In this document: positions 1 to 64,000 of the stretch, piece by piece
How positions within the stretch are numbered: position 1 is the stretch's first letter
How the letters are laid out: every line of letters starts with the position of its first letter
From: Spirosoma sp. SC4-14
Lineage (GTDB): Bacteria; Bacteroidota; Bacteroidia; Cytophagales; Spirosomataceae
DNA length: 64,000 nucleotides
Direction: 5' to 3'
NCBI RefSeq assembly: GCF_037201965.1
Contig: NZ_CP147518.1
Location: forward strand, 371,001 to 435,000
Translations under genes and position numbers: made by a program
Notes under the pieces: model-generated
What the model was told of the DNA's origin: nothing
What the model saw: the letters and a program-made list of their open reading frames with translations, nothing else
The model's database searches: none

Positions 1-171
1 GCAATTTTGCGGGTTCGAATGCCAACGATGCGTATGGAATACGACAAAGTACTTATCAAATTAATCAGAAAAGATAGCGCAAGAACCCAGACGATTTGTG
101 TAGACATATTTGTTCTGGCTAAAATAAATGGAAGTAACTATCAGAGTAAATCTGTACAATTGTACGAGTAA
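1..171 (+). other. Unassigned left edge, possible 3' end of a gene
   Basis: Two frames are open from the window edge. One runs to a TAG at 75-77 and the other to a TAA at 169-171. The first reads like a short Asn/Gly-rich protein tail, but 24 residues are too few to assign. No RNA gene or promoter is convincing here. It may be the end of a gene lying mostly outside the window. Confidence 0.2.
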
Positions 172-186
172 TTCACCGTAAAGGAA

Positions 187-813
187 ATGATAGCAATAGA
201 TGATTTTATCGATCAGTTTTCAACTGTTTTTAGTTCAGTAAAGGAGCTTGATCCGTGGATGATTACTCAGAACCTACCGGCAACAGTTCAATTAATGATC
301 CGTGATCTTGACGATAGCTACGTTGTGCAGAACGGAATTGCAATTCATAGAACGGCCATTGTTGAAATGGGTGCCGTATTGAAACCGCCGATCATTCTTG
401 CCGAAAACAGCTTCGTTGGCGCCCATGCCTACTTGCGGGGCGGAGTTTATGTTGGATCAGGAAGCCGAATTGGGCCGGGTTGTGAGCTAAAATCAAGTCT
501 GATTTTAGCTCATACGGCAAGCGCTCATTTCAATTTTATTGGCGACAGCATCATTGGCAACAATGTGAATTTTGAGGCTGGTTCGGTAATTGCCAATCAC
601 TTCAATGAAAAAAATGGATCAGATAAGCTAATTCGAGTCCGCTATCAAAACACCGCTATCGAAACAAATATGGTAAAATTTGGCGCGTTGGTGGGCGATG
701 GCTCAAGAATTGGTGCCAATGCTGTTTTGTCGCCCGGTACGATTTTACCCAGACAGTCGATCGTTAAGCGACTTGAATTAGTTGATCAGCAGGCCATCAG
801 GCAGTTATCGTAA
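187..813 (+). CDS. LpxA/GlmU-like left-handed beta-helix transferase
   Basis: A 208-residue protein whose middle and C-terminal parts (about residues 50-190) carry the isoleucine/valine hexapeptide pattern of the left-handed beta-helix (LbH) superfamily, with turns such as VGSGSRIGPGCELKSS and FIGDSIIGNNVNFEAGSVIA. The latter closely resembles the acetyltransferase domain of GlmU. No N-terminal nucleotidyltransferase domain is present, so it is not a full GlmU. The first 50 residues are helical-looking and unique. The likely role is acyl or acetyl transfer onto a nucleotide-sugar or cell-envelope precursor in the cytoplasm; the substrate cannot be read from sequence. The ATG at 187 is preceded by AAAGGA. 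It converges with mog, leaving two bases between the stops. Confidence 0.7.
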   Translation: MIAIDDFIDQFSTVFSSVKELDPWMITQNLPATVQLMIRDLDDSYVVQNGIAIHRTAIVEMGAVLKPPIILAENSFVGAHAYLRGGVYVGSGSRIGPGCELKSSLILAHTASAHFNFIGDSIIGNNVNFEAGSVIANHFNEKNGSDKLIRVRYQNTAIETNMVKFGALVGDGSRIGANAVLSPGTILPRQSIVKRLELVDQQAIRQLS

Positions 814-815
814 GC

Positions 816-1340
816 TTAACTTTTCGGCCTGAATACTTTCATGACGGTTTCATCTGTTGTCAGAAACGGCCCGCCAACAAGATCAATGCAATAAGGTATA
901 GCTGGAAAAACCACCGACAAACATTGGCCAATAGCGGTAGGTTTTCCGGGTAAGTTCAGAATAAGTGTCTGATTTCGGATTCCGGCTGTCTGGCGCGATA
1001 AAATAGCCGTCGGAACATACTTAAGACTTTCCTGACGCATCAGTTCACCAAATCCGGGAAGCATCTTCTGGCAAACCGCTTCAGTGGCTTCGGGCGTAAC
1101 ATCACGAAGAGCGGGGCCAGTCCCACCGGTAGTTACAACCAGACAGCAATTTTCAGTATCGGCCAGTTCAATCAGGGTTGCTTCCAGTTGATCCTGCTCA
1201 TCGGGAATGACGCGGTAAACAGGTTCCCATTCACTCGTGAGCCATTCGGTGAGCAGTTTCACAACGGCCTTACCGGGAATATCTTCATAAACCCCTGCAC
1301 TAGCTCTATCCGAAACGTTGATGATGCCGATTTTGATCAT
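816..1340 (-). CDS. mog: Molybdopterin adenylyltransferase (MogA type)
   Basis: This 174-residue protein matches the MogA/MoaB fold. It starts with IGIINVSDRASAG, has the phosphate-binding motif TTGGTGPALRDVTPEAT near residues 71-87, then PGFGELMRQ and LSRQTAGIRNQTLILNLPGKP, which are hallmarks of MogA rather than MoaB. The family adenylates molybdopterin, using MgATP, before molybdenum insertion. No other molybdenum-cofactor gene is visible in the window, so it appears isolated. An inverted repeat at 1353-1428 lies just upstream and separates it from the glycogen synthase gene on the same strand. Confidence 0.88.
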   Translation of the reverse strand: MIKIGIINVSDRASAGVYEDIPGKAVVKLLTEWLTSEWEPVYRVIPDEQDQLEATLIELADTENCCLVVTTGGTGPALRDVTPEATEAVCQKMLPGFGELMRQESLKYVPTAILSRQTAGIRNQTLILNLPGKPTAIGQCLSVVFPAIPYCIDLVGGPFLTTDETVMKVFRPKS

Positions 1341-1352
1341 AAGCTTTAAATG

Positions 1353-1428
1353 AGTGAAGAGTTAAGAGTGAAAAGTGAAGAATAGTTTTGACAGACGCGG
1401 AGCTATTCTTCACTCTTAACTCTTCACT
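1353..1428. repeat. Inverted repeat of GAGTGAAG-like words, likely terminator
   Basis: The left arm (1353-1385) and right arm (1403-1428) are exact reverse complements except for a 7-nt insertion, AAAAGTG, at 1371-1377. The arms are built from purine-rich GAGTGAA-type words, like the repeat at 37765-37842. It lies after the glycogen synthase gene and before mog, both on the minus strand, so a terminator role for glycogen synthase is plausible. Confidence 0.65.
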
Positions 1429-1434
1429 AAAAAA

Positions 1435-3315
1435 TCAGGGTTTTTTCCGCTTTAGCGCCAGATCGTGTGCCGTATCGTAGTAGGAGCGGAGATTGCTCCA
1501 GTCAAATACTTCGGCAATGCTTTCAACACGATTGCGCTGAGCAATGCGGTCGCGTTGAGCCATCCGAACAAAACGGAACAAAACGCTGGCAAGCTGATCG
1601 GCGGCTTCGTTGAAATTCTGTGTTCGGCGATTGATGACGTAGATACCCCGGTTTTCGTAGTCGCGCATGATTTGCATAATGAAATCGCCAAAGCCCGACT
1701 GGTCGCTCGTAACGGTTGGAATACCCCGCACAACGCACTCCAACGGAGTGTAGCCCCACGGTTCATAATAGCTTGGAAATACGCCGAGGTGGCAACCACG
1801 TACAAATTGGCTATAGTCGAGTCCGAACAACGGATTTGTCGATGCAATAAAATCAGGGTGGTAAACGATTTTAACCCGGTCATACTCATTGTTGACCAGA
1901 TTCGCCTGCCGAATAAACCGCGTCATGTCGTCTTCCTGAACCAGATTATGCGTCACAAATGGCGGCAGGTGTTTGGTCCGCCAGCTTTGCACGGTACGCC
2001 GGAGCCGAAGCCGCCAGTATTCGTCCACGAAACTGTTCAGATCGGGTAATCGGTTTTCTGGGTTCGAAGCAGCCGCCAGAAATAACCGTTCGCCAACCTG
2101 TTTTTCGATATTTTCGCAGGTATCCCGAATTTCGTCGAGCAGTGCCCGCGAATGAAGCACATCGGGATTGATAGATGTATAGGGCTGCTTGGTAACCATG
2201 AACATCACAACCGTCATGTCCATGTTCGCTTCCCGCATCCGGTAGTTCAGTCGGGCCAGCGCTTCGAGTGTCAGGTCATAGCCTTTGTTGGAGAATTCGA
2301 ACCGGCCTGATGTGAAGAAGTAAAGCGTTTTTTCCAGATCGAATGAATAACTCTGGAAGAAGTGCCCCATCACAAACTCGTGAATCTTTTCTTTATAGCG
2401 GACGTGCAGATTCTGAAACTCGTGTGTAGCCGCAAAGCGGGTAATATTAAGACCGTTCGGGAGGATCAGGTCGGGGTTTCGGCCCAGAAAAACCTCGCAC
2501 TCGCGTGCTGTTACATCGCTAACCGTTGTGAAAACGTGCGATTGCTGAGCCGCCAATCGCTCAACAGTTGCCTGCGTGTCGATTCCATAATGCTGGGCCT
2601 CCCGCTTCCAGTCGAAGAAAGGGAGTTTACCGTAAAACCCGGCTTCGTTCTGAGCCAGGTATCGGCCAAGCATGGTTGCGTGTGTTGTGAAAACAGTAGC
2701 AACCTTCACATTGTCGCGCCGTAAATCGGGCAAACCCGTGCTGGCCATCCATTCGTGGAAATGTGCTACAAAATCGACCCGGCGCGAATGGTCTTCGGCC
2801 AGGAGCGTAATAAATAGCCGAACCATTTCGCCAAAAGCCAGAGTCTGATTTACCAGTTCTTCGACGTTCAGTGTCGAAAGCTGATAGTTTTCCCAGAGCT
2901 GTCCTTTAACATAATTTAGCCGTTCGGGGCCTACGCTGTTAATGTCGAACAAAACAACGCGCGGGCGACCAGTAACGAGCCAATATCCGTATTCGACGGT
3001 ATAGCCCATCTGGCGCATTTTACGCACGGTTTGCCCGATTTCTGTTTCGTCCGAGTCTGTAATCGGTTCAAATTCAGCGGCAGCTCGTTGTGGGAAATAA
3101 GGCCCGAGCGCCACGTAATTGTCATCCCATTTTTCGACCATGGCCGGTACTTTCGACCGGATGACTGTATAGATACCGCCAACCTGGTTACACACTTCCC
3201 AGGCAATCTCAAGCAGTAACTTCCGCTTTGATGTTGAAAATACCGATTCCAAATTTACGGGTGGTTTTGGGTATTGTTTATTGGTACAGATTACGGGATT
3301 TGCCACTGCAATCAA
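1435..3315 (-). CDS. Glycogen synthase, eukaryote-type GT3 family
   Basis: This 626-residue protein resembles animal and fungal glycogen synthase (GT3), not bacterial GlgA (GT5). Visible family motifs are VCNQVGGIYTVIRSK (residues 41-55), the donor-binding part LGPYF, HEWMAS (187-192), THATMLGRYL (211-220) and, in the C-terminal domain, PSYYEPWGYTPLECVVRGIP (514-533) with the acid E518 region and SGFG (540-543). GT3 enzymes extend alpha-1,4-glucan from UDP-glucose in the cytoplasm, and some Bacteroidota are known to carry them. No branching enzyme or glucan phosphorylase is nearby. Codon use looks native. The catalytic family call is firm; the sugar donor is inferred from the family. Confidence 0.88.
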   Translation of the reverse strand: MIAVANPVICTNKQYPKPPVNLESVFSTSKRKLLLEIAWEVCNQVGGIYTVIRSKVPAMVEKWDDNYVALGPYFPQRAAAEFEPITDSDETEIGQTVRKMRQMGYTVEYGYWLVTGRPRVVLFDINSVGPERLNYVKGQLWENYQLSTLNVEELVNQTLAFGEMVRLFITLLAEDHSRRVDFVAHFHEWMASTGLPDLRRDNVKVATVFTTHATMLGRYLAQNEAGFYGKLPFFDWKREAQHYGIDTQATVERLAAQQSHVFTTVSDVTARECEVFLGRNPDLILPNGLNITRFAATHEFQNLHVRYKEKIHEFVMGHFFQSYSFDLEKTLYFFTSGRFEFSNKGYDLTLEALARLNYRMREANMDMTVVMFMVTKQPYTSINPDVLHSRALLDEIRDTCENIEKQVGERLFLAAASNPENRLPDLNSFVDEYWRLRLRRTVQSWRTKHLPPFVTHNLVQEDDMTRFIRQANLVNNEYDRVKIVYHPDFIASTNPLFGLDYSQFVRGCHLGVFPSYYEPWGYTPLECVVRGIPTVTSDQSGFGDFIMQIMRDYENRGIYVINRRTQNFNEAADQLASVLFRFVRMAQRDRIAQRNRVESIAEVFDWSNLRSYYDTAHDLALKRKKP

Positions 3316-3344
3316 ATACTATAAACAATAAAAGACAAACTTGT

Positions 3345-4310
3345 TTACTTCAAATATGATTGAGCGTCGGTTACGGACGTTTGTTTGTGCTGAGTCAGTG
3401 TATAATTAAAGCCTTTCTGGATGCTGAATGCCCCTGTTTCACCTTGTTTATTGACTGCCAGAAAGCCAACCTGTATGTCTTTGTAATCCTGCTTTTTAAC
3501 AATTCGCATCACCGCTTCCTCACAGGCTTGCTGCGGAGTGCGGCCCTGGCGCATTAGTTCAACGACCAGAAATGAGCCACAGGTCCGCATCACGAGTTCG
3601 CCTAATCCGGTTGCGCAGGCCCCCCCAATTTCGTTATCGACAAACAGACCAGCACCAATAATGGGTGAATCGCCTACCCGACCATCCATCTTATAGGCAA
3701 GACCGCTGGTGGTACAGGCTCCCGAAATGTGGCCTTTTTCGTCGATGGCCAGCATACCAATTGTGTCGTGTCGTTCAATATTGGCTATCGGCTTATATTT
3801 CGCTGTTTTCAGCCATTCCCGCCATTCTTTTTCGGCGGCTTTGGTCAACAGGTTTTCTTTCCTGAATCCCTGCGATAAGGCAAATGACAAGGCTCCTTCT
3901 CCAGCCAGCATTACATGGGGCGTTTTTTCCATAACGGCCCGGGCTACCGAGATTGGGTGCATAATATGTTCTAAAAAAACTACAGAACCCGCGTTTCCTT
4001 TCTCGTCCATAATACACGCATCGAGGGTTACGCGTCCATCGCGGTCAGGGCGTCCACCATAGCCTACACTCATATCGTTAGGGTCAGCTTCGGGCACGCG
4101 TACACCGGCTTCTACAGCATCGAGTGCGCTGCCTCCACCATTGAGCGCGGCCTGAGCAGCGGCATTGGCTTTGGGCTGATTCCAGGTTGAGATAACCAAT
4201 GGAATTCCCGATGGCGCATTGTTCTGATGCGCTGAAACAGAGTTAAATGACAATGCAGGAAAAAGGCCAGCCAGCGAGCTAACGGACAAAAAACGGCGTC
4301 GATTGATCAT
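3345..4310 (-). CDS. Tat-exported N4-glycosylasparaginase / isoaspartyl peptidase family
   Basis: A 321-residue Ntn-hydrolase of the asparaginase type 2 family. The N-terminus has a twin-arginine signal (NRRRFLSVSSLAGLFPALSF), so export to the periplasm is likely. The autocleavage site is the H-D-T-I-G-M motif at residues 181-186, with T183 expected to become the N-terminal nucleophile. GRVGDSPIIGAG (about 210-221) and CATGLGE match the substrate-binding glycines of aspartylglucosaminidase. The family removes GlcNAc from asparagine of N-glycans or cleaves isoaspartyl bonds. The GYGGRPDRDGRVTLDA segment favours glycosylasparaginase. It follows glycogen synthase by 29 bp on the same strand, being the upstream gene. 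Confidence 0.85.
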   Translation of the reverse strand: MINRRRFLSVSSLAGLFPALSFNSVSAHQNNAPSGIPLVISTWNQPKANAAAQAALNGGGSALDAVEAGVRVPEADPNDMSVGYGGRPDRDGRVTLDACIMDEKGNAGSVVFLEHIMHPISVARAVMEKTPHVMLAGEGALSFALSQGFRKENLLTKAAEKEWREWLKTAKYKPIANIERHDTIGMLAIDEKGHISGACTTSGLAYKMDGRVGDSPIIGAGLFVDNEIGGACATGLGELVMRTCGSFLVVELMRQGRTPQQACEEAVMRIVKKQDYKDIQVGFLAVNKQGETGAFSIQKGFNYTLTQHKQTSVTDAQSYLK

Positions 4311-4390
4311 AATGCAGCTACTTATGGCTCAAAATAAAGGAATAAACAGTTGGCATTTACTACTTTTAGCCGATTTATTACAAACGAAAG

Positions 4391-5233
4391 ATGGAAGATT
4401 CCAGAAAGCATATTCTGTTGATGGATGGCCCCGACAATAAGGGCCTGATTTATCATGTCACCGGGGTTTTGTTCCGCCATAGTCTGAATATTATTCATAA
4501 CGACGAGTACGTTAGTCCATCGGGCCAGTTTTTCATGCGAACCGAGTTTGAAGGAATCTATGACAGTGCAGCCCTATTGACCGAATTGAAAACAACGCTG
4601 CCCAATCCGGGTATTACGTTTCGCCTGAATCCCAAGCGCAAAAAGAACATTGTGATTCTGGTTACAAAAGAACACCATTGCCTGGGAGAGCTGTTGCTTC
4701 GGTATGCGTTTGATGAACTGGATGCGAACATACTGGCTGTTATAAGTAACTACAACCTGTTACAACCGTTGGTTAGTAAGTTCGGCATTCCGTTTCATTA
4801 CATTTCGCATGACGGTAAAACCCGCGAAGAGCATGAAGACGCTATTCTGCGAACATTATCCATTTATGAACCTGAATATTTGGTACTGGCCAAGTATATG
4901 CGTGTACTTACTTCGGGGTTTGTTAATCAGTTTCCCAATCGGATCATCAATATTCATCACTCGTTTCTGCCAGCCTTTATTGGCGCTAATCCGTATCGGC
5001 AAGCCTATGAACGGGGTGTAAAGATCATTGGTGCAACAGCCCACTTTGTCAACAACGATCTGGACGAAGGGCCAATTATTGCACAGAATGTTAAGGGAGT
5101 CGACCATCGGCATACGGCCGCCGATATGGCAACCGAAGGCAAAGACATTGAAAAAATAGTGCTCTCTCAAGCGTTGAAGCTTGTTTTCAACGATCGCGTA
5201 TTCATTTCGGGCAACCGGGCCATTGTGTTATAA
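4391..5233 (+). CDS. purU: Formyltetrahydrofolate deformylase
   Basis: The protein has 280 residues, the usual PurU length. Residues 6-80 form an ACT domain (LLMDGPDNKGLIYHVTGVLF) and residues 85-275 a formyltransferase-like hydrolase domain. The catalytic pattern is seen as NIHHSFLP (187-194, N187 and H189) and NNDLDEGPII (221-230, D225). PurU hydrolyses 10-formyl-THF to THF and formate, balancing one-carbon pools and supplying formate for PurT. The ATG is preceded by ACGAAAG. It is divergent from the asparaginase gene. Possible TACTTTTA -7 element at 4361-4368. Confidence 0.92.
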   Translation: MEDSRKHILLMDGPDNKGLIYHVTGVLFRHSLNIIHNDEYVSPSGQFFMRTEFEGIYDSAALLTELKTTLPNPGITFRLNPKRKKNIVILVTKEHHCLGELLLRYAFDELDANILAVISNYNLLQPLVSKFGIPFHYISHDGKTREEHEDAILRTLSIYEPEYLVLAKYMRVLTSGFVNQFPNRIINIHHSFLPAFIGANPYRQAYERGVKIIGATAHFVNNDLDEGPIIAQNVKGVDHRHTAADMATEGKDIEKIVLSQALKLVFNDRVFISGNRAIVL

Positions 5234-5241
5234 AAGCAGGC

Positions 5242-5267
5242 CTGTTGTCGCTATTTATTCGCAACAG
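5242..5267 (+). terminator. Weak hairpin after purU
   Basis: CTGTTGTCG at 5242-5250 can pair with CGCAACAG at 5260-5267 if one T is bulged. There is no strong T run directly after it, so termination is only a possibility. Confidence 0.3.
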
Positions 5268-5390
5268 AGCATCTTTACTTTCAATATTGCATAAAAGTCC
5301 CCGAAAAAGCCCGCCTTTTTGTATCCAGAATATGGTATATTTCGGACCTAAATAATCCCATTAACCCCGATTTACTGTTCCTGCTGTATC

Positions 5391-7055
5391 ATGCAAAAAC
5401 TTCAAATGTTAGACTATGTAGTCTTTTTTGTTTATTTTATTATCGTTAGTGCTTACGGGTACTGGATTTACAAACGAAAACAATCTGCCAAAATCTCTAC
5501 TACTGACTTCTTTCTGGCCGAAGGGTCGCTGACCTGGTGGGCTATCGGATCATCGCTGATTGCCTCCAATATTTCGGCTGAGCAATTTATTGGCGCGTCG
5601 GGTGATGGCTTTGCAATGGGGCTGGCTATTGCCACATACGAATGGATGGCGGCTGCTACACTGATTGTAGTGGCTGTTTTTTTTATGCCGATTTATCTCA
5701 AGAACCGCATCTTCACAATGCCGCAGTTCCTGACTCAGCGGTATAATAACACGGTTTCGATGATTATGGCCATTTTCTGGCTGTTTCTGTACGTGTTGGT
5801 TAACCTGACCTCGATTCTGTTTCTGGGAGCTCTGGCGGTGTCTACCATTTCGGGGCTGAACTTTACGGCCTGTATGCTTGGTTTGGCGGTGTTTGCCGTA
5901 ATCATTACGCTCGGTGGGATGAAAGTAATCGGCTATACCGACGTAATTCAGGTGTTTTTCCTGATTCTGGGCGGTCTGGCAACAACCTATCTGGCCATTA
6001 ATCTGGTATCGTCGGAAAACGGGACCGAAGGTATCATGAACGGGTTTAATCAGATGCTGACCCAATCGTCAGACCATTTTCACATGATTTTCCCGAAAGG
6101 GCATCCGCACTATGCATCATTGCCAGGATTAACAGTACTGATTGGTGGAATGTGGATTGTGAACCTGAACTATTGGGGCTGTAACCAATACATTACACAA
6201 CGGGCTCTCGGTGCCGATCTGAAAACGGCCCGCGAAGGTATTCTGTTTGCGGCTTTCCTAAAACTGTTGATGCCCATTATTGTGATCTTGCCCGGTATTG
6301 CGGCTTATACGCTATATCAGAAAGGGTTGTTTCAGCAGGAAATGCTCGATGCATCGGGTGAATTAAATAAAGACCATGCGTATCCGGTTTTGCTGAATCT
6401 GCTCCCTGCAGGGTTGAAAGGACTGTCGTTTGCAGCCTTAACGGCGGCAGTTGTAGCGTCGTTGGCTGGTAAAGCCAATTCGATCTCAACCATTTTTACG
6501 CTCGATATTTTCAAAAAATATATATCGCCCGATGCCAGCGAACAAAAACTGGTGCGGGTTGGTCGGGTTACCATTTGGGTAGCAATGGTGATGGCTATTC
6601 TGATTTCGCCATTTATGGGTATCGATAAAAAAGGTGGGTTCCAGTTTATTCAGGAAATGACCGGACTGGTTTCGCCGGGCGTATTTGCGGCCTTTATTAT
6701 GGGCTTTTTCTGGAAAAAGACGAACTCAAGCGGGGCGCTGTTTGCTATTGTCGGTGGGTTTTTGCTATCGCTGTTTTTCAAATATGTGCTGCCCGATTTA
6801 ATAAATCTGGAATTCCTGGCTCCAATGGGTTTTGCCGTTCAGAATGCCGATGGCGTATACACCATTCCATTCCTCGACACAATGGGCTTTGTCTTCCTGA
6901 TTTGTATTGCCGTGATGTTTGTGCTGGGTGTTCAGAAGCCTAGCCTGAAAGGTCTGGAAATTGATCGCAGTATGTTTAAGGTAGCGCCAACGTTTGCTAT
7001 TGGCGCTAGTTTAATTCTGGGCATAGTCGTAATTCTATACGCTGTATTCTGGTAA
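5391..7055 (+). CDS. Sodium/sugar symporter, vSGLT-like SSS family
   Basis: A 554-residue integral membrane protein with about 14 hydrophobic segments. Its N-terminal part (SLIASNISAEQFIG, residues 56-69; YEWMAAATLI; PQFLTQRYNN; LYVLVNLTSILFLG) is very close to the sodium/galactose symporter family of Vibrio. These enzymes couple inward sodium movement to sugar or cyclitol uptake. A paralogue with the same ending (LYAVFW) lies at 34686-36314. The substrate is unknown. It converges with cutC with no gap at all: the symporter stop ends at 7055 and the cutC stop begins at 7056. Confidence 0.87.
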   Translation: MQKLQMLDYVVFFVYFIIVSAYGYWIYKRKQSAKISTTDFFLAEGSLTWWAIGSSLIASNISAEQFIGASGDGFAMGLAIATYEWMAAATLIVVAVFFMPIYLKNRIFTMPQFLTQRYNNTVSMIMAIFWLFLYVLVNLTSILFLGALAVSTISGLNFTACMLGLAVFAVIITLGGMKVIGYTDVIQVFFLILGGLATTYLAINLVSSENGTEGIMNGFNQMLTQSSDHFHMIFPKGHPHYASLPGLTVLIGGMWIVNLNYWGCNQYITQRALGADLKTAREGILFAAFLKLLMPIIVILPGIAAYTLYQKGLFQQEMLDASGELNKDHAYPVLLNLLPAGLKGLSFAALTAAVVASLAGKANSISTIFTLDIFKKYISPDASEQKLVRVGRVTIWVAMVMAILISPFMGIDKKGGFQFIQEMTGLVSPGVFAAFIMGFFWKKTNSSGALFAIVGGFLLSLFFKYVLPDLINLEFLAPMGFAVQNADGVYTIPFLDTMGFVFLICIAVMFVLGVQKPSLKGLEIDRSMFKVAPTFAIGASLILGIVVILYAVFW

Positions 7056-7790
7056 TTACTGATTTGTTATCTGATTGACAACGCTTTTGATGGCGTCGGC
7101 ACTGGCTTCAATACGTTCGTATTCGCCCAGCACAGCCGACGCCATTTGTATATTTGGTCGACGATAGATCATTGGGCTGGGCAAACTGCTTTTGCCGCTC
7201 AAATGAACTGCATCGAGGCCAATGCCTTTGAATATACCAGCATTATGGCCCGAAATGCCTACTCCGGCCATAATTTCGATACGTCCGGCGGCCTGTTCAG
7301 CCAACTGTTTTAGAACCGCAAGTCCCGATTCGGCAGACGGGTGCTGACCTGAAGTTAGAATACGAATAGCACCGGTTCGGATAACGGCTTCCAGTGCTTC
7401 GGTCGGGTCGCGTGCCATATCGAATGCGCGGTGGAATGCCACCGGCATGGGGTGGGCTAACTCAATCATCTCGCGGGTATGGGGCTCGTCAATAGTGCCA
7501 TCGGCGTTCAGAATGCCCAATACAACGCCATCGGCTCCCAATGATTTTGCTATGGCAATGTCGGCCCGCATTACATCGAGTTCGGTTGCGGAGTAGAGGA
7601 AATCGCCACCGCGTGGACGAATCATGACAAACAGTTGAATCGAAAGATGCTGGCGAGCCAGTTTGATCAGGCCCGCACTGGGGGTAGTTCCCCCTTCGCT
7701 CAGGCTACCGCATAGCTCAACACGGTTGGCTCCAGCCTGCTGGGCGGTCAGGCAGGATTCCAGAGAGTAAGCACAAACTTCAATGAACAT
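7056..7790 (-). CDS. cutC: CutC family protein
   Basis: A 244-residue TIM-barrel protein matching CutC throughout: EVCAYSLESCLTAQQAGANR (2-21), RVELCGSLSEGGTTPS, MIRPRGGDF, FHRAFDM, LTSGQHPSAESG and IEIMAGVGISGHN. The name derives from a proposed copper homeostasis role in E. coli, but direct copper handling is disputed, so the function should be read as uncertain. It is a single-gene unit with its own 5' region and converges with the symporter. Confidence 0.88.
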   Translation of the reverse strand: MFIEVCAYSLESCLTAQQAGANRVELCGSLSEGGTTPSAGLIKLARQHLSIQLFVMIRPRGGDFLYSATELDVMRADIAIAKSLGADGVVLGILNADGTIDEPHTREMIELAHPMPVAFHRAFDMARDPTEALEAVIRTGAIRILTSGQHPSAESGLAVLKQLAEQAAGRIEIMAGVGISGHNAGIFKGIGLDAVHLSGKSSLPSPMIYRRPNIQMASAVLGEYERIEASADAIKSVVNQITNQ

Positions 7791-8001
7791 GGAAGGACTT
7801 TAAGAGTAAAAATTAAAAAGTAAGATCTTGATTCGGAATATTACAATCGAAAAAATAGTTTGGATCAAAAAATGTGTATTTTAACTAAAAATTGTTTTTA
7901 TACATCGATTTATTGGTTAACCAAAACAAAAGCAGACGTTGGCTGTTATTGGCCTAAATCCCAGCAAAAAAGCATTCACAAACATTTTTACGGAAAAGTG
8001 C

Positions 8002-8029
8002 TTGGATATTAACGGTTTTTTTACTTTTG
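8002..8029 (+). promoter_or_regulatory. Bacteroidota-type promoter for the DUF2795 gene
   Basis: TTG at 8002-8004 and TACTTTTG at 8022-8029, 17 nt apart, match the TTG / TAnnTTTG consensus of the primary sigma factor in this phylum. The predicted start near 8035 gives a leader of about 45 nt. Confidence 0.65.
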
Positions 8030-8078
8030 CACCCTCATTGAAAAAGTAGTCATTAAATACTGAAGACACGAAGACACT

Positions 8079-8300
8079 ATGTACTGGACACTCGAACTCG
8101 CATCTTATCTGGAAGATGCTCCCTGGCCTGCCACAAAAGACGAACTAATTGACTATTCCATTCGCTCTGGCGCTCCGCTTGAGGTTGTTGAAAACCTGCA
8201 GGAACTTGAAGACGACGGCCAGCCTTACGAAAGCATCGAAGAGATCTGGCCAGATTATCCGACAAAAGATGATTTCTTCTTCAACGAAGACGAGTACTGA
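8079..8300 (+). CDS. DUF2795 small acidic protein
   Basis: A 73-residue acidic protein beginning MYWTLELASYLEDAPWPATK and ending in FFFNEDEY. It matches the short DUF2795 proteins that are nearly invariant across Cytophagia and related classes. The helical pattern with LEVVENLQELEDDG suggests a small winged-helix-like or helical fold; I know of no proven function. Strong own promoter (8002-8029) and a clean terminator (8324-8357) make it a monocistronic, probably well expressed gene. An antisense frame on the other strand is only a shadow. Confidence 0.85.
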   Translation: MYWTLELASYLEDAPWPATKDELIDYSIRSGAPLEVVENLQELEDDGQPYESIEEIWPDYPTKDDFFFNEDEY

Positions 8301-8323
8301 GCCAACCGAATAGTTACCAATTG

Positions 8324-8357
8324 AAAAGGCGTAATCCAGCAGTGGGTTACGCCTTTT
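8324..8357. terminator. Terminator after DUF2795 gene
   Basis: AAAAGGCGTAA (8324-8334) pairs exactly with TTACGCCTTTT (8347-8357), giving an 11-bp stem with A- and T-rich ends. It can act in both directions, between DUF2795 and the convergent hydroxylase gene. Confidence 0.85.
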
Positions 8358-8412
8358 GGGTTAATAATTCGTCATTTGCTTCTTATGGGACCGGTATGTT
8401 AACCAATGACTT

Positions 8413-8883
8413 CTACTTACTGTTTTTCATAGAATCCTTAACTGAGCGGTCGTATTTGCGGGGAGCGTAGAGGAAGCCGAAAGCCTCGGCTCCTTCTTTG
8501 GTATGCACCTTATGATGGATGTAGTGTGCCCGCATGATACGTTGCATGTAGCGCCCGCTCGTGTCGAATTTTAGTTTTACCCGACGATGAACGATGATGT
8601 CGTGGAAAACAAAGTAAAAGAAGCCATATAGCGTTACGCCCGCACCAATCCAGGCCAGGTAATTTAACTCCGGAATTTCAACGCCCGCCACAATCAAGCC
8701 GATGGCGGTAAGGCTAAAAACAACCGCAAACAGATCGTTGCGCTCAAAAAAGCCTTTGTGGTGGTTATGATGGTCGCGGTGCCAGTTCCATAAAAAACCG
8801 TGCATTACGTATTTATGCGTAAACCAGGCTACACCTTCCATAAACAGAAAAGTCCCCAGAACCAAAGCAACGTTTAACAGCAT
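8413..8883 (-). CDS. crtZ: Beta-carotene hydroxylase, CrtZ type
   Basis: From the ATG at 8883 the protein has 156 residues. It is a membrane di-iron hydroxylase with the histidine clusters of CrtZ: HKYVMH (23-28), HRDHH (35-39), a HDIIVH segment and HYIHH near residues 118-122. FERND after the second cluster is typical of bacterial CrtZ. It would add 3-hydroxyl groups to beta-carotene rings, giving zeaxanthin-type pigments in the cell membrane. The open frame continues upstream to a TTG at 8907, but that codon lies within the TACCTTTG promoter element, so the ATG at 8883 is the real start. No other carotenoid gene is present here. Confidence 0.88.
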   Translation of the reverse strand: MLLNVALVLGTFLFMEGVAWFTHKYVMHGFLWNWHRDHHNHHKGFFERNDLFAVVFSLTAIGLIVAGVEIPELNYLAWIGAGVTLYGFFYFVFHDIIVHRRVKLKFDTSGRYMQRIMRAHYIHHKVHTKEGAEAFGFLYAPRKYDRSVKDSMKNSK

Positions 8884-8904
8884 TTTTATGTTATCTATGT
8901 AGTA

Positions 8905-8912
8905 CAAAGGTA
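8905..8912 (-). promoter_or_regulatory. -7 element of the crtZ promoter
   Basis: The minus strand reads TACCTTTG, a perfect TAnnTTTG. It predicts a start near 8900 and a leader of roughly 17 nt to the ATG at 8883. Confidence 0.65.
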
Positions 8913-9079
8913 AATGCTAACATAGGTAATCGGCCTCTCGGAGATGACATTTATTCTGATCGGTCATCTGGTAAACCTAATTACCCATTGGCAGTTAGTA
9001 GCAGTAACGATTTGTATAATTGAAAAGTTGAGGCAAAAACTCGGGCTTTTTACGGAAAATAGAGATCCGGAAATAATAC

Positions 9080-9109
9080 TTGCAGGTTTGTAGGAAATTC
9101 GTATCTTTA
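9080..9109 (+). promoter_or_regulatory. Promoter of the AlbA_2 gene
   Basis: TTG at 9080-9082 is followed after 19 nt by TATCTTTA at 9102-9109, one base from consensus. The start is expected near 9115. This supports translation from the ATG at 9132 rather than the GTG at 9120. Confidence 0.6.
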
Positions 9110-9131
9110 TCCCGATACAGTGCTCAACCAG

Positions 9132-9800
9132 ATGAACCCATCGGTTATGGACTATCAGGCACTCAAGAACCTGGTCAGACGGGGAGAGGGTAGCAATTTA
9201 GAGTTCAAACTGAAAACGAACCATCCCGAAAAAATTATTCGGGGTGTAGTAGCTTTCGCGAATACAACAGGCGGTATTCTGCTGATTGGTGTCGGCGACG
9301 ACAAGAAAATTGTCGGGCTCAAATATGCCGACGAAGACGAATACCTGCTTGTTCGAGCTATCAACAAATATTGCTTCCCCAGAATTAGCTACACCATTGA
9401 GCGGGTCCAGCTTTACGACGAACGTGAAGTGCTTGTGATTCGGGTACCTCCCAGCCCCACCCGCCCCCACTACATTATTCCCGATCCAGACGACCCCGAA
9501 AACAAAAAGGCGTATGTGCGTGTGGCCGATAAGTCGGTACAGGCCAGTCGCGAAGTGCGGGAGATTCTGAAAGGCGAACAGGCCGAACGAAATATCCGCT
9601 TCACCTATGGCGACAAGGAGCATAAGCTCATGCAGCACCTCGGTGAGCATAATAGCATCACGGTCGATTTGTTTGCTTCCATCGCCGGGATTTCGCGCCG
9701 AATTGCCTCCCGAACGCTCGTGTTACTGGTATTGGCCAACGTGCTCGAAATCCATCCGAGCGATGTGGTAGACCGCTATACAACCCGACAGATAAGCTAA
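9132..9800 (+). CDS. AlbA_2 (Schlafen-like) ATP-binding regulator with helix-turn-helix tail
   Basis: From ATG 9132 the product has 222 residues. The N-terminal 120 residues are an AlbA_2 domain (GEGSNLEFKLKTNHPEKIIR, then AFANTTGGILLIGVGDDKKI), the domain shared with Schlafen-like bacterial proteins and often annotated as ATP-binding. The C-terminal 60 residues (HLGEHNSITVDLFASIAGIS onward) look like a winged helix. The usual long C-terminal HATPase-like extension of many AlbA_2 regulators is missing. It is probably a DNA-binding regulator. It is divergent from crtZ, sharing the 8884-9131 region, so control of carotenoid hydroxylation is possible but unproven. Confidence 0.75.
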   Translation: MNPSVMDYQALKNLVRRGEGSNLEFKLKTNHPEKIIRGVVAFANTTGGILLIGVGDDKKIVGLKYADEDEYLLVRAINKYCFPRISYTIERVQLYDEREVLVIRVPPSPTRPHYIIPDPDDPENKKAYVRVADKSVQASREVREILKGEQAERNIRFTYGDKEHKLMQHLGEHNSITVDLFASIAGISRRIASRTLVLLVLANVLEIHPSDVVDRYTTRQIS

Positions 9801-9810
9801 CCGTCATTTT

Positions 9811-9881
9811 GTCTTTTTCTGACAGGATTAACAGGGTTTACAGTACTATCCAGTAAACCCTGTTAATCCTGTCAGAAAGAC
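9811..9881. terminator. Long palindrome, bidirectional terminator
   Basis: The arms at 9811-9841 and 9853-9881 are perfect complements except for two extra T in the left arm, leaving an 11-nt loop. The core words GGATTAACAGGGTTTAC / GTAAACCCTGTTAATCC fill almost the whole gap between the convergent AlbA_2 and bioA genes. The ends carry T-rich and A-rich runs. Confidence 0.85.
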
Positions 9882-9883
9882 TT

Positions 9884-11185
9884 CTACGAAAGGCTTTGCA
9901 GCAATGCTTCGATCTGATCGTAGGTATAGTTCAATTGTTCATCGGTGGTGCAGTAAGGTGGCATCAGATACAGCACATTACCGAGTGGACGCATCAGAAC
10001 TCCCCGTTCCAGCAAAAATTGGTAAGCCGTGTCGCGGATCGAATTAAAATAAGACGTTTGACCACTCACATTTAGATCGAACGCCAATAAGGTGCCACGG
10101 TGCCGAATGTTTTCAACAATAGAATAGGTGCCTAAACGACTCACCAATTCAGTATGACGGCTTGCAATACGCTGGATGTTTGCCTGAGTTTCTGCTGAAA
10201 GCAATAGGTCCATGCTGGCCAGAGAAGCCGCACAGGCAACCGGATTGGCCGTAAATGAATGCCCGTGAAAGAGCGTTTTGCTTTTATCGGTCGACAGAAA
10301 GGCGTCGTAGATTCGCTGGACGCAGGTTGTTATTCCCAGTGCCATGGTTCCACCCGTTAGCCCCTTCGAAAGACACATCAGGTCTGGTTTTTCGGTCAGG
10401 TAATCCGACGCGAAGCGTTTGCCCGTTCGGCCGAAACCGGTCATCACTTCGTCGGCAATGATAAGCACATCATGTTGCCGCGCTAGTTGAAATAGCTTGT
10501 CCAGTATGGCTGGTTCGTACATGATCATACCACCTGATCCCTGCACCAGCGGTTCTACGATAAAGGCGGCTGTGTTTTCCGAAAACAACGCTTCGGCTCG
10601 TTGTAGAACGGCTTCTTCCTGGCCCGGAACAGGGGTTGGCAGGTATTCGACATCGAACAAAAACGGTACAAAGGGAGCCGTAAAAGCACTTCGGCCACCA
10701 ACCGCCATAGCGCCGAATGTATCGCCATGATAAGCATCTTCGAGTGCAATAACCTTATAGCGCGGTTTTCCCAGATTATGCCAGTACTGAAAGGCCATTT
10801 TTAGAGCCACTTCGACGGCGGTTGATCCGTTATCGGAAAAAAAGATTTTCGATTGATTGGGCGGCAGAATCTGTAGCAGCCGTTCGGCCAGCTCAATGGC
10901 GGGCTGGTGCGTGAAATCGGCAAAAATAACGTGTTCCAGCGTCTGTAGCTGTTCGGCAACGCGCTGGGCAATGTACGGATGCGAATGGCCGTGCAGATTG
11001 ACCCACCAGGAGGCAATCATGTCGAGATACTCGCGACCATCGGCGGCATAGAGCACCGAACCACTGGCGCGCACAATCGCGACGGGTGCCGGAGCCGTCT
11101 GCATCTGGGTAAACGGATGCCAGATTGTGGCCTTATCGCGTTCCTGTAAGTTCTGTAAACTGGTTGGCGTAGTTTCGGATAGCAT
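9884..11185 (-). CDS. bioA: Adenosylmethionine-8-amino-7-oxononanoate aminotransferase
   Basis: A 433-residue class III aminotransferase. BioA features are IWHPFTQM (21-28), SWWVNLHGHSHPYIA (59-73), the PLP site ADEVMTGFGRTGKRF (244-258, D245) and the PLP lysine in SKGLTGGTMALG (K274). It transfers the amino group of S-adenosylmethionine to KAPA, giving DAPA, the third-last step of biotin synthesis. It is the last gene of bioF-bioD-bioA. Its start overlaps the 3' end of bioD by 53 bp; the N-terminal residues in the overlap include part of the conserved leader, so the overlap seems real. Confidence 0.95.
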   Translation of the reverse strand: MLSETTPTSLQNLQERDKATIWHPFTQMQTAPAPVAIVRASGSVLYAADGREYLDMIASWWVNLHGHSHPYIAQRVAEQLQTLEHVIFADFTHQPAIELAERLLQILPPNQSKIFFSDNGSTAVEVALKMAFQYWHNLGKPRYKVIALEDAYHGDTFGAMAVGGRSAFTAPFVPFLFDVEYLPTPVPGQEEAVLQRAEALFSENTAAFIVEPLVQGSGGMIMYEPAILDKLFQLARQHDVLIIADEVMTGFGRTGKRFASDYLTEKPDLMCLSKGLTGGTMALGITTCVQRIYDAFLSTDKSKTLFHGHSFTANPVACAASLASMDLLLSAETQANIQRIASRHTELVSRLGTYSIVENIRHRGTLLAFDLNVSGQTSYFNSIRDTAYQFLLERGVLMRPLGNVLYLMPPYCTTDEQLNYTYDQIEALLQSLS

Positions 11186-11774
11186 CTCTGGTTAGTTGAG
11201 TTTCCTGCCCAATTCGACCCAGGCAGGGAAGATTTGTGTACGTCAGAATAAAGGATTCGGAACTCGTAACGGTTGGCCCGTTGAAAATGATGCCAAGAAT
11301 AGGGATGTTACGATTTCGGCACGCATCGACCGAGAGCAATGTATGATTGATACTGCCCAGATAATTTCGTGAAACCAGTAGTACGGGTAAACCAAACTGT
11401 TGTACCAGATCAAGATTTAGCTCACGATCATTCAACGGTACCATCAGGCCACCAGCCAATTCAATAATCAGTGCGTTGCTGGTTTGCGGTAGAACGATGC
11501 TGTTAAGATCGATTCGTACATTGTCTAGCTCGGCGGCTGCGTGGGGCGACAGTGGCTGTGTGAGTCGGTAAGCTTCCGGATGAAACTGCGAGATGTCGTT
11601 ACTAATTAAATGTCGAACGGTTTCGGTATCCGAATCGTCCAGAGCGCCCGACTGAACGGGTTTCCAGTAGTCGGCCTGTAGGGCTTCAACCAGAATGGCC
11701 GATACAACAGTTTTACCAATTTCGGTACCAATGCCTGCCACAATGAATTGTGTAGGAAATTGCTCGGGAATCAT
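11133..11774 (-). CDS. bioD: Dethiobiotin synthetase
   Basis: A 213-residue P-loop protein with GIGTEIGKT at residues 14-22, the BioD form of Walker A, followed by YWKPVQSG (lysine for substrate binding) and ELAGGLMVPLND. It forms dethiobiotin from DAPA, CO2 and ATP. Its start overlaps the stop of bioF by 4 bp and its end overlaps bioA by 53 bp, so the three genes are translationally coupled. Confidence 0.94.
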   Translation of the reverse strand: MIPEQFPTQFIVAGIGTEIGKTVVSAILVEALQADYWKPVQSGALDDSDTETVRHLISNDISQFHPEAYRLTQPLSPHAAAELDNVRIDLNSIVLPQTSNALIIELAGGLMVPLNDRELNLDLVQQFGLPVLLVSRNYLGSINHTLLSVDACRNRNIPILGIIFNGPTVTSSESFILTYTNLPCLGRIGQETQLTRDAIRNYANQFTELTGTR

Positions 11775-12943
11775 AAGGTTACTTCGTTGATGAGAGTTGA
11801 TTGCAATACGGTTGTCAATCGGTCTAGTTCTACAATTGTGTTAAAGGCATGAATACAAATGCGCAACCGTTCCTGCCCCGCCGGAACGGTTGGGCTTAAG
11901 ATGGCCCGTACGTCGAAACCGGCTTGTTGAAGCTGTTGAGCTACCTGTCGAGCCTGTTCGTTGCCCGGTACGATCAGACATTGAATCGGCGATTCGCTCG
12001 CCGTCCAGACGCTATCCGGCAATTCACGGGCAATGCATTGCCGGAAATAATGGATTTGCTTGTGCAGCAAGATCTGTACATCTCCATGCGTCTGTAGATG
12101 TTGATGGGCAGACCCGATAGCCAGCAGGCTATGCGGTGGAAGGGCAGTTGTGTAAATGAATGGCCGGGCAAAATTGATCAGGTAATGGCGCAGAACCTGT
12201 GGGCCAACAACGGCGGCACCATGAACGCCCAGCGCCTTCCCAAACGTATGAACACGCGCCAGCACCCGATTCTGTAAACCTAATGCCACAACCAACCCTT
12301 CGCCGTTAGGACCATAAACGCCGGTTGCATGGGCCTCATCAACAAGCATCTCGGCGCCATACCGATCGCAAAGGTCACAGAGTGCAATCAATGGAGCCTG
12401 GTCGCCATCCATCGAATAAACCGATTCGACGGCCACAAACACTTGACCCTCTGACTGTCGGCTTTGTTCTAGTTTCTGTTCGAGGTCCCGCAAATCGTTA
12501 TGGCGGAACCGATGCCGGGTAGCGTAGCTTAGTCGGGACCCGTCGATCATGCTGGCATGAATCAGTTCGTCAGTAATGAGCGTATCGCCTGCCTGTGGCA
12601 AACAGGCCAGCAACCCTAGATTCGCATCATAACCGGAATTGAAAATCAGCGCGGCTTCGGTCTGGTAGAATTGTGCCAGCTCCTGTTCGATAGTAGCAGC
12701 TAAATGTGTTTCGCCTGCCAGCAGCCGGGAGCCGGTTGCACCCGTTCGGGCAGTTGCATGCGCAAGATCGGCCTGTTGAATGGCAGTTTTCAGGTCGGCA
12801 GATCGGGCAAAGCCAAGGTAATCATTTGAACACAGATCGATCAGATTGTCGGCCACACGGAGCTGGCGTAGTAGCCCCTGCTGTTGTCGGTTAGCCAGAC
12901 GTTCCAACAGTCGATTGGTAATAGAATTCGTCGGTTCAGACAT
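11771..12943 (-). CDS. bioF: 8-amino-7-oxononanoate synthase
   Basis: The protein has 390 residues from the ATG at 12943. It is an alpha-oxoamine synthase with LCSNDYLGFA, TGATGSRLLAGE, FNSGYDANLG, VDEAHATGVYGPNGEG and the PLP lysine in HTFGKALGVHGA. It condenses pimeloyl thioester with alanine. It is the first gene of the bio operon in this window; bioB and bioC are not seen here. A GTG two codons upstream could also open the frame, but it overlaps the -7 promoter element, so transcription probably begins at or next to the ATG. Confidence 0.94.
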   Translation of the reverse strand: MSEPTNSITNRLLERLANRQQQGLLRQLRVADNLIDLCSNDYLGFARSADLKTAIQQADLAHATARTGATGSRLLAGETHLAATIEQELAQFYQTEAALIFNSGYDANLGLLACLPQAGDTLITDELIHASMIDGSRLSYATRHRFRHNDLRDLEQKLEQSRQSEGQVFVAVESVYSMDGDQAPLIALCDLCDRYGAEMLVDEAHATGVYGPNGEGLVVALGLQNRVLARVHTFGKALGVHGAAVVGPQVLRHYLINFARPFIYTTALPPHSLLAIGSAHQHLQTHGDVQILLHKQIHYFRQCIARELPDSVWTASESPIQCLIVPGNEQARQVAQQLQQAGFDVRAILSPTVPAGQERLRICIHAFNTIVELDRLTTVLQSTLINEVTL

Positions 12944-12948
12944 GACCA

Positions 12949-12956
12949 CAAAGGTA
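12949..12956 (-). promoter_or_regulatory. -7 element of the bio operon promoter
   Basis: The minus strand reads TACCTTTG, ending only five bases before the bioF ATG at 12941-12943. No TTG is visible at the expected -33 distance. Transcription from here would give a leaderless or almost leaderless bioF message. Confidence 0.55.
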
Positions 12957-13017
12957 AAGCGACTCTTTGATTTGATTTGCCTTTACACAGGCTAGATTGG
13001 TGAAATGTGAATAAACC

Positions 13018-13052
13018 AATAGTTATCCACAGGGATAATGTGGATAACTATT
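13018..13052. promoter_or_regulatory. Palindrome with two facing DnaA boxes
   Basis: Perfect 14-bp arms (13018-13031 and 13039-13052) enclose a 7-nt loop. Each arm contains a perfect DnaA box: TTATCCACA at 13023-13031 and TGTGGATAA at 13039-13047. There is no T run beside it on the minus strand, so it does not look like a classical terminator of the gene at 13127-14155. It could be a DnaA-binding site or an operator for bioF. A smaller ATTGGT / ACCAAT pair (12996-13001, 13015-13020) partly overlaps it. Confidence 0.6.
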
Positions 13053-13126
13053 TTGCATTATAACTTTTCCGATAAAAAACTGACTTAATGGTCGAAGTAT
13101 GAGAAAACATTCTGGCTAAATATCAG

Positions 13127-14155
13127 TTACTCAGCAATTTTTAATACGATTTTGCCGAACTGCTTTGCGGCCTGCATCTTTTGCATAGCCTGCTCAGTAT
13201 TGGCTAGTGGGAAGATTTCATCAACGACCGGAACAAGCTCAGTCTCAGCAACGAAAGAAAGCATATCGGCAAACTCATGCTCGGTGCCCATCGTTGACCC
13301 CAGAATATTTAGCTGTTTAAAAAATACTCTGGCTGGAACAACATCTGTGATACTACCAGTTGTGCCACCGTAAAAAACGATGCGGCCTGCGGGAGCGGCT
13401 ACGTCAATAAGGCGGGTAAAGCCAGATCCGCCTGCGCTGTCGACCACAACGTCGAAATAGCCGTTGCGTCCACCGCCGGTTTGTGCCATCAGTGTTTTAG
13501 CCCAATTGGGTTCGTGATAGTTAATACCGCCAATGGCGCCTAATGCTTTCGCTCGTTCCAGTTTATCGGCCGATCCCGATGTTACCCAGACCTCGGCACC
13601 GGCCCTGACGGCAACCTGTAGCGCAAATAGAGCGACACCCCCGCCAATGCCCGTAATAAGTACTTTTTCGGGAGGATTGTTGCTGGTATGCAGCCCAGCC
13701 CGTGTCATCAGCGTGCGCCAGGCGGTCAGTCCTGCCAGAGGAAGTGCGGCTGCCTGTTCGAAGGAAAGATGGGCCGGCTTATGGTAAACATACCGCGCAT
13801 CGACTGCGATGTATTCGGCAAACGTGCCATTGTCGGGCATACCCAGAATTCGAAAATCGGGTCCGTAGAATCGTGGATTGGACCCCCAGTACATGGCACA
13901 ATTGATAACGACCGACTGACCCTTCCAGATTGCATCGACGCCCAGGCCGACGTCGACCACAGTGCCTGCTCCGTCGGACCCAGGTATGACAGGCAATTTA
14001 ATTTTCGGATAAAGGCCCTGCTGAATGAACAGATCGCGGTGATTGAGTGCTGCCGCCTTGAGTTGAATCAATACCTGCCCTGGTCCGGGAGTGGGTATTG
14101 GCACATCCGTATATTGGATGGGCTGATGGATGCCGGTGAGATAAATGGCTTTCAT
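13127..14155 (-). CDS. Zinc-independent medium-chain dehydrogenase, quinone reductase-like
   Basis: From MKAIYL at 14155 the product has 342 residues. It belongs to the MDR superfamily: an N-terminal GroES-like fold (KAAALNHRDLFIQQG, PGSDGAGTVVDVG) and a Rossmann domain with ITGIGGGVALFALQVA. Catalytic-zinc ligands are not evident, which suggests an NADPH-dependent quinone or enoyl reductase. The open frame extends 11 codons further, but the MKAIYL start is typical of the family. Substrate unknown. It is monocistronic, upstream of the bio operon on the same strand. Confidence 0.8.
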   Translation of the reverse strand: MKAIYLTGIHQPIQYTDVPIPTPGPGQVLIQLKAAALNHRDLFIQQGLYPKIKLPVIPGSDGAGTVVDVGLGVDAIWKGQSVVINCAMYWGSNPRFYGPDFRILGMPDNGTFAEYIAVDARYVYHKPAHLSFEQAAALPLAGLTAWRTLMTRAGLHTSNNPPEKVLITGIGGGVALFALQVAVRAGAEVWVTSGSADKLERAKALGAIGGINYHEPNWAKTLMAQTGGGRNGYFDVVVDSAGGSGFTRLIDVAAPAGRIVFYGGTTGSITDVVPARVFFKQLNILGSTMGTEHEFADMLSFVAETELVPVVDEIFPLANTEQAMQKMQAAKQFGKIVLKIAE

Positions 14156-14215
14156 GAGTCGGTCAGGAAAAATAGAACGAATAAGCAATTAATGGAATCG
14201 GGATTAACTCCGATG

Positions 14216-14223
14216 TATCTTTG
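14216..14223 (+). promoter_or_regulatory. -7 element of the ybeY promoter
   Basis: TATCTTTG matches TAnnTTTG exactly. No good TTG is seen 17-23 nt upstream. The implied leader is about 60 nt. Confidence 0.5.
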
Positions 14224-14286
14224 CCATAAACAATGGCTAACGTCGACAGTTACCTGCCCAGTATCCAATAGCCATCCCCGCAAATT

Positions 14287-14700
14287 ATGATTCGATTCTT
14301 CAACGAAGACGTAACTTATACACTCCCTCAAAAACAGGCAACCCGTCAGTGGCTTAAACAGCAGGCAGAACACGAAGGTTATGCGGTAGGTGATTTAAAT
14401 TATATTTTTTGCTCTGACGACTATGTGTTGCAGGTAAACCGCGACTATCTGGAGCACGATTACTATACCGATATTATCACCTTCGATCAAAGCGAAGAGG
14501 AAGGCAAAATTGACGGTGATATTTTTGTTAGCGTCGACCGGGTAGCCGACAATGCGAAACAACTGGGTGTTTCGGCCGAACAGGAAATGCGTCGGGTGCT
14601 GGCGCATGGCTTGCTGCATTTGTGTGGCTACGGCGACAAAACCGATGCAGAAGAAGCGCAGATGCGGGCAAAAGAAGATGAGTGGCTTAGTCGTTTATAA
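14287..14700 (+). CDS. ybeY: Endoribonuclease YbeY
   Basis: The 137-residue protein shows the UPF0054 metal site AHGLLHLCGYGD (H107, H111, D117), the third ligand being Asp as in many Bacteroidota rather than His. TDIITFDQ (61-68) and GDIFVSVDRV (77-86) are also family motifs. YbeY takes part in 16S rRNA 3' end maturation and ribosome quality control. It is followed by a perfect 23-bp inverted repeat and appears monocistronic. Confidence 0.93.
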   Translation: MIRFFNEDVTYTLPQKQATRQWLKQQAEHEGYAVGDLNYIFCSDDYVLQVNRDYLEHDYYTDIITFDQSEEEGKIDGDIFVSVDRVADNAKQLGVSAEQEMRRVLAHGLLHLCGYGDKTDAEEAQMRAKEDEWLSRL

Positions 14701-14708
14701 ACCAGCGA

Positions 14709-14777
14709 TTTTGTGCGAACCGGTGCCACGGCTCTTTGATTGTGCTTACCTAAACCGTGGCACCGGTTCGCACAAAA
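14709..14777. repeat. Perfect 23-bp inverted repeat after ybeY
   Basis: The arms 14709-14731 and 14755-14777 are exact reverse complements with a 23-nt loop. The word GTGCGAACCGGTGCCACGG forms most of the arm. The left arm begins with TTTT and the right arm ends with AAAA. It ends 20 bp before the ATG of the deacetylase gene, so it can be the ybeY terminator or a structure in the next gene's leader. Confidence 0.8.
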
Positions 14778-14796
14778 CTCCTGTAAAAACAAACGT

Positions 14797-15729
14797 ATGT
14801 CTCAACGAATCCTCGTCCTGCTTCTGATAACTACGATCACGTATGGTCAGAAACAGATGGCTATTACAATCGACGACTTGCCCACCGTATCGAAGGCCTA
14901 CAATACGCCGGAAACTCAGCAGGCGCTTACGCAGCGGCTATTGACGCACCTTCGGACATATCAGGTTCCGGCCATTGGTTTTGTCATCGGCAGCTTTCTG
15001 CAAACAGACAATAAGCCCAATCCGAATAAACTAAAACTACTATCGATGTGGCTGGATGCCGGTCTGGAATTGGGCAATCATACGTTTGCCCATAAAGACT
15101 ATAACCTCGTGTCGTTCGAGACAATGAAAGCGGATGTGATTGGAGGGGAGCAAGCTGTAAAAAAATGGATGGAAGAGCGTGGTAAATCGCTTCGTTACTT
15201 TCGGCATCCGTATTTGCGCAGAGGAGATACACCGGAGAAAAAGGATTCACTCGAAGCGTTTCTGAAACACCGGGGGTATCGCGAAGCGCCTGTTACAATT
15301 GATAATTCAGACTGGCTGTTCTCGCGAGCCTATGACCATGCCCTCCTGCTGGGCGATACGGCCTTAGTCAATAGCATCGGTCAGCAATATGTCCGTTACA
15401 TGGGCGATTGTGTGGCTTATTATGAAGCGCAAAGCGATTCGCTCTTTGGTCGTCCCATTCCGCAGACCCTGCTCATTCATGCCAATTCGATCAATGCCGA
15501 TTTTCTGGGGGCATTACTGGCTCAGTTGAAACAGCGGGGCTACACCTTTGTGTCGCTGGATCAGGCGCTCACCGATTCGGCTTATTCTTCGGAAGATCAC
15601 TTCTGCAAAAAAGGAGGTATTTCGTGGTTGCACCGCTGGGCGCTGACGCAGGGTAAAAAAGGTACATTTTTCAATGGCGAACCCGAAGTGCCGACTGCTA
15701 TCGACGAGCTGGCCAATCGAAAATTATAA
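14797..15729 (+). CDS. Exported polysaccharide deacetylase (NodB domain)
   Basis: From ATG 14797 the product has 310 residues with a signal peptide (MSQRILVLLLITTITYG). The NodB fold is shown by TIDDLP (D26, D27) and GNHTFAHKD (H95, H99), which supply the catalytic base and metal ligands, and by RYFRHPYLRRGD. It would remove acetyl groups from chitin-like or peptidoglycan sugars in the periplasm. The frame is open upstream to 14740, but that extension lies in the loop and right arm of the inverted repeat and lacks a signal, so it is rejected. It converges with the SDR gene, one codon-length apart. Confidence 0.85.
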   Translation: MSQRILVLLLITTITYGQKQMAITIDDLPTVSKAYNTPETQQALTQRLLTHLRTYQVPAIGFVIGSFLQTDNKPNPNKLKLLSMWLDAGLELGNHTFAHKDYNLVSFETMKADVIGGEQAVKKWMEERGKSLRYFRHPYLRRGDTPEKKDSLEAFLKHRGYREAPVTIDNSDWLFSRAYDHALLLGDTALVNSIGQQYVRYMGDCVAYYEAQSDSLFGRPIPQTLLIHANSINADFLGALLAQLKQRGYTFVSLDQALTDSAYSSEDHFCKKGGISWLHRWALTQGKKGTFFNGEPEVPTAIDELANRKL

Positions 15730-15731
15730 CT

Positions 15732-16508
15732 TTACCCTGCCGTAAGGCCACCGTCCATTTGTAGGGCCTGGCCCGTAAACAGGGCATTCTCGTCGGAGCA
15801 GAGCCACAGAATAGCCTGTGCAATTTCTTCCGGCTGCCCTAGCCGACCAATAGGAATTACTTTGCGCATCCGCTCTTCCATAATGGGTGCTGCCTGAATC
15901 AGCTCATCGACCATAGCCGAGTGCGTATAAACCGGGCATATGGCATTGATTCGTATATTTTTCCGGGCATATTCGAGAGCGGCCGTTTTCGTGAGGCCAA
16001 TAACAGCATGTTTTGAGGCACTATAAGGTGCTCCCATTGCCATACCACGCACCCCCGCTATGCTCGACACATTAACAATCTTGCCCCGTTCGGCATGACC
16101 ATTTTCGGGCTGATTTAGCATTTGCCGGATTTGTGCCTGCATACCGTAAAAAACACCGCCCACATTTATGGCCATCATCTGATCGAAATCGTTGGGGGTT
16201 TGCTCCAGCAGCCGGGCAAATCGCCCACCAATACCCGCGTTATTGATGCCGATGTCCAGACGGCCATATGTGTCGACGGTTTGCTGGATGGCGGCTTCAA
16301 TCTGTTGCGGAATGGCCACATCGCAGGCTATAAAAATGGCGTCGCCATTGGCCGCCCGAATCAGTTCAACCGTTTGATTCCCATTGGTTTCGTTGATGTC
16401 AGCTACCACTGCTTTGGCTCCTGCTTTGACAAATGCCAGGGCTGTTGCCCGGCCAATACCCGCGCCCGCGCCCGTAATGAAAACAACCTGATTCGTAAAA
16501 TTTGACAT
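15732..16508 (-). CDS. Short-chain dehydrogenase/reductase
   Basis: A 258-residue classical SDR: cofactor motif TGAGAGIG (12-19), NNAGIGG (89-95), catalytic serine in NVSSIAG (146-152), and YSASK (Y162, K166). The C-terminal TGQALQMDGGLTAG is usual. ADINE after the second strand points to NAD preference (Asp at the adenosine ribose). Substrate cannot be predicted. It is divergent from the CPBP gene. Confidence 0.87.
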   Translation of the reverse strand: MSNFTNQVVFITGAGAGIGRATALAFVKAGAKAVVADINETNGNQTVELIRAANGDAIFIACDVAIPQQIEAAIQQTVDTYGRLDIGINNAGIGGRFARLLEQTPNDFDQMMAINVGGVFYGMQAQIRQMLNQPENGHAERGKIVNVSSIAGVRGMAMGAPYSASKHAVIGLTKTAALEYARKNIRINAICPVYTHSAMVDELIQAAPIMEERMRKVIPIGRLGQPEEIAQAILWLCSDENALFTGQALQMDGGLTAG

Positions 16509-16604
16509 ATATTGCTAGGCTATGACGCCCGAAGACGTGCCGAAAATAAATCTATTTTGTAGTTGGTTACTAACTTTTACCAATTTTCTGTTCAGAATAA
16601 CACA

Positions 16605-17546
16605 GTGAAAATTCTCTGGCGTGACCTCCGCGAGCATCTGCGCGCCGATTTTCGTCCTGATCTATACCTTTCCACCGCGCTCTGGGCCGGTCTGCTACTG
16701 GCGATCAATTATTACCTCGATCTGGAAGATTCGTACATCGATACGTTTCAGGGTGACCCGCGCTGGCCGGTACTTTATTTTACGCTCTATGCGACGGCTT
16801 ATTATGGTAGTGTCTGGCTCTGGACCCGATTTCACCGCCGTCCCGACATCTGGCGAAATCGGGAATTCTGGCTGCGGAGCGGCTGGGCACTCATTTGTTA
16901 TTCGGTCTATGCAGGCTTTTATGCACATAATAACTGGAGCCGGGAGGTATTCAATGGCCAGATTTATGTGTATGCCTATTACTGTCTGCACAATCTGCAA
17001 TCGGTGCTGACGATTGTGTTGCCGCTATATGTGTTCTATAAACTGGTCGATCAGCGGTCTAACCCAAGTAACTTTTACGGGATGGCCCCGAAGCGAAAAG
17101 GGCTGATTCTGTATTTGGTTCTGCTGGGACTAATGATTCCGCTCATTACGCTGGCGTCGTTTCAGCCCGATTTTCTGGCGTCTTACCCAACCTACCACGA
17201 TACAAATGCTAACGAATTTTTTGGCGTACCCGAATGGGTTACGGCCCTTTTCTATGAATTGTGCTACGGTTGGGATTTCGTTCCGACCGAATTGATGTTT
17301 CGCGGCTTTCTCGTAATTGGAATGAGCCGTTTACTGGGTCGGGGAGCGGTGTTGCCTATGGTGGTGTGGTACTGTGCTATTCATTTTGGGCGGCCCATGG
17401 GTGAGGCTATTTCATCGCTGTTTGGGGGGTATTTGCTGGGTGTGCTGGCTCTAAGCACCCGAAGTATCTGGGGCGGTTTGCTCATTCATATTGGCATTGC
17501 CTGGGGAATGGAGATTGCCGCTTTTCTGCAGGGCGGAGGGCGCTAA
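16605..17546 (+). CDS. CPBP-family intramembrane protease homologue
   Basis: About 313 residues from the GTG at 16605, with eight or so hydrophobic segments. The C-terminal half carries the CPBP/Abi motifs: PTELMFRG (E229, R233), CAIHFGRP (H260) and LLIHIGIAW. The usual first glutamate of the EExxxR motif is Thr here. CPBP proteins include CAAX-type proteases and bacteriocin self-immunity factors. A TTG at 16563 would add 14 residues; a TAACTTTT element at 16571-16578 argues for the later start. It is monocistronic. Confidence 0.72.
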   Translation: MKILWRDLREHLRADFRPDLYLSTALWAGLLLAINYYLDLEDSYIDTFQGDPRWPVLYFTLYATAYYGSVWLWTRFHRRPDIWRNREFWLRSGWALICYSVYAGFYAHNNWSREVFNGQIYVYAYYCLHNLQSVLTIVLPLYVFYKLVDQRSNPSNFYGMAPKRKGLILYLVLLGLMIPLITLASFQPDFLASYPTYHDTNANEFFGVPEWVTALFYELCYGWDFVPTELMFRGFLVIGMSRLLGRGAVLPMVVWYCAIHFGRPMGEAISSLFGGYLLGVLALSTRSIWGGLLIHIGIAWGMEIAAFLQGGGR

Positions 17547-17659
17547 CCGGCGCAATGTTGATTCGAAAATCAGGTTATATTCAGCCTTTTCTCTACTCTT
17601 GTTACAGCTTGTTAGGGAGTTTTAAGACTGGTTTAATTAGCAGTAAGCTCACCATGCGT

Positions 17660-17667
17660 TAAGTTTG
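17660..17667 (+). promoter_or_regulatory. -7 element upstream of the GMC gene
   Basis: TAAGTTTG is a perfect TAnnTTTG, about 48 nt before the start codon. The -33 region shows only a weak GGTTTA. AAAAGGAG just before the ATG is an unusually good ribosome-binding site for this phylum. Confidence 0.45.
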
Positions 17668-17714
17668 TCTGTATTAAATGTGGTTTTAATAGCGTTAAGT
17701 ATAATAAAAGGAGT

Positions 17715-19448
17715 ATGAATCGTTCGAATCAACAATCGTCTGTTCCACCCGGAAAAAAGTTTGATGCCATTGTTGTTGGCTCAGGAATCAGCGGGGGTTG
17801 GTCAGCTAAAGAACTTAGTGAAAGAGGGTTAAACGTGTTAATGCTGGAACGTGGCCGCATGATCGAGCACGTTACGGACTATCACACGGCAACCATGAAT
17901 CCCTGGGATTTTCCCCATCATAACTTACGGGTATCGACGGATGTCCTGAAACGCTATCCAGTACAGAACCGCACTGGCTTTACCATTACAGAAGCAACGC
18001 ACCAGCAGTTTGTCAATGATCTGGATAATCCATACGTTGAAGAAAAACCATTCGACTGGATTCGGGGCTATCACGTTGGTGGACGTTCGCTGATGTGGGG
18101 CCGCTATTCGTTTCGTTTTTCGGATCTCGATTTCGAAGCCAATGCCCGGGAAGGTATTGCTACCGACTGGCCCATTCGCTACAAAGACATTGCGCCGTGG
18201 TACGATCATGTTGAGAAATTTGCGGGTATTGCCGGAAATCGTGACGGGTTGCCGCACCTGCCCGACGGCCAGTTTCAACCCGCCATGCCCGACAATTGCG
18301 TTGAGCAGCATTTTCGGCAATCCATAAACGACACTTTTCCTGATCGCAAAGTGATTTCGGCGCGGGCCGCTCACCTGACCGCACCTACGCAGCAGCAACT
18401 GAGTCTGGGGCGGGCCAAATGCCAGTACCGGAATATGTGTATGCGCGGTTGTCCCTACGGCGCGTATTTCAGTACACAATCGGCTACATTGCCTGCCGCC
18501 CGCCGTACGAAGCGATTAACCGTTCGGCCGCACTCTATTGTCAATTCAATTATCTATGATGAGAAGAAAGGACTGGCAACCGGTGTTAGGGTCATTGACG
18601 AACAAACGCATGAATGGCACGAATTTTACGCCAGCGTCATTTTCCTGAATGCATCGGCTTTAGGGTCTACCTACATTCTGATGAACTCCAAATCCAAGCG
18701 GTTCCCCAACGGTATGGACGACAGCGGACAGCTAGGTCGGAATGTAATGGATCATCACTTTCATGTGGGCGCTTCGGCCGATTACAATCACGATCTGGAC
18801 AAAATCTACTTCGGTCGGCATCCGGCGGGGCTATATATTCCACGTTTTCGAAACCTGCCGGGGCAGCAGTCGCAGCCCTACAAGCGTGGCTACGGCTTTG
18901 AGGTATATACGGGACGCGAAAACTGGGAGCATGCGCTTGGTCTGGATGGTTTTGGGGCCGATCTGAAAGAGAAAGCTACGCAGTTCGGTATCTGGAAAAT
19001 CACGCTGGATGCGTTCGGCGAATGTATGCCCTACGAAGACAACCGCGTTTACCTGACCGACGATGTGAAGGATAAATGGGGACAGCCGGTACTGAAGATG
19101 GATGTGCATTATCGCGAAAACGAAACCCTCATGCGTAAAGATGCACGGGAGCAGGCCGTACAGATGCTCGAAAAAGCAGGCTTTTCGAATATTAATGGCT
19201 TCGACAGTCAGGCGCATCCGGGCTTAAGCATCCACGAAATGGGTACGGCCCGAATGGGAACATCGCCGAAAAACTCTGTTTTCAATAAATATAATCAGCA
19301 CCATAGCGTCAAAAATGTCTTTAATACCGATGGCGCCTGTATGACCTCGTCGCCCTGCCAGAATCCCTCGCTGACCTATATGGCTCTGTCGGCACGCGCA
19401 GCCGATTATGCCGTGAAAGCGCTGAAACGGGGCGATATACCGCGCTAG
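17715..19448 (+). CDS. GMC-family oxidoreductase
   Basis: A 577-residue flavoprotein. The FAD-binding motif is IVVGSGISGGWSAKELSERG (19-38), followed by the GMC signature region YHVGGRSLMWGRYSFRFS, a Cys-rich stretch CQYRNMCMRGCPYG (about 235-248) and the C-terminal catalytic parts SIHEMGTARMG and SSPCQNPSLTYMALS. This form is the membrane-associated gluconate/sorbitol-dehydrogenase-like subgroup common in Bacteroidota. The small subunit-3 partner that often precedes it is absent. No signal peptide is evident. It probably oxidises a sugar or polyol; electron acceptor unknown. Confidence 0.85.
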   Translation: MNRSNQQSSVPPGKKFDAIVVGSGISGGWSAKELSERGLNVLMLERGRMIEHVTDYHTATMNPWDFPHHNLRVSTDVLKRYPVQNRTGFTITEATHQQFVNDLDNPYVEEKPFDWIRGYHVGGRSLMWGRYSFRFSDLDFEANAREGIATDWPIRYKDIAPWYDHVEKFAGIAGNRDGLPHLPDGQFQPAMPDNCVEQHFRQSINDTFPDRKVISARAAHLTAPTQQQLSLGRAKCQYRNMCMRGCPYGAYFSTQSATLPAARRTKRLTVRPHSIVNSIIYDEKKGLATGVRVIDEQTHEWHEFYASVIFLNASALGSTYILMNSKSKRFPNGMDDSGQLGRNVMDHHFHVGASADYNHDLDKIYFGRHPAGLYIPRFRNLPGQQSQPYKRGYGFEVYTGRENWEHALGLDGFGADLKEKATQFGIWKITLDAFGECMPYEDNRVYLTDDVKDKWGQPVLKMDVHYRENETLMRKDAREQAVQMLEKAGFSNINGFDSQAHPGLSIHEMGTARMGTSPKNSVFNKYNQHHSVKNVFNTDGACMTSSPCQNPSLTYMALSARAADYAVKALKRGDIPR

Positions 19449-19507
19449 GAAGTTTTTATATGTTCTGGTATGTAAAGAGAGTCAATCGCTAATTTTTCAT
19501 AATAGCT

Positions 19508-20650
19508 ATGCATAACCATATCGCCTTTTTGGACGAATGGGGTAATAATGGCCTTGATTTTACCAAAAAACAGGTATCCACCCACTTTATAGTTGTTACT
19601 CTTGTACTTCCTAAGGATAAGAAAGATGAGGCTGAGCGCATTATAGAAGCTGTTCGAAAGCAGTTTTTCCAAACCGGGCCCATTAAGTCATCGAAAGCTG
19701 AGGATGACGCGAAGCGACGACGGGCCATCCTTTCGGCTTTAGTAGAAGCGCCGTTTCAGATTTTCGCGTTGGTGGTTGATAAACGACAACTAACCAGTGA
19801 GGGACTCCACTACAAAGGCTCATTCTATAAATTTCTGCATGGACTGGCCGACCGTGAGTTGTATCGTACATTTCCCAATCTGGAATTAGTGGCCGATATG
19901 CACGGAAGCGAAACGTTTATGGATGGTTTCGTGAAGTATGTACAGGCTAACCACATTCCCAATCTGTTTAATCAGGCAAGTTTTGGTTTCGTTAATGACC
20001 ACGGGAGCGTATTGGTACAAGCCGCCGATTTTATCGCTGGAACCCTGGCGCGTTGTTATGACGAAACAGTTATATCGGATCAGCGACAAAGTTTCATTGA
20101 ATTACTACGCCCCAAACTGCTGACCTTAAAGTTCTGGCCTGATGTTTTTGCACCCTCGCTGGTGAAAGCTACGCTCAATCAGACTCAGTACAATCCTGTG
20201 CTGGCCGATTTAAGTGTGAATCTGGCGCAAGATTTTGTTCATCGCAAGCTTAGCAGTCGGTCGCCACAAGATGTAGATCAGCATACTTGTCTGAGTTATC
20301 TGCTTTTCCATTTTCGCCACATTGATCCCACGCGCTATATATCAAGTCGTGAGTTGATTCGGCATATTGAGAGTCGACGTAATGCAACAGTTAGCCTGCA
20401 TTATTTTCAGACTAAAGTAATTGCGCCGTTGCGCGATGCCGGCGTGTTGATTGCCAGCAGCACAAAAGGCTATAAACTTCCGGCATCGGAGCGTGATCTC
20501 TACGATTTTGTTAACCATAGCAACACGATTATCCAGCCCTTATTATCGCGTATCAACAAATGCCGTGATCAAATCCGACTGGCTACAGATGGAGCCATCG
20601 ACATTCTCGAACGCACTGAATATGATAGTTTAAGAAGAATGATCGACTAA
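19508..20650 (+). CDS. DUF3800 protein with a winged-helix-like C-terminal part
   Basis: A 380-residue protein. The N-terminal 250 residues match DUF3800, a predicted RNase H-like fold. The family's first motif (usually DESG) appears as FLDEWGNNG (7-15), a middle acidic strand as ELVADMHG and the last motif as GSVLVQAADFIAGTLAR (about 160-176). The C-terminal 110 residues (SSRELIRHIESRR, then APLRDAGVLIASSTKGYKLP) look like a winged helix. DUF3800 proteins are often found near mobile or defence genes; no activity is established to my knowledge. Its stop codon overlaps that of the convergent ATPase gene (CTAA, 20647-20650). Confidence 0.75.
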   Translation: MHNHIAFLDEWGNNGLDFTKKQVSTHFIVVTLVLPKDKKDEAERIIEAVRKQFFQTGPIKSSKAEDDAKRRRAILSALVEAPFQIFALVVDKRQLTSEGLHYKGSFYKFLHGLADRELYRTFPNLELVADMHGSETFMDGFVKYVQANHIPNLFNQASFGFVNDHGSVLVQAADFIAGTLARCYDETVISDQRQSFIELLRPKLLTLKFWPDVFAPSLVKATLNQTQYNPVLADLSVNLAQDFVHRKLSSRSPQDVDQHTCLSYLLFHFRHIDPTRYISSRELIRHIESRRNATVSLHYFQTKVIAPLRDAGVLIASSTKGYKLPASERDLYDFVNHSNTIIQPLLSRINKCRDQIRLATDGAIDILERTEYDSLRRMID

Positions 20651-21792
20651 GATTGAAGCAACTGAGCAATAAAATCCAGATAATTGTCTGGATTAACAAC
20701 CGAAAGCGTTGCTTCTGGATAGGCATTTTGAAACGCTTTTGGGAAACGAACCCGGTTGGTATGCCACTTCATTTCGAAGCCGTTTAATTGACCGTTCGCT
20801 TCTTCCAGCCAGTCGAGTTCCTGTTGATCATACGTTCGCCAGAAATAAACATTGGCCTGACTGTTTAGGTATGCATTACGCTTTAGCCGTTCAGCAACCA
20901 GATAGTTTTTCCATAATGCCCCTGCATCCTGTCGTTGCGATAGTTGGGCGAAGTTGTTAATCAGTGCGTTGCGAATACCATTATCAAAAAAATACCACTT
21001 CGAGCTTTTTGTTACCTCTTTGCGCAGGTTATTACTATAGCCCCCTAGTCGGAACAGAACAAAGATTTTAGTAAATAAGTCCAGATAGCGGAAAACCGTA
21101 TTGCGGTCAAGCTGTAGCTGACGGCTTAACTCATCATACGAAACTTCGTTACCAACCTGAAAGGCAACTAATTGTAATAAATGCAGCATTTTCTGAGCAT
21201 TTCGCACTTGCTCGAACAGTAGTATGTCTTTGAGCAAATAGGACGACACTATGCTCTTTAGATAGTCGATACGATCAGAAGGCCTATCCATGAGTACAAC
21301 ATCTGGATAGCTCCCGAATACCAAACGATCTTCAAGATGCTGACGGGTTTGTAAATATGTTTCGGTGCTGCTGAGTTCAAGTTGGGCCAGTGGGTATAAT
21401 GTATAGGTTAGCTGACGCCCAACTAGTGGTTCTCCGGCACGGTTTGTTAAATCGAAAGCCGACGAGCCTGTTGCCAGAATCGTCAGGTTCGGAAAGGAGT
21501 CGATCAGTAACTTTAATGCTTTGCCCACCTCAGGAATTACCTGGGCTTCATCTATGAGCAGGAGTTGCGTATTACCAAGCCACCGCTGATAATTAGTTAC
21601 CCGTCGTTCGTTTAGTAGATCGGCAGTGTTAAGATCGTCACCATTCAGAACAAGCTTATGGCCATCAAACGAATCAGCTAGTTGATTCATCAGAACCGTT
21701 TTCCCAACACGTCTGGCTCCTGTTAGTCAGATGACTTTGTTAGCTCCTAATTTTGCCCCAAGCGTATGAAATAACCTTCGTTCAATTAGCAT
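20647..21792 (-). pseudogene. AAA_14/DUF4143 ATPase broken by one in-frame TGA
   Basis: Read from ATG 21792, the frame gives 21 residues ending GAKLGANKVI, then TGA at 21727-21729, then LTGARRVGKTVLMNQLADSF and a full-length family protein to 20647. The Walker A (GARRVGKT) lies directly after the stop; Walker B is LLLIDEAQVIP and the sensor is LATGSSAFDL. A DUF4143 domain fills the C-terminal half. Restart at the next ATG (21690) would lose Walker A, so the truncated product should not bind ATP. The stop is followed by C, a leaky context, so readthrough cannot be excluded. Members of this family occur in large copy number and are often decaying. Confidence 0.85.
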
Positions 21793-21832
21793 TTTGTTAA
21801 TTGGGTGAGTTTATTCAACGAATTAACGTTTT

Positions 21833-24800
21833 TTACCCTAACATCACCAATTCTTTTAATTCCGCATCGCTCAGGTCGCCAAGCCAGGTTTCGCCGGTCT
21901 GAACGCTCAGGTCGGCCAATTCACGTTTGGTGCGAATCATGGCGTCGATTTTTTCTTCGAGCGTGCCCTGGTTCATAAGCCGGTATACCAGTACGTTTTT
22001 GGTTTGCCCGATCCGAAACGCCCGATCAGTAGCCTGCGATTCTACGGCCGGATTCCACCACAAGTCATAGTGAATAACGTGATTGGCCTGGGTCAGATTT
22101 AAGCCTGTTCCACCCGCTTTGAGCGACAGGATAAACGTATGATCGCTCCGGTTTCGCTGAAACTGCTCCACCATTTCGTCGCGGTCGGCGCGGGATGTTC
22201 CACCGTGCAGAAACAACGGCTGCATCCCAAACGACTGTTGGATAAATTGTTGTAGCAGCTCACCCATCTCGCGATACTGGGTAAAAATCAACACCTTTTC
22301 GTGACTGGCATAAATGTTTTCAAGCAAATTGAGCAGGAGTGTGGCCTTACCAGAGAGAACAGGCGTATTGTTGCCCCGTTTGAGGTATTGATAGGGATGG
22401 TTACCGATTTGCTTAAGCGCCGTCATCAGTTTTAACACTAGCCCCCGACGGGCAATGCCATCTTTCTCCTGAATGGCTCGCAGGCTCTCCTGAACTACAC
22501 TTTCATACAGAGCGGCCTGTTCGGTAGTGAGCGAGCAGAACTGATTGTTTTCAATCTTATCGGGCAGGTCACTGATGATGCTGCGGTCGGTTTTAACCCG
22601 CCGGAGTAGAAAAGGGCTCGTGATCCGCCGAAATAAATCAAGTTTCTGGTGATCGCGTTCCTGCTGAATTGGTTTTCCAAAATCTTCGTTGAACTTACCC
22701 AAACCGCCCAGATAGCCTTTATTCACAAAGTCCATAATACTCCAGAATTCTGATAGTCGGTTTTCGACGGGAGTTCCGCTGAGGGCAATTCGAATTGGTG
22801 CCTTCAGCGCTTTTACTGCCTTGGTTTGCTCGGTATCCGGGTTCTTAATATTTTGAGCTTCGTCGATAATAACGGTTGCCCAGGTTGTCTTTTTCAGAGT
22901 ATCCAGATCCGATCTGACAACACCATAGGTGGTTAGTAACAGATCGTAGTCGTCGGTTTTGGTAGTGGCTAGTTTGCGATTTGTTCCATGATAAACCCGA
23001 ACCATTAGGTCTGGCGCAAAGCGAATAATTTCTTTTTGCCAGTTCGTCAGCAGAGTGGTTGGCAATACGACTAATCCTTTTTGTTTTTTGAACCGACCGT
23101 CCTGTTTGAATTTAAGTAGCAATGATATTACCTGGAGCGTTTTTCCGAGACCCATATCGTCGGCTAGCAGGCTCCCCATACCAAGGGTTGTATTTTTCAG
23201 GAGCCAATCGTATCCTCGTTGTTGGTAGGGCCGAAGTGTGGCATGGAGCGCCTGAGGCAGCGGTTGGGCTTCGCTGTCGGTGAATTGTTTGACCAGTTTC
23301 CGCACCTCGGCCGATAAGCCTAACCGGGCTCCTTTATATTCTTCGGTCAGAGCTGCCTTTAGTAGATCGGTACTGGTCAGTTCGGGTGGGTTTTCGAGCT
23401 GTTTATACAGTTTGGCAAGCTCGGTTGGATCAATCAGCACATACTGATCCTTAATTTTGACCAGGCCACTGGAGCGCCCAACCAGTTTTTGAAACTCGTT
23501 CACACTCACCATCTCGTCGCCAATAGCCACCTGCCAGTCGAAGGTAAGCATATCGTCGATCCGCATAAAGGCATTTTTGTCGGAAACTTTGGCTTTCAGT
23601 CGTCCACCCACCTGTGGCCTTACCCAATGCTGGAGCGACTTTGGCAGCCAGAGAGCAATACCCAGCAATTGCATTCGAGGAAGCGTTTCGAGCAAAACCT
23701 GCACAAACTGATCGGGTGAGTACGATAAGGCATGAGGGCCGTTTAGTTTTGTGAGCTGAGCCAGATCGGGGAAATGCCGCGAGAGCACCAGAAGATCCTG
23801 CAAAACGGCCATTCGTATGCGTTCGTGTTTCTTCTTGGCCAGTAATTCGGGCAGTGGAATTGGCTGATCGAGCGAGTTATTGGTATGGGCCGTTTCGCGG
23901 TCCTGAATCAGAAGGCTTAGTTTAAACTCATCGCCATACTCATTGTCTTCAACTGCAATAATTGGCACAAAGCGTTTGTGCGTCAAAAAGAAATCGTTGA
24001 GCCAGAGTTGAATGGCTACCGGCATTTCTTTGCGGCCAAAGCCTTCGAATCGGAGCGTCTCGACGCCAAAAAACAGCCGGTCGGCATCTTCCAGCGGCCA
24101 GCGTTCCCACAACTCAATGGTCGTTGGCTTAATAACCCGCCGTAAGAAAATTGAACACAGGGTTAAAATTTGCTGATCGTCGGGTAGAGCCAGCCATTCT
24201 TTCTGCCAGCGTACGGTCAAAAGTGTTGGTGGAAGCTGGGTAGCCAGTTGGCTGGTCAGGTGCTTAATGGTTTCATTGAGCATGGCCGGAAGCCATCGAA
24301 CGCGATACTGATCTTCGGTTGGGCCAACGCGCAGGAGTTGAGGCACAACCGCCCCTCGCCGAAGCAGCACCGTCGCAAACTGCTGCGTCAGGTAGAGTGC
24401 CCGTACCGAATCACTCATTTCGTCCCAGTCCGATTCGGTGAGTGTATTGAGCCAGTTGATCAGGTCGCTCATGGTAAACCCAGCTATCGAACGAGGCTCA
24501 CCGTGTTCGCTGAACATGCTGATTTTCTTAACTTTCATCACCTCATCGAGTTGCAGTTCAATGCTGTCGCTTGGGTTGGGATGATGAATTTCGTTCAGGT
24601 CGGGTTTCGCAAGCTGACTTTCAATAAGTGGTTTGCTGAACAGCTTGTAGGCTTTACTGAGCGATTTATGAAAATCGCTTTTGGTAAATGTAACATCGGT
24701 TGATAGGAGCCCTAACAGTTGGTCGGCCAGTGGAGGAATGGTTGAGAAGTCGAGCCCCGCGCGAATTTTGTCATCTGGGCGCCAGTCTTCATCTTCATCG

Positions 24801-25384
24801 GGCAATTCATCGGTACCGAGTTCCCGTAAGGATACGACCGTATCCAGTGTACCAGCAACGGCCTCAGGTTGCCATTTCTGGAGCTCGGTCAGTATGTCAA
24901 GTCCTTTCAGTAGAAAAACCTGAAATGGATTTCGGTCGATCTCATTGGCAACTACATAAACAACGGCGGCAAGGTGCTTGCACGGAATCGCTTCGTCGGG
25001 GCAGGAACAGCCCATAATTAGATCCTGAAACGAACGAGGAAAGAGCTGAATACCCTGTCGGTCGGCAAACTCAGTTAGTTCGGGAGGCAACTGTCTATTC
25101 AGAAGCTGAGCCAGAATAGCCGGATTTTTTTGAATTTCAGATAATAGGCTCCGCTTTTGCTCATCGGTAAACAACTGAACCGTCAGCCTGGTTCGATAGG
25201 GCCGGGGAGCAGATCCTTTAATAGACGCTGAGATCTGATTTTGGGAAATGGTTAAGCCCTGAACAGCTCCTTTGTTGGCATAGGTTTTGCCACGAGGTAA
25301 CCGATTTGCCTTGTCAATGCTTGTCAGGGCATTAAGCCATTGTTGCCCCCACCACGTTTTGCCGTAGGTGATGCGTTCCGCCAT
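21833..25384 (-). CDS. SNF2-family helicase with N-terminal SWIM zinc finger
   Basis: An 1183-residue protein. The SWIM finger is CSCPDEAIPCKHLAA (C126, C128, C135, H137). Residues 150-700 form the long conserved region of bacterial SWIM-SNF2 proteins. The C-terminal 460 residues are the motor: LADDMGLGKTLQVISLLL (motif I), ATVIIDEAQNIKN (motif II, DEAQ), IALSGTPVENRLSEFWSIMD (motif III), LSLKAGGTGLNLTQANHVIH (motif V) and DRAFRIGQTKNV (motif VI). It is a DNA translocase or remodeller of unknown target. Relatives occur both as chromosomal genes and in defence loci. It starts 41 bp beyond the start of the broken ATPase gene on the same strand. Confidence 0.9.
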   Translation of the reverse strand: MAERITYGKTWWGQQWLNALTSIDKANRLPRGKTYANKGAVQGLTISQNQISASIKGSAPRPYRTRLTVQLFTDEQKRSLLSEIQKNPAILAQLLNRQLPPELTEFADRQGIQLFPRSFQDLIMGCSCPDEAIPCKHLAAVVYVVANEIDRNPFQVFLLKGLDILTELQKWQPEAVAGTLDTVVSLRELGTDELPDEDEDWRPDDKIRAGLDFSTIPPLADQLLGLLSTDVTFTKSDFHKSLSKAYKLFSKPLIESQLAKPDLNEIHHPNPSDSIELQLDEVMKVKKISMFSEHGEPRSIAGFTMSDLINWLNTLTESDWDEMSDSVRALYLTQQFATVLLRRGAVVPQLLRVGPTEDQYRVRWLPAMLNETIKHLTSQLATQLPPTLLTVRWQKEWLALPDDQQILTLCSIFLRRVIKPTTIELWERWPLEDADRLFFGVETLRFEGFGRKEMPVAIQLWLNDFFLTHKRFVPIIAVEDNEYGDEFKLSLLIQDRETAHTNNSLDQPIPLPELLAKKKHERIRMAVLQDLLVLSRHFPDLAQLTKLNGPHALSYSPDQFVQVLLETLPRMQLLGIALWLPKSLQHWVRPQVGGRLKAKVSDKNAFMRIDDMLTFDWQVAIGDEMVSVNEFQKLVGRSSGLVKIKDQYVLIDPTELAKLYKQLENPPELTSTDLLKAALTEEYKGARLGLSAEVRKLVKQFTDSEAQPLPQALHATLRPYQQRGYDWLLKNTTLGMGSLLADDMGLGKTLQVISLLLKFKQDGRFKKQKGLVVLPTTLLTNWQKEIIRFAPDLMVRVYHGTNRKLATTKTDDYDLLLTTYGVVRSDLDTLKKTTWATVIIDEAQNIKNPDTEQTKAVKALKAPIRIALSGTPVENRLSEFWSIMDFVNKGYLGGLGKFNEDFGKPIQQERDHQKLDLFRRITSPFLLRRVKTDRSIISDLPDKIENNQFCSLTTEQAALYESVVQESLRAIQEKDGIARRGLVLKLMTALKQIGNHPYQYLKRGNNTPVLSGKATLLLNLLENIYASHEKVLIFTQYREMGELLQQFIQQSFGMQPLFLHGGTSRADRDEMVEQFQRNRSDHTFILSLKAGGTGLNLTQANHVIHYDLWWNPAVESQATDRAFRIGQTKNVLVYRLMNQGTLEEKIDAMIRTKRELADLSVQTGETWLGDLSDAELKELVMLG

Positions 25385-26124
25385 CTATACTGAAACTGAT
25401 TTAAATGTAAAAATAGCTGGTTTGATGCTTTCTGGTCATGCGTTATTCGCAAACCCGCGACCAATGACTACTAGTGAAGCCATGCCCGTATACATAAACG
25501 TAATACGTCAGAAAATAATGCTTTACAACGCAAGCAGTCATATAGCTACCTGTACGCTAACGGTTATTTTAAGAAAGTGTTTTATGGAGCCTTACTGTTT
25601 TGACTGACCACATAAACGAACTATCCTAACTTTCTTACAGCGTACTATGGTCTTATACAGATGATCATGTTCCAGAAGTTCCAGGGTTGAACAAGCTGGA
25701 TTGGTGAATTTTGGTAAATGGGTTAAATGCAAAATAAAATGATGTATAAATTCGCATAAAGGTCAGGAAAATTTGTCTTGTAGCTGCTAATATTGTAAAC
25801 TTGTTTAACGTATAATCTTGTCGTTGTTAATGGCAACGCTCATTTTTACAGGTAAATGGCTAGCTTGAAGACGGTGCAGGTTGCCTGCCTGAAGCAGAGT
25901 TAGGAAATTGAGTTGAGCCGGTGGCAGAAGTATACTGATTAGTACTGAATCAACAGACATGAAAGCCCAAACCGAAAAGGCCAATCAGTCCAAAACCTCT
26001 TTTTAAACGATGAAACACAATCAGAAACAGTTCGATTGACAGATGGCTTTAAACAAATAAATGATTTTAATGCTATACGTAATTAACTGTTTTCACTTAA
26101 CTTTTACTTCTTAACCTACTCCCT
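25385..26124. other. 740-bp intergenic region
   Basis: This is the longest gene-free stretch in the window. It separates the divergent SNF2 and TrpD2-like genes. I find no convincing reading frame, RNA gene or long inverted repeat. A 15-codon frame (25959-26006) and a 79-codon frame that begins inside the helicase gene are probably chance. TAAACTTG at 25796 and TAACTTTT near 26095 are imperfect -7 elements for the + strand. Decayed sequence or a long regulatory region are both possible. Confidence 0.5.
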
Positions 26125-27420
26125 ATGTCCGTTATGTCAATGATCAATCTGGATTTAGATGCTCCAGTCGATACACCGCTTGGGCGAGGTATCAAGCATA
26201 TCGGTATTGGAAAGTACGGCAGCAAGCCGCTTCCTGATGATTTACTGGCCGAATGCCGAGCGGCACTGGCCGATCCGGCATCGCATCCACTGCAACGGGG
26301 CGCTTTTCTGGGGGCTTTGCTGGCTAAAGGGCCAACTCCTGCCGAGATGGCTCTGGAAGAAGTAATTGGTAAAGGGGCATTCTCACATCCTACTTTTTTT
26401 ATTAATAAAGTATGCCCCGATTTGCCAGTTGGCATGCATCCCATTGCTACCAAACTGGTTCGGGGGCATAACCTGCAAGTGAGTGAAGCGCATCAGTTGG
26501 GCGACTATCTGTTCGGAGACGATAACTGCGAAACCTTCCGTGGGCTGGCTGCCAGCATTATGCGGGTGCGCCATGAAACCAATGAAGAGTACCTTGGGCT
26601 CATGCGGGCCGCTGAGAGCACTTTTTCGCCGGGGTTTGGGCCAATAAGTTGTGCAGACCGGCCGCTGGTGCAATTGGCCGAACCGTTCGATGGGGTCGAA
26701 AACAGTTATCTGATCACACCACTGCTGGGGCAGTTTTTTCAGAAACGTGGCTACGGAGCCATATCGATGGTGGGTCGATCGGGCGGACCAAAATTTACGC
26801 TTAATGCGCTTGATCTGTGTATGCATCTGGGATGCCAGTTTCTGCAAAGTAATCACGAACTCGATACGCCACTCGACCGCTATGGATGGGTACTGGATCA
26901 GAAAGCCTTGTCGCCAGCGCTGAATCGCTGGGTCGATCGCCGACGGACGATTATAAAACGGCCCTTTCTGGCAACTCTCGAAAAAGTACTGAATCCCTGC
27001 CATGCACAAATACTGGTAACGTCGGTATTTCATATCACCTATCAGATGAAGATGGCCGAACTGGCGCTTATGGCTGGTTTCGATGCGGCTATTGTAATGA
27101 AACGTGGTCTGGAAGGCAGTCTGGCACCATCGACCAGCCGGGCAAGTGGTATCTTATGTGCGGTTAGAACGCACCGTGGTCATCTCTTTTATCAGCATTT
27201 CGAAGCCGACTCGCCTACCTTTGCTTCGTTCCGAACCGAGAGCGATCAGCAATACGACCATCCGCTGGCTACCGATAATGCCCGCCTTGTTCAGCAATTT
27301 ATGGCTGAAGGGTTCAGCGCCGATGCCGATTTCGATAATCGGGTGCGGTTGGCTCAGGCCATTTATGGCCGTGGGCTCGACTGGATTGAAGGACAATTGC
27401 GCCCACAGCCGGTTGATTAG
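26125..27420 (+). CDS. TrpD2-like protein, glycosyltransferase family 3 fold
   Basis: A 431-residue protein with the anthranilate phosphoribosyltransferase fold: a helical N-terminal domain (residues 10-100) and an alpha/beta domain. However, the TrpD phosphoribosyl-diphosphate loop (GTGGD) is not present; the segment reads VGRSGGPKFTLNALD. This fits the TrpD2/YbiB branch, whose E. coli member binds nucleic acid and is SOS-linked, rather than tryptophan synthesis. It is longer than YbiB (about 320). Its neighbour is a helicase, as YbiB neighbours DinG. There are three possible ATG starts within six codons. Confidence 0.65.
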   Translation: MSVMSMINLDLDAPVDTPLGRGIKHIGIGKYGSKPLPDDLLAECRAALADPASHPLQRGAFLGALLAKGPTPAEMALEEVIGKGAFSHPTFFINKVCPDLPVGMHPIATKLVRGHNLQVSEAHQLGDYLFGDDNCETFRGLAASIMRVRHETNEEYLGLMRAAESTFSPGFGPISCADRPLVQLAEPFDGVENSYLITPLLGQFFQKRGYGAISMVGRSGGPKFTLNALDLCMHLGCQFLQSNHELDTPLDRYGWVLDQKALSPALNRWVDRRRTIIKRPFLATLEKVLNPCHAQILVTSVFHITYQMKMAELALMAGFDAAIVMKRGLEGSLAPSTSRASGILCAVRTHRGHLFYQHFEADSPTFASFRTESDQQYDHPLATDNARLVQQFMAEGFSADADFDNRVRLAQAIYGRGLDWIEGQLRPQPVD

Positions 27421-27439
27421 CCCGAAAGCTGTACCTTTG
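27413..27439 (+). promoter_or_regulatory. Promoter of lhgO
   Basis: TTG at 27413-27415 and TACCTTTG at 27432-27439 are 16 nt apart. The -7 element covers the GTG at 27439 that opens the longest frame, so the gene must start later, at ATG 27463. Confidence 0.6.
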
Positions 27440-27462
27440 TGGCGGCATTTAGCCATATTGGC

Positions 27463-28659
27463 ATGATAGACGTCGTAATTATTGGTGGTGGCATTGTTGG
27501 ACTGGCCACCGCATTGCAATTAAAGCAGCAACGATCCTCTTTAAAAGTTGTTCTGATCGAAAAAGAACCTGCCGTGGCCCGGCATCAGACAGGCCACAAT
27601 AGCGGTGTTATTCACTCCGGATTGTATTATAAACCGGGAAGCCTCAAAGCAACCAACTGTATTCGAGGCTATCATATGCTGATCGATTTCTGCAATGCCG
27701 AAGGTATTCCCTACGACCTGTGCGGAAAAATTGTAGTAGCAACCAGGCCAGAAGAAATCCCACAGCTAAATACCCTCTATGAGCGTGGGCAACTTAATGG
27801 GCTCGCTGGGCTGAAAAAGCTGTCGGTTGCCGAAATGCGCGAAATTGAGCCGCATGTCAATGGTGTTGCGGGAATGTTTGTTCCACAAACGGGAATTATC
27901 GACTACAAGCAGGTTTCGGAGAAATATGCTGAGAAATTTCAGCAACTGGGTGGCGAAATCCGACTGGCTGAACGTGTTGAGCAAGTTACACCAGGCACTA
28001 GTCTGAGTATTGTCGTTACCAATAAGGGGAGCTATGAAACGAAACTGGTGGTGAACTGTGCCGGTCTGTATTCCGATAAAATTGCTCAGTTAACCCAGCG
28101 CGAAGCGGTCGACGTGCGCATTGTACCGTTTCGGGGCGAGTATTACAAAATACGGCCCGAAAAAGAATACCTCGTTAAAAATCTGATCTACCCGGTTCCC
28201 GATCCTAATTTTCCTTTTCTGGGCGTACACTTCACCCGGATGATACATGGAGGTGTTGAAGCGGGGCCTAATGCGGTGTTAGCATTCCAGCGTGAGGGCT
28301 ACACAAAATCAGACATCAATCTAAAAGAACTGTTCGAAACACTGGCATGGCCAGGCTTCCAGAAAGTAGCTGCCAAATACTGGGAGACGGGTCTGGGCGA
28401 AATGTACCGATCATTCTCGAAGTCGGCCTTTACGAAAGCCCTACAGGCCCTGATTCCCGACGTGCAGGAAGCCGACCTGGAACCGGGCGGAGCGGGCGTT
28501 CGGGCGCAGGCTTGCGACCGAACGGGCGGTTTGCTCGACGACTTTGCTATTCTGGAAACCGATAAGGCCATCAACGTTGTCAATGCACCTTCGCCGGCGG
28601 CTACCTCATCGTTATCGATTGGAAAAACCGTTTCCGAAAAGGTGCTGGCCCGGTTTTAA
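27463..28659 (+). CDS. lhgO: L-2-hydroxyglutarate oxidase
   Basis: A 398-residue FAD-dependent oxidase of the DAO family. The FAD motif is VVIIGGGIVGLATALQL (4-20). HQTGHNSGVIHSGLYYKPGS and NCIRGYHMLIDFC are specific for LhgO/L2HGDH, and the C-terminus has GGAGVRAQACDR and VNAPSPAATSSLSIG. It oxidises L-2-hydroxyglutarate to 2-oxoglutarate, passing electrons to oxygen or quinone, a metabolite-repair or lysine-catabolic step. The start at 27463 is set by the promoter just upstream. Confidence 0.92.
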   Translation: MIDVVIIGGGIVGLATALQLKQQRSSLKVVLIEKEPAVARHQTGHNSGVIHSGLYYKPGSLKATNCIRGYHMLIDFCNAEGIPYDLCGKIVVATRPEEIPQLNTLYERGQLNGLAGLKKLSVAEMREIEPHVNGVAGMFVPQTGIIDYKQVSEKYAEKFQQLGGEIRLAERVEQVTPGTSLSIVVTNKGSYETKLVVNCAGLYSDKIAQLTQREAVDVRIVPFRGEYYKIRPEKEYLVKNLIYPVPDPNFPFLGVHFTRMIHGGVEAGPNAVLAFQREGYTKSDINLKELFETLAWPGFQKVAAKYWETGLGEMYRSFSKSAFTKALQALIPDVQEADLEPGGAGVRAQACDRTGGLLDDFAILETDKAINVVNAPSPAATSSLSIGKTVSEKVLARF

Positions 28660-28668
28660 CGATAGGAG

Positions 28669-29070
28669 TTAAAGCGGCTGAATGTGGTCTTTGAACCACG
28701 TTTGCACAGATTCGAGCGAGTGTTTGCCTGATGCCACATCGAGCGTAAACTCGATCAGTAAATCGTCATCGACAGAATCCTTAAATGTGTAGTTGTTTAA
28801 TTGCACGAAAATAATTGCTGCCTGTAGCCCTGTTCGTTTGTTGCCATCCTGAAAGATATGGTTGCACACAATGTTGAACATATACAATCCTGCTTTTTGA
28901 TATAGTTCAGGATATAGGGCCTTGCCAAACATCTTGGCTTCTACAGCTTCCAGTAAGTAATCGAGATTTTTTTCATGAAGGAAATTGTGAGGCAGCACAA
29001 AATTGCCTCCAAAAGCCTTGACCTGATAGTTATTGATGGTAATTATTTCGGCTTTCGTTAGATAGATCAT
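28669..29070 (-). CDS. Doc-family (Fic fold) toxin
   Basis: A 133-residue Doc/Fic protein. The active-site motif HIFQDGNKR lies at residues 71-79 and matches HxFx(D/N)GNKR, the Doc form, in which the kinase-like activity phosphorylates EF-Tu. LPHNFLHEKNLDYLLEAVEA matches the family N-terminus. It starts one base after the antitoxin stop, forming a toxin-antitoxin operon (antitoxin first). Confidence 0.87.
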   Translation of the reverse strand: MIYLTKAEIITINNYQVKAFGGNFVLPHNFLHEKNLDYLLEAVEAKMFGKALYPELYQKAGLYMFNIVCNHIFQDGNKRTGLQAAIIFVQLNNYTFKDSVDDDLLIEFTLDVASGKHSLESVQTWFKDHIQPL

Positions 29071-29071
29071 G

Positions 29072-29263
29072 TCAAGCTAAAGCTTTCCAGACAGCTTTAT
29101 ATTTTGCCGATGTTTCGGATAAGAGTCGCTCGAATTGCTCCCGTCGGATAGACTCCTGAGCAGTAAGAATTGTATCGAGTATACTGTTAATATCGTCGTA
29201 GTAACTCTCAGGTATTTGCTGCACTTTTTCAATGAGTTGCTGCTTTTTCTCCAGGGCCGTCAT
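29072..29263 (-). CDS. Antitoxin partner of Doc
   Basis: From ATG 29263 the product has 63 residues: MTALEKKQQLIEKVQQI, a helix-rich centre and a C-terminal RREQFERLLSETSAKYKAVW. It lacks the recognisable Phd N-terminal DNA-binding fold. The amphipathic C-terminus probably folds along the Doc active site, as Phd does, which is inference from position and length. The longer frame to 29308 contains the promoter and is rejected. Confidence 0.75.
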   Translation of the reverse strand: MTALEKKQQLIEKVQQIPESYYDDINSILDTILTAQESIRREQFERLLSETSAKYKAVWKALA

Positions 29264-29279
29264 ACCAATCGTGTTTTTA

Positions 29280-29308
29280 CAAAGATAAGAACATTGCGGG
29301 CTTACCAA
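29280..29308 (-). promoter_or_regulatory. Promoter of the Doc module
   Basis: On the minus strand TTG (29308-29306) and TATCTTTG (29287-29280) are 18 nt apart, a full match to the consensus. The start should fall near 29275, about 12 nt before the antitoxin ATG. Confidence 0.7.
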
Positions 29309-29430
29309 CGGTTCGGCATGGCGGATGCTCTGTTGCGGGCGTAGGCTCTATCTTAAGCAAATCTTCACAAACAATCGGCTTCGAATACGGGTTGTTAAAC
29401 GAGAGATTTTGACTAAAAACAGACTAAATC

Positions 29431-29937
29431 ATGAGCACTATAACTCAGAACGAAGCCCTGGATACACCATCTGACCTGAAAGAAAAAGGCCGGGAAAAAG
29501 TTGCTGAAGCCCTAAACCGACTTGTGGCCGACGCTTTTGCCCTATACATTAAAACCAAAAACTACCACTGGCATATGTCGGGTCGTCATTTCCGCGACTA
29601 TCACCTGCTGCTCGATGAACAGGCCGACCAGATTTTTGCCACCATCGACCCACTGGCCGAACGCGTTCGGAAAATTGGGGGAAACACCATTCGGTCGGTT
29701 GCGCATATTGCCCAACTGCAACGGGTAAAAGACAATGACGAAGATTTCGTGGCACCCAAAGACATGCTAACCGACCTGATCGCCGAAAATAAGAAAATGG
29801 CGAAAAACATGCGGGACGCGCACAAAATCTGCGATGAAGCTGAAGATGTAGCAACGGCCAGCCTATTGGAAGTATACATCGACGAAACCGAGCGCCGGAC
29901 CTGGTTCCTGTTCGAAACAACGCGCGATTTGAATTAA
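29431..29937 (+). CDS. dps: Dps ferritin-like DNA-protection protein
   Basis: A 168-residue Dps. The inter-subunit ferroxidase ligands align with those of E. coli Dps: H46 (in YHWHMSG), H58, D62, D73 and E77 (in DPLAERVRKIGG). Dps dodecamers oxidise ferrous iron with hydrogen peroxide and shield DNA in starvation or oxidative stress. The N-terminal tail of about 20 residues is weakly basic. It is monocistronic with a clear terminator. Confidence 0.93.
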   Translation: MSTITQNEALDTPSDLKEKGREKVAEALNRLVADAFALYIKTKNYHWHMSGRHFRDYHLLLDEQADQIFATIDPLAERVRKIGGNTIRSVAHIAQLQRVKDNDEDFVAPKDMLTDLIAENKKMAKNMRDAHKICDEAEDVATASLLEVYIDETERRTWFLFETTRDLN

Positions 29938-29975
29938 CGGAAACGGATTAAATTAAACAGATTCATTCATATACC

Positions 29976-30018
29976 AGCGGTCGCCTTTCCCGGTTGCAAA
30001 TTGGGAAAGACGACCGCT
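29976..30018 (+). terminator. Terminator after dps
   Basis: AGCGGTCG-CTTTCCC (29976-29991) pairs with GGGAAAG-CGACCGCT (30003-30018) apart from one internal mismatch and is followed by TTTTG. A strong rho-independent stem. Confidence 0.85.
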
Positions 30019-30035
30019 TTTGTTAAGTTGGCGAT

Positions 30036-30488
30036 ATGAAAGTTCGTCCATCTGCCCTTATCTGGCGCCAAAATGCTGGCCAAACAGAAATTTTACTAAT
30101 GCGCTACAACTATGGTGGTCAGGATGTATATGCACTGCCAGGTGGGAATCCCGACCGGGGCGAAATCCTGACTGAAACCGTTGTGCGCGAAATTCGGGAG
30201 GAGCTTGGGGTTTCTGTCGATATTGGTGAGATGATTCTGGCCGGTGAAATGCTCCTGTCGCAACGCAACGACGATGTGTTACACGTTGTGTTTGCGGCTC
30301 GTAATCTTCAGGGCGAACCGCAACTCAACCCAACCGAAACAACCGCACTCGAAATCGCCTGGAAACCAGTTGCCGATCTGGAGCAGTTAAACATGTATCC
30401 GAACATCGGCCGAAAACTTCAGCCCTGGTTTAGTTCGGCAACGTATTTAGGCTACGTCGGCCGAATTGAGCAGCAGTATTTTGGTTAA
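30036..30488 (+). CDS. NUDIX hydrolase
   Basis: A 150-residue single-domain NUDIX protein. The box begins at G37: GNPDRGE (37-43), seven residues, then REIREELGV (51-59), a full match to GX5EX7REUXEEXGU. These enzymes cleave a nucleoside diphosphate linked to another group using magnesium. The substrate cannot be told. It lies 36 bp upstream of a DinB-like gene and may share a transcript. Confidence 0.87.
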   Translation: MKVRPSALIWRQNAGQTEILLMRYNYGGQDVYALPGGNPDRGEILTETVVREIREELGVSVDIGEMILAGEMLLSQRNDDVLHVVFAARNLQGEPQLNPTETTALEIAWKPVADLEQLNMYPNIGRKLQPWFSSATYLGYVGRIEQQYFG

Positions 30489-30523
30489 TAATTTCTCATT
30501 CAGAATGTCAACTTTACTCACCT

Positions 30524-30970
30524 ATGCTTATTCCTACCCTAAAAACGCTGTTTCTGAGAGACCTTAACCGGCTGAAGCAGGAAATGAGTTTGTATAAAAA
30601 TGAAGCCGTGATCTGGCATACCGAGCAACAGATTCCGAACTCGGCCGGTAATCTGTGTCTGCATCTGGTTGGCAATCTGAATACATATATCGGAGCCGAA
30701 TTGGGCAAAACGGGCTATATTCGTTACCGCGATCTGGAATTTTCATTAAAAGATATTCCGCGTGCCGAATTGATCGAGAAAGTTGAGGCTACGATTCCAG
30801 TTGTTATGAATGCGCTCGACAGAGTGCGGGAAGAACAACTCGATGACGAATATCCGCAGTTGGTGTTTGAGGCAAAAACTTCCACAGGCTATATGCTGGT
30901 GCATCTGGCTTCTCATCTGGCCTATCACCTTGGGCAAATCAATTACCACCGTCGGTTGCTGGATCATTAA
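30524..30970 (+). CDS. DinB/DUF1572-like metalloprotein
   Basis: A 148-residue four-helix protein. Likely metal ligands are H47 or H48-type in LCLHLVGNL and the paired histidines of HLASHLAYHLGQINYHRR near the C-terminus, as in DinB/YfiT-type proteins. Family members are thiol-dependent transferases or of unknown function. Its last 32 bp overlap the 3' end of the convergent symporter gene. Confidence 0.78.
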   Translation: MLIPTLKTLFLRDLNRLKQEMSLYKNEAVIWHTEQQIPNSAGNLCLHLVGNLNTYIGAELGKTGYIRYRDLEFSLKDIPRAELIEKVEATIPVVMNALDRVREEQLDDEYPQLVFEAKTSTGYMLVHLASHLAYHLGQINYHRRLLDH

Positions 30971-32342
30971 GTTGCCGGGAGGAGTTGACTAAGCTCCCGG
31001 CAGCCATACCAATGGCGCTTGCCAGTAAGCCCCAAAGCATGGGCGATGTTTCGGTATTTAGCCAGATACAGAATAGCCATACGCTAAAACCAACAGTCAT
31101 CGAGCACAGACAGCCGATCAGATTTGCCGGTTTCCAGTAAATGCCTGCTGCCAGCGGAATAAACAACGAAACAAGACTAAATGCCGACGATTCGCCAACA
31201 AGATCGAAAATATTGGTATCGCGTGTTGTACTCATCAACACGCAAATAATTGTGATGGCCACAACGGCCCAACGAATGGTTTTCAATAAAGCCTGATCAT
31301 TGATTTCGGGGCGGAAGAAACGAACGATATTCTCGCCAAAAACCGTTGCCGGTGCCAGAATGGCTCCGCTCGATACGCTTAGAATGGCCGAGGTCACTGC
31401 CCCGAAGAATAAAACCTGTAGAAATAAATTTCCGTGCCGGATCACCATATTCGGAATAATTAATTGGTTATCCTGAGGTAAGTCGGGGTGGAGTAGTTTG
31501 GCGCTTAGGGCAATAAATAGTGGGAGCATGGCCACCGTTAAATACATAGCTGAGGCCAGATACGACGCTCGCACTGAAATCGTTTCTGTTTTGGCGGCCA
31601 TAACGCGCTGAAAAACATCTTGCTGAGGTATTGACCCTAAACCAATTGTGATCCAGGCTGCTATATAAGCCAGCCAGTCTTTACGGGTAGGATTGGGAAT
31701 GAACCGGAAAAAATTAGTAGGGGTCCGTTGCTGAATGGTTGTCCAGCCACCAACATCGTTCCAAAGCATAATGGCTAATACTGCCAGAGCCAGAATGATA
31801 ATCAGGTTGTGAAAAAAGTCGGTAACCGAAATCGACCACATACCGCCCAGTAATGTGTAAATCATTACGATGGTTGCACTAGCGACAATGCAATATTCGC
31901 GCGGCACATCTGTTACAACGCTTAATACGATACCAATGGCTACTAGCTGAGCCGCAATCCAACTGAAATACGATGGAATAACCATCAGCGCCGATAGTAA
32001 TTCTGCCGATCGGCCAAATCGTACGCGAAAATAATCGCTGAATGTAGTAATGTTGAGCCGATAAAGTGGCCTTGCAAAGAATGCTCCCACCAGAAACAGA
32101 CACAATGCCGACCCGAATGGCTCTTCAATAACGGCCAGAAAGCCGCCTTCTACAAACATGGCAGGTGCTCCCATGATGGTTTCTGAGCCAAACCAGGTTG
32201 CGAAAGTAACAGAGGCTGCCAGAAACAAGGGGAGCCTCCGGCCGGCCAACACAAAATCCTGTGAATTGGTGACACGTCGGGCCGCCCAGGCACCAACTGC
32301 CACATTAGAGAGCAGATAGAGAGCGATCAGGAACAGTAGCAT
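30939..32342 (-). CDS. Sodium:solute symporter (SSS family)
   Basis: From MLLFLIALYLL at 32342 the product has 467 residues and about 13 membrane segments. Motifs SQDFVLAGRRLPLFLAASV, FATWFGSETIMGAP and TTFSDYFRVRFGR fit the SSS family but a branch different from the two vSGLT-like proteins of this window. Choline, proline or a similar small solute is possible. The frame continues upstream through a palindrome (32362-32406), which argues for the later start. It may belong with the inositol oxygenase gene upstream on the same strand. Confidence 0.82.
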   Translation of the reverse strand: MLLFLIALYLLSNVAVGAWAARRVTNSQDFVLAGRRLPLFLAASVTFATWFGSETIMGAPAMFVEGGFLAVIEEPFGSALCLFLVGAFFARPLYRLNITTFSDYFRVRFGRSAELLSALMVIPSYFSWIAAQLVAIGIVLSVVTDVPREYCIVASATIVMIYTLLGGMWSISVTDFFHNLIIILALAVLAIMLWNDVGGWTTIQQRTPTNFFRFIPNPTRKDWLAYIAAWITIGLGSIPQQDVFQRVMAAKTETISVRASYLASAMYLTVAMLPLFIALSAKLLHPDLPQDNQLIIPNMVIRHGNLFLQVLFFGAVTSAILSVSSGAILAPATVFGENIVRFFRPEINDQALLKTIRWAVVAITIICVLMSTTRDTNIFDLVGESSAFSLVSLFIPLAAGIYWKPANLIGCLCSMTVGFSVWLFCIWLNTETSPMLWGLLASAIGMAAGSLVNSSRQLNDPATDGGN

Positions 32343-32361
32343 CAGCAACGGTTGAAAACGA

Positions 32362-32406
32362 AGAAGCACAAAATACGCAAAGAATCTTTGTGTATTTTGT
32401 GCTTCT
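32362..32406. repeat. 45-bp near-perfect palindrome upstream of the symporter
   Basis: Arms of 22 bp (32362-32383 and 32385-32406) pair with a single G-T mismatch around a one-base centre. The arms consist of the words AGAAGCACAAAATAC and GTATTTTGTGCTTCT. It ends 19 bp before the symporter ATG (32340-32342, minus), so in RNA it would form a hairpin right at the leader. Confidence 0.8.
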
Positions 32407-32474
32407 ATGAGTTGCAGATGCAATTTGGCCCTGCTAGTTAGTTTAAGGCAATTTCTCGTGCAAATAGGTGAGCA

Positions 32475-32603
32475 CTAGCTGCAATGAAAGCCTTGGGTTA
32501 GGTCATGACGAATGGCTCGTACATCAACTGTCAAGTCGGCTACAGCACGGGCTGTTACAACATTTTGGCGTTCAACCTGCTCAATGCGCTCTTCCAGAAG
32601 CAT
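32475..32603 (-). CDS. Small hypothetical protein (42 residues)
   Basis: ATG at 32603 to TAG at 32475 gives 42 residues, starting MLLEERIEQVERQNVVTARA. The heptad-like pattern and codon choice look coding, unlike random sequence. It lies between the symporter and inositol oxygenase genes on the same strand. It could be a complete short coiled-coil protein or the remnant of a longer gene. No function can be given. Confidence 0.4.
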   Translation of the reverse strand: MLLEERIEQVERQNVVTARAVADLTVDVRAIRHDLTQGFHCS

Positions 32604-32663
32604 GAATAACGGTTTATTTAGCTTTGGGTAACGGTTTGGTTGAAAAGGTTTACTTATTTAGTC

Positions 32664-33518
32664 TCACAACCGCAATGTAGCAGGCAGGTACTTGGCAATC
32701 AGATCTTCGTAGTAAGGTTTCAGTTCACTAACTACGGGTGGTTTTGGGCTTTTTGAATACAGATCGTAAGGATTAAACTTTCGCACCCATTTGAACATAG
32801 CATGATCGTGCTCATCCATTAAGTGATTGTAAGCCTCTTCGCGGTGCTGAGAATAGAATGAGTGATAGCGCATCATGTATAGCGCTGGCTCAGGCATATA
32901 ATCTTTCATCAACTGATACAGATACTCATCGTGCCCCCACGACATATGCACATTGCGCAAACCGCAGTTGGGTTCATAAACACCGTATTTTGTGTTATAC
33001 CGTTCGTCCTGGCTATCGGGGTTGTTAGCAAAAAATTCGGGATAAACGATCCGGTCGGAGTGTTTGCAACCTACCGGGAACGTGTCGCCTACCACAGCCC
33101 ATTGAGGTTCACCGAACAGACAGAGAACTTTCCCCATATCGTGCAGAAAGCCGGTCAGCACAAACCAGTCGGGATGGCCATCTGCACGAATAGCTTCGGA
33201 GGTTTGCAACAGGTGCTGAAGCTGGTCGAGGTCGGTATCGGGGTCTGAGTCGTCGACCAGGGTGTTCAGAAACTCGGCCACCCCCCAAACAGGTAATTCT
33301 TTTTTGTCGAACTTCAGAAACTCCCGTTCTTTCTCCCGTACAAAATCGTAGGTCTGGTAAGTATGGTTTAACCGATAAAACTCACGAACCGTATCGCGCT
33401 CGGGCGAATCGTAGTTCCGGTAATCTTCTTTAGACTTGTGTTCGGGTTCGGGATAGCGACTCAGAATATCGTCTTCCCATTGATCGAGGCTGCTGAGGGG
33501 GGCGTTTTCGCTTATCAT
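32664..33518 (-). CDS. myo-Inositol oxygenase
   Basis: A 284-residue HD-domain di-iron oxygenase, the same length as animal MIOX. All six metal ligands align with mouse MIOX: H102, H126, D127, H196, H219 and D252. RNYD, TYQTYDFV, GEPQWAVVGDTFPVGC, MSWGHDEYLY and RYHSFYSQH are family signatures. It opens myo-inositol with oxygen to give D-glucuronate in the cytoplasm. Two sodium symporter genes lie in the same strand block, suggesting cyclitol uptake, which is inference. Confidence 0.94.
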   Translation of the reverse strand: MISENAPLSSLDQWEDDILSRYPEPEHKSKEDYRNYDSPERDTVREFYRLNHTYQTYDFVREKEREFLKFDKKELPVWGVAEFLNTLVDDSDPDTDLDQLQHLLQTSEAIRADGHPDWFVLTGFLHDMGKVLCLFGEPQWAVVGDTFPVGCKHSDRIVYPEFFANNPDSQDERYNTKYGVYEPNCGLRNVHMSWGHDEYLYQLMKDYMPEPALYMMRYHSFYSQHREEAYNHLMDEHDHAMFKWVRKFNPYDLYSKSPKPPVVSELKPYYEDLIAKYLPATLRL

Positions 33519-33590
33519 GGCTGAATGAAAATTTCGTCAGTAAATCTACAAATTTATTGCTGTTAACCAGTAAGCTACAATCGTTGTTAT

Positions 33591-34679
33591 TTATTGAGTT
33601 AGCTCGTCGAGAGCCAAAATATTGCTAATCTCAGGCTGAAGAGCTTTCGCTAGTATTCTAATTACGGCTTCGGCATTGGCTTTATTATCGGCTCTATTGG
33701 AGAAATAAGCCATCAGAAAGCGGCTGGAAGGTATCGACACCACGAAATTATTGAACCCGCAGGTCGTGCCCGAATGAAACAGAATTGGGCTGGCCGGTTG
33801 CTGATAGAACCATCCAGCGCCATAATAACTGCTTCTATAAGAACGAATGGCTTTGCCGGTACGGGCTAACACGGCATTCAGATTGAGTAATGTATTGGTT
33901 TGCAATGCTTCGATCCATTTCCGATAATCGGTCAGGGAAGTATATACACCGCCGTCACCTTTGGTGGCGCTCGTCAGGCTCTGGTCCGAAAAAACATAGG
34001 CATTCCCTTGTTTGCGGTATCCCATTGCCCGGTTTGGAATAGGCTTTCCCGCTTCATACACAACGGACTCGGTCATGTGCAATGGCTGGAATATTCGCTG
34101 TTTGATAAATGTAGCAAACGACAGCCCCGATACCCGTTCAATAAGCAATGCCAAAAGGCAATAGGCCGAGTTGCTATAGCGAAATTGGCTCCCTGGTTCG
34201 AAATACACCGAATCCTGGTCTTTAAGCAAGCGTAGTACATCGGCATCCAGTAATTGTTCTTTTTGATTCGAATTCATAACTGATTCGTAATCCAGCACTC
34301 CCGATGTATGGGTAAGCAAATGGCTGATCCGCACTTTTTTACCAACCGTTGGCTGCCACTCCGGAAAAAAACGAATCAACGGATCGTCAAGCGAAAGCTT
34401 CCTGTCTTTTTCCAGCAACAAAATCCCCATTGCCGTAAACTGCTTTGAGACTGATGCCATGCGAAAATTAGTTTTGGGACTTATGGCTGCTTTCGTTTTT
34501 TGATTTGCCAGGCCGTAGCCTTTTTGATAGACAGCTTTACCATCAACAACAACCAGCAGTGCTGCTCCCGGCCGATCGGCCGGGATGGTTGCTTGCATTA
34601 AAGAATCGAGCTGGTCGGATAGTTGTGCATAAACTGAGGTAGCCGACAGTAAGAAGGCCATTGTCAGACATTTCGTCAT
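33591..34679 (-). CDS. Exported serine hydrolase, class C beta-lactamase fold
   Basis: A 362-residue protein with a signal peptide (about 18 residues, cleaved after VYA). Catalytic features of the beta-lactamase/DD-peptidase superfamily are SVSK (S76, K79), YSN (168-170) and HSGTT near residue 307 in place of KTG. Such proteins act as esterases, D-aminopeptidases or penicillin-binding hydrolases; true beta-lactam resistance should not be assumed. It is tightly packed between the symporter (6 bp) and inositol oxygenase genes. Confidence 0.85.
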   Translation of the reverse strand: MTKCLTMAFLLSATSVYAQLSDQLDSLMQATIPADRPGAALLVVVDGKAVYQKGYGLANQKTKAAISPKTNFRMASVSKQFTAMGILLLEKDRKLSLDDPLIRFFPEWQPTVGKKVRISHLLTHTSGVLDYESVMNSNQKEQLLDADVLRLLKDQDSVYFEPGSQFRYSNSAYCLLALLIERVSGLSFATFIKQRIFQPLHMTESVVYEAGKPIPNRAMGYRKQGNAYVFSDQSLTSATKGDGGVYTSLTDYRKWIEALQTNTLLNLNAVLARTGKAIRSYRSSYYGAGWFYQQPASPILFHSGTTCGFNNFVVSIPSSRFLMAYFSNRADNKANAEAVIRILAKALQPEISNILALDELTQ

Positions 34680-34685
34680 GGGGTT

Positions 34686-36314
34686 CTACCAGAATACGGC
34701 GTACAATACAGCCAAAATACTGAAAATTCCAATGGAACCCACAACAAACGAAGGGGATACCCGAAACATCTGCCGATCGATAATAAGCCCTTTCACCCGA
34801 ACCGGATCGACTAGCGATATCACGACCATGATGGCTACATCAATGCAGAATACCCAGGTGGTGCGGTGAAGAAACGGTATTGGGTCAGATTCAGTACCAA
34901 AGAGATGGGTTACTTCAGGCCAGAATTTGAGTAGCGTCGATAGCGGAATGGTTAAAATGGCCACCGTTAAAGCGGCCCGGTTGGTTGCCCGTTTCCAGAA
35001 AAAACCTAAAAGGAAAATAGCAAATACACCTGGTGTAATAAAATTAGTGTATTCCTGGATGTATTGATAAACCTGATCGAGCGACCGCAACATGGGTGCC
35101 AGGGCAACAGCAATCAGAAAGGCGACAACAACGGCCCAGCGTCCGATGGTTACCAGCTTCTGTTCCGATGCCTTGTTGTCGATGTATTTTTTGTAAATAT
35201 CGAGCGTAAAGATGGTTGATATTGAATTGGCCTTACCGGCCAACGATGCGACCACGGCGGCTGTCAAAGCCGCAAAGGCCAGCCCTTTCATGCCAACGGG
35301 CAGTAGATTCATCAGTACAGGATAGGCATGGTCGGGTTTCACAGCGCCAGAGGCATCGGTCATGGCAGCCTGGAACGTGCCATGCTGGTATAGAACAAAA
35401 GCAGCAATTCCCGGAATGACGACAATAAGCGGAATCATTAGTTTGAGGAATGCCGCAAACAGAATACCGCTACGAGCCGTTTTCAGATCGGCCCCCAGGG
35501 CTCGTTGCACAATATACTGATTGCAGCCCCAATACGAAAAATTGTTGATCCACATACCGCCCGTAACCAGTGCCATACCTGGCAGAACCTCGTAATAGGG
35601 ATGACCTTTTGGGAAGAACATGTGGAAATGGCTATCGGCATGCTGGCGCAAACTTAACAAACCGTTCCAGACGCTTCCGCTACCGGTTTCCTGAGCAACC
35701 AGTTGCAGCGCAAGGTAAGTAACAACCAGCCCGCCAAAAACCAGCACCACCACCTGAATAACGTCGGTATAACCAATCACTTTCATGCCGCCCAGCGTAA
35801 TGAAAATGGCGAAAATAGCTAGTCCCAGTGTGCAAACAGTAAAGGAGATTCCGGCCAGCGACTCAATGGCAATAGCCCCCAGATACAGAATCGACGTCAG
35901 GTTAACCAGCACATAAACGACCAGCCAGAATATGGCCAGAATAGTGCTGACCGTATCGCTGTAGCGTTGTGCCAGAAACTGCGGCATGGTGTAGATATGG
36001 TTGCGCAGGTAAATCGGAATAAAATAGATGGCAACAATGACCAGCGTTGCGGCTGCAATCCACTCATACGACGAAATGGCTAACCCCATCGCAAAACCCG
36101 AACCCGCCATCCCAATAAAATGCTCGGCTGAGATGTTTGACGCGATCAGTGAGGCTCCAATGGCCCACCAGGTTAAGGAGCCTTCGGCCAGAAAAAAATC
36201 GGTGGTATTAATGGTTTTTTGTCGCCGACGGCGGTAAACCCAGTAGCCATAACCGACAACAATAACCAGGTAAAGAAAAAAAACGAGGTAATCGGCTGTT
36301 GCAAGGTGATTCAT
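34686..36314 (-). CDS. Sodium/sugar or inositol symporter, vSGLT-like
   Basis: From MNHLATADYL at 36314 the product has 542 residues and about 14 membrane segments. It is a clear paralogue of the protein at 5391-7055: both have FFLAEGSLTWWAIG, SLIASNISAE and NQYI-QRALGADLKTAR, and both end LYAVFW. Its position upstream of the serine hydrolase and inositol oxygenase genes makes myo-inositol a good candidate substrate. The frame runs further to 36362 through the terminator and is rejected there. Confidence 0.87.
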   Translation of the reverse strand: MNHLATADYLVFFLYLVIVVGYGYWVYRRRRQKTINTTDFFLAEGSLTWWAIGASLIASNISAEHFIGMAGSGFAMGLAISSYEWIAAATLVIVAIYFIPIYLRNHIYTMPQFLAQRYSDTVSTILAIFWLVVYVLVNLTSILYLGAIAIESLAGISFTVCTLGLAIFAIFITLGGMKVIGYTDVIQVVVLVFGGLVVTYLALQLVAQETGSGSVWNGLLSLRQHADSHFHMFFPKGHPYYEVLPGMALVTGGMWINNFSYWGCNQYIVQRALGADLKTARSGILFAAFLKLMIPLIVVIPGIAAFVLYQHGTFQAAMTDASGAVKPDHAYPVLMNLLPVGMKGLAFAALTAAVVASLAGKANSISTIFTLDIYKKYIDNKASEQKLVTIGRWAVVVAFLIAVALAPMLRSLDQVYQYIQEYTNFITPGVFAIFLLGFFWKRATNRAALTVAILTIPLSTLLKFWPEVTHLFGTESDPIPFLHRTTWVFCIDVAIMVVISLVDPVRVKGLIIDRQMFRVSPSFVVGSIGIFSILAVLYAVFW

Positions 36315-36325
36315 GCGGGTAGGAA

Positions 36326-36374
36326 TATAAAAAGTGGGTGTCTTGTTGACAAAGCAAGACACCCACTTTTTATA
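36326..36374. terminator. Perfect 20-bp hairpin between accC and the symporter
   Basis: The arms 36326-36345 and 36355-36374 are exact complements with a 9-nt loop and end in A/T runs. On the minus strand it follows accC and precedes the symporter, so it ends the acc operon. Confidence 0.9.
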
Positions 36375-36410
36375 CCAGATTGATGAAGCTCGTTTCTACC
36401 GGCAGCAGTG

Positions 36411-37754
36411 TTATAGCTTACTGAAATCGAATGTTTCCAGAAAAGCAGTTGTAAACTGACCCGATTTGAATTTAGGATCGTCCATGAGCTTAATGTGGAA
36501 TGGAATCGTGGTTTTAATTCCTTCGATAACAAACTCCTGTAGCGCCCGTTTCATCCGTGTTATAACCTCTTCGCGCGATTGGCCCGAAACGATCAGTTTC
36601 GCAATCATAGAGTCATAATTAGGCGGAATCGTGTAGCCTGTGTATACATGACTATCGACCCGAACGCCATGACCGCCGGGCATATGCAAAACGGTAATCT
36701 TACCAGGCGACGGACGGAAACCATTGGCAGGATCTTCAGCATTGATCCGGCATTCCATCGCGTAGAGCTTTGGCGTATAATTCCGCCCCGAAATTTCGAC
36801 TCCGGCTGCTACTTTAATTTGCTCCTTGATTAGATCAAAATCCGTTACTTCTTCGGTAATGGGGTGCTCAACCTGAATCCGGGTATTCATTTCCATGAAA
36901 TAGAATTTCCCGTGTTTGTCGACAAGGAACTCAACCGTTCCGGCGCCTTCGTAACCAATAGCCTGAGCACCTTTTATTGCAGCCTGCCCCATTTCTTCAC
37001 GAAGTTCGGCCGATACAATTGGGGAAGGAGTTTCTTCAACCAGTTTTTGGTGACGGCGCTGGATCGAACAGTCGCGCTCCGAAAGGTGGCAGACTTTGCC
37101 AAACTGGTCGCCAACAATCTGAATTTCGATGTGCCGGGGTTCTTCAACGAATTTCTCCAGATAGAGCCCATCGTTGCCAAAGGCAGCCCCTGCTTCGGTG
37201 CGGGCGTCGTTCCAGGCTTTCTCAAACTCGCTTTCAGCCCGGATAATCCGCATACCTCGGCCACCACCACCGGCAGTTGCCTTCACAATAACGGGATAAC
37301 CCATTTCGGCCGAGAGTTTCTTGCCTTGCTCAATGGATTCAAGCAACCCATCGGAACCCGGTATGACGGGTACACCAGCCGATTTCATGGTTGCTTTGGC
37401 GGTTGCCTTATCGCCCATTCCATTAATCTGTTCGGCGGTAGCACCAATGAACTTAATACCGTAATCGGCGCAGATTTGCGAGAATTCGGCGTTTTCAGAA
37501 AGAAATCCGTAGCCAGGGTGTATGGCATCGGCACCAGTCACTTCGGCGGCCGATATGATGCTGGGAATACTCAGGTAGGATTGCTTGCTAACGGGTGGGC
37601 CAATACAAACAGCCTCGTCGGCAAAGCGGACATGCAAGCTATCGCGGTCGGCAGTCGAATAAACGGCGACGGTTTTAATACCCATTTCGCGGCATGTCCG
37701 AATAATCCGAAGTGCGATTTCTCCCCGGTTGGCAATAAGAATTTTCTTAAACAT
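36411..37754 (-). CDS. accC: Acetyl-CoA carboxylase, biotin carboxylase subunit
   Basis: From [18 protein letters not shown] at 37754 the protein has 447 residues, the normal length. ATP-grasp features: [23 protein letters not shown] (glycine-rich loop), [28 protein letters not shown] and the C-terminal IAKLIVSG. It carboxylates the biotin of AccB with bicarbonate and ATP. It follows accB on the minus strand, separated by 95 bp that contain a long inverted repeat. Confidence 0.95.
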
Positions 37755-37764
37755 GGTATAAATG

Positions 37765-37842
37765 AGTGAATGAGTGAATGAGTGATTGAGTGAAAAAATA
37801 GGCGTCGGCTTATTCACTCAATCACTCATTCACTCATTCACT
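37765..37842. repeat. Perfect 30-bp inverted repeat inside the accB-accC operon
   Basis: The arms 37765-37794 and 37813-37842 match without error around an 18-nt loop. Each arm is itself made of tandem 8-mers GAGTGAAT with one variant, GAGTGATT. It occupies nearly all of the accB-accC gap, ending 10 bp from the accC start. In mRNA it would fold very stably between two genes whose products are needed in fixed ratio. Confidence 0.85.
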
Positions 37843-37849
37843 AATTGAT

Positions 37850-38338
37850 TTAAATGGGTTCTACCAAAAACAGCGGCTGGTCGTATTCGACCGGTGTAGC
37901 GTTCTCAACGAGTACTTTTACGATACGGCCCGATACTTCAGACTCGATTTCGTTGAAAAGTTTCATGGCCTCGATAATACAAACTACTTTTCCTTCACTT
38001 ACAGTGTCGCCTATTTCAACGAAAGCCGGGGTTTCCGGATTCGAGGAGCGATAGAAGGTGCCGATCATTGGCGATTTGATCGTAATGAAGTTTGAGGTAT
38101 CTGCTTTAGGCGTTGCGACAACGGCTGGTGTTGCCACAGCCGCCGGGGCCGACTGTGGCTGTGGAGCAGCTACAGGAGCGGCTGGGGCAGTAGGAGCAGG
38201 AGCCGCTGCTGGAGCTGCGGGTGCACCTATACCATAGCGCTTTACACTAATTTTAAGATCGGCTGTCTCAATGTTGACTTCGTCCAGACCCGATTGCGAG
38301 ATGAAGTCGATAAGTTGCTGAATGTCTTTTGTATTCAT
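37850..38338 (-). CDS. accB: Biotin carboxyl carrier protein of acetyl-CoA carboxylase
   Basis: A 162-residue BCCP. The biotinylation motif is EAMKLFNE with lysine K126. Residues 36-80 are a long Ala/Pro/Val linker. The N-terminal 30 residues form the usual short helical region (DIQQLIDFISQSGLDEVNIE). It carries CO2 from AccC to the carboxyltransferase. It is followed by accC and preceded by efp. Confidence 0.95.
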   Translation of the reverse strand: MNTKDIQQLIDFISQSGLDEVNIETADLKISVKRYGIGAPAAPAAAPAPTAPAAPVAAPQPQSAPAAVATPAVVATPKADTSNFITIKSPMIGTFYRSSNPETPAFVEIGDTVSEGKVVCIIEAMKLFNEIESEVSGRIVKVLVENATPVEYDQPLFLVEPI

Positions 38339-38430
38339 AGTTTAGGAGTGAGAAAAGAGAAGCGAAGAGTATGATCATAAAGTTGACCTGGGCCAGTCTT
38401 TTGGTTCATCTCTCACCCCTCACTTCTCGT

Positions 38431-38994
38431 TTATTTCACTCGTTCTACGTATTCGCGTGTGCGGGTGTCGACCCGGATTTTTTCACCAGAGTCAATAAAG
38501 AGGGGGACCATAATTTTGGCACCAGACTCTACTTCAACCCGTTTTTTGGGGCTGTTGGCCGTGTCGCCTTTAATACCCGGTTCGGCATAGGTTACTTCCA
38601 GCTCAACAAACGGAGGCAGCTCACAGGAGAGCGGAGTCTCGTTTTCAGCATTAATCAGAATTTCAACTTCCTGACCTTCTTTCATCAGATCGGCACCATC
38701 AATAAGTTTTTCGTCGATGTTGATCTGGTCGAACGATTCCTGGTCCATAAAATTATAGCCTGCTTCGTCTTTATAGAGGTACTGGAATTTCCGGCGTTCT
38801 ACCCGGACCGGATAAATGGTTACACCCGAGTTGAAGGTGTTGTCAATTACGCGGCCAGTAGTCAGACTTTTTAATTTTGTACGAACAAAAGCAGCCCCTT
38901 TTCCAGGTTTTACGTGCTGAAATTCAGTGATTTGAAAAAGGTCGTTGTTGAAGTTTATGACCAGTCCGTTGCGGATATCTGCGGTCGTTGCCAT
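38431..38994 (-). CDS. efp: Elongation factor P
   Basis: A 187-residue EF-P with three beta-barrel domains. The tip lysine is K32 in VKPGKGAAFVRTK. The C-terminal signature KIMVPLFIDSGEKIRVDTRT is present. EF-P relieves ribosome stalling at polyproline stretches. No EpmA/EpmB modification gene is near. It is upstream of accB in the fatty-acid cluster. Confidence 0.96.
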   Translation of the reverse strand: MATTADIRNGLVINFNNDLFQITEFQHVKPGKGAAFVRTKLKSLTTGRVIDNTFNSGVTIYPVRVERRKFQYLYKDEAGYNFMDQESFDQINIDEKLIDGADLMKEGQEVEILINAENETPLSCELPPFVELEVTYAEPGIKGDTANSPKKRVEVESGAKIMVPLFIDSGEKIRVDTRTREYVERVK

Positions 38995-39058
38995 TTTTAC
39001 TAGTTTACAGTTTTTGTATTGGGTTTACGATTCTTGGCCTTTAATTTCAATATTAATG

Positions 39059-39066
39059 CAAAACTA
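39059..39066 (-). promoter_or_regulatory. Possible internal promoter before efp
   Basis: The minus strand reads TAGTTTTG, a TAnnTTTG match, in the gap between fabH and efp, giving a leader of about 60 nt. No clear TTG is seen upstream. It may allow efp-accBC expression separate from plsX-fabH. Confidence 0.4.
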
Positions 39067-39089
39067 TACACTAAAAATCGTAAACTTAT

Positions 39090-40073
39090 TTAATAAGCCC
39101 ACTTCACGTAGGCAGCGCCCCAGGTAAAGCCACCACCAAAAGCAGCCAGCACCAGGTTATCTCCTTTCTTAAGTTGCGATTCGTAATCGAACAGGCAAAG
39201 GGGGATCGTAGCGGCTGTGGTGTTGCCATACTTGTGAATATTCATCATGACTTTATCCGACTCGATTCCCATTCGATGAGCCGTGGCGTCAATAATTCGT
39301 TTATTAGCCTGATGGGGCACCAACCAGTTGACATCGTTGCCTGCCAGGTGGTTACGCTCCATAATTTCGGCCGATACATCGGCCATATTTTTGACTGCAA
39401 ATTTAAAAACTGCCGGACCGTCCTGATAAACATAGTGCCAGCGTTTTTCGACGGTTTCGTGGGTGGGTGGGTATCGGCTGCCACCTGCTTTTTGAAACAG
39501 ATGGTTTTGCCCAACACCGTCTGATTTGATAAGGGAGTCGATAACTCCGAAACCATCGGCATTAGGTTCGAGCATCACGGCTCCGGCTCCATCGCCAAAG
39601 AGCACGCAGGTAGCCCGGTCCGTATAATCGACGATAGCCGACATTTTATCGGCTCCAACAACGACTACTTTTTTGTATTTCCCTGTTTCGATAAACTGCG
39701 AACCGATAGTCAATGCATATAGGAAGCCGGAACAAGCCGCCTGCACATCGAAACTACCTACGTTGCGAATGCCAACCATATCGCAGATAAGGTTAGCTGT
39801 GCACGGAAATACATAATCGGGAGTTGTTGTAGCGCAAATCAGCAAGTCAACTTCTTCCGGTTTTATAGTAAGCTTTTCGAGTAGCCCAGCAACCGCTTTC
39901 GCACCCATGTGTGAAGAACCCATTCCTTCGCCCTTCAGAATATGGCGTTCTTTGATTCCCGTTCGGGTGGTAATCCATTCGTCGTTTGTATCCACCATAC
40001 GCTCCAGCTCAGCGTTTGTTAAGACGTAATCGGGAACATAGCCGTGGACTCCTGTTATGGCAGCTTTACTCAT
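39090..40073 (-). CDS. fabH: 3-oxoacyl-[acyl-carrier-protein] synthase III
   Basis: From [18 protein letters not shown] at 40073 the product has 327 residues. The catalytic triad is C114 (QAACSGF), H254 (VPHQANKRI) and N284 ([10 protein letters not shown]). It starts fatty-acid chains by condensing acyl-CoA with malonyl-ACP. It follows plsX, as in most bacteria. A five-codon extension to 40088 is possible but lacks support. Confidence 0.95.
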
Positions 40074-40163
40074 AAGTTGGTGGTACAAATAGTTTTCAGT
40101 ATTCAGGTTTCGGTTTTGTGCAGAAGAGGATTCCGCAGAAAACGGTAGACAGAAAACTGCAAA

Positions 40164-41105
40164 CTAGCTGAGGGCGTGTGCAATTTTAGTGTAAGCGTCG
40201 GACTCAACCTGCCGGATGGCCAGACTAATCATATTTTTTATGGCTAATGGCGACGAGATACCGTGTGCGATAATTACGTTACCGTTAACACCCAGTATGG
40301 GGCTACCACCAACAGATTCGTAATTGGTTTTATCCAGAAATTCGTCGCTAATGCCACGTTCTTTGGCCATTACATAAAACGACTCGCCTAGCTTGAACAT
40401 CACATTTCCGGTAAATCCATCGGTAACAATGACGTCGGCTTTTCCGGCAAAGAGGTCTCCGCCTTCTATATTACCAACGAAATTAATTTTTCGACTGTCT
40501 TTCAGAAGCTGATGTGCGGCCTGAGCAACGAGCGATCCTTTTTGTTCTTCAGTGCCAATGTTCATCAGGGCTACCCGGGGCCGATCGATACCAAATGTAT
40601 ATTGGGCATAGATTGAGCCTATTTCGCCAAATTGTGTCAGCATTTCCGGCTTGCAGTCGGCATTGGCGCCAATGTCGAGCATAACTGCGTGGCCACCCGT
40701 AATTTGGGGAACAAAGCCCGCAATACAGGGGCGCATTACCCCTTCAATGGCTTTGATACTAAATAAGGCACCAACGTGCATTGCACCCGTGTTGCCCGCG
40801 CTACAGAATGCGTTAACCTGCCCGTCTTTCAAAAGCTTAAACCCAATTCCGATACTGGAATTGGGTTTCTGAGAAAGCGCCTTTGTAGGGTGCTCACTCA
40901 TCTCAATGACGTCGTCAGCATTGACCAATTCGATATTTGTAGCGGTCTCGGCTCCGTATTTCTGGATTAACTCCTGCACCACGGACTGTTTGCCAATCAG
41001 TACAATAGCTATATTATCCGGCAATTCAGCGGCAGCCATTACAACTCCTTCCACTATTGCTTCGGGAGCAAAATCGCCACCCATTGCGTCCACTGCAATT
41101 TTCAT
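40164..41105 (-). CDS. plsX: Phosphate acyltransferase PlsX
   Basis: A 313-residue PlsX: IAVDAMGGDFAPEAIVEG (3-20), SAGNTGAMHVGA, PRVALMNIGTEEQKG and GNIEGGDLFAGKADVIVTDG are family motifs. It converts acyl-ACP to acyl-phosphate for PlsY, the first step of phospholipid synthesis. It sits between rpmF and fabH in the conserved order. Confidence 0.95.
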   Translation of the reverse strand: MKIAVDAMGGDFAPEAIVEGVVMAAAELPDNIAIVLIGKQSVVQELIQKYGAETATNIELVNADDVIEMSEHPTKALSQKPNSSIGIGFKLLKDGQVNAFCSAGNTGAMHVGALFSIKAIEGVMRPCIAGFVPQITGGHAVMLDIGANADCKPEMLTQFGEIGSIYAQYTFGIDRPRVALMNIGTEEQKGSLVAQAAHQLLKDSRKINFVGNIEGGDLFAGKADVIVTDGFTGNVMFKLGESFYVMAKERGISDEFLDKTNYESVGGSPILGVNGNVIIAHGISSPLAIKNMISLAIRQVESDAYTKIAHALS

Positions 41106-41189
41106 TGACTCCGTTTGTTCAATACCTCCCAGCTAAGCTGGATTGCAAAAAAAGATGCGTAAAAATAGGGAGGTAGCGGGCAATAAAAA

Positions 41190-41231
41190 AGTATTTCGCG
41201 TTCATCTTCGGGGCGACGTCTGCGAAATACT
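41190..41231. terminator. Hairpin between rpmF and plsX
   Basis: AGTATTTCGC (41190-41199) pairs with GCGAAATACT (41222-41231) around a 22-nt loop. On the minus strand it follows rpmF. The lack of a long T run suggests partial termination or an mRNA-processing structure that separates a highly expressed ribosomal gene from plsX. Confidence 0.55.
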
Positions 41232-41250
41232 CTCTATAAATGGATGATAC

Positions 41251-41445
41251 CTAGGCCGTTTTAGCGTAATTCTCAATAATCATTTGGCCTTTATAAAAAA
41301 GATTACCCTCAAAAACGTGGGCATGATGACGCTCGTGAACTTCGCCAGTTTGGGCGTCGGTCGAAAGCGTTACGGCCGTAGCCTTGTAGTGGGTTCTGCG
41401 CTTATCGCGCCGGGTGCTTGAGTGGCGTCGTTTGGGATGTGCCAT
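41251..41445 (-). CDS. rpmF: 50S ribosomal protein L32
   Basis: A 64-residue basic protein, [20 protein letters not shown] at the N-terminus. The zinc-binding cysteines found in some L32 proteins are absent, giving the C-minus form usual for this group. It follows DUF177 by 67 bp, as across most bacteria. Confidence 0.96.
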
Positions 41446-41512
41446 GATTCGTTATAGTTGTCTGTTTTCTGTTATCAGTTCCCAGCGATACAACCGTACG
41501 GCCGAAAACGGG

Positions 41513-42058
41513 TTAATTATCACTTAATTTCCGTAAGGCGGCCCAGCGAGGATCAATTTCGGGCTGGTCGTCTTCGTTATTCGGTTCTGCATCCGAGCGG
41601 TAAATTACTTTACCATTCTGCTCATCGTCAGCATCATCCTCTTCTTCGCTCCGAAAACGCGGATGCAGGCGTTTCATGGGAAGCGAGAGGCTAATGAACT
41701 CAAAAATGTAACGAGCCACGTTGATTGTTGCGGTATTACGTTCAATGAGTTCAATTTCGTCGCTTAGTTCCTCATTGTGGTCGCCAAACTTTAATAGCAT
41801 GGTTTGCTGCGTATCAACAGGCTCGTCATATTCGTCGAGGCTCCGATCGCAGGTTTGCTCAACGGTGCCTTTAATATGAAAATCGAGCCGGATCATCGTT
41901 TCTGACTTATCCAGCACCAAATGAGTCTGAATATTGCCCTTTTCGATCAGATCCTGTTCCAGCGCAGCAAAAAACGTATCGCCCGATGTAAAATCGTACT
42001 CGTAGCGTTTATTGTCCAGACCGACAATGTTTATGTCGTATGCGCGTAATGAGTTCAC
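41513..42058 (-). CDS. DUF177 (YceD-like) protein
   Basis: From the GTG at 42058 the protein has 181 residues (VNSLRAYDINIVGLDNKRYE onward). The core holds a Cys in VEQTCDRSLDEYDEP, as in DUF177, though the second cysteine of the usual pair is missing. The tail is very acidic (EEEDDADDEQ). DUF177 proteins are linked to 23S rRNA accumulation in plants and bacteria and are nearly always beside rpmF. The frame is open to 42226, but a TACCTTTG promoter at 42088-42095 lies in that extension, so the GTG start is preferred. Confidence 0.8.
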   Translation of the reverse strand: MNSLRAYDINIVGLDNKRYEYDFTSGDTFFAALEQDLIEKGNIQTHLVLDKSETMIRLDFHIKGTVEQTCDRSLDEYDEPVDTQQTMLLKFGDHNEELSDEIELIERNTATINVARYIFEFISLSLPMKRLHPRFRSEEEDDADDEQNGKVIYRSDAEPNNEDDQPEIDPRWAALRKLSDN

Positions 42059-42087
42059 CTCGTATCTGCCCTTCAAAAATAAGACCG

Positions 42088-42095
42088 CAAAGGTA
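42088..42095 (-). promoter_or_regulatory. -7 element of the DUF177-rpmF-plsX-fabH operon
   Basis: The minus strand reads TACCTTTG. It lies 30 nt before the GTG start at 42058. The -33 region has only a weak TTTACTG. This is likely the main promoter for the whole cluster. Confidence 0.6.
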
Positions 42096-42249
42096 CAAAA
42101 CGTTTGTGAATCAGTAAAGTGAAAGTCAGAAAAAAGGTTTTTTATGGCGGTTTTCGGCTTATGGTTTCCGATATTTCGGGCAGACACTTTTGCTGATAGC
42201 GTGCGTTTCTCAACTTGGGCCTGCATTCTATGAGTTAAGGCAATAGCTT

Positions 42250-43143
42250 ATGTTACTGACAATTATTACCCTTACTACGTTCGCCGTTCTAATTCGTATT
42301 GTTGCTAATCCGTTATCTAATGTGTTTCAGAAGCAATTAACACAGCGGGCAGCCAACCCATTGTTTGTGATTGCGGCTACATATGGCTTTCTGGCATTGG
42401 CATGTCTGGCTTTTTTACCTCAACTGCACTTTGCAGGCTTACCAGCGCCATTCTGGGAAAGTATGCTGGTTGTGGGGGTGTTTGCCATGGTTGGCAATGT
42501 CTTTCTGGTAAAAGCCCTGCACCTTGGCGACTTATCGGTATTGGGACCAATCAACGCCTATAAATCTGTTGTGGGACTTATTGTCGGTATTTTTCTGCTG
42601 AACGAAATTCCGGGATGGTGGGGACTGGCCGGAATGTGCCTTATTGTGATTGGCAGCTATGTTGTTTTAACCAATAAGCAACAACGGAAAGGGTTTTCGT
42701 GGAGCATTTTCCAGCGGCCTGAAGTAAAACTTCGATTAGCAGCACTGGTGTTTTCGGCTATCGACGGCGCTTTTCTGAAAAAAGCCATTGTGCTGTCGGC
42801 ACCAGCTACGGCTTTTTTTTTCTGGTGTGTATTTGGCTTCGGGTTTACACTGGTCTGGATCTTGTTAACCATGCGAAAACAATGGCAAAGTCAGGTTCGG
42901 CTGCTGTTTTCTGAAAAAATTACGTACTTAGCTCTGTTTCTAACCGTGGGTATAACGCAGGTTGCCAGTAATATTGCACTAGCCCATATGCCAGTTGGTT
43001 ATGCATTGGCTTTGTTTCAGACCTCGGCCCTGGTAAGTGTGCTGTTTGGCTATCAGTTTTTCAACGAGCAAGGCATTTTGCGTAAACTGATCGGGGCTGG
43101 CATTATGGTGGCGGGTGCCGTTATGATCACTGTTCTAGGCTAA
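42250..43143 (+). CDS. EamA/DMT-superfamily transporter
   Basis: A 297-residue membrane protein with ten hydrophobic segments in two EamA repeats (residues 1-140 and 155-297). ALHLGDLSVLGPINAYKSVVG marks the end of repeat 1 and NIALAHMPVGYALALFQTSA that of repeat 2. Likely a metabolite or amino-acid exporter. It is divergent from the DUF177 gene. Confidence 0.82.
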   Translation: MLLTIITLTTFAVLIRIVANPLSNVFQKQLTQRAANPLFVIAATYGFLALACLAFLPQLHFAGLPAPFWESMLVVGVFAMVGNVFLVKALHLGDLSVLGPINAYKSVVGLIVGIFLLNEIPGWWGLAGMCLIVIGSYVVLTNKQQRKGFSWSIFQRPEVKLRLAALVFSAIDGAFLKKAIVLSAPATAFFFWCVFGFGFTLVWILLTMRKQWQSQVRLLFSEKITYLALFLTVGITQVASNIALAHMPVGYALALFQTSALVSVLFGYQFFNEQGILRKLIGAGIMVAGAVMITVLG

Positions 43144-43239
43144 ACATATGCCCGCAAAGCGCGTTTTTAGTGTACTGGTTTTTGAAGCAAAAGGTTTGTT
43201 GTAAAGGATTACGTCTATAAACCAAAAACTAACTTATTT

Positions 43240-43446
43240 ATGTCGGTCTATAAACTCGTTGAAAAACACGCGGTTGAGCATCACAACGAATACTACGAAG
43301 TACGAATTACAGACGGTAAACATCCCCAAAGTCTGTTTTTTACGACCAATGAAGAAAATCTGGAAGATGTAGCCGCTGACATCATTGCTAAACTGGAACC
43401 TAATGCCAAAAACTGGACTGTAATTCCTCACCGAAAAGACAGTTAA
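43240..43446 (+). CDS. Hypothetical protein (68 residues)
   Basis: MSVYKLVEKHAVEHHNEYYE at the start and a compact alpha/beta pattern with FFTTNEENLEDVAADIIAKL. The protein is hydrophilic with no signal or membrane segment. I do not recognise the family. It lies 21 bp before the isochorismatase-like gene and may be cotranscribed. Codon use resembles its neighbours, so it is probably a real gene. Confidence 0.6.
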   Translation: MSVYKLVEKHAVEHHNEYYEVRITDGKHPQSLFFTTNEENLEDVAADIIAKLEPNAKNWTVIPHRKDS

Positions 43447-43467
43447 TTCTCAAACTTCGCTGCATTT

Positions 43468-44253
43468 GTGACAAACGCGTTTCTGATAATTGACGCTCAG
43501 TTCGATTTCTGCCATCCCAATGGGGCATTGTTTGTACCCGGCGCTGAACAGGATATTGAACGCATGGCGACTCTAATCCGGCGTTATGCCGACCAAATTG
43601 ATCATATCGTTGTAACACTCGATACGCATCACCTGCTCGATATTGCCCATCCTATGTTTTGGCAGGATGTTTATGGCGATCATCCGGCCCCATTTACCCG
43701 AATATCGGCTCATGATGTCAATGAAGGGCGATGGATTCCTCGATTTGCGGTTGAGAAAGCGACGGAATACGTAAATAGTCTGGAGGCCGATGGGCAGTTT
43801 GATCATTTTATCTGGCCAGAACACTGTTTGATCGGTTCGCGGGGGGCTGCCTTGCACGATACATTGCTCGATGGGTTGAAAGATTGGTCGCGTCGGCGCG
43901 AACTCGATTATGTAGCTATTCAGAAGGGGCTGCATCCGCTTTCCGAACATTTTGGTATTTTTCGGGCACAGGTTCCTGACCCACAGGTTCCTGAAACGCA
44001 GCTCAACACCGCATTAATTGCTGATCTGGAACGATTCGACCGGGTTTATCTAATGGGCGAAGCCAAATCGCACTGTGTAGCCAATAGCCTCAGGCAGGTA
44101 ATGGCTTTTGCGCCGGGATTGGTATCAAAAATTGTTGTAGTGACCGATTGTATGTCGGATGTGACGGGTTTAGGGCATCTTGCCGATCCAATTTATGCAG
44201 AGGCTCGTACTAAAAAAGTGCCTTTTGTAAGTTCCAACGCAATTTTTAGCTGA
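43468..44253 (+). CDS. Isochorismatase-fold (nicotinamidase-like) hydrolase
   Basis: A 261-residue cysteine hydrolase starting at GTG 43468. The triad of the family appears as D9 (LIIDAQFDFC), a Lys in AIQKGLHPLSEH and the nucleophile Cys in GEAKSHCVANSL. WPEHCLIGSRGAAL resembles the nicotinamidase core. It is longer than typical nicotinamidases (about 200-215), with an insertion around residues 60-90. The substrate is uncertain. It is followed by the LON-domain gene after 22 bp. Confidence 0.8.
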   Translation: MTNAFLIIDAQFDFCHPNGALFVPGAEQDIERMATLIRRYADQIDHIVVTLDTHHLLDIAHPMFWQDVYGDHPAPFTRISAHDVNEGRWIPRFAVEKATEYVNSLEADGQFDHFIWPEHCLIGSRGAALHDTLLDGLKDWSRRRELDYVAIQKGLHPLSEHFGIFRAQVPDPQVPETQLNTALIADLERFDRVYLMGEAKSHCVANSLRQVMAFAPGLVSKIVVVTDCMSDVTGLGHLADPIYAEARTKKVPFVSSNAIFS

Positions 44254-44275
44254 AAACCTGTACCTTTTAGGCGTT

Positions 44276-44905
44276 ATGGAAAAAACGCTACCGCTATTTC
44301 CACTGAATCTGGTTGTTTATCCGGGAGAGGATCTGAACCTGCATATCTTCGAACCTCGCTACCGCCAGCTCATTAATGAGTGCCTGGAAGAAGAGCGTAC
44401 ATTCGGTATTCCGGCGTTTATTAACAATAAGCTGCCGGGGTATGGTACCGAAATGCACGTAACAACGCTGCATAAACGCTATGATGATGGCCGGATGGAT
44501 ATTAAATCGAAAGGACTGAAGGTATTTCGATTAATAAATTTCGAAAACCCGGTTGAAGGGAAACTGTATGCAGGTGGCGAGGTCGAACTGGTTGAACCGG
44601 GCGATAGTTTTAGCGCTCATGCGCTGCCTTTACAGGAACGACTGGAACGTCTCTACGGTCTGCTGCAAATTGAAAACGATTATGATCCCCGCAGCGAAAA
44701 TTTCTCCTACAAAGTTGCTCACAAAGTAGGCCTCTCCATCGAACAGGAATATGAACTACTAACGCTGGAAACGGAGGCCGAACGGCAACTTTTTCTGATT
44801 CAGCACCTTAACAATGTGTTGCCCGTAGTAGCTGATATGGAGCGGACGAAGCAGCGCATCCGCATGAATGGCCATTTCAAAAACCTCGATCCACTAAATT
44901 TCTGA
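44276..44905 (+). CDS. LON substrate-binding domain protein
   Basis: A 209-residue stand-alone LON N-terminal domain: LPLFPLNLVVYPGEDLNLHI (5-24), FEPRYRQLINECL, and a helical C-terminus. There is no ATPase or protease domain, so it is not Lon itself. Such proteins may bind substrates for other machines. TACCTTTT just upstream (about 44262) may be its own -7 element with a very short leader. Confidence 0.82.
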   Translation: MEKTLPLFPLNLVVYPGEDLNLHIFEPRYRQLINECLEEERTFGIPAFINNKLPGYGTEMHVTTLHKRYDDGRMDIKSKGLKVFRLINFENPVEGKLYAGGEVELVEPGDSFSAHALPLQERLERLYGLLQIENDYDPRSENFSYKVAHKVGLSIEQEYELLTLETEAERQLFLIQHLNNVLPVVADMERTKQRIRMNGHFKNLDPLNF

Positions 44906-44910
44906 TCGAC

Positions 44911-44939
44911 TGCGGAGTAATCGGAAGTATTACTCCGCA
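44911..44939 (+). terminator. Terminator after the LON-domain gene
   Basis: TGCGGAGTAAT (44911-44921) pairs exactly with ATTACTCCGCA (44929-44939), loop of seven bases. It starts six bases after the stop codon. Confidence 0.8.
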
Positions 44940-44992
44940 ATAAGCTGAAAACTCAGTCCCCAAAGCTAAACCACTCGCTATCGGCCAGAAAA

Positions 44993-45595
44993 TTACACAC
45001 CAATAGTGCCGGTTTTAACCTCGCCCGCTCGCTTGTAGTTAGCGAAGATTACACCATTGGGTGTAATTAAACTTTCGGTTACCGTAAAGGCCGCCGGACT
45101 GGTCCCCTCACCAAACAGACGCTTACCTGTGCCTAGCGTGACTGGGAAAATTTTGAGCCATAGTTCATCGACCAGATCATGTTTGAGCAGCGTCTGAACC
45201 AGGTTACCGCTACCATGAACCTGAATGTCAGTACCTTCGGAATCTTTAAGCTTTTTGATGTCGTCTACGCTTTTCAGAAAGACCGAGTTTTGCCAGTCTG
45301 ACTGGTCTATGGTCGTACTCACCGCATATTTGGTAACCTCATTGATGCTCGGCCAAAAATCAGTATGTGCTGGCCAGTAAGACGCAAATAGCTCGAATGT
45401 TTTGCGCCCCAAAAGAAGGTCGGCTGGTTTTAATTGTTTTTCCATGAACTCCCCGGCCGCTTCGTCGGCTTCATGAAAAAACGGTGCCGTCCAGCCACCA
45501 TACTCGAAACCGTTGGAAGTATCTTCGTCTGGCCCCCCCGGTGCCTGCATAACACCATCCAATGAAAGAAACGATAGAACGATTATTTTTCTCAT
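44993..45595 (-). CDS. Dihydrofolate reductase-like (RibD C-terminal fold) protein
   Basis: A 200-residue protein: KIIVLSFLSLDGVMQAPGG (3-21), ADLLLGRKTFELFASYWP, and DIQVHGSGNLVQTLLKHDLVDEL. These match the YyaP/YwjB-type family related to the RibD reductase domain. NADPH binding is likely; the substrate is unknown. It lies at the edge of the AT-rich block but its own composition is like the rest of the window. Confidence 0.82.
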   Translation of the reverse strand: MRKIIVLSFLSLDGVMQAPGGPDEDTSNGFEYGGWTAPFFHEADEAAGEFMEKQLKPADLLLGRKTFELFASYWPAHTDFWPSINEVTKYAVSTTIDQSDWQNSVFLKSVDDIKKLKDSEGTDIQVHGSGNLVQTLLKHDLVDELWLKIFPVTLGTGKRLFGEGTSPAAFTVTESLITPNGVIFANYKRAGEVKTGTIGV

Positions 45596-45842
45596 CTTAT
45601 ATAAGGATTTGTTGTGTTACAAATGTCGCCAATAATGATCGTATGGATGAGGGCCAAATGCGACAATCTAGATAGCTAAATACGAACACATATTCAGTGG
45701 GCTGGGTAGTTATAGTTGATAGGTACTACCGGTTTTGGGCTTGGTGCATATGTAGAGTTTTAGCATCAATGTTCACTATAATTCCTGCTATTGAACCTCG
45801 AAAATGATTCCTAGACAAACTTTTGCCACCATATTGTCAAAC

Positions 45843-45852
45843 CGGTGTTAGC
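45843..45852 (-). repeat. Shared 3' boundary motif, copy 1
   Basis: The minus strand reads GCTAACACCG, overlapping the stop codon of the serine hydrolase gene, then GTTTGACAATATGGTGGC. The same ten bases occur at 47071-47080 after the next gene of the block. This suggests a common junction sequence of single-gene units. Confidence 0.45.
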
Positions 45853-46927
45853 TACCATAATTTTCTTTAAGTTTTCTCATCAATAGCCTTACCGCTTGTT
45901 GGGTATCTATATTAAAGGAATTTGTAAAAATAATATAAGCTTTATAGTTCATTCTGTCAATATGCACAAGGGTATAGTATGTTCCTGCTGTGCCAGAATG
46001 AGTGGAGAGTTCTTTTCCATTTTCATAAATATTATACCACCCTAATGAGTAGTTTTTAATACCTTTATGAATAAACTTGTATGTTTCTGCTTTTAAATAA
46101 TTATCCTGACCTTTGAGCCCCGCTAGGTTAAGTTGAATGAACTTGATGTAATCTTTGAGTTTTATATTTATATCTCCTGCAGGTTCAGTATAATCCAGGT
46201 GATAATCGACATTAGAAGGAACAGGAGTAAGCTTACCGTTTTCAAAACTATGTCCCCAGGTATCTTTTTGTTTTTGATTTTCTGGCCAGGATAATTTTAC
46301 GTTAAGCTTTAAGTCACTATTAAATATCTTTTCAACCAATTGTTCCCAGCTTTTGCCTGTAATTTTTTCTACCATTAGTGTAGCCAGAGTATATCCAGCA
46401 TTTGAGTAGATGAAGGGGATCTTATCGCTAAGTTCTACAGGCTCTAACGTTAGTACAAACTGCCCGAATTGTTTCCTTTTTTCTTGATTTGTTCCTTTGA
46501 ATTCTGGAATTTTAGGACCATCTTCGCCTTGAAAGGGTTGTATTCTGGCTTTATGGGAAAGTAAATCTTGTAAGGTAATAGTGGCATATTCGGGTTTACT
46601 TTTTTCTTTCCACTCAGGAAATAAGTCAAAGAATTTAGTCGTCCATTTCAAACGTCCTTTTTCTAAATAGTTAGCAATAATAAATGCTGTCATTGCTTTA
46701 GTATTAGAGCCAATATGAAATCTGTCATTTAACGTTGCGGTATCTGGAAGGTCGATAGAATGCCTACCCAAAGCCGCAATCTCTAATGTTGATTTACTGT
46801 CAACTACTGCATAACTAAGTTCGGGAACGTTGTACGCTTTACGGATTGAGTCAGCAAAATGAACGGTATTCTGTCCATAGCCTACCGTCGTAATGGTTAG
46901 AAATAGTATTACTATTATTTTTTTCAT
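45848..46927 (-). CDS. Exported serine hydrolase (beta-lactamase fold), AT-rich
   Basis: A 359-residue protein with a signal peptide (about 18 residues, ending VGYG). Active-site motifs are GSNTKAMTAFI (SxxK as S-N-T-K, about residues 74-77), YSNAGYTLATL (YxN) and HSGTAGT. It differs from the serine hydrolase at 33591-34679 in sequence and is far richer in A and T, with many AAA, AAT and ATA codons. Relatives are esterases or peptidases; the role is unknown. Composition suggests recent acquisition. Confidence 0.82.
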   Translation of the reverse strand: MKKIIVILFLTITTVGYGQNTVHFADSIRKAYNVPELSYAVVDSKSTLEIAALGRHSIDLPDTATLNDRFHIGSNTKAMTAFIIANYLEKGRLKWTTKFFDLFPEWKEKSKPEYATITLQDLLSHKARIQPFQGEDGPKIPEFKGTNQEKRKQFGQFVLTLEPVELSDKIPFIYSNAGYTLATLMVEKITGKSWEQLVEKIFNSDLKLNVKLSWPENQKQKDTWGHSFENGKLTPVPSNVDYHLDYTEPAGDINIKLKDYIKFIQLNLAGLKGQDNYLKAETYKFIHKGIKNYSLGWYNIYENGKELSTHSGTAGTYYTLVHIDRMNYKAYIIFTNSFNIDTQQAVRLLMRKLKENYGS

Positions 46928-47070
46928 GTTTGCATTGTGTTTTGGTAATCAATGGTTTATGTATTGGTTATGCCTGCCCAGTTAAAATGATATTTTCTCA
47001 ATAGTTGTATGAATACTTGGTAGAATTACAAATGTTGAGTTTAAAACGGTTAGCCCTACTATTACCAATA

Positions 47071-47080
47071 CGGTGTTAGC
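47071..47080 (-). repeat. Shared 3' boundary motif, copy 2
   Basis: The minus strand reads GCTAACACCG then TATTGGTAATAGTAGGGC, about 50 nt after the VOC gene stop. The first ten bases equal copy 1 and roughly half of the next eighteen match as well. Confidence 0.45.
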
Positions 47081-47130
47081 GGTTTGTTATTTAATTTCTT
47101 TCTGTTTTGTCCCTTATTTCTTATTGTCCG

Positions 47131-47544
47131 TTAGTTTATTAACCCTTTGTTGTTTTCGTTTGGCTCAATTAAATCCCACATATTGCCATATAAATCTTCA
47201 AACACAGCGACTGTTCCGTATTCAAAGTCTTGCGGTGGTCTTACGAATTTTATTTCTCTGCTTTGGAGCTTTTCGTAATCTCCCCAAAAATCATCAGTAA
47301 AAAGAAATAAGAAAACTCGTCCGCCTGTTTGATTACCAACAAATGCAGCTTGTTGTTCATTCGCGGCTTTTGCTAATAACAAACAGCATTCTTTAGCTCC
47401 TTTAGGCGCTACCATTACCCATCTCTTGTCGTCACTTAACTTAGTGTCTTCTAATAATCGAAAGTCAAGTTTTTGGGTATAGAACTCTATAGCGTCATCA
47501 TAATTCTCAACTATTAAGGCAATATGTGCTATCCTTTGATACAT
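47131..47544 (-). CDS. VOC (glyoxalase/bleomycin-resistance) family protein
   Basis: A 137-residue protein with two beta-alpha-beta-beta-beta modules: IAHIALIVENYDDAIEFYTQ (6-25) and GTVAVFEDLYGNMWDLIEP near the end, the latter with the metal-ligand Glu. It is a ring-cleaving, isomerase or resistance-type VOC protein; activity cannot be specified. It is AT-rich like its neighbour and flanked by non-coding AT-rich sequence. Confidence 0.85.
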   Translation of the reverse strand: MYQRIAHIALIVENYDDAIEFYTQKLDFRLLEDTKLSDDKRWVMVAPKGAKECCLLLAKAANEQQAAFVGNQTGGRVFLFLFTDDFWGDYEKLQSREIKFVRPPQDFEYGTVAVFEDLYGNMWDLIEPNENNKGLIN

Positions 47545-47853
47545 TCTGTTTCGTTTTTCTTATTGTTAACTCGTGTATATGAATTGAATTTTGGCTTCGA
47601 TAAGTTAGAAGTTTACGTTCGTTTTGCTCATTTCTTTGAGGTCAGCTCGGTATCTGTTGTAATAAATTACAACTCTCAACTATGCGAAAGTTTGGGATTA
47701 GTTTTTTTGTTTATTTGGGCTCTATTGCGTTGCGGTAAGGCACTAGCTGTTACGCAATCTAACGTTATCCGTGTTTAACATAACTAATCAAGTTTTTACC
47801 GAAACTAAAGGCTCATGAGACAAGCGTTTGTCTCATGAGCCTCCAACTAAATA
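47545..47853. other. 309-bp AT-rich intergenic region
   Basis: No reading frame of note. On the minus strand it holds GATAACGTTAGATTGCG near 47755, and short ATTGCGT / ACGCAAT arms (about 47733-47760) that could form a hairpin. At its right end lies the terminator 47809-47842. Composition changes back to the window average after about 47780. Confidence 0.5.
47809..47842. terminator. Perfect 15-bp hairpin after the NUDIX gene
   Basis: AGGCTCATGAGACAA (47809-47823) pairs exactly with TTGTCTCATGAGCCT (47828-47842), four-base loop. It lies just after the NUDIX stop on the minus strand, with T-rich sequence beyond it. Confidence 0.85.
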
Positions 47854-48534
47854 CTACAACAACTTCATTGTCTCATAATCACCGACGTGTTTTAAATACA
47901 GAAAATTAAGCAGCAGGCCGTTTACGTTGGTAATTAGCTTGTGCGCTTCGGGAATGGTGGCTACAACGCTCGTAATGCGTTCATGCTCCGATTCGCTGCC
48001 CATATTTTTGTGATGAAACGACATAATTTCGTCGCGGAGCATTTCTTTTTCGATAAAGAAAAAATGCATACCCTCGTCACTAGTCCCAGTGCTTGGATAC
48101 CAGACACGTGGATTTAGTTTGGTTAGCTCGCTGGCCGTAACAGCAAGGCCAACTTCTTCGCCTATCTCGCGAGCGGCTACCTCATCGGCGGCATCGCTGG
48201 CATCGACCATCCCGGCCGGGTGTTCATAAATCTGCGAGCCATCGGCAATGCGTCGCTGCTTAACCAGCACCACAAATTTCTCTCGTGTGTCTTTGTCGAT
48301 CAGGCAAACGAGCATGGAGGCTGCATGGCCTTTCAGAAATAGGGCCGGTGGAATTTTGTCGCCTTCGGGCGTATCGGCGTCTACTTCGAGCATGGCAAAT
48401 AGTACTTCGCCATTATGCCGACGACGAATGTAAAAATCATTGATGGCGTTTATTTTCATGCCATTGCTTTCCATCTGGCTTTTCCAGTATTGGAACTTGT
48501 GCGCATCCTGAAGAGCTTCTTCCTGCTTACTCAT
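47854..48534 (-). CDS. NUDIX hydrolase, ADP-sugar pyrophosphatase-like
   Basis: A 226-residue NUDIX protein. The box reads GMVDASD-x7-REIGEEVGL with Asp in place of the first Glu. The upstream VKQRRIADGSQIYEHPAGMV is typical of nucleotide-sugar pyrophosphatases. It ends six bases after the start side of the phosphodiester glycosidase gene's stop and is probably in its operon. Confidence 0.82.
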   Translation of the reverse strand: MSKQEEALQDAHKFQYWKSQMESNGMKINAINDFYIRRRHNGEVLFAMLEVDADTPEGDKIPPALFLKGHAASMLVCLIDKDTREKFVVLVKQRRIADGSQIYEHPAGMVDASDAADEVAAREIGEEVGLAVTASELTKLNPRVWYPSTGTSDEGMHFFFIEKEMLRDEIMSFHHKNMGSESEHERITSVVATIPEAHKLITNVNGLLLNFLYLKHVGDYETMKLL

Positions 48535-48540
48535 ATAGGT

Positions 48541-49416
48541 TTATCGAATCAGAAGTACATTACTTACCGGGCGTTCGCCGGTATGAATCCATTGTTTGCT
48601 ATCGGATGGATAATTGGCTACACCGTTACTGCCCTCGCCAACCGTGCTGATCCATAACGTGGTCGAACCGCCACCATCCAGATTGATGGCATTGCGGCAG
48701 CCAAGCCAGCGCATCAGCCTGGTTAGTTCATGCAGATTCATGCCCTGCGCATTGGCGTTGCGGCCATCGACCGTTGCCAGAATAAGCTGTTTTTTGGGCC
48801 CTACACACAAACACGTGCGCGGGTGGCGGTTGTCGTTGAAAGCGTTTTTCTGCAACAGATGTGGTTTTCCATCCCAGAGCAGGAGCGGGCCGGTGGTCAT
48901 TACATTCTCGGCAGACAACTGACGGTCCCAACCTGGTTGCTCTCCTCCGAATGCAATCTGCACCTTATTTCGATGAATGACAATGGCGGCCTGTTGGTGT
49001 TCGGTGAGTTTTTTGCCGGATAGACGGGTTGTATCCATCAATTGTCCATCTACCTTAATTAGGTCGACAGAGCCACCGTTTTTAGTGTCGAAGAAGGTGC
49101 CATTAACAGCGATCAGCGCCCTGAATTTCTTGCCGAACCAGCTTGTTGGTTTCAGGCTGTCGCCAGCCGATGCCAGGGCTATGGTTGGTGTCCGGCGTCG
49201 GTTTTTGACGATAACCAGATTGATGTTTTGCTTTGATTTAAAGAGGCTATCGAAGTGGGCTTCCTGCCAGACAATGCGTCGGTTAATGCGTGTGCTGCGC
49301 CAGTTGGCGTTTTTGACCTGAACGGAATCGGGAACGGATTGGGCTTTTAGCGAAACAATACTGGAGAAACAGAGTAAAAAGAGCAGTGATGGCGTAGTTG
49401 AGAGGGTGTTGAGCAT
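48541..49416 (-). CDS. Exported phosphodiester glycosidase (NAGPA domain)
   Basis: A 291-residue protein with a signal peptide (cleavage after LKA). The NAGPA/DUF2233 core is seen in ALIAVNGTFFD, RHPRTCLCVG, ATVDGRNANAQGMNLHELTR and NAINLDGGGSTTLW, ending ERPVSNVLLI. The family cleaves sugar phosphodiesters such as GlcNAc-1-phosphate links in exopolymers or wall polymers. It works outside the cytoplasm. It is followed by the NUDIX gene. Confidence 0.87.
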   Translation of the reverse strand: MLNTLSTTPSLLFLLCFSSIVSLKAQSVPDSVQVKNANWRSTRINRRIVWQEAHFDSLFKSKQNINLVIVKNRRRTPTIALASAGDSLKPTSWFGKKFRALIAVNGTFFDTKNGGSVDLIKVDGQLMDTTRLSGKKLTEHQQAAIVIHRNKVQIAFGGEQPGWDRQLSAENVMTTGPLLLWDGKPHLLQKNAFNDNRHPRTCLCVGPKKQLILATVDGRNANAQGMNLHELTRLMRWLGCRNAINLDGGGSTTLWISTVGEGSNGVANYPSDSKQWIHTGERPVSNVLLIR

Positions 49417-49423
49417 AAAAAGA

Positions 49424-49473
49424 GGAAGCCAGAATAATCGGAAAATTGTGATTTCGCGAATATCCTGGCTTCC
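49424..49473. terminator. Hairpin after the S9 peptidase gene
   Basis: GGAAGCCAG (49424-49432) and CTGGCTTCC (49465-49473) are exact complements around a 32-nt loop. It lies between the S9 gene and the downstream glycosidase gene on the minus strand. Confidence 0.6.
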
Positions 49474-49507
49474 CTGGTGTCTGCCAAATTAAATTATTGT
49501 CAAGCGG

Positions 49508-51724
49508 TTATTTCTGCGTTAGCTCCTGCGCATCGGGACCGATGTAGCGCTCGAAGAATTCGTAGATACGAAGCAGACGGTCGAGTCGCTGGCGAACATT
49601 TCCTGAACGGCTTAATTCGTGGGTAGCTCCCGGCATCCGTACATACTCGACCGGTCGTCCCAGAATTTTCAGGCTTTTATACATCATTTCACTCTGAATT
49701 GGTCCGGTGCGGAGGTCATTTTCGCCATGCTTGATCAGCAACGGTGTTTTGATGTTCTGAACAAAGGTATACGGCGAGTTGGCATCCAGCACCTCAGCGC
49801 CCGTATCCCAGGGAAATACAAAGTAGTTTGGAATGAGCCGCCATGCATTGCCTTCGCCCAAAAAGGTAGTTAGGTCATAAACACCACGCTGCGCAAAAGC
49901 GGCCTTAAACCGATTGTCGTGCCCAACAATCCAGGCCGTCAGATACCCAGCATACGAACCACCCGTAATAACCTGTCGGCTCGTATCGACCCAGGCTTCT
50001 TTAGCCGCAGCCGTAGCGGCAGCCAGCACATCTTCAGTTGGGCCGGTGCCCCAGTCTTTGATGTTGGCCCGCTGGAAAGCAAGGCCATACCCGCCCGATC
50101 CGCGTGGATTAGCGTAAACAATCCCATACCCCTGCGAGCACATATACTGGAATTCGTGCCACATCGATGCTTCGCCCGGTCCCCACATGGCTGTTGGGCC
50201 GCCATGCATGTTGAGCAATAACGGATATTTTTTCCCGGTTTCGGCAAACGACGGTTTCATGATCCAGTAATCGACCGTCTGGCCCAGTGAGTTTTTGTAG
50301 GTATATTTTTGCGGGAAACTAAGCTGCCGCTGAGCCACCCAGCCGTTATGATTACTCAGTTTGGTTTGGACTTTGGCGTCGCCATTTGTAACATAGAGTT
50401 CAGAAGGGTTAGCTACTTCTGTTTTCGCAAAAACGACCCGGTCGCCATTGACATCGAAGCCCGTTACTCCACTCTCAAAATTTGTCAACTGCGTAACCTG
50501 GCGCGAAGTAGGATCTAATTTGTAGAGTGGTACTCCTCCGTTTGACGATGCCGTGAAATAAATCGCGTATCCTCCGCCAGTTGGGTTTTTCTTGCCTTTG
50601 CCAGTTGATGCGGGCAGGGTTGTCCAGGTCAGGTTGCCAGCGGCCCGGTCGAACGTGACCAGTTGGATGTTTGAGGCTGTAGTTCCGTTCAGACTGGCCA
50701 GTCCGATCTGCGCAAAATTAACACCCTGCGAGGGGCTGGTCAGGAAAGCCAACTGTTTTCCATCGGGCGATACTTTAGGTGATCCGTAGCTTTTTCCGGC
50801 TTCGGCCAACACAACCATACGGTTTGCTGAACCATTGGCCGGAATAAAGACAATGGCATTGTCGGTTTCGCGGTCGGGATGTTTCAGCGAATCGCGGTCC
50901 GTAACGGCCAGTAGCCCTTGCCCACTGGGCAGCCAGTTTGCTGCCTGATAGGAGGCAAAGCCACGAGTTAGCGGTTTGGGCGTCGATCCTTCACTAACAT
51001 TGATCAGATAGAGATGTGTAAAGGTAAGTTCAGGTTCGGTTGTGGCTTCGCCCTGAAAGTTGAGCCGGGTTATAACTTTCGCTTTTTTATCGTCAACATC
51101 TTTGCTCAGGTAGGCCCGGATTTCGGCCAGCGATCCGTCGGGATTCGCTTTGATTTTTTTGTCTGGTTTGATGAAGTTATTGGTGGTAAAACCTGGTTTT
51201 TCGAGTGACCACAGCGGCCCGTTTTTAGTAGGGTTCAGAAGTGAGTCGGTTAGCATCTGCGCCATTGACACTCCTCCCGTAAAAGCTATCTGTTTTCCAT
51301 CGGGCGACCATATTGGGTTAGATGCACCGTAGGGACTGCTGGTAAGCTGCCAGGCTTCGCCACCACTGAGGGGCATAATGAAAATCTGACTTTTCCCTTT
51401 CACCGTCCGCACAAAAGCAAGGCGCTGGCCATCGGGCGACCAGGTTGCCTGCCGGGCCGATTCGGCTCCGTGTGTAAGGGCCTTAGGATCGCCCGGTGTA
51501 AGTCCGGTCAGATAAATGTGTGTTTTGTAGTCGTACTCGTCTTTTTGATCGGGATTTGGCTCAATAGAGGTTATGGTATAAATCGCCTGTTTGCCGTCGG
51601 GCGATAGCTCAATGCCACCAACCTGCTTAATTCGCATCAGGTCGGTTACAAGAACCTTTGTTTTCGTTTGAGCACAGACAACCTGCGCCGAAACGAGTAA
51701 AAGAAGGAAAATTCGTTTTAGCAT
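49508..51724 (-). CDS. Exported S9-family peptidase (prolyl oligopeptidase/acylaminoacyl type)
   Basis: A 738-residue protein with a signal peptide (LLLLVSAQVVCAQ). Residues 25-460 contain PD40 propeller repeats (WSPDGQRLAFVR, WSPDGKQIAFTG, VSPDGKQLAFLT). The C-terminal alpha/beta-hydrolase has S590 in GGSYAGY, D670 in HGENDLR and H702 in GATHELS. It would cleave short peptides in the periplasm. The terminator 51762-51793 isolates it from the DinB gene. Confidence 0.92.
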   Translation of the reverse strand: MLKRIFLLLLVSAQVVCAQTKTKVLVTDLMRIKQVGGIELSPDGKQAIYTITSIEPNPDQKDEYDYKTHIYLTGLTPGDPKALTHGAESARQATWSPDGQRLAFVRTVKGKSQIFIMPLSGGEAWQLTSSPYGASNPIWSPDGKQIAFTGGVSMAQMLTDSLLNPTKNGPLWSLEKPGFTTNNFIKPDKKIKANPDGSLAEIRAYLSKDVDDKKAKVITRLNFQGEATTEPELTFTHLYLINVSEGSTPKPLTRGFASYQAANWLPSGQGLLAVTDRDSLKHPDRETDNAIVFIPANGSANRMVVLAEAGKSYGSPKVSPDGKQLAFLTSPSQGVNFAQIGLASLNGTTASNIQLVTFDRAAGNLTWTTLPASTGKGKKNPTGGGYAIYFTASSNGGVPLYKLDPTSRQVTQLTNFESGVTGFDVNGDRVVFAKTEVANPSELYVTNGDAKVQTKLSNHNGWVAQRQLSFPQKYTYKNSLGQTVDYWIMKPSFAETGKKYPLLLNMHGGPTAMWGPGEASMWHEFQYMCSQGYGIVYANPRGSGGYGLAFQRANIKDWGTGPTEDVLAAATAAAKEAWVDTSRQVITGGSYAGYLTAWIVGHDNRFKAAFAQRGVYDLTTFLGEGNAWRLIPNYFVFPWDTGAEVLDANSPYTFVQNIKTPLLIKHGENDLRTGPIQSEMMYKSLKILGRPVEYVRMPGATHELSRSGNVRQRLDRLLRIYEFFERYIGPDAQELTQK

Positions 51725-51761
51725 AGCTGATTCGGGTAATTATTTGGCGAAAATACAAAAA

Positions 51762-51793
51762 AGGGGGTAGAGATTTGTCGCTCTCTACCCCCT
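51762..51793. terminator. Terminator between DinB and S9 peptidase genes
   Basis: AGGGGGTAGAGA (51762-51773) pairs exactly with TCTCTACCCCCT (51782-51793), eight-base loop, and the minus-strand side is followed by TTTTTTG. A strong terminator for the DinB gene. Confidence 0.9.
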
Positions 51794-51812
51794 CAGGAGA
51801 ATAATCTGCCAA

Positions 51813-52334
51813 CTAACCCAGCAGTGGGACATAACGTTCGCGAATGATGTTGGCGTGGTGCAGGGCGTGCCCGCCTACCACGTAACCAAGTGCCAGCGCC
51901 GATATAGTCTGATTGAAGCAAATACCATCGCGTAGTATCATTTCCCGGTCGAAGCTCTTAAAAAGACAAATACTTGCCTGACGGACAATGGCATATTCGT
52001 CGTACAGATCCGCTATGGCCCGGTGGTTGGCGTTGGCAAACTGGCCAAACAATTGTTCATCATAGCCGGGTAAGGCTGTTTTATCGTTCCGGGCGAAACG
52101 CATAGCCCGGTAGGTCATGATGCGTTCGTTGTCGATAACATGCTGAAGAATGTCTTTAACCGTCCATTTATCCGGTGCATATCGTAGTTCGCCCAGCGCT
52201 TCGGCGGTTTCGAGCGGAATCAGGCTTGCAAAGGTTGCTGTTTGCGAGAGGGCTTCGATGAGATCGATATTTTCGGCCAGATTGATGTAACGGTCGAAAA
52301 ACTGTGGCATTACCGGAATTTCGGACTTGGTCAT
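51813..52334 (-). CDS. DinB-family metalloprotein
   Basis: A 173-residue four-helix bundle. Three likely metal histidines are seen: H in DILQHVIDNERI (about 69) and the pair in GGHALHHANIIRER (about 157-161). WTVKDILQHVIDNE is the typical first motif. Members are bacillithiol- or mycothiol-type transferases or unknown. It is not closely related to the DinB-like protein at 30524-30970. Confidence 0.87.
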   Translation of the reverse strand: MTKSEIPVMPQFFDRYINLAENIDLIEALSQTATFASLIPLETAEALGELRYAPDKWTVKDILQHVIDNERIMTYRAMRFARNDKTALPGYDEQLFGQFANANHRAIADLYDEYAIVRQASICLFKSFDREMILRDGICFNQTISALALGYVVGGHALHHANIIRERYVPLLG

Positions 52335-52642
52335 AAGGTGGAGTGACTACATTGAATGTATAGCTTCACAAGTTTAGAAAACTATTGGTTCTGGTCTCTA
52401 AAATAGCTCAAATCTGTTGAAAGAACATTACTATAACTTTCATCTTCTGTTTGTCAGGCATCGCGGGTTAACCCGCTGAAACTAATTTTTTTGGGAAGTT
52501 TTGTTTGTTAGCTAAAATAGCTACTTAAGCTATGTCTGAGTTTTTGATTCTGAATGCACATCCAAGGGAAGCATTTGGGATGCTAGATTTGCGGTAGATC
52601 CTAACGATTTCCGTCTTAGATTGGCTGAACTTCTAAACCCTC
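52335..52642. other. 308-bp intergenic region
   Basis: It separates two divergent genes. A 14-bp perfect palindrome GCGGGTTAACCCGC lies at 52463-52476, followed by a T run (52486-52492), and could be an operator or small terminator. A 21-codon frame from about 52533 is probably chance. No other gene or RNA is visible. Confidence 0.45.
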
Positions 52643-53134
52643 ATGAAAAAACCACTCCTGGTCTTCGTATTCATTCTGCTTTATTGCACCACTTTTTTGG
52701 CACAGGCCCAAAAAGGCTCACTGACCGATATGGCTTTTCTGGAAGGCCATTGGCAGGGCACGTTCAACGGTGGTCCCATCGATGCGGTCTGGATTGCACC
52801 CGCAGGTGATAATTTAACCGGCTTCATTCGAATGATGAAGGACGACAAGGTTACGATGTACGAAATGCTGATTTTTGAGCAAACCGACAACGGTCCGGTA
52901 GCGCTGGTGAAGCACTTTAAGCCAGGTCTGATTGGGGTTGAGGAAAAAGATAAACAGGATCGTTACCGGTTCCTCGAAGCCCGAAAAAACTATGCCCTCT
53001 ATGAAAAAGAAGATGGCTCGATCCGAATCATTTATGAAAAAAAGCCGAACGGCCAGCTAGTCATTCAGCGGGGGCAACCCAAAGATTCACAATGGGCGTT
53101 CAGCGATCTGTTTGTATTTAAACCAGCACGCTGA
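52643..53134 (+). CDS. Exported DUF6265 protein
   Basis: A 163-residue protein with a signal peptide (MKKPLLVFVFILLYCTTFLAQA). The mature part has MAFLEGHWQGTFNGGPIDAVW and a lipocalin-like series of strands (MYEMLIFEQ, ALVKHFKPG), matching DUF6265. The family has no known activity to me. It shares a bidirectional palindrome with the convergent gene at 53181. Confidence 0.78.
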   Translation: MKKPLLVFVFILLYCTTFLAQAQKGSLTDMAFLEGHWQGTFNGGPIDAVWIAPAGDNLTGFIRMMKDDKVTMYEMLIFEQTDNGPVALVKHFKPGLIGVEEKDKQDRYRFLEARKNYALYEKEDGSIRIIYEKKPNGQLVIQRGQPKDSQWAFSDLFVFKPAR

Positions 53135-53141
53135 AACCAAA

Positions 53142-53180
53142 CCTAGACCTACAGGGTCTTTAAGACCTTGTAGGTCTAGG
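53142..53180. terminator. 39-bp palindrome between convergent genes
   Basis: The arms 53142-53160 and 53162-53180 pair fully apart from one G-T pair, around a single T. The words are CCTAGACCTACAGGGTCTT and its partner. It fills the space between the stop codons of two convergent genes. Confidence 0.85.
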
Positions 53181-53828
53181 CTATTCCCGCACAAACGAAT
53201 ACGTTTTGCCGGGTTCCAGCAACGGAAGCGGCCCTTCCAGATTTCCATCGACCAGCCGATATCCGACATGGTCAAAAAACACCTCAGCTATCCAGGGTTC
53301 AAATCGAAACTCGAAATAGTTGTGCTCCCCTTTATCGATGGTAAAGACTGAATAGCGATCGGGGCATAACTGAAACCGCAGCGAAATAGCTTCGGCCCCA
53401 GGTTCCGAAAAACGCGCCAGTCCTTCGGCGTTTGTTTCCTTTTGCTGAATGTCGGTTCCATTTTTTATGGCGCAGTCAACGTAATGAAGCAGTTGTTTGT
53501 TCGGATCTACGATTCGAATCATTAAACCATCGCCGGGCTCTTTCCGGCTGGTAACCAGGGCAAAGTCTTTGGGTGGCCGAGCAGCACTGTTCAGTAGTAG
53601 TTGATTCTCGTGAAATTTCCACGTACCTTTTCCGAAACGGTCAAGAGCGCCATAGGCAAAGAAAAACTCAAATGTAGAATCGGCATTTAGTTTAATTCCT
53701 GAGCCGACCTCACGTACGCCAGTAAGATAATATTCGCCAACCATAGGTTTCTGAGAAGATTGCGCGTGCAGTGGGAGGGCTAAACTATAAGCCACCAGAT
53801 AAGCGGTATATGCACGGGCAAATGTCAT
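53181..53828 (-). CDS. Hypothetical exported protein
   Basis: A 215-residue protein with a signal peptide (cleavage after PLHA). The mature N-terminus has a beta pattern, GEYYLTGVREVGSGIKLNAD and GKGTWKFHENQLLL, reminiscent of lipocalin-like carriers. A second part (about 110-215) is also strand-rich. I do not recognise the family. It is alone on its strand. Confidence 0.65.
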   Translation of the reverse strand: MTFARAYTAYLVAYSLALPLHAQSSQKPMVGEYYLTGVREVGSGIKLNADSTFEFFFAYGALDRFGKGTWKFHENQLLLNSAARPPKDFALVTSRKEPGDGLMIRIVDPNKQLLHYVDCAIKNGTDIQQKETNAEGLARFSEPGAEAISLRFQLCPDRYSVFTIDKGEHNYFEFRFEPWIAEVFFDHVGYRLVDGNLEGPLPLLEPGKTYSFVRE

Positions 53829-53975
53829 GTTTAATACATATTTCCAGACGAAATCTAGGCATTATCACAATCTGTTTGCTTACCGGTCAATCACACCATT
53901 TATTGAACGGAAAAGCACATTAGACGTATGCCCATTCTATCAGGAATCCAATGCTCTCAATAAAACGGCAACACA

Positions 53976-54425
53976 ATGACCTGGCAAATACGCAATATGC
54001 AGCCAGAATACCTCATGAGTTTACGACAGCTCTATCTGGATGCCCGACAGCATACATTTAACTGGCAGGATATATCGAAATTCAGACTCGATGATTTCGA
54101 TACAGCAACGAAAGATGAGGAAATTCTGGTGGCCGTTTCAGGAAATACGCCCATTGGTTTTGTGTCGTGGTGGGAGCCTGACAATTTTATTCATAACCTC
54201 TATGTCGATGCAGGCTATTATCGCCAGGGGATCGGGAAATCGCTACTAGAGCACTGCCTGACGAAAATCGGGCGACCAGCCGCCCTGAAATGCCTACAAC
54301 AAAACACGCCAGCCCTGCTGTTCTATCAATCGCAGGGCTGGCGTGTCCATTCGGCGGGCCAATCAGATGATGGCAACTATTTCCTGATGCTATTCCGTGA
54401 ACCTTCTGCTACTTTCCACTACTGA
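53976..54425 (+). CDS. GNAT-family N-acetyltransferase
   Basis: A 149-residue acetyltransferase. The acetyl-CoA motif A is seen as FIHNLYVDAGYYRQGIGKSL (72-91), with motif B around ALLFYQSQGWRVHS. The substrate is unknown. Its 3' end overlaps the convergent tricorn-like gene by 17 bp. Confidence 0.87.
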   Translation: MTWQIRNMQPEYLMSLRQLYLDARQHTFNWQDISKFRLDDFDTATKDEEILVAVSGNTPIGFVSWWEPDNFIHNLYVDAGYYRQGIGKSLLEHCLTKIGRPAALKCLQQNTPALLFYQSQGWRVHSAGQSDDGNYFLMLFREPSATFHY

Positions 54426-57400
54426 TTTTCGACGTTTTGGCGTTGTCTAACTCCTTCAGCAACTCAGCAACCGCCGTAGCTAGCTGCACATTTTTTTCGG
54501 TATAGCTTTCGCCCATAGGCCGGGTAACGGCAATATCGACTGGCCGTGGAGCCAATTCCATATTTTTGCCCGTATTGTCGGTAATTCGCGAGAAAGGCAA
54601 GCGCAGGTTAGATCCGTCAATGAGTTGCGCAGCCGAGGTATAAATAATCCAGCCAGCGGTAGGTTCGCCAACTACTTTACCAACCTTGAGCGTGCGATAC
54701 CCTTCCGTAAAATCTTCGGCATCGGAAAGCGAATGCTGATTCGTTACCAGAATCGTTGGCCGTTCCAGTGCCCGCTGCCCTAATTGTGTTCGGGCTGGTG
54801 CCGATGGCAGGCCGCGCGATGTCATGGTCATATAGCCTTTGCGCGTAAAGACATCGAGCGCATAGGCATTCACAAACCCACCATTGTTGTTTCGTACATC
54901 CACAATCACGCCTTCACGACTGTGATTATCTACGTCCAGATCAATGCTCAACTGCGCCAGCGAATTTGCCGACATATCGTACATATGCACATAGCCAAGT
55001 CGTCCACCGCTGGCTTTATCGACATACTGCCGCTGCTGCTCTACCCACTGTTTATAGAGCAACCCTTTTTCGGTCGCCAGATTCACCGGCCGAACAATTA
55101 CTTCGCGCGGGGTGCCATCGGCCGTTGATGCAATCGTCAGCGAAATGCGTCGATTAATCTGATTTTCGAGCAGTTGGTCGAGGTTAGTTGCATCCGTAAT
55201 TTTTGTGTCGTCAACGGCTAACAAATAATCACCAGGTTTGATCGTGCCCGCCAGCGCTGCCGGACTTAATGTCACTACCTCCGTAATTTTCAGTCGGCCC
55301 TTACTTTCATATTCGGCGCGATCGAAATGCAGACCAATTCGTCCTGTATTGGTCTGTGCAGAACCCGCCGGAGCCGAAATGCCGGAGTGTGATGCGTTCA
55401 GTTCACCAAGCATCAGGCTGATTAGTCGACGTAACTCGTCGGGGGTACGTGCACCGGCTGCCAGCGGCTCATACTCGGCCCGAACGGCTTTCCAGTCGGC
55501 ACCATGAAACGTGGAATCATAAAACCCTTTATGCTGAATATCCCATGCCTGGTGGAACACCTGAATTTTTTCGTCCCCGAAATCCACATCCATTTCAGCC
55601 GTTACATTGAGCGGTTTTGGTTCCCGTTTGTCTAGTGTTATCGACTGAATACGTCCCTGGTCCAGATAGTAAACTTCCTTGCCATCGGGTGAGAACTGCG
55701 CATTGTTTTTATTGCCGGGTGTAGAGGTTAATTGCCGGGCTACACTCTGGTCGCGGCCTAACTCATCGAGCGAATAAGTATATAGGTTTTGCTGACCAGC
55801 CACGGTTGCAATCAACAATAAAGTTTTGCCGTCTTTACTGATCGAATGGGCATCAACATCAACACCAACAGGCAGCAAACTCAACCGCTGGCGAATGTCG
55901 TCAAAGACAATTTTTGTAACACCGCCTTTGCTCAGCTTTGCCGTATCGCCCAATGCCCTGGCGGTTGTATCACGAGGAGTCGTTTTGGCAAGTGCGGGCG
56001 TTGTTGGAGCAGGCTTCAGCGTTTTTGGTACTTCTTCATTGAACAGATCGCGGAACTGATCTTCGCGGAATTTGGGCGAACGAGGCACCAGATCGACACG
56101 GGCAATCTGCGCCGTTTCGGTACGCTGGGTAGTGCCGAACAAAATGTACTTGCCATCGGGGCTCCAGCTTACATTTCCCCCAAAGGTATTGGCCAGAAAA
56201 CTTACGGGCTTACTCTCACCGCCAGCCGCCGGAATCACCGAAATATTACGGAACGTTTTAGTGCCATACGAGGCAAATGCAATCCACTTTCCATCGGGCG
56301 ACCAAACAACCGAGCCATTCGACCCAAATGGCGGACGACCCAGATATGCCTTTTTCAGGAGCCGGTCTTTTTTGGTCGCCACGTCCAGTACGTGCAGCTC
56401 CTGCCCATTCCGAACAAATGCCAGCGATTTTCCATCGGGCGAAAACACGGGTGAACCATCGTCCAGCGAACCATCGGTCAGGCGGGTTTCGTTGCGGGTA
56501 GTAAAATCGTAATGATATAGATGAGCTACGCCATCGCGTGTGGATACGTATACCAGTGCCCGACTGTTGGGGGACCAGACAGGCTGCGTTTCGTTTGCGG
56601 CACTATGGCTAATCCGCGTAGCATCGCCACCATCTTTAGTGGAAGCTGCAAAAACCTCACCGTGTGCCACAAACGCTACTTTTTTTCCATCGGGCGATAG
56701 TGCCAGTTCGCGAAACTGATTCGACTGTTTGATGTGTTCAACCGCCGGACTGGCGGCAACGCCCCGCAACCGAATTGATATAGGTACGGCCTGACGGCTG
56801 GTAACATCGTATTTCCAGATCTGAAAATCACGCTCAAATACGATTGTTTTACCGTCGTAGCCAATTGATGGCCATAGTACCCGACCGTTGGTAAAATTGG
56901 TTAGCATGACCGGTTTTCCGCCGAGTTGCAACGACCAGAGATTTTGCGCCTGCGCCCGGTCCGATATATAGTAGAGCGTTTTACCATCGGGTGCCCACAT
57001 TGGCCATAGCTCCTTTGCTCCACGTTCAGTCAATCGCTCATAGGCGGTTCCGGCTTTTTTTGCATCCAGATGATACAGCCAGATTTCAGTTTCGTCGAGA
57101 TGACTATGTCCTTTGCGCCACCACTGGCTCGATGCGATGCCCCGCGCCGAAAAGGCCAGTATTTTTCCATCGGGCGAAGGCATTCCATAAAACTCGTTGG
57201 CATAGCGGTCGGCCGTAACAGCCATTGGTGTGCCGCCTGTGATCGCAACGCGGTAGATGTCGTTCATGCCCGAAATGTCGTGGCTGGTCGACTGAAAATA
57301 GACCATCTTACCATCGGGCGACCAACCATTCAGTACTTCGGCACCATCGTCGTAGGTCAGTCGCTTAATAGCTCCCGTTTCGATAGTTAACAGATACACA

Positions 57401-57687
57401 TCGCCATTACCCGTCCGGGACGAAATAAAAGCCAGTTGTTTCCCATTGGGCGAGTAAAGCGGCCGTGATTCGTTGTCGGGGTGCGATACCAGTAGCCGGG
57501 CTTCTCCGCCAGTGGCGGGCACCGTCCAGATGTCGCCACCCGATACAAAAGCCACCTCCGAACCATCGGGCGACAAACTGGGTTCGGCAAAAGCAAATTT
57601 GGGAGTCGGTGCTGCCGATTGGGCCCAAAGAGACAGGGATGCCGTCAGGAAAAGGCCCAACAGCACCGTTGTTGTAGAAGTGCGCAT
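54409..57687 (-). CDS. Exported tricorn-like S41 protease
   Basis: From MRTSTTTVLLGLFL at 57687 the product has 1092 residues. A signal peptide precedes two PD40 propeller regions (about 30-330 and 335-690). A linker of low complexity (TPALAKTTPRDTTARALGD) is followed by a PDZ domain (GTIKPGDYLLAVDDTKITD) and the S41 domain (LGYVHMYDM, VDVRNNNGGFVNAYALDVF). The likely nucleophile is S988 in NQHSLSDAEDF. Tricorn proteases degrade peptides into short products; this one is probably periplasmic. The 31-codon upstream extension has no signal peptide and is rejected. Confidence 0.88.
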   Translation of the reverse strand: MRTSTTTVLLGLFLTASLSLWAQSAAPTPKFAFAEPSLSPDGSEVAFVSGGDIWTVPATGGEARLLVSHPDNESRPLYSPNGKQLAFISSRTGNGDVYLLTIETGAIKRLTYDDGAEVLNGWSPDGKMVYFQSTSHDISGMNDIYRVAITGGTPMAVTADRYANEFYGMPSPDGKILAFSARGIASSQWWRKGHSHLDETEIWLYHLDAKKAGTAYERLTERGAKELWPMWAPDGKTLYYISDRAQAQNLWSLQLGGKPVMLTNFTNGRVLWPSIGYDGKTIVFERDFQIWKYDVTSRQAVPISIRLRGVAASPAVEHIKQSNQFRELALSPDGKKVAFVAHGEVFAASTKDGGDATRISHSAANETQPVWSPNSRALVYVSTRDGVAHLYHYDFTTRNETRLTDGSLDDGSPVFSPDGKSLAFVRNGQELHVLDVATKKDRLLKKAYLGRPPFGSNGSVVWSPDGKWIAFASYGTKTFRNISVIPAAGGESKPVSFLANTFGGNVSWSPDGKYILFGTTQRTETAQIARVDLVPRSPKFREDQFRDLFNEEVPKTLKPAPTTPALAKTTPRDTTARALGDTAKLSKGGVTKIVFDDIRQRLSLLPVGVDVDAHSISKDGKTLLLIATVAGQQNLYTYSLDELGRDQSVARQLTSTPGNKNNAQFSPDGKEVYYLDQGRIQSITLDKREPKPLNVTAEMDVDFGDEKIQVFHQAWDIQHKGFYDSTFHGADWKAVRAEYEPLAAGARTPDELRRLISLMLGELNASHSGISAPAGSAQTNTGRIGLHFDRAEYESKGRLKITEVVTLSPAALAGTIKPGDYLLAVDDTKITDATNLDQLLENQINRRISLTIASTADGTPREVIVRPVNLATEKGLLYKQWVEQQRQYVDKASGGRLGYVHMYDMSANSLAQLSIDLDVDNHSREGVIVDVRNNNGGFVNAYALDVFTRKGYMTMTSRGLPSAPARTQLGQRALERPTILVTNQHSLSDAEDFTEGYRTLKVGKVVGEPTAGWIIYTSAAQLIDGSNLRLPFSRITDNTGKNMELAPRPVDIAVTRPMGESYTEKNVQLATAVAELLKELDNAKTSKISSGK

Positions 57688-57868
57688 GAACAGAGCTTCG
57701 TTAATTGCTACCTGAGGCCCAGCGGTAATTGCGGCCCAGAAAAGCACCTTAAAAATAAGACTACTTTGGCGGTATGGCAAATGGTTTATACGGCTTATCT
57801 GTCAAGAGCTATACGATTACAACGCTTTCCTGTTAGATAGGATCTATATTTTCAAATTCATCCACAGC

Positions 57869-58309
57869 ATGAGATCAGCGGGCCTTATCCTTCGGCTACT
57901 GGCAATCTACCTCCTATCGGCGAGTTGCCAGTGGATTTCGCCGAAAGAAAAATGCTTTTCCGAAAGTCAAACCGTATCCGATGCCTACGAATTGGCGGTT
58001 GGCCGCTGGCAACTCACGTCTATAAAATCGGGCTGGACAGGAAACATAACGCAACCAACCGAACCTGCTGAATTAATTATCGACAATGACCATATGGGAG
58101 TGGTTATGCAACAGGGTAAAGAAGTTATGCGATTCAATCTCGTTCTTACCAAAGTATACGAAAGCATACAGTTTACTGCAGCCGACAGAACAGCCAATCT
58201 GATTTATCTGCTCCCCCCACAGGGTAATTTCAGATCCTGCACCGACGAACTTGTTTTTGATGACACATACGTTGACGGCCCCGCCCTGATATATCAAAAA
58301 ATCAAGTAG
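57869..58309 (+). CDS. Hypothetical lipoprotein, lipocalin-like
   Basis: A 146-residue protein with a lipoprotein signal: LLAIYLLSASC, the lipobox LSAS-C placing the lipid on C20. The mature part (AVGRWQLTSIKSGW, AELIIDNDHMGVVM, LVFDDTYVDGPALIYQ) has the alternating-strand look of small lipocalin-like lipoproteins of Bacteroidota. Function unknown. Confidence 0.65.
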   Translation: MRSAGLILRLLAIYLLSASCQWISPKEKCFSESQTVSDAYELAVGRWQLTSIKSGWTGNITQPTEPAELIIDNDHMGVVMQQGKEVMRFNLVLTKVYESIQFTAADRTANLIYLLPPQGNFRSCTDELVFDDTYVDGPALIYQKIK

Positions 58310-58327
58310 TTTTTACCAGAAACAAAA

Positions 58328-58353
58328 AAGGCTTCGGGTCTCCCCAAAGCCTT
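58328..58353. terminator. Terminator between convergent genes
   Basis: AAGGCTTCGGG (58328-58338) pairs with CCCCAAAGCCTT (58343-58353) with one mismatch and is flanked by an A run on the left. It serves both the lipoprotein and the DUF1080 genes. Confidence 0.8.
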
Positions 58354-58375
58354 CTGACTGTTGATTATTTATTGC

Positions 58376-58972
58376 TTATAAGGTCTGTAGCTTCAGATTG
58401 CGCCAGCGGACTTTAATGCCGCCCCCGTCGTGAATTTGCAGGGCAATGGAACCATTGGCCGCTCCAATTTTTTCGTCGTGCATATCAACCATTGGCTGCC
58501 CGTTCAGGAACGTCTGCACATGGTCGCCCTCGACCCGGATGCGCATTTTGTTCCATTCTTCGGGCTTCAGAATGTTCTCTTTTTCGTCGGGAATCTGAAC
58601 CAGCCAGCCCCGGCCATATGATTCGTAGATACCACCCGTGTCGTGGTTGGGAGGAGCTACTTCTACCTGCCAGCCGCTTATTTTCGTTCCTTCAATCGTT
58701 GACCGGAAGAAAACTCCGCTGTTGCCATTGGCTTCCTGCTTGAACTCCAGCGTCAGGTCAAAGTTTTTATAGAATTTTTCGGTTGCCAGATAACCATATC
58801 CTTTGTCGGGGCCGCTTTCGCAAATCAGTTCGCCACCATCGACATACCATTTTTCGGTACCGTAGATTTTCCAGCCGGTAAGATCTTTTCCGTTAAAAAG
58901 CTTAATGGTTTTGGTAGGAGCCGTAAAAGCCAGTGTTGTTAACACCAGCCCAATGGCCAGCAGGTGTTTCAT
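58376..58972 (-). CDS. DUF1080 protein (3-keto-disaccharide hydrolase family)
   Basis: A 198-residue protein with a signal peptide (LLAIGLVLTTLAFTA). The concanavalin-like fold is marked by LFNGKDLTGWKIYG, FDLTLEFKQEANGNSGVFFR, GGIYESYGRGWL and LQIHDGGGIKVRWRNLKLQTL. Characterised relatives hydrolyse 3-keto-disaccharides, though many are uncharacterised. It is downstream of a lactonase gene on the same strand with about 106 bp between. Confidence 0.87.
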   Translation of the reverse strand: MKHLLAIGLVLTTLAFTAPTKTIKLFNGKDLTGWKIYGTEKWYVDGGELICESGPDKGYGYLATEKFYKNFDLTLEFKQEANGNSGVFFRSTIEGTKISGWQVEVAPPNHDTGGIYESYGRGWLVQIPDEKENILKPEEWNKMRIRVEGDHVQTFLNGQPMVDMHDEKIGAANGSIALQIHDGGGIKVRWRNLKLQTL

Positions 58973-59078
58973 TGAGTAATGGAATTTAGAGTGAATGAAT
59001 ACGTTACAGGCGCATTCGTGGTTAAAAATACATCAGGTCTGTCATTTCTTTCGCAATCAGATCAAAGATTACCTTTTA

Positions 59079-60200
59079 CTACCGATTGGCCATAATGACG
59101 CAAACGGGTGCCGGTACTTTCACCGACTGGCCGGTATAGGTCAGTTTACCGGTTTTTTGATCGCGCTTAAAAATGGTAATGTTGTCGGTATCCTGATGAG
59201 CAACAAATACATATTCGCCTTTTGGATCGATCAGAAAGTTACGCGGTGTTTTCCCTTCGGTTGGCTGATCGCCAATTTTGGTCAGTTTGCCATCATTACC
59301 AATCGAAAAAATAGCCAGCCCATTATAACCCCGATTCGACTGATACAGAAACTTGCCGCTTGGGTCAATATGAATATCGGCGCTGGTATTCTGTCCCGTA
59401 AAATCGGCAGGCAACGTTTTAACCCCGTCCTGAATAAGTGTCAGCGCACCGGTTTTGGGGTTCCGCGAAAACGAAGCTACCGATGAGATCATTTCTTCGA
59501 CCAGATACGCATATTTTCCGTTCGGATGAAAGGCAAGATGCCGGGGCCCCGAGCCTGGTTTTACGCTCGCATAAGGCGTTGAAGCAGGTTTTACGGTACT
59601 GGCTTTGGTGTTTATCTCAAAAATATTCAGCTTGTCCGTACCCAGGTCAGCGACATACACAAACCGATTATCGGGTGCCAGCGTTGCCGAATGAACGTGT
59701 GCTTTTTCCTGCCGCTGTTTGTTCGGTCCCGACCCTACGTCCTGAACACTATCGGTCGGTGCGCCTAACTTACCATCGGCCTCGATAGGCAACACGGCCA
59801 GACTTCCACCGCCATAGTTCGATACAAAAGCCGTTTTGCCCGTATGATCGACACTGACATGGCAAGGCCCTGCGCCCAGCGACGACTGCCCGTTCATGTA
59901 CTGCAACTTGCCCGTAGCTTTATCGACGCGATAGGAGCTAACTCCGCCTGATTTGTCGGCCCCTTCGTTTACCGAATAGAGGTAGTTGCCCGACGGATGC
60001 AAGGCCAGAAATGATGGACTCTTGGCATTGGAAACGGCCTGTATCTGGTGCATTGTCCCCGCTTTCCGGTCAAACTCGAAGACATAAATGCCTTCGCTCC
60101 CACGAAGTGAATACGTACCGATATACATAATTTCTTTGCCCGACTGCGCCTGTGCCGCTATACTTAAGCCTATTAAAACTCCCGTGAGTAATTTGTTCAT
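59079..60200 (-). CDS. Exported lactonase-family beta-propeller (YbhE type)
   Basis: A 373-residue seven-bladed propeller with a signal peptide (GLSIAAQA). Repeated blades such as HPSGNYLYSVNEG, DHTGKTAFVSNYGGGSL, APDNRFVYVADLGTDK and HPNGKYAYLVEEM match the lactonase family (6-phosphogluconolactonase YbhE). Because it is exported, 6-phosphogluconolactone is unlikely; a free sugar lactone is more probable, by inference. It may be cotranscribed with DUF1080. Confidence 0.85.
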   Translation of the reverse strand: MNKLLTGVLIGLSIAAQAQSGKEIMYIGTYSLRGSEGIYVFEFDRKAGTMHQIQAVSNAKSPSFLALHPSGNYLYSVNEGADKSGGVSSYRVDKATGKLQYMNGQSSLGAGPCHVSVDHTGKTAFVSNYGGGSLAVLPIEADGKLGAPTDSVQDVGSGPNKQRQEKAHVHSATLAPDNRFVYVADLGTDKLNIFEINTKASTVKPASTPYASVKPGSGPRHLAFHPNGKYAYLVEEMISSVASFSRNPKTGALTLIQDGVKTLPADFTGQNTSADIHIDPSGKFLYQSNRGYNGLAIFSIGNDGKLTKIGDQPTEGKTPRNFLIDPKGEYVFVAHQDTDNITIFKRDQKTGKLTYTGQSVKVPAPVCVIMANR

Positions 60201-60243
60201 AAAAGCAGTAGTAAAAGTTTAATAAGAGAGAAGACTGTACAAA

Positions 60244-61140
60244 CTACCGATGTTGATTGTAGTAGTTGACGGGAATGGCCTCATTAAGGTACTCCCACTC
60301 GGCCTGCGATAAGGCCGGACTATTGTTACTCGCTACGGCTTCGACCAATTGCGAATCGGTTCGGATGCCAACTACGGCCGATGCAACGGCAGGCTGATAA
60401 AGCGCAAACTGAATAGCGGTTGCCGTTGCACTTCGGTTAGCCGTGGAAGTAGCCGCAACCGCCTGGGCGGCCGTTTTTACCTGATCGGCACTATAAGTCA
60501 AATACGGCACGGCTGGTTTGTTAACCAGCATTCCTTTTGCCAGGCTTCCCCGCGTCAGCACACCAATATCGTTTTGCTGCAGCAACTCCAGACACGATTC
60601 TTCGGGCCGACGGTCGAGCAAACTATACTGCATCATCACCGTAACCATATTTGACCGAATAGTCCATTCCCGGATAACCGATGGCCGAATCGACGAAATT
60701 CCATATTCGCGAATTTTACCCTGTTGTTTGAGCACCTCGAACGCTTCGATCGTTTCATCGATTGGATCATCGAGTGTGCCCCCGTGAAGTTGGTAGAGGT
60801 CAATATAATCTGTTTGCAAACGCTTCAGGCTTTCGTCAGCAGCCTGAAGGATATAAGCTTTCGTGGGATTCCAGTCCCAGCCAGAGCCATCGGTTCGCCA
60901 TTGGTTGCCAACCTTTGTGGCCAAAATAACCTGCTGACGTATTCCCGCGAACGCCCGGCCAACAATTCGTTCATTCTCACCCTGGTCGTATAAGTCAGCA
61001 GTATCAAACAGGGTTATGCCTGCATCAAATGCTCTCTGTAATAACGCTATATTTTCACTATTATCGGCACTTATCGACATGCAGCCAAAACTTATTTCAC
61101 TAATTTTGAAATTTGTCTTTTTTAATGATCTATAATTCAT
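60244..61140 (-). CDS. Aldo/keto reductase
   Basis: From MNYRSLKKTNFKISEISFGC at 61140 the product has 298 residues. The AKR tetrad appears as D in FDTADLYDQGENE (D and Y), K in ILATKVGN and H in YQLHGGTLDD. It reduces carbonyls with NADPH. The six-codon extension to 61158 is possible. It lies 43 bp upstream of the lactonase gene. Confidence 0.87.
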   Translation of the reverse strand: MNYRSLKKTNFKISEISFGCMSISADNSENIALLQRAFDAGITLFDTADLYDQGENERIVGRAFAGIRQQVILATKVGNQWRTDGSGWDWNPTKAYILQAADESLKRLQTDYIDLYQLHGGTLDDPIDETIEAFEVLKQQGKIREYGISSIRPSVIREWTIRSNMVTVMMQYSLLDRRPEESCLELLQQNDIGVLTRGSLAKGMLVNKPAVPYLTYSADQVKTAAQAVAATSTANRSATATAIQFALYQPAVASAVVGIRTDSQLVEAVASNNSPALSQAEWEYLNEAIPVNYYNQHR

Positions 61141-61261
61141 TTGTGCGCGTTTAGTCAATAAAGACTATTATTTTTTAAATTTTTAATAAATGGCAAGGAA
61201 ATAATAGCGCCAGATTTCTTTTACATGAACAATGGTATTAAAACCGTTCAATAGAATCAAT

Positions 61262-61269
61262 TACTTTTG
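61262..61269 (+). promoter_or_regulatory. -7 element of the OmpA-like gene
   Basis: TACTTTTG matches TAnnTTTG. A TTA at 61238-61240 is the only candidate for -33. The leader to the ATG is about 70 nt. Confidence 0.45.
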
Positions 61270-61346
61270 CAAAACGATTGGCTCGAAATATAGCTTGTAT
61301 CGTTTAACCTAACTTTTCGTTACCCTTCAATATCTTAATCATCATT

Positions 61347-62231
61347 ATGAAACGTGTTCTTATTGTTTTCGCAGCTGTCGCCATGCTTTCTTCGTGTAAT
61401 AGCAAGAAGCGGCTTGCAGAAATCAAAGCCCTCCAGGAAGCCCGCGACAAAGCTGTTGCCTCACTAAATGATTGCGACCAGCGTACCGCTGATTTGCGTT
61501 CGCAATTATCTGCAAAAGACAACGATCTGCAAGGAAAAGATAAACAACTGGGCGATTTACAAGCTCAGATTGACTATCTGAAAAAGACCAATACCAACCT
61601 GCTGGATCGGATGTCGGATCTGTCTATTGTCAGCAAAGCTGGTGCCGAGAGCATTAAGAAATCGCTGGAAACGCTGAACGAACAAACGAAATATACGAAT
61701 AACCTGAATGCCTCTATCCAGCGCAAAGATTCGCTGAACCTGGCTCTGGTTATGAGTCTGAAACGGTCGCTCGATGATATCAATGATCAGGATGTTCAGG
61801 TAGAAGTGAAGAAAGGTGTTGTTTACGTTTCTCTGTCCGACAAACTTCTGTTCAAATCAGGTAGCTACGAAGTGTTGCCAGCCGCCGAAGTTGTACTGGG
61901 CAAAGTCGCTAAAGTAGTAAACGACCACAAAGACCTCGATATTCTGGTAGAAGGCCATACGGATACTGTACCCATTTCAACTGCTTCGATCAAAGACAAC
62001 TGGGATTTGAGCGCACTGCGGGCTACATCGGTTGTTCGGACTCTGCAAAACAAATTTTCGGTTGCGCCTGAGCGCCTAACAGCCGGTGGCCGTTCAGAGT
62101 TCGCTCCCAAAGACGATAACGGAACAGCCGTAGGCCGTCAGCAGAACCGCCGTACTGAAATTATCATCACGCCAAAACTCGACCAATTCTTCAATTTGCT
62201 GTCGAGCGGTCAGGCGGGTGGTAGCAAATAA
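61347..62231 (+). CDS. OmpA-family lipoprotein with coiled coil
   Basis: A 294-residue protein. The lipobox is MLSS-C17 after a short signal. Residues 20-150 are a long coiled coil (ARDKAVASLNDCDQRTADLR and on). Residues 155-285 form an OmpA/MotB peptidoglycan-binding domain with ILVEGHTDTVPIS and the NRRTEIII end. It would tether the outer membrane to peptidoglycan. A 70-bp palindrome follows directly. Confidence 0.92.
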   Translation: MKRVLIVFAAVAMLSSCNSKKRLAEIKALQEARDKAVASLNDCDQRTADLRSQLSAKDNDLQGKDKQLGDLQAQIDYLKKTNTNLLDRMSDLSIVSKAGAESIKKSLETLNEQTKYTNNLNASIQRKDSLNLALVMSLKRSLDDINDQDVQVEVKKGVVYVSLSDKLLFKSGSYEVLPAAEVVLGKVAKVVNDHKDLDILVEGHTDTVPISTASIKDNWDLSALRATSVVRTLQNKFSVAPERLTAGGRSEFAPKDDNGTAVGRQQNRRTEIIITPKLDQFFNLLSSGQAGGSK

Positions 62232-62236
62232 GCCAT

Positions 62237-62306
62237 CACCAGTTCATTAAAAGAGAGAGCCAGCTTATCGATCGATAAGCTGGCTCTCTCTTTTAATGAA
62301 CTGGTG
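62237..62306. repeat. 70-bp perfect palindrome, terminator-like
   Basis: Bases 62237-62271 are the exact reverse complement of 62272-62306, with no loop or mismatch. The centre is TTATCGATCGATAA. It starts five bases after the OmpA-like stop. As RNA it would make a very stable stem; as DNA it can form a cruciform. Confidence 0.9.
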
Positions 62307-62369
62307 TCATTGGCATAATTTATTGCAGCACGAATAACAACGGGCTAATGACCAATAACAAGTAGACCG

Positions 62370-63239
62370 CTATGAAATAGTGATCGTAAAGGTTGCTTTA
62401 AAGACGTGGTCCTGTGCCACCTGCTGAATCGCTTCCTTTTCCTGAATAGGTTTTTGCCTGCCTTCACTGTCGGCGCAGCCTAACCATGGCTCAATGCATA
62501 CAAAGGGAGCTTTTGGCTTGGCCCAGATGCCCAGATAAGGAAAATCCGGATAGTCGACTATAACGGTATGTTTATTTTTTTTGCTCCGGATAGTTGCCCG
62601 GCGAGATTCGAGGGTTTTGAATACAAGAGCATCCTGATCGAACAGATGTTTTGTTAGCGGTAGTCGATTCCCGTCGGTAAAAATGGGGTGAGTTTCGCCA
62701 GTAAAATAACCTGACCCTGAGAGCATATGCGTTTCAAGGGGTTCTGTTTTCTCAAATTCAATAAAATAATCTTCGTAGTCCTCTCCGGCATAGAACGGCA
62801 CCGCAAAAGCGGGATGCGCTCCTACCGAAAAGAAAACGACCTGATCATCTTCATTCACTACCCGGTACGTAATATTCAGGCTAGAGCCATTGAGCTCATA
62901 AATAATCTGGAATTCGAACTCGAATGGAAAATGCACTCGGGTTACATCGGTAGAACGTAATGAAAAAACAGCATGACTGGCCGAGGATTCGGTCGTATCA
63001 AAAATCGATTGCCGCGCAAAGCCATGTCGTTCAATAGGATACGTTTTTCCATTAACCAGCAACTGATTATTCAGGCACCCACCCACCACCGGAAACAGGT
63101 TGGGAGCATGCCATCCCCAAACGGTCGGATCGGCCTGCCAGAGGTGTTCAATGGCCGTTGGCTTATGAAAGATTGATGTTAGTTCAGCCCCTTTAGGCCG
63201 GACGCTGATGCGAAGGTGGTCGTTCTCTAGAGTTGTCAT
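62370..63239 (-). CDS. Aldose 1-epimerase family protein (LacX-like)
   Basis: From the ATG at 63239 the product has 289 residues. The galactose-mutarotase fold is marked by LRISVRPKGAELTSIF, APNLFPVVGGC, RHGFARQ and the catalytic-site VGAHPAFAVPF. Such LacX-type proteins may convert sugar anomers. It is alone on the minus strand, downstream of rpsG beyond a terminator. Confidence 0.82.
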   Translation of the reverse strand: MTTLENDHLRISVRPKGAELTSIFHKPTAIEHLWQADPTVWGWHAPNLFPVVGGCLNNQLLVNGKTYPIERHGFARQSIFDTTESSASHAVFSLRSTDVTRVHFPFEFEFQIIYELNGSSLNITYRVVNEDDQVVFFSVGAHPAFAVPFYAGEDYEDYFIEFEKTEPLETHMLSGSGYFTGETHPIFTDGNRLPLTKHLFDQDALVFKTLESRRATIRSKKNKHTVIVDYPDFPYLGIWAKPKAPFVCIEPWLGCADSEGRQKPIQEKEAIQQVAQDHVFKATFTITIS

Positions 63240-63253
63240 ATCCTGCAAAACTA

Positions 63254-63283
63254 AAAAAGCCGCCCAATGTTGAGCGGCTTTTT
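63254..63283. terminator. Terminator after rpsG
   Basis: AAAAAGCCGC (63254-63263) pairs exactly with GCGGCTTTTT (63274-63283), ten-base loop, A and T runs at both ends. It ends the rpsL-rpsG transcript and lies ahead of the epimerase gene. Confidence 0.9.
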
Positions 63284-63325
63284 GCGTATTCGGCGACCAC
63301 CGGGAATGTGGCCGGTTGGGTTGGT

Positions 63326-63793
63326 TTAGAACCGGAAGTGCGAAAACGCCTTGTTGGCTTCAGCCATGCGGTGCGTATCGTCTTTCTTTTTCACAGCCGC
63401 GCCTTCACCTTTCGATGCTGCAACGATTTCGGCTGCTAACCGGTCTACCATTGTTTTTTCACCCCGCGAACGAGCGTATCGGATAAGCCATTTCATGCCT
63501 ACCGCGACTTTCCGATCAGCCCGTACTTCGGTTGGCACCTGGAAGGTAGCACCCCCTACGCGACGGCTTTTTACTTCAACTGATGGCATTACGTTGTTTA
63601 ATGCCTTTTTCCAGGTATCCAGACCACTTTCGTTGGTGCGTTTTGCTACCACGTCAAGTGCATCGTAGAAGATGGAGTACGCCAGGCTTTTTTTGCCTTC
63701 GTACATCAGATTGTTTACAAATTTGGTTACGAGGACCTCTTTATATTTAGGGTCTGGTAATACGTAACGCTTGGGCGGTTTCGCCTTTCTCAT
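63326..63793 (-). CDS. rpsG: 30S ribosomal protein S7
   Basis: The protein has 155 residues: [53 protein letters not shown] and the C-terminal [10 protein letters not shown] are S7 features. It nucleates the 30S head. It follows rpsL by about 117 bp. The usual next gene, fusA, is not present; a terminator and an unrelated gene follow. Confidence 0.96.
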
Positions 63794-63843
63794 GATTTCT
63801 TCAGATTTTTGATCTTACTCTGCCGTGTTTTTCAACGGGCAGT

Positions 63844-63905
63844 AGCCCCCAACCCCAAAGGGGGGGCATTAACTATCTTTCCTAAGCCCCTTTGGGGACG
63901 GGGCT
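63844..63905. repeat. Inverted repeat between rpsL and rpsG
   Basis: CCCCAAAGGGG (63853-63863) pairs with CCCCTTTGGGG (63887-63897) and AGCCCC (63844-63849) with GGGGCT (63900-63905). It begins right after the rpsL stop, followed on the minus-strand side by further G/C runs. It is a likely attenuator or mRNA-processing stem within the ribosomal operon. Confidence 0.7.
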
Positions 63906-63909
63906 TTTT

Positions 63910-64000
63910 TTACTTCTTCTTGCCTTTAGCTGGCGCACCTTTGCCGCCTTTAACTGGCGCCTGACCTGGTTTTGGCCGTTTTGCACCGTATTTCGAGCGG
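63910..64000 (-). CDS. rpsL: 30S ribosomal protein S12, C-terminal part
   Basis: The last 29 residues end the gene, beginning RSKYGAKRPK, which is the S12 C-terminus, and continue into a basic Gly/Ala/Lys tail ending KGKKK. The 5' end is cut by the window edge. The tail is about 15 residues longer than in E. coli S12, as in many Bacteroidota. Confidence 0.93.
   Translation of the reverse strand, partial: RSKYGAKRPKPGQAPVKGGKGAPAKGKKK

Follow-up and report, generated by a model that had tools for sequence, protein, structure and literature searches.

Do four genes that stand side by side in Spirosoma sp. SC4-14 form a single system, or does each have a history of its own? The genes encode a DUF3800 protein, an ATPase of the PDC-S01 family, a SWIM/SNF2 helicase and a TrpD2-like protein. 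They lie within a window (the whole stretch of DNA that was analyzed) of 64,000 nucleotides. A sequence-only reading had described the four open reading frames (ORFs) correctly (Table 1) and had taken them for one accessory, perhaps defensive, block. The locus is very probably a composite, with no four-gene system in it. Two of the genes are long-standing in the genus Spirosoma, and the other two look like separate later arrivals.

Table 1. Features of the locus, numbered from the first letter of the window.
Feature	Coordinates	Strand	Remarks
GMC oxidoreductase	17715..19448	+	Left flank; in relatives with an empty site, convergent with the helicase; basis Pfam and synteny
DUF3800 protein (RNase H-like) with C-terminal winged-helix-like tail	19508..20650	+	Intact, scattered accessory gene
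AAA_14/DUF4143 ATPase (PDC-S01), predicted pseudogene	20647..21792	-	Frame from ATG 21792; open ORF only 20647-21690
TGA stop within the ATPase frame, shortly before Walker A	21727..21729	-
Right arm of the ATPase start-codon palindrome	21797..21829	-	Left arm absent; helicase stop 3 bases off; arms aligned by eye
SWIM/DUF3670/SNF2 helicase	21833..25384	-	1183 aa; genus core; 3' end a recurrent landing site in relatives
Divergent intergenic region, 740 bp	25385..26124	.
TrpD2/YbiB-like protein	26125..27420	+	Genus core
L-2-hydroxyglutarate oxidase	27439..28659	+	Right flank

The helicase gene is present in all 35 other Spirosoma genomes and the TrpD2-like gene in 34 of them. Both thus belong to the genus core and not to an accessory block. 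A DUF3800 gene, on the other hand, is carried by 7 of 58 relatives, and none of these has it at the place that it takes in the window. In none of 21 further, distinct DUF3800 loci (27 retrievals, with six loci drawn twice) did the helicase, ATPase or TrpD2-like gene stand within about 8-9 kb on each side, or less at contig ends. Because the helicase is core in the genus and DUF3800 is scattered without the others, the one-block reading fails the test that it had set for itself.

Comparison with empty sites in relatives, which the sequence-only reading had proposed, yielded two. Genomes G022 and G029 hold the same locus without the 2.4-kb stretch that carries the ATPase and the DUF3800 gene. 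The GMC and helicase stops, 2,384 bp apart in the window, are separated by 5 bp in G022 and by 96 bp in G029. Rearrangement had been suspected from the convergent stops of the DUF3800 and ATPase ORFs, which overlap by 4 bases, and from the 740-bp gap. The first sign is borne out by these filled and empty intervals. The second is no sign of rearrangement, because the interval between the helicase and TrpD2-like genes ranges from about 0.4 to 4.8 kb across the 20 relatives with both genes in one stretch. The 740-bp region aligns in near relatives only, and there just at its two edges: some 40 bp next to the helicase start, and at most 50 bp next to the TrpD2-like start.

That the four genes make up one defence or nucleic-acid system is scarcely credible. 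The helicase and the ATPase do match defence models, and defence genes lie near some DUF3800 relatives, although these are hand-picked cases: ten neighbouring genes were chosen for their defence-like look, with no control, and the one at L142 lies 11 kb from its DUF3800 gene. The core/accessory split, the lack of co-occurrence in the 21 other DUF3800 loci and the broken window ATPase all argue against such a system. Moreover, the helicase matches the ZorD, DpdE and DISARM models via its SNF2 motor, far under their equivalog cut-offs. Identity as Zorya ZorD (307.8 of 1500 bits), DISARM DrmD (89.2 of 950 and 68.9 of 610 bits) or Dpd DpdE (55.6 of 500 bits) was therefore rejected. The link of the DUF3800 and ATPase families with defence survives as annotation or neighbourhood, and goes no further.

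Three separate histories probably explain the locus best, together with a mobile PDC-S01 cassette whose arrival in the window we infer. The first would be that of the core helicase, often divergent from the TrpD2-like gene. In 19 of 31 relatives examined the two genes are divergent within about 1.6 kb, and 7 of these 19 share a further ORF between them. In Pfam the helicase scores 227 bits for SNF2, 98 for DUF3670, 85 for Helicase_C and 20.9 for SWIM (cut-off 19.6). Identity with the SCO1167/SCO6262 helicase was rejected, at 690 of the 1200 bits of the equivalog cut-off. The TrpD2-like protein has a single Pfam match, to Glycos_trans_3N, at 23.8 bits and under the cut-off of 26. Its score against the TrpD2/YbiB model NF006005 (54.2 bits) is under the curated cut-off of 185, and its similarity to PDB 7y3p is weak (E 0.0072). 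In E. coli, according to a passage in PMC10123104, ybiB lies in a LexA-regulated operon with the helicase gene dinG. Here the helicase neighbour is instead an SNF2 protein and divergent, and in 12 of the 31 relatives it does not lie within 1.6 kb.

A second history would be that of an intact orphan DUF3800 gene beside the ATPase; genes of this kind occur on plasmids and in the neighbourhood of defence genes. The protein scores 43.9 bits in Pfam, above the cut-off of 21. Among solved folds, Foldseek ranks RNase HIII and HII best (E 0.003-0.017, probability 0.99-1.00; none at E ≤0.001). PMC10910872 reports that a DUF3800 protein encoded next to Cas12a2 has an RNase H fold. No Rfam match was found at the DUF3800 genes of the window and 14 other loci. 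The Rfam scan of DUF3800 loci gave one chance-level match, and two group II intron matches in L136.

The remaining history concerns the ATPase. PDC-S01 is a PADLOC candidate with the Pfam domains AAA_14 (PF13173) and DUF4143 (PF13635), and we take the family to be COG1373. The window frame scores 58.6 bits for AAA_14, 135 for DUF4143 and 468 against the PADLOC model PDLC04789 (PDC-S01), with the ATPases of six relatives at 228-514 bits against the same model. A PHROGs search gave weak matches only. The sequence-only reading was right that the gene is broken: the frame is cut by the TGA right ahead of the motif GARRVGKT, and the next start codon (21690) comes only behind that motif, so that Walker A is not in the open ORF. 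Judged from its sequence, the window ATPase is a pseudogene. Since the copy keeps half of its palindrome (31 of 33 positions match in an arm comparison aligned by eye) and has no flanking repeat, its arrival is to be read from its relatives. A PDC-S01 cassette would have landed behind the helicase, much as the relatives' copies did, and later decayed through a nonsense codon and loss of half the palindrome.

In Spirosoma, PDC-S01 genes are quite likely to be mobile single-gene cassettes. Several of them occur singly, at the 3' end of an unrelated gene (the helicase, rnhB or a glutamine-synthetase-like gene), and some of these are flanked by direct repeats of the host gene's end. The cassettes would settle at the 3' end of a gene or immediately behind it, in some cases with a second copy of that end, which leaves the host gene intact. 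An example is found at rnhB, where comparison of G001 with the empty G018 gives a 1323-bp insert with one gene, and the 39-bp repeat is single in G018. At the helicase, G014 is filled and G016, G032 and G034 are empty, with a repeat of about 160 bp. G035 and G025 form a further filled/empty pair.

Direct repeats flank 8 of 47 ATPase copies, compared with 0 of 159 control genes, and in a second set 6 of 30 distinct copies. Most copies are without one (39 of 47 and 24 of 30). About 85 PDC-S01 copies were tested in all; copies and loci are partly related and so are not independent samples. A scan of 364 ORFs from the window and 40 loci found the 3' end repeated downstream in 6 and the 5' end repeated upstream in none. 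The cassette repeats are 27 to 164 bp long, with 75 to 100% identity. Some cases depart from the pattern. At the glutamine-synthetase-like gene, G004 and G027 showed no gene-end repeat, though a short flanking repeat is present; in L214 the repeat is situated at the beginning of a downstream gene; and in G017 it brackets a DUF433-like gene, not the ATPase.

Could the ATPase instead be ancestral behind the helicase and have been lost many times? It stands there in 6 of 32 genomes read, namely that of the window and five other species on separate branches. Each of the six is on a tip whose nearest relative is without the ATPase, and 6 gains suffice where 16 losses would be needed. For five of the six, mutual divergence is about that of the helicases (for instance 82/83% and 77/79%). 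In most pairs the ATPases and helicases have diverged to a similar degree, as would also be expected from descent with losses. In the sister species of G014 the ATPase is absent, but the palindrome and the few bases that follow it are still there and could be a scar. The ATPases of G014 and G035, however, are closer (90%) than their helicases (85%), and the repeated segment is single in the empty genomes at both rnhB and the helicase. Ancestry with repeated loss is therefore improbable, and the scatter of the ATPase would be explained by gain.

Many copies also carry a long inverted repeat that abuts the ATG, in 22 of 47 cases compared with 15 of 159 control genes. Other Bacteroidota have it too, and two alphaproteobacterial plasmids carry a weak form; it matches no Rfam family. 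A covariance model, R1, run over 865 kb, gave a single match (E 0.28, in L116), not near an ATPase; the model is narrow, and misses the helicase-type palindromes and the leaders of the rnhB and glutamine-synthetase sites, all within those 865 kb.

It is possible, at somewhat less than even chances, that this hairpin serves only in RNA control of translation or transcription and is unrelated to movement. Its position at the ATG fits such a role, and leader pairing is kept through changes on both sides. Control ORF hairpins, where present (7 of 86), are also within 26 bases of the start. The alignment behind the pairing (26 of 41 leaders picked by eye, among them 11 from the genus picked for having the hairpin) inflates the pairing statistics; the hairpin counts for the 47 copies and for the control ORFs are unselected. 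Watson-Crick pairs make up nearly all of the roughly 339 paired cells, with 9 G-U, which speaks against RNA control and weighs little, because an alignment chosen partly for perfect hairpins removes G-U pairs. Where the flanking repeats end was judged from an uncut comparison of 12 repeat-flanked copies, the other sets being clipped at the start codon. In five copies (G014, G009, L205, L210 and L211) the repeat ends at the palindrome, no more than 2 bases from the A of the ATG, and so includes the leader. This argues against a hairpin unrelated to movement.

If the cassettes move, do they move themselves? The ATPase might recognize the start-codon hairpin and insert itself at gene ends, but this is unlikely. 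In its favour, the single-gene insert includes its own hairpin, the repeat ends at the palindrome in the five copies just named, and the hairpin is enriched at the family. In the other seven of the 12 copies, however, the repeat stops 98-240 bases ahead of the ATG. Pfam finds no integrase or transposase domain in the cassettes, and the structure model of the ATPase is too poor (pLDDT 48) to show a nuclease domain. In addition, the footprint is also made by toxin-antitoxin pairs where no ATPase is involved. A DUF433-DUF5615 pair (PF04255, PF18480) at the helicase and a RelE-type pair (PF06296) at rnhB stand at the same gene ends, with duplicated 3' ends; in G003 a DUF433-type pair stands behind the helicase with no repeat.

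Since these pairs share the footprint, the ATPase may be cargo and not its own mover, and the greater part of the likelihood given to mobile cassettes falls to cargo. Imported DNA would join at the gene end, by a route that toxin-antitoxin pairs also use, and the ATPase would be protective or addictive cargo. Slightly less likely still than self-insertion as such is that PDC-S01 is a new minimal mobile element. It would consist of one AAA+/DUF4143 gene with the hairpin as its own recognition site, and would act by ATP-dependent cutting at host 3' ends, with the gene end duplicated, the host gene surviving and toxin-antitoxin pairs taking the same route.

The cassettes resemble two known kinds of element. 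Chromosomal type II toxin-antitoxin modules share their gene ends and duplicated 3' ends; the PDC-S01 ATPase, in contrast, usually stands by itself, in many copies has an inverted repeat at the ATG, and shows no antitoxin partner. Some islands integrate at the 3' ends of genes or tRNAs, duplicating the host gene end and keeping the gene whole. This is the likeness to the cassettes, which differ in having no integrase and in repeats that vary in length and identity.

A 2026 survey ranks PDC-S01 fourth in abundance among the defences of prokaryotes, with 9,986 archaeal and 29,494 bacterial counts, and describes validation as pending for most such candidates (PMC12988326). PMC10782964 includes COG1373 in a list of genes that different genera share. 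The survey describes a defence candidate, whereas the gene appears here as a single-gene insertion at gene ends. The literature searched, mostly outside subscription journals, holds no description of the gene-end insertion, the gene-end repeats or the start-codon inverted repeat.

The locus shows that a chance neighbourhood can resemble a system. If PDC-S01 genes are mobile cassettes tied to a start-codon hairpin, part of the defence counts would describe a mobile gene. Gene-end duplications would then offer a simple means of locating and dating these insertions, along with the toxin-antitoxin pairs that share them.

The four genes between the GMC oxidoreductase and L-2-hydroxyglutarate oxidase genes have the positions that the sequence-only reading gave them, as confirmed by open reading frames and Pfam. 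A gene-presence search covered 59 genomes: that containing the window (two contigs, 8.1 Mb, rated 100% complete), 35 others of the genus Spirosoma and 23 from beyond it. An orthologue of the SWIM/SNF2 helicase is present in 35/35 of the other Spirosoma genomes at 74-89% identity, the matches in G002, G012 and G033 being reported in pieces, one of them at 67%. The TrpD2-like gene is present in 34 of the 35. In a survey of 19.5-kb stretches around 31 helicase loci of the genus, the TrpD2-like gene and the helicase are divergent and at most about 1.6 kb apart at 19; the TrpD2-like gene lies 4.8 kb away at one and is absent from the stretch read at 11. Outside the genus, G040 carries both genes far from each other. 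The solved sequence nearest to the helicase motor is 1z63, a helicase of the SNF2/Rad54 family; the TrpD2-like protein would at best be a distant relative of YbiB.

In five relatives (G014, G035, G017, G030 and G009), the helicase is followed by an ATPase at least 68% identical to that of the window. Two others, G022 and G029, have the empty site: the GMC gene and the helicase are convergent, with 5 bp (G022) and 96 bp (G029) between their stop codons, and the flanks of the window are kept. The DUF3800 gene is found in 7 of the 58 relatives, including one 38-residue fragment, and in none at the window's site.

The DUF3800 reading frame is intact and alignable over most of its length with seven relatives; change relative to one relative is mainly synonymous (pN 0.19, pS 0.84). 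The top folds for its predicted structure (pLDDT 76) are RNases HIII and HII, with weak E-values, and the tail of the model, helix-helix-strand-strand, is compatible with a winged helix. The analysis covered 21 distinct DUF3800 loci elsewhere (nine, and 12 new among 18 from a collection scan), and the helicase, ATPase and TrpD2-like gene occur in none of them within the stretch read. Neighbours there, hand-picked and without a control, include SspB/SspC, a type IIG restriction enzyme, a PRTase matching the retron III-A model, a TIR protein and part of an Aga nuclease. Plasmid records hold DUF3800 in 9 cases out of 72,556. We read DUF3800 as a scattered accessory nuclease-like gene whose neighbours in the window are not its partners.

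In three Spirosoma loci, a protein of 192-194 aa and unknown family is encoded head-to-head with DUF3800; for the L135 copy, Pfam and PADLOC gave no match. The DUF3800 gene of G023 is interrupted by about 1.2 kb carrying two ORFs, possibly an insertion element.

The window ATPase is a pseudogene: the frame from the ATG at 21792 meets a TGA (21729-21727) ahead of the Walker A motif GARRVGKT. Intact copies are known in relatives. Because non-synonymous change relative to the G014 copy is low (pN 0.11, pS 0.83), we take the break to be probably recent. Only one arm of the palindrome 5' of the ATG is left (21797-21829); both are complete in G014, G035, G030 and G009. DUF4143, the domain of this ATPase, is often regarded as nuclease-like, a putative role here.

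In a helicase tree covering 32 genomes, the ATPase is borne by six separate tips, the nearest relative of each lacking it; parsimony gives 6 gains or 16 losses behind the helicase. An example of a filled site can be found in G014. Its sisters G016, G032 and G034 have a single copy of a segment that starts 79 bp ahead of the helicase stop, runs to about 80 bp past it and takes in the palindrome. In G014 the same segment flanks both sides of 1.76 kb containing the ATPase and two small ORFs, for which Pfam gave no match. Set against G025, G035 has its ATPase bracketed by copies of the end of a gene that by eye looks oxidoreductase-like. Relative to G018, the rnhB gene (Pfam RNase_HII) of G001 is followed at its 3' end by a 1323-bp insert containing the ATPase and its leader only; 39 bp of the rnhB end are repeated at 97% in G001 and single in G018. 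With 1.5 kb read behind each gene, the ATPase follows rnhB in 2 of 30 loci (repeat in 1) and a glutamine-synthetase-like gene (PF00120) in 5 of 30 (gene-end repeat in 2).

Eight of 47 distinct ATPase ORFs drawn from the genus and order have flanking direct repeats within 1 kb, compared with none of 159 control ORFs (Fisher p 4e-6); the G004 and G027 cases, both among the eight, represent a single site shared by two closely related species. A phylum-wide draw of 28 copies, together with two viral-contig copies, gave repeats in 6; the loci L210 and L211 are from the same genus. Among 364 ORFs of the window and 40 loci, the gene 3' end is repeated downstream in six (four helicases, the G035 oxidoreductase-like gene and one gene of a multi-copy family of its locus), and the 5' end is repeated upstream in none; this is not a genome-wide rate, because most loci were chosen for the helicase. 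Repeat ends were mapped uncut in 12 repeat-flanked copies. In five of them (G014, G009, L205, L210, L211), the end of the upstream repeat is at most 2 bases away from the ATG's first base; in the other seven it lies 98-240 bases ahead of that base. In five (L205, L095, L087, L215, L229), the downstream copy begins 10-16 bases past the ATPase stop.

Inverted repeats at the start codon were sought as perfect stems of at least 14 with loops of at most 24, from -120 to +20. They occur at 22/47 ATPase starts versus 15/159 controls (p 7e-8; such p-values are too small because the copies are partly related, as with L099/L100 and L093/L165). With starts set by Walker A and stems of at least 13, they occur at 20/39 ATPases versus 7/86 other ORFs of the same loci, the right end falling mostly at -6 to +3 from the ATG. 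The phylum-wide set gives 7/28 versus 0/36. By this test, some half or more of the ATPase copies have no such repeat.

An alignment of 26 leaders, chosen by eye, which inflates the pairing statistics, has both sides changed in 14 of 15 pairs, and 93 double-change cells versus 28.7 in shuffles and 14-27 in slid versions. Less affected by that choice is the search of 50 further ATPase-bearing sources with a covariance model of the element. It found the element in seven at E <1e-4, two of which (L094, L211) duplicate loci used in the model; in L101, L102, L163 and L178 it is at the ATG, and the seventh source is L167. An Rfam search of 20 such loci at gathering level gave tRNAs only. Among eight plasmid copies, the element is at the annotated ATG in three (Runella slithyformis, E 9e-5; Pseudooceanicola, 0.015; Roseobacter, 0.034) and is not convincing in those of Runella rosea, Acinetobacter, Azotobacter, Thermus and Bacteroides. 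One weak match came from 865 kb of other stretches, in which leaders of other types in front of ATPases are present. The hairpin may act as a recombination site, as an RNA control element, or as both.

L211 has the start-codon hairpin on each side of the ATPase, within its 159-bp flanking repeat, the far-side match being weak (E 0.013). Other hairpins were observed. Those behind the helicase (L104-L134) vary in sequence by species, both arms changing together, and several are perfect and loop-free. Long perfect inverted repeats (stem 14-35) number nine in the 64 kb of the window, against none in three mononucleotide shuffles. Among the nine is a 70-bp palindrome that has no loop and lies between two convergent ORFs.

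Coordinates of genes and repeats in the window and in individual loci
Feature	Sequence	Position	Strand
DUF3800 gene	window	19508-20650	+
ATPase pseudogene	window	20647-21792	-
Helicase gene	window	21833-25384	-
TrpD2-like gene	window	26125-27420	+
Fic/Doc toxin gene	window	28669-29070	-
Long inverted repeat	window	62237-62306	
Long inverted repeat	window	9816-9878	
Long inverted repeat	window	14709-14777	
Long inverted repeat	window	37765-37842	
192-194 aa protein	L135	8491-9075	
192-194 aa protein	L137	10591-11169	
192-194 aa protein	L143	11672-12256	
Interrupted DUF3800 gene (G023)	L143	9108-11500	
Hairpin beside ATPase	L211	913-947	
Hairpin beside ATPase	L211	2494-2545	

The window also carries a gene for a Fic/Doc toxin (PF02661, TIGR01550), preceded on the same strand by a small ORF. 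It is convergent with the L-2-hydroxyglutarate oxidase gene, 9 bp behind the oxidase stop. Doc is at the same place in G004, G005 and G027, and none was seen in the other stretches read. The oxidase end is perhaps a further landing site.

Toxin-antitoxin pairs occur at the same gene ends as the ATPase. Behind the helicase, G013 has a DUF433-DUF5615 pair (PF04255, PF18480) followed by a 58-bp repeat of the helicase end, and G024 a pair of the same clusters followed by a 37-bp repeat. A helicase-end repeat likewise follows a DUF433-like ORF in G017 and, in G026, an ORF that looks HicB-like by eye and has no match in Pfam; in G003 a DUF433-type pair stands there without a repeat. At rnhB, G026 and G011 have two-gene RelE (PF06296) modules, behind which 104 and 70 bp, respectively, of the rnhB end are repeated. 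That these pairs occupy the same gene ends is the main ground for viewing the insertion route as general and the ATPase as cargo.

For the ATPase cassette, the best supported and most likely course is the joining of imported DNA at a gene end, followed by decay. A short cassette on the imported DNA would join at the end of a host gene, which would stay whole, while a stub of its end would remain on the far side of the cassette. The cassette would be retained while it pays or addicts, and would then decay, as in the window.
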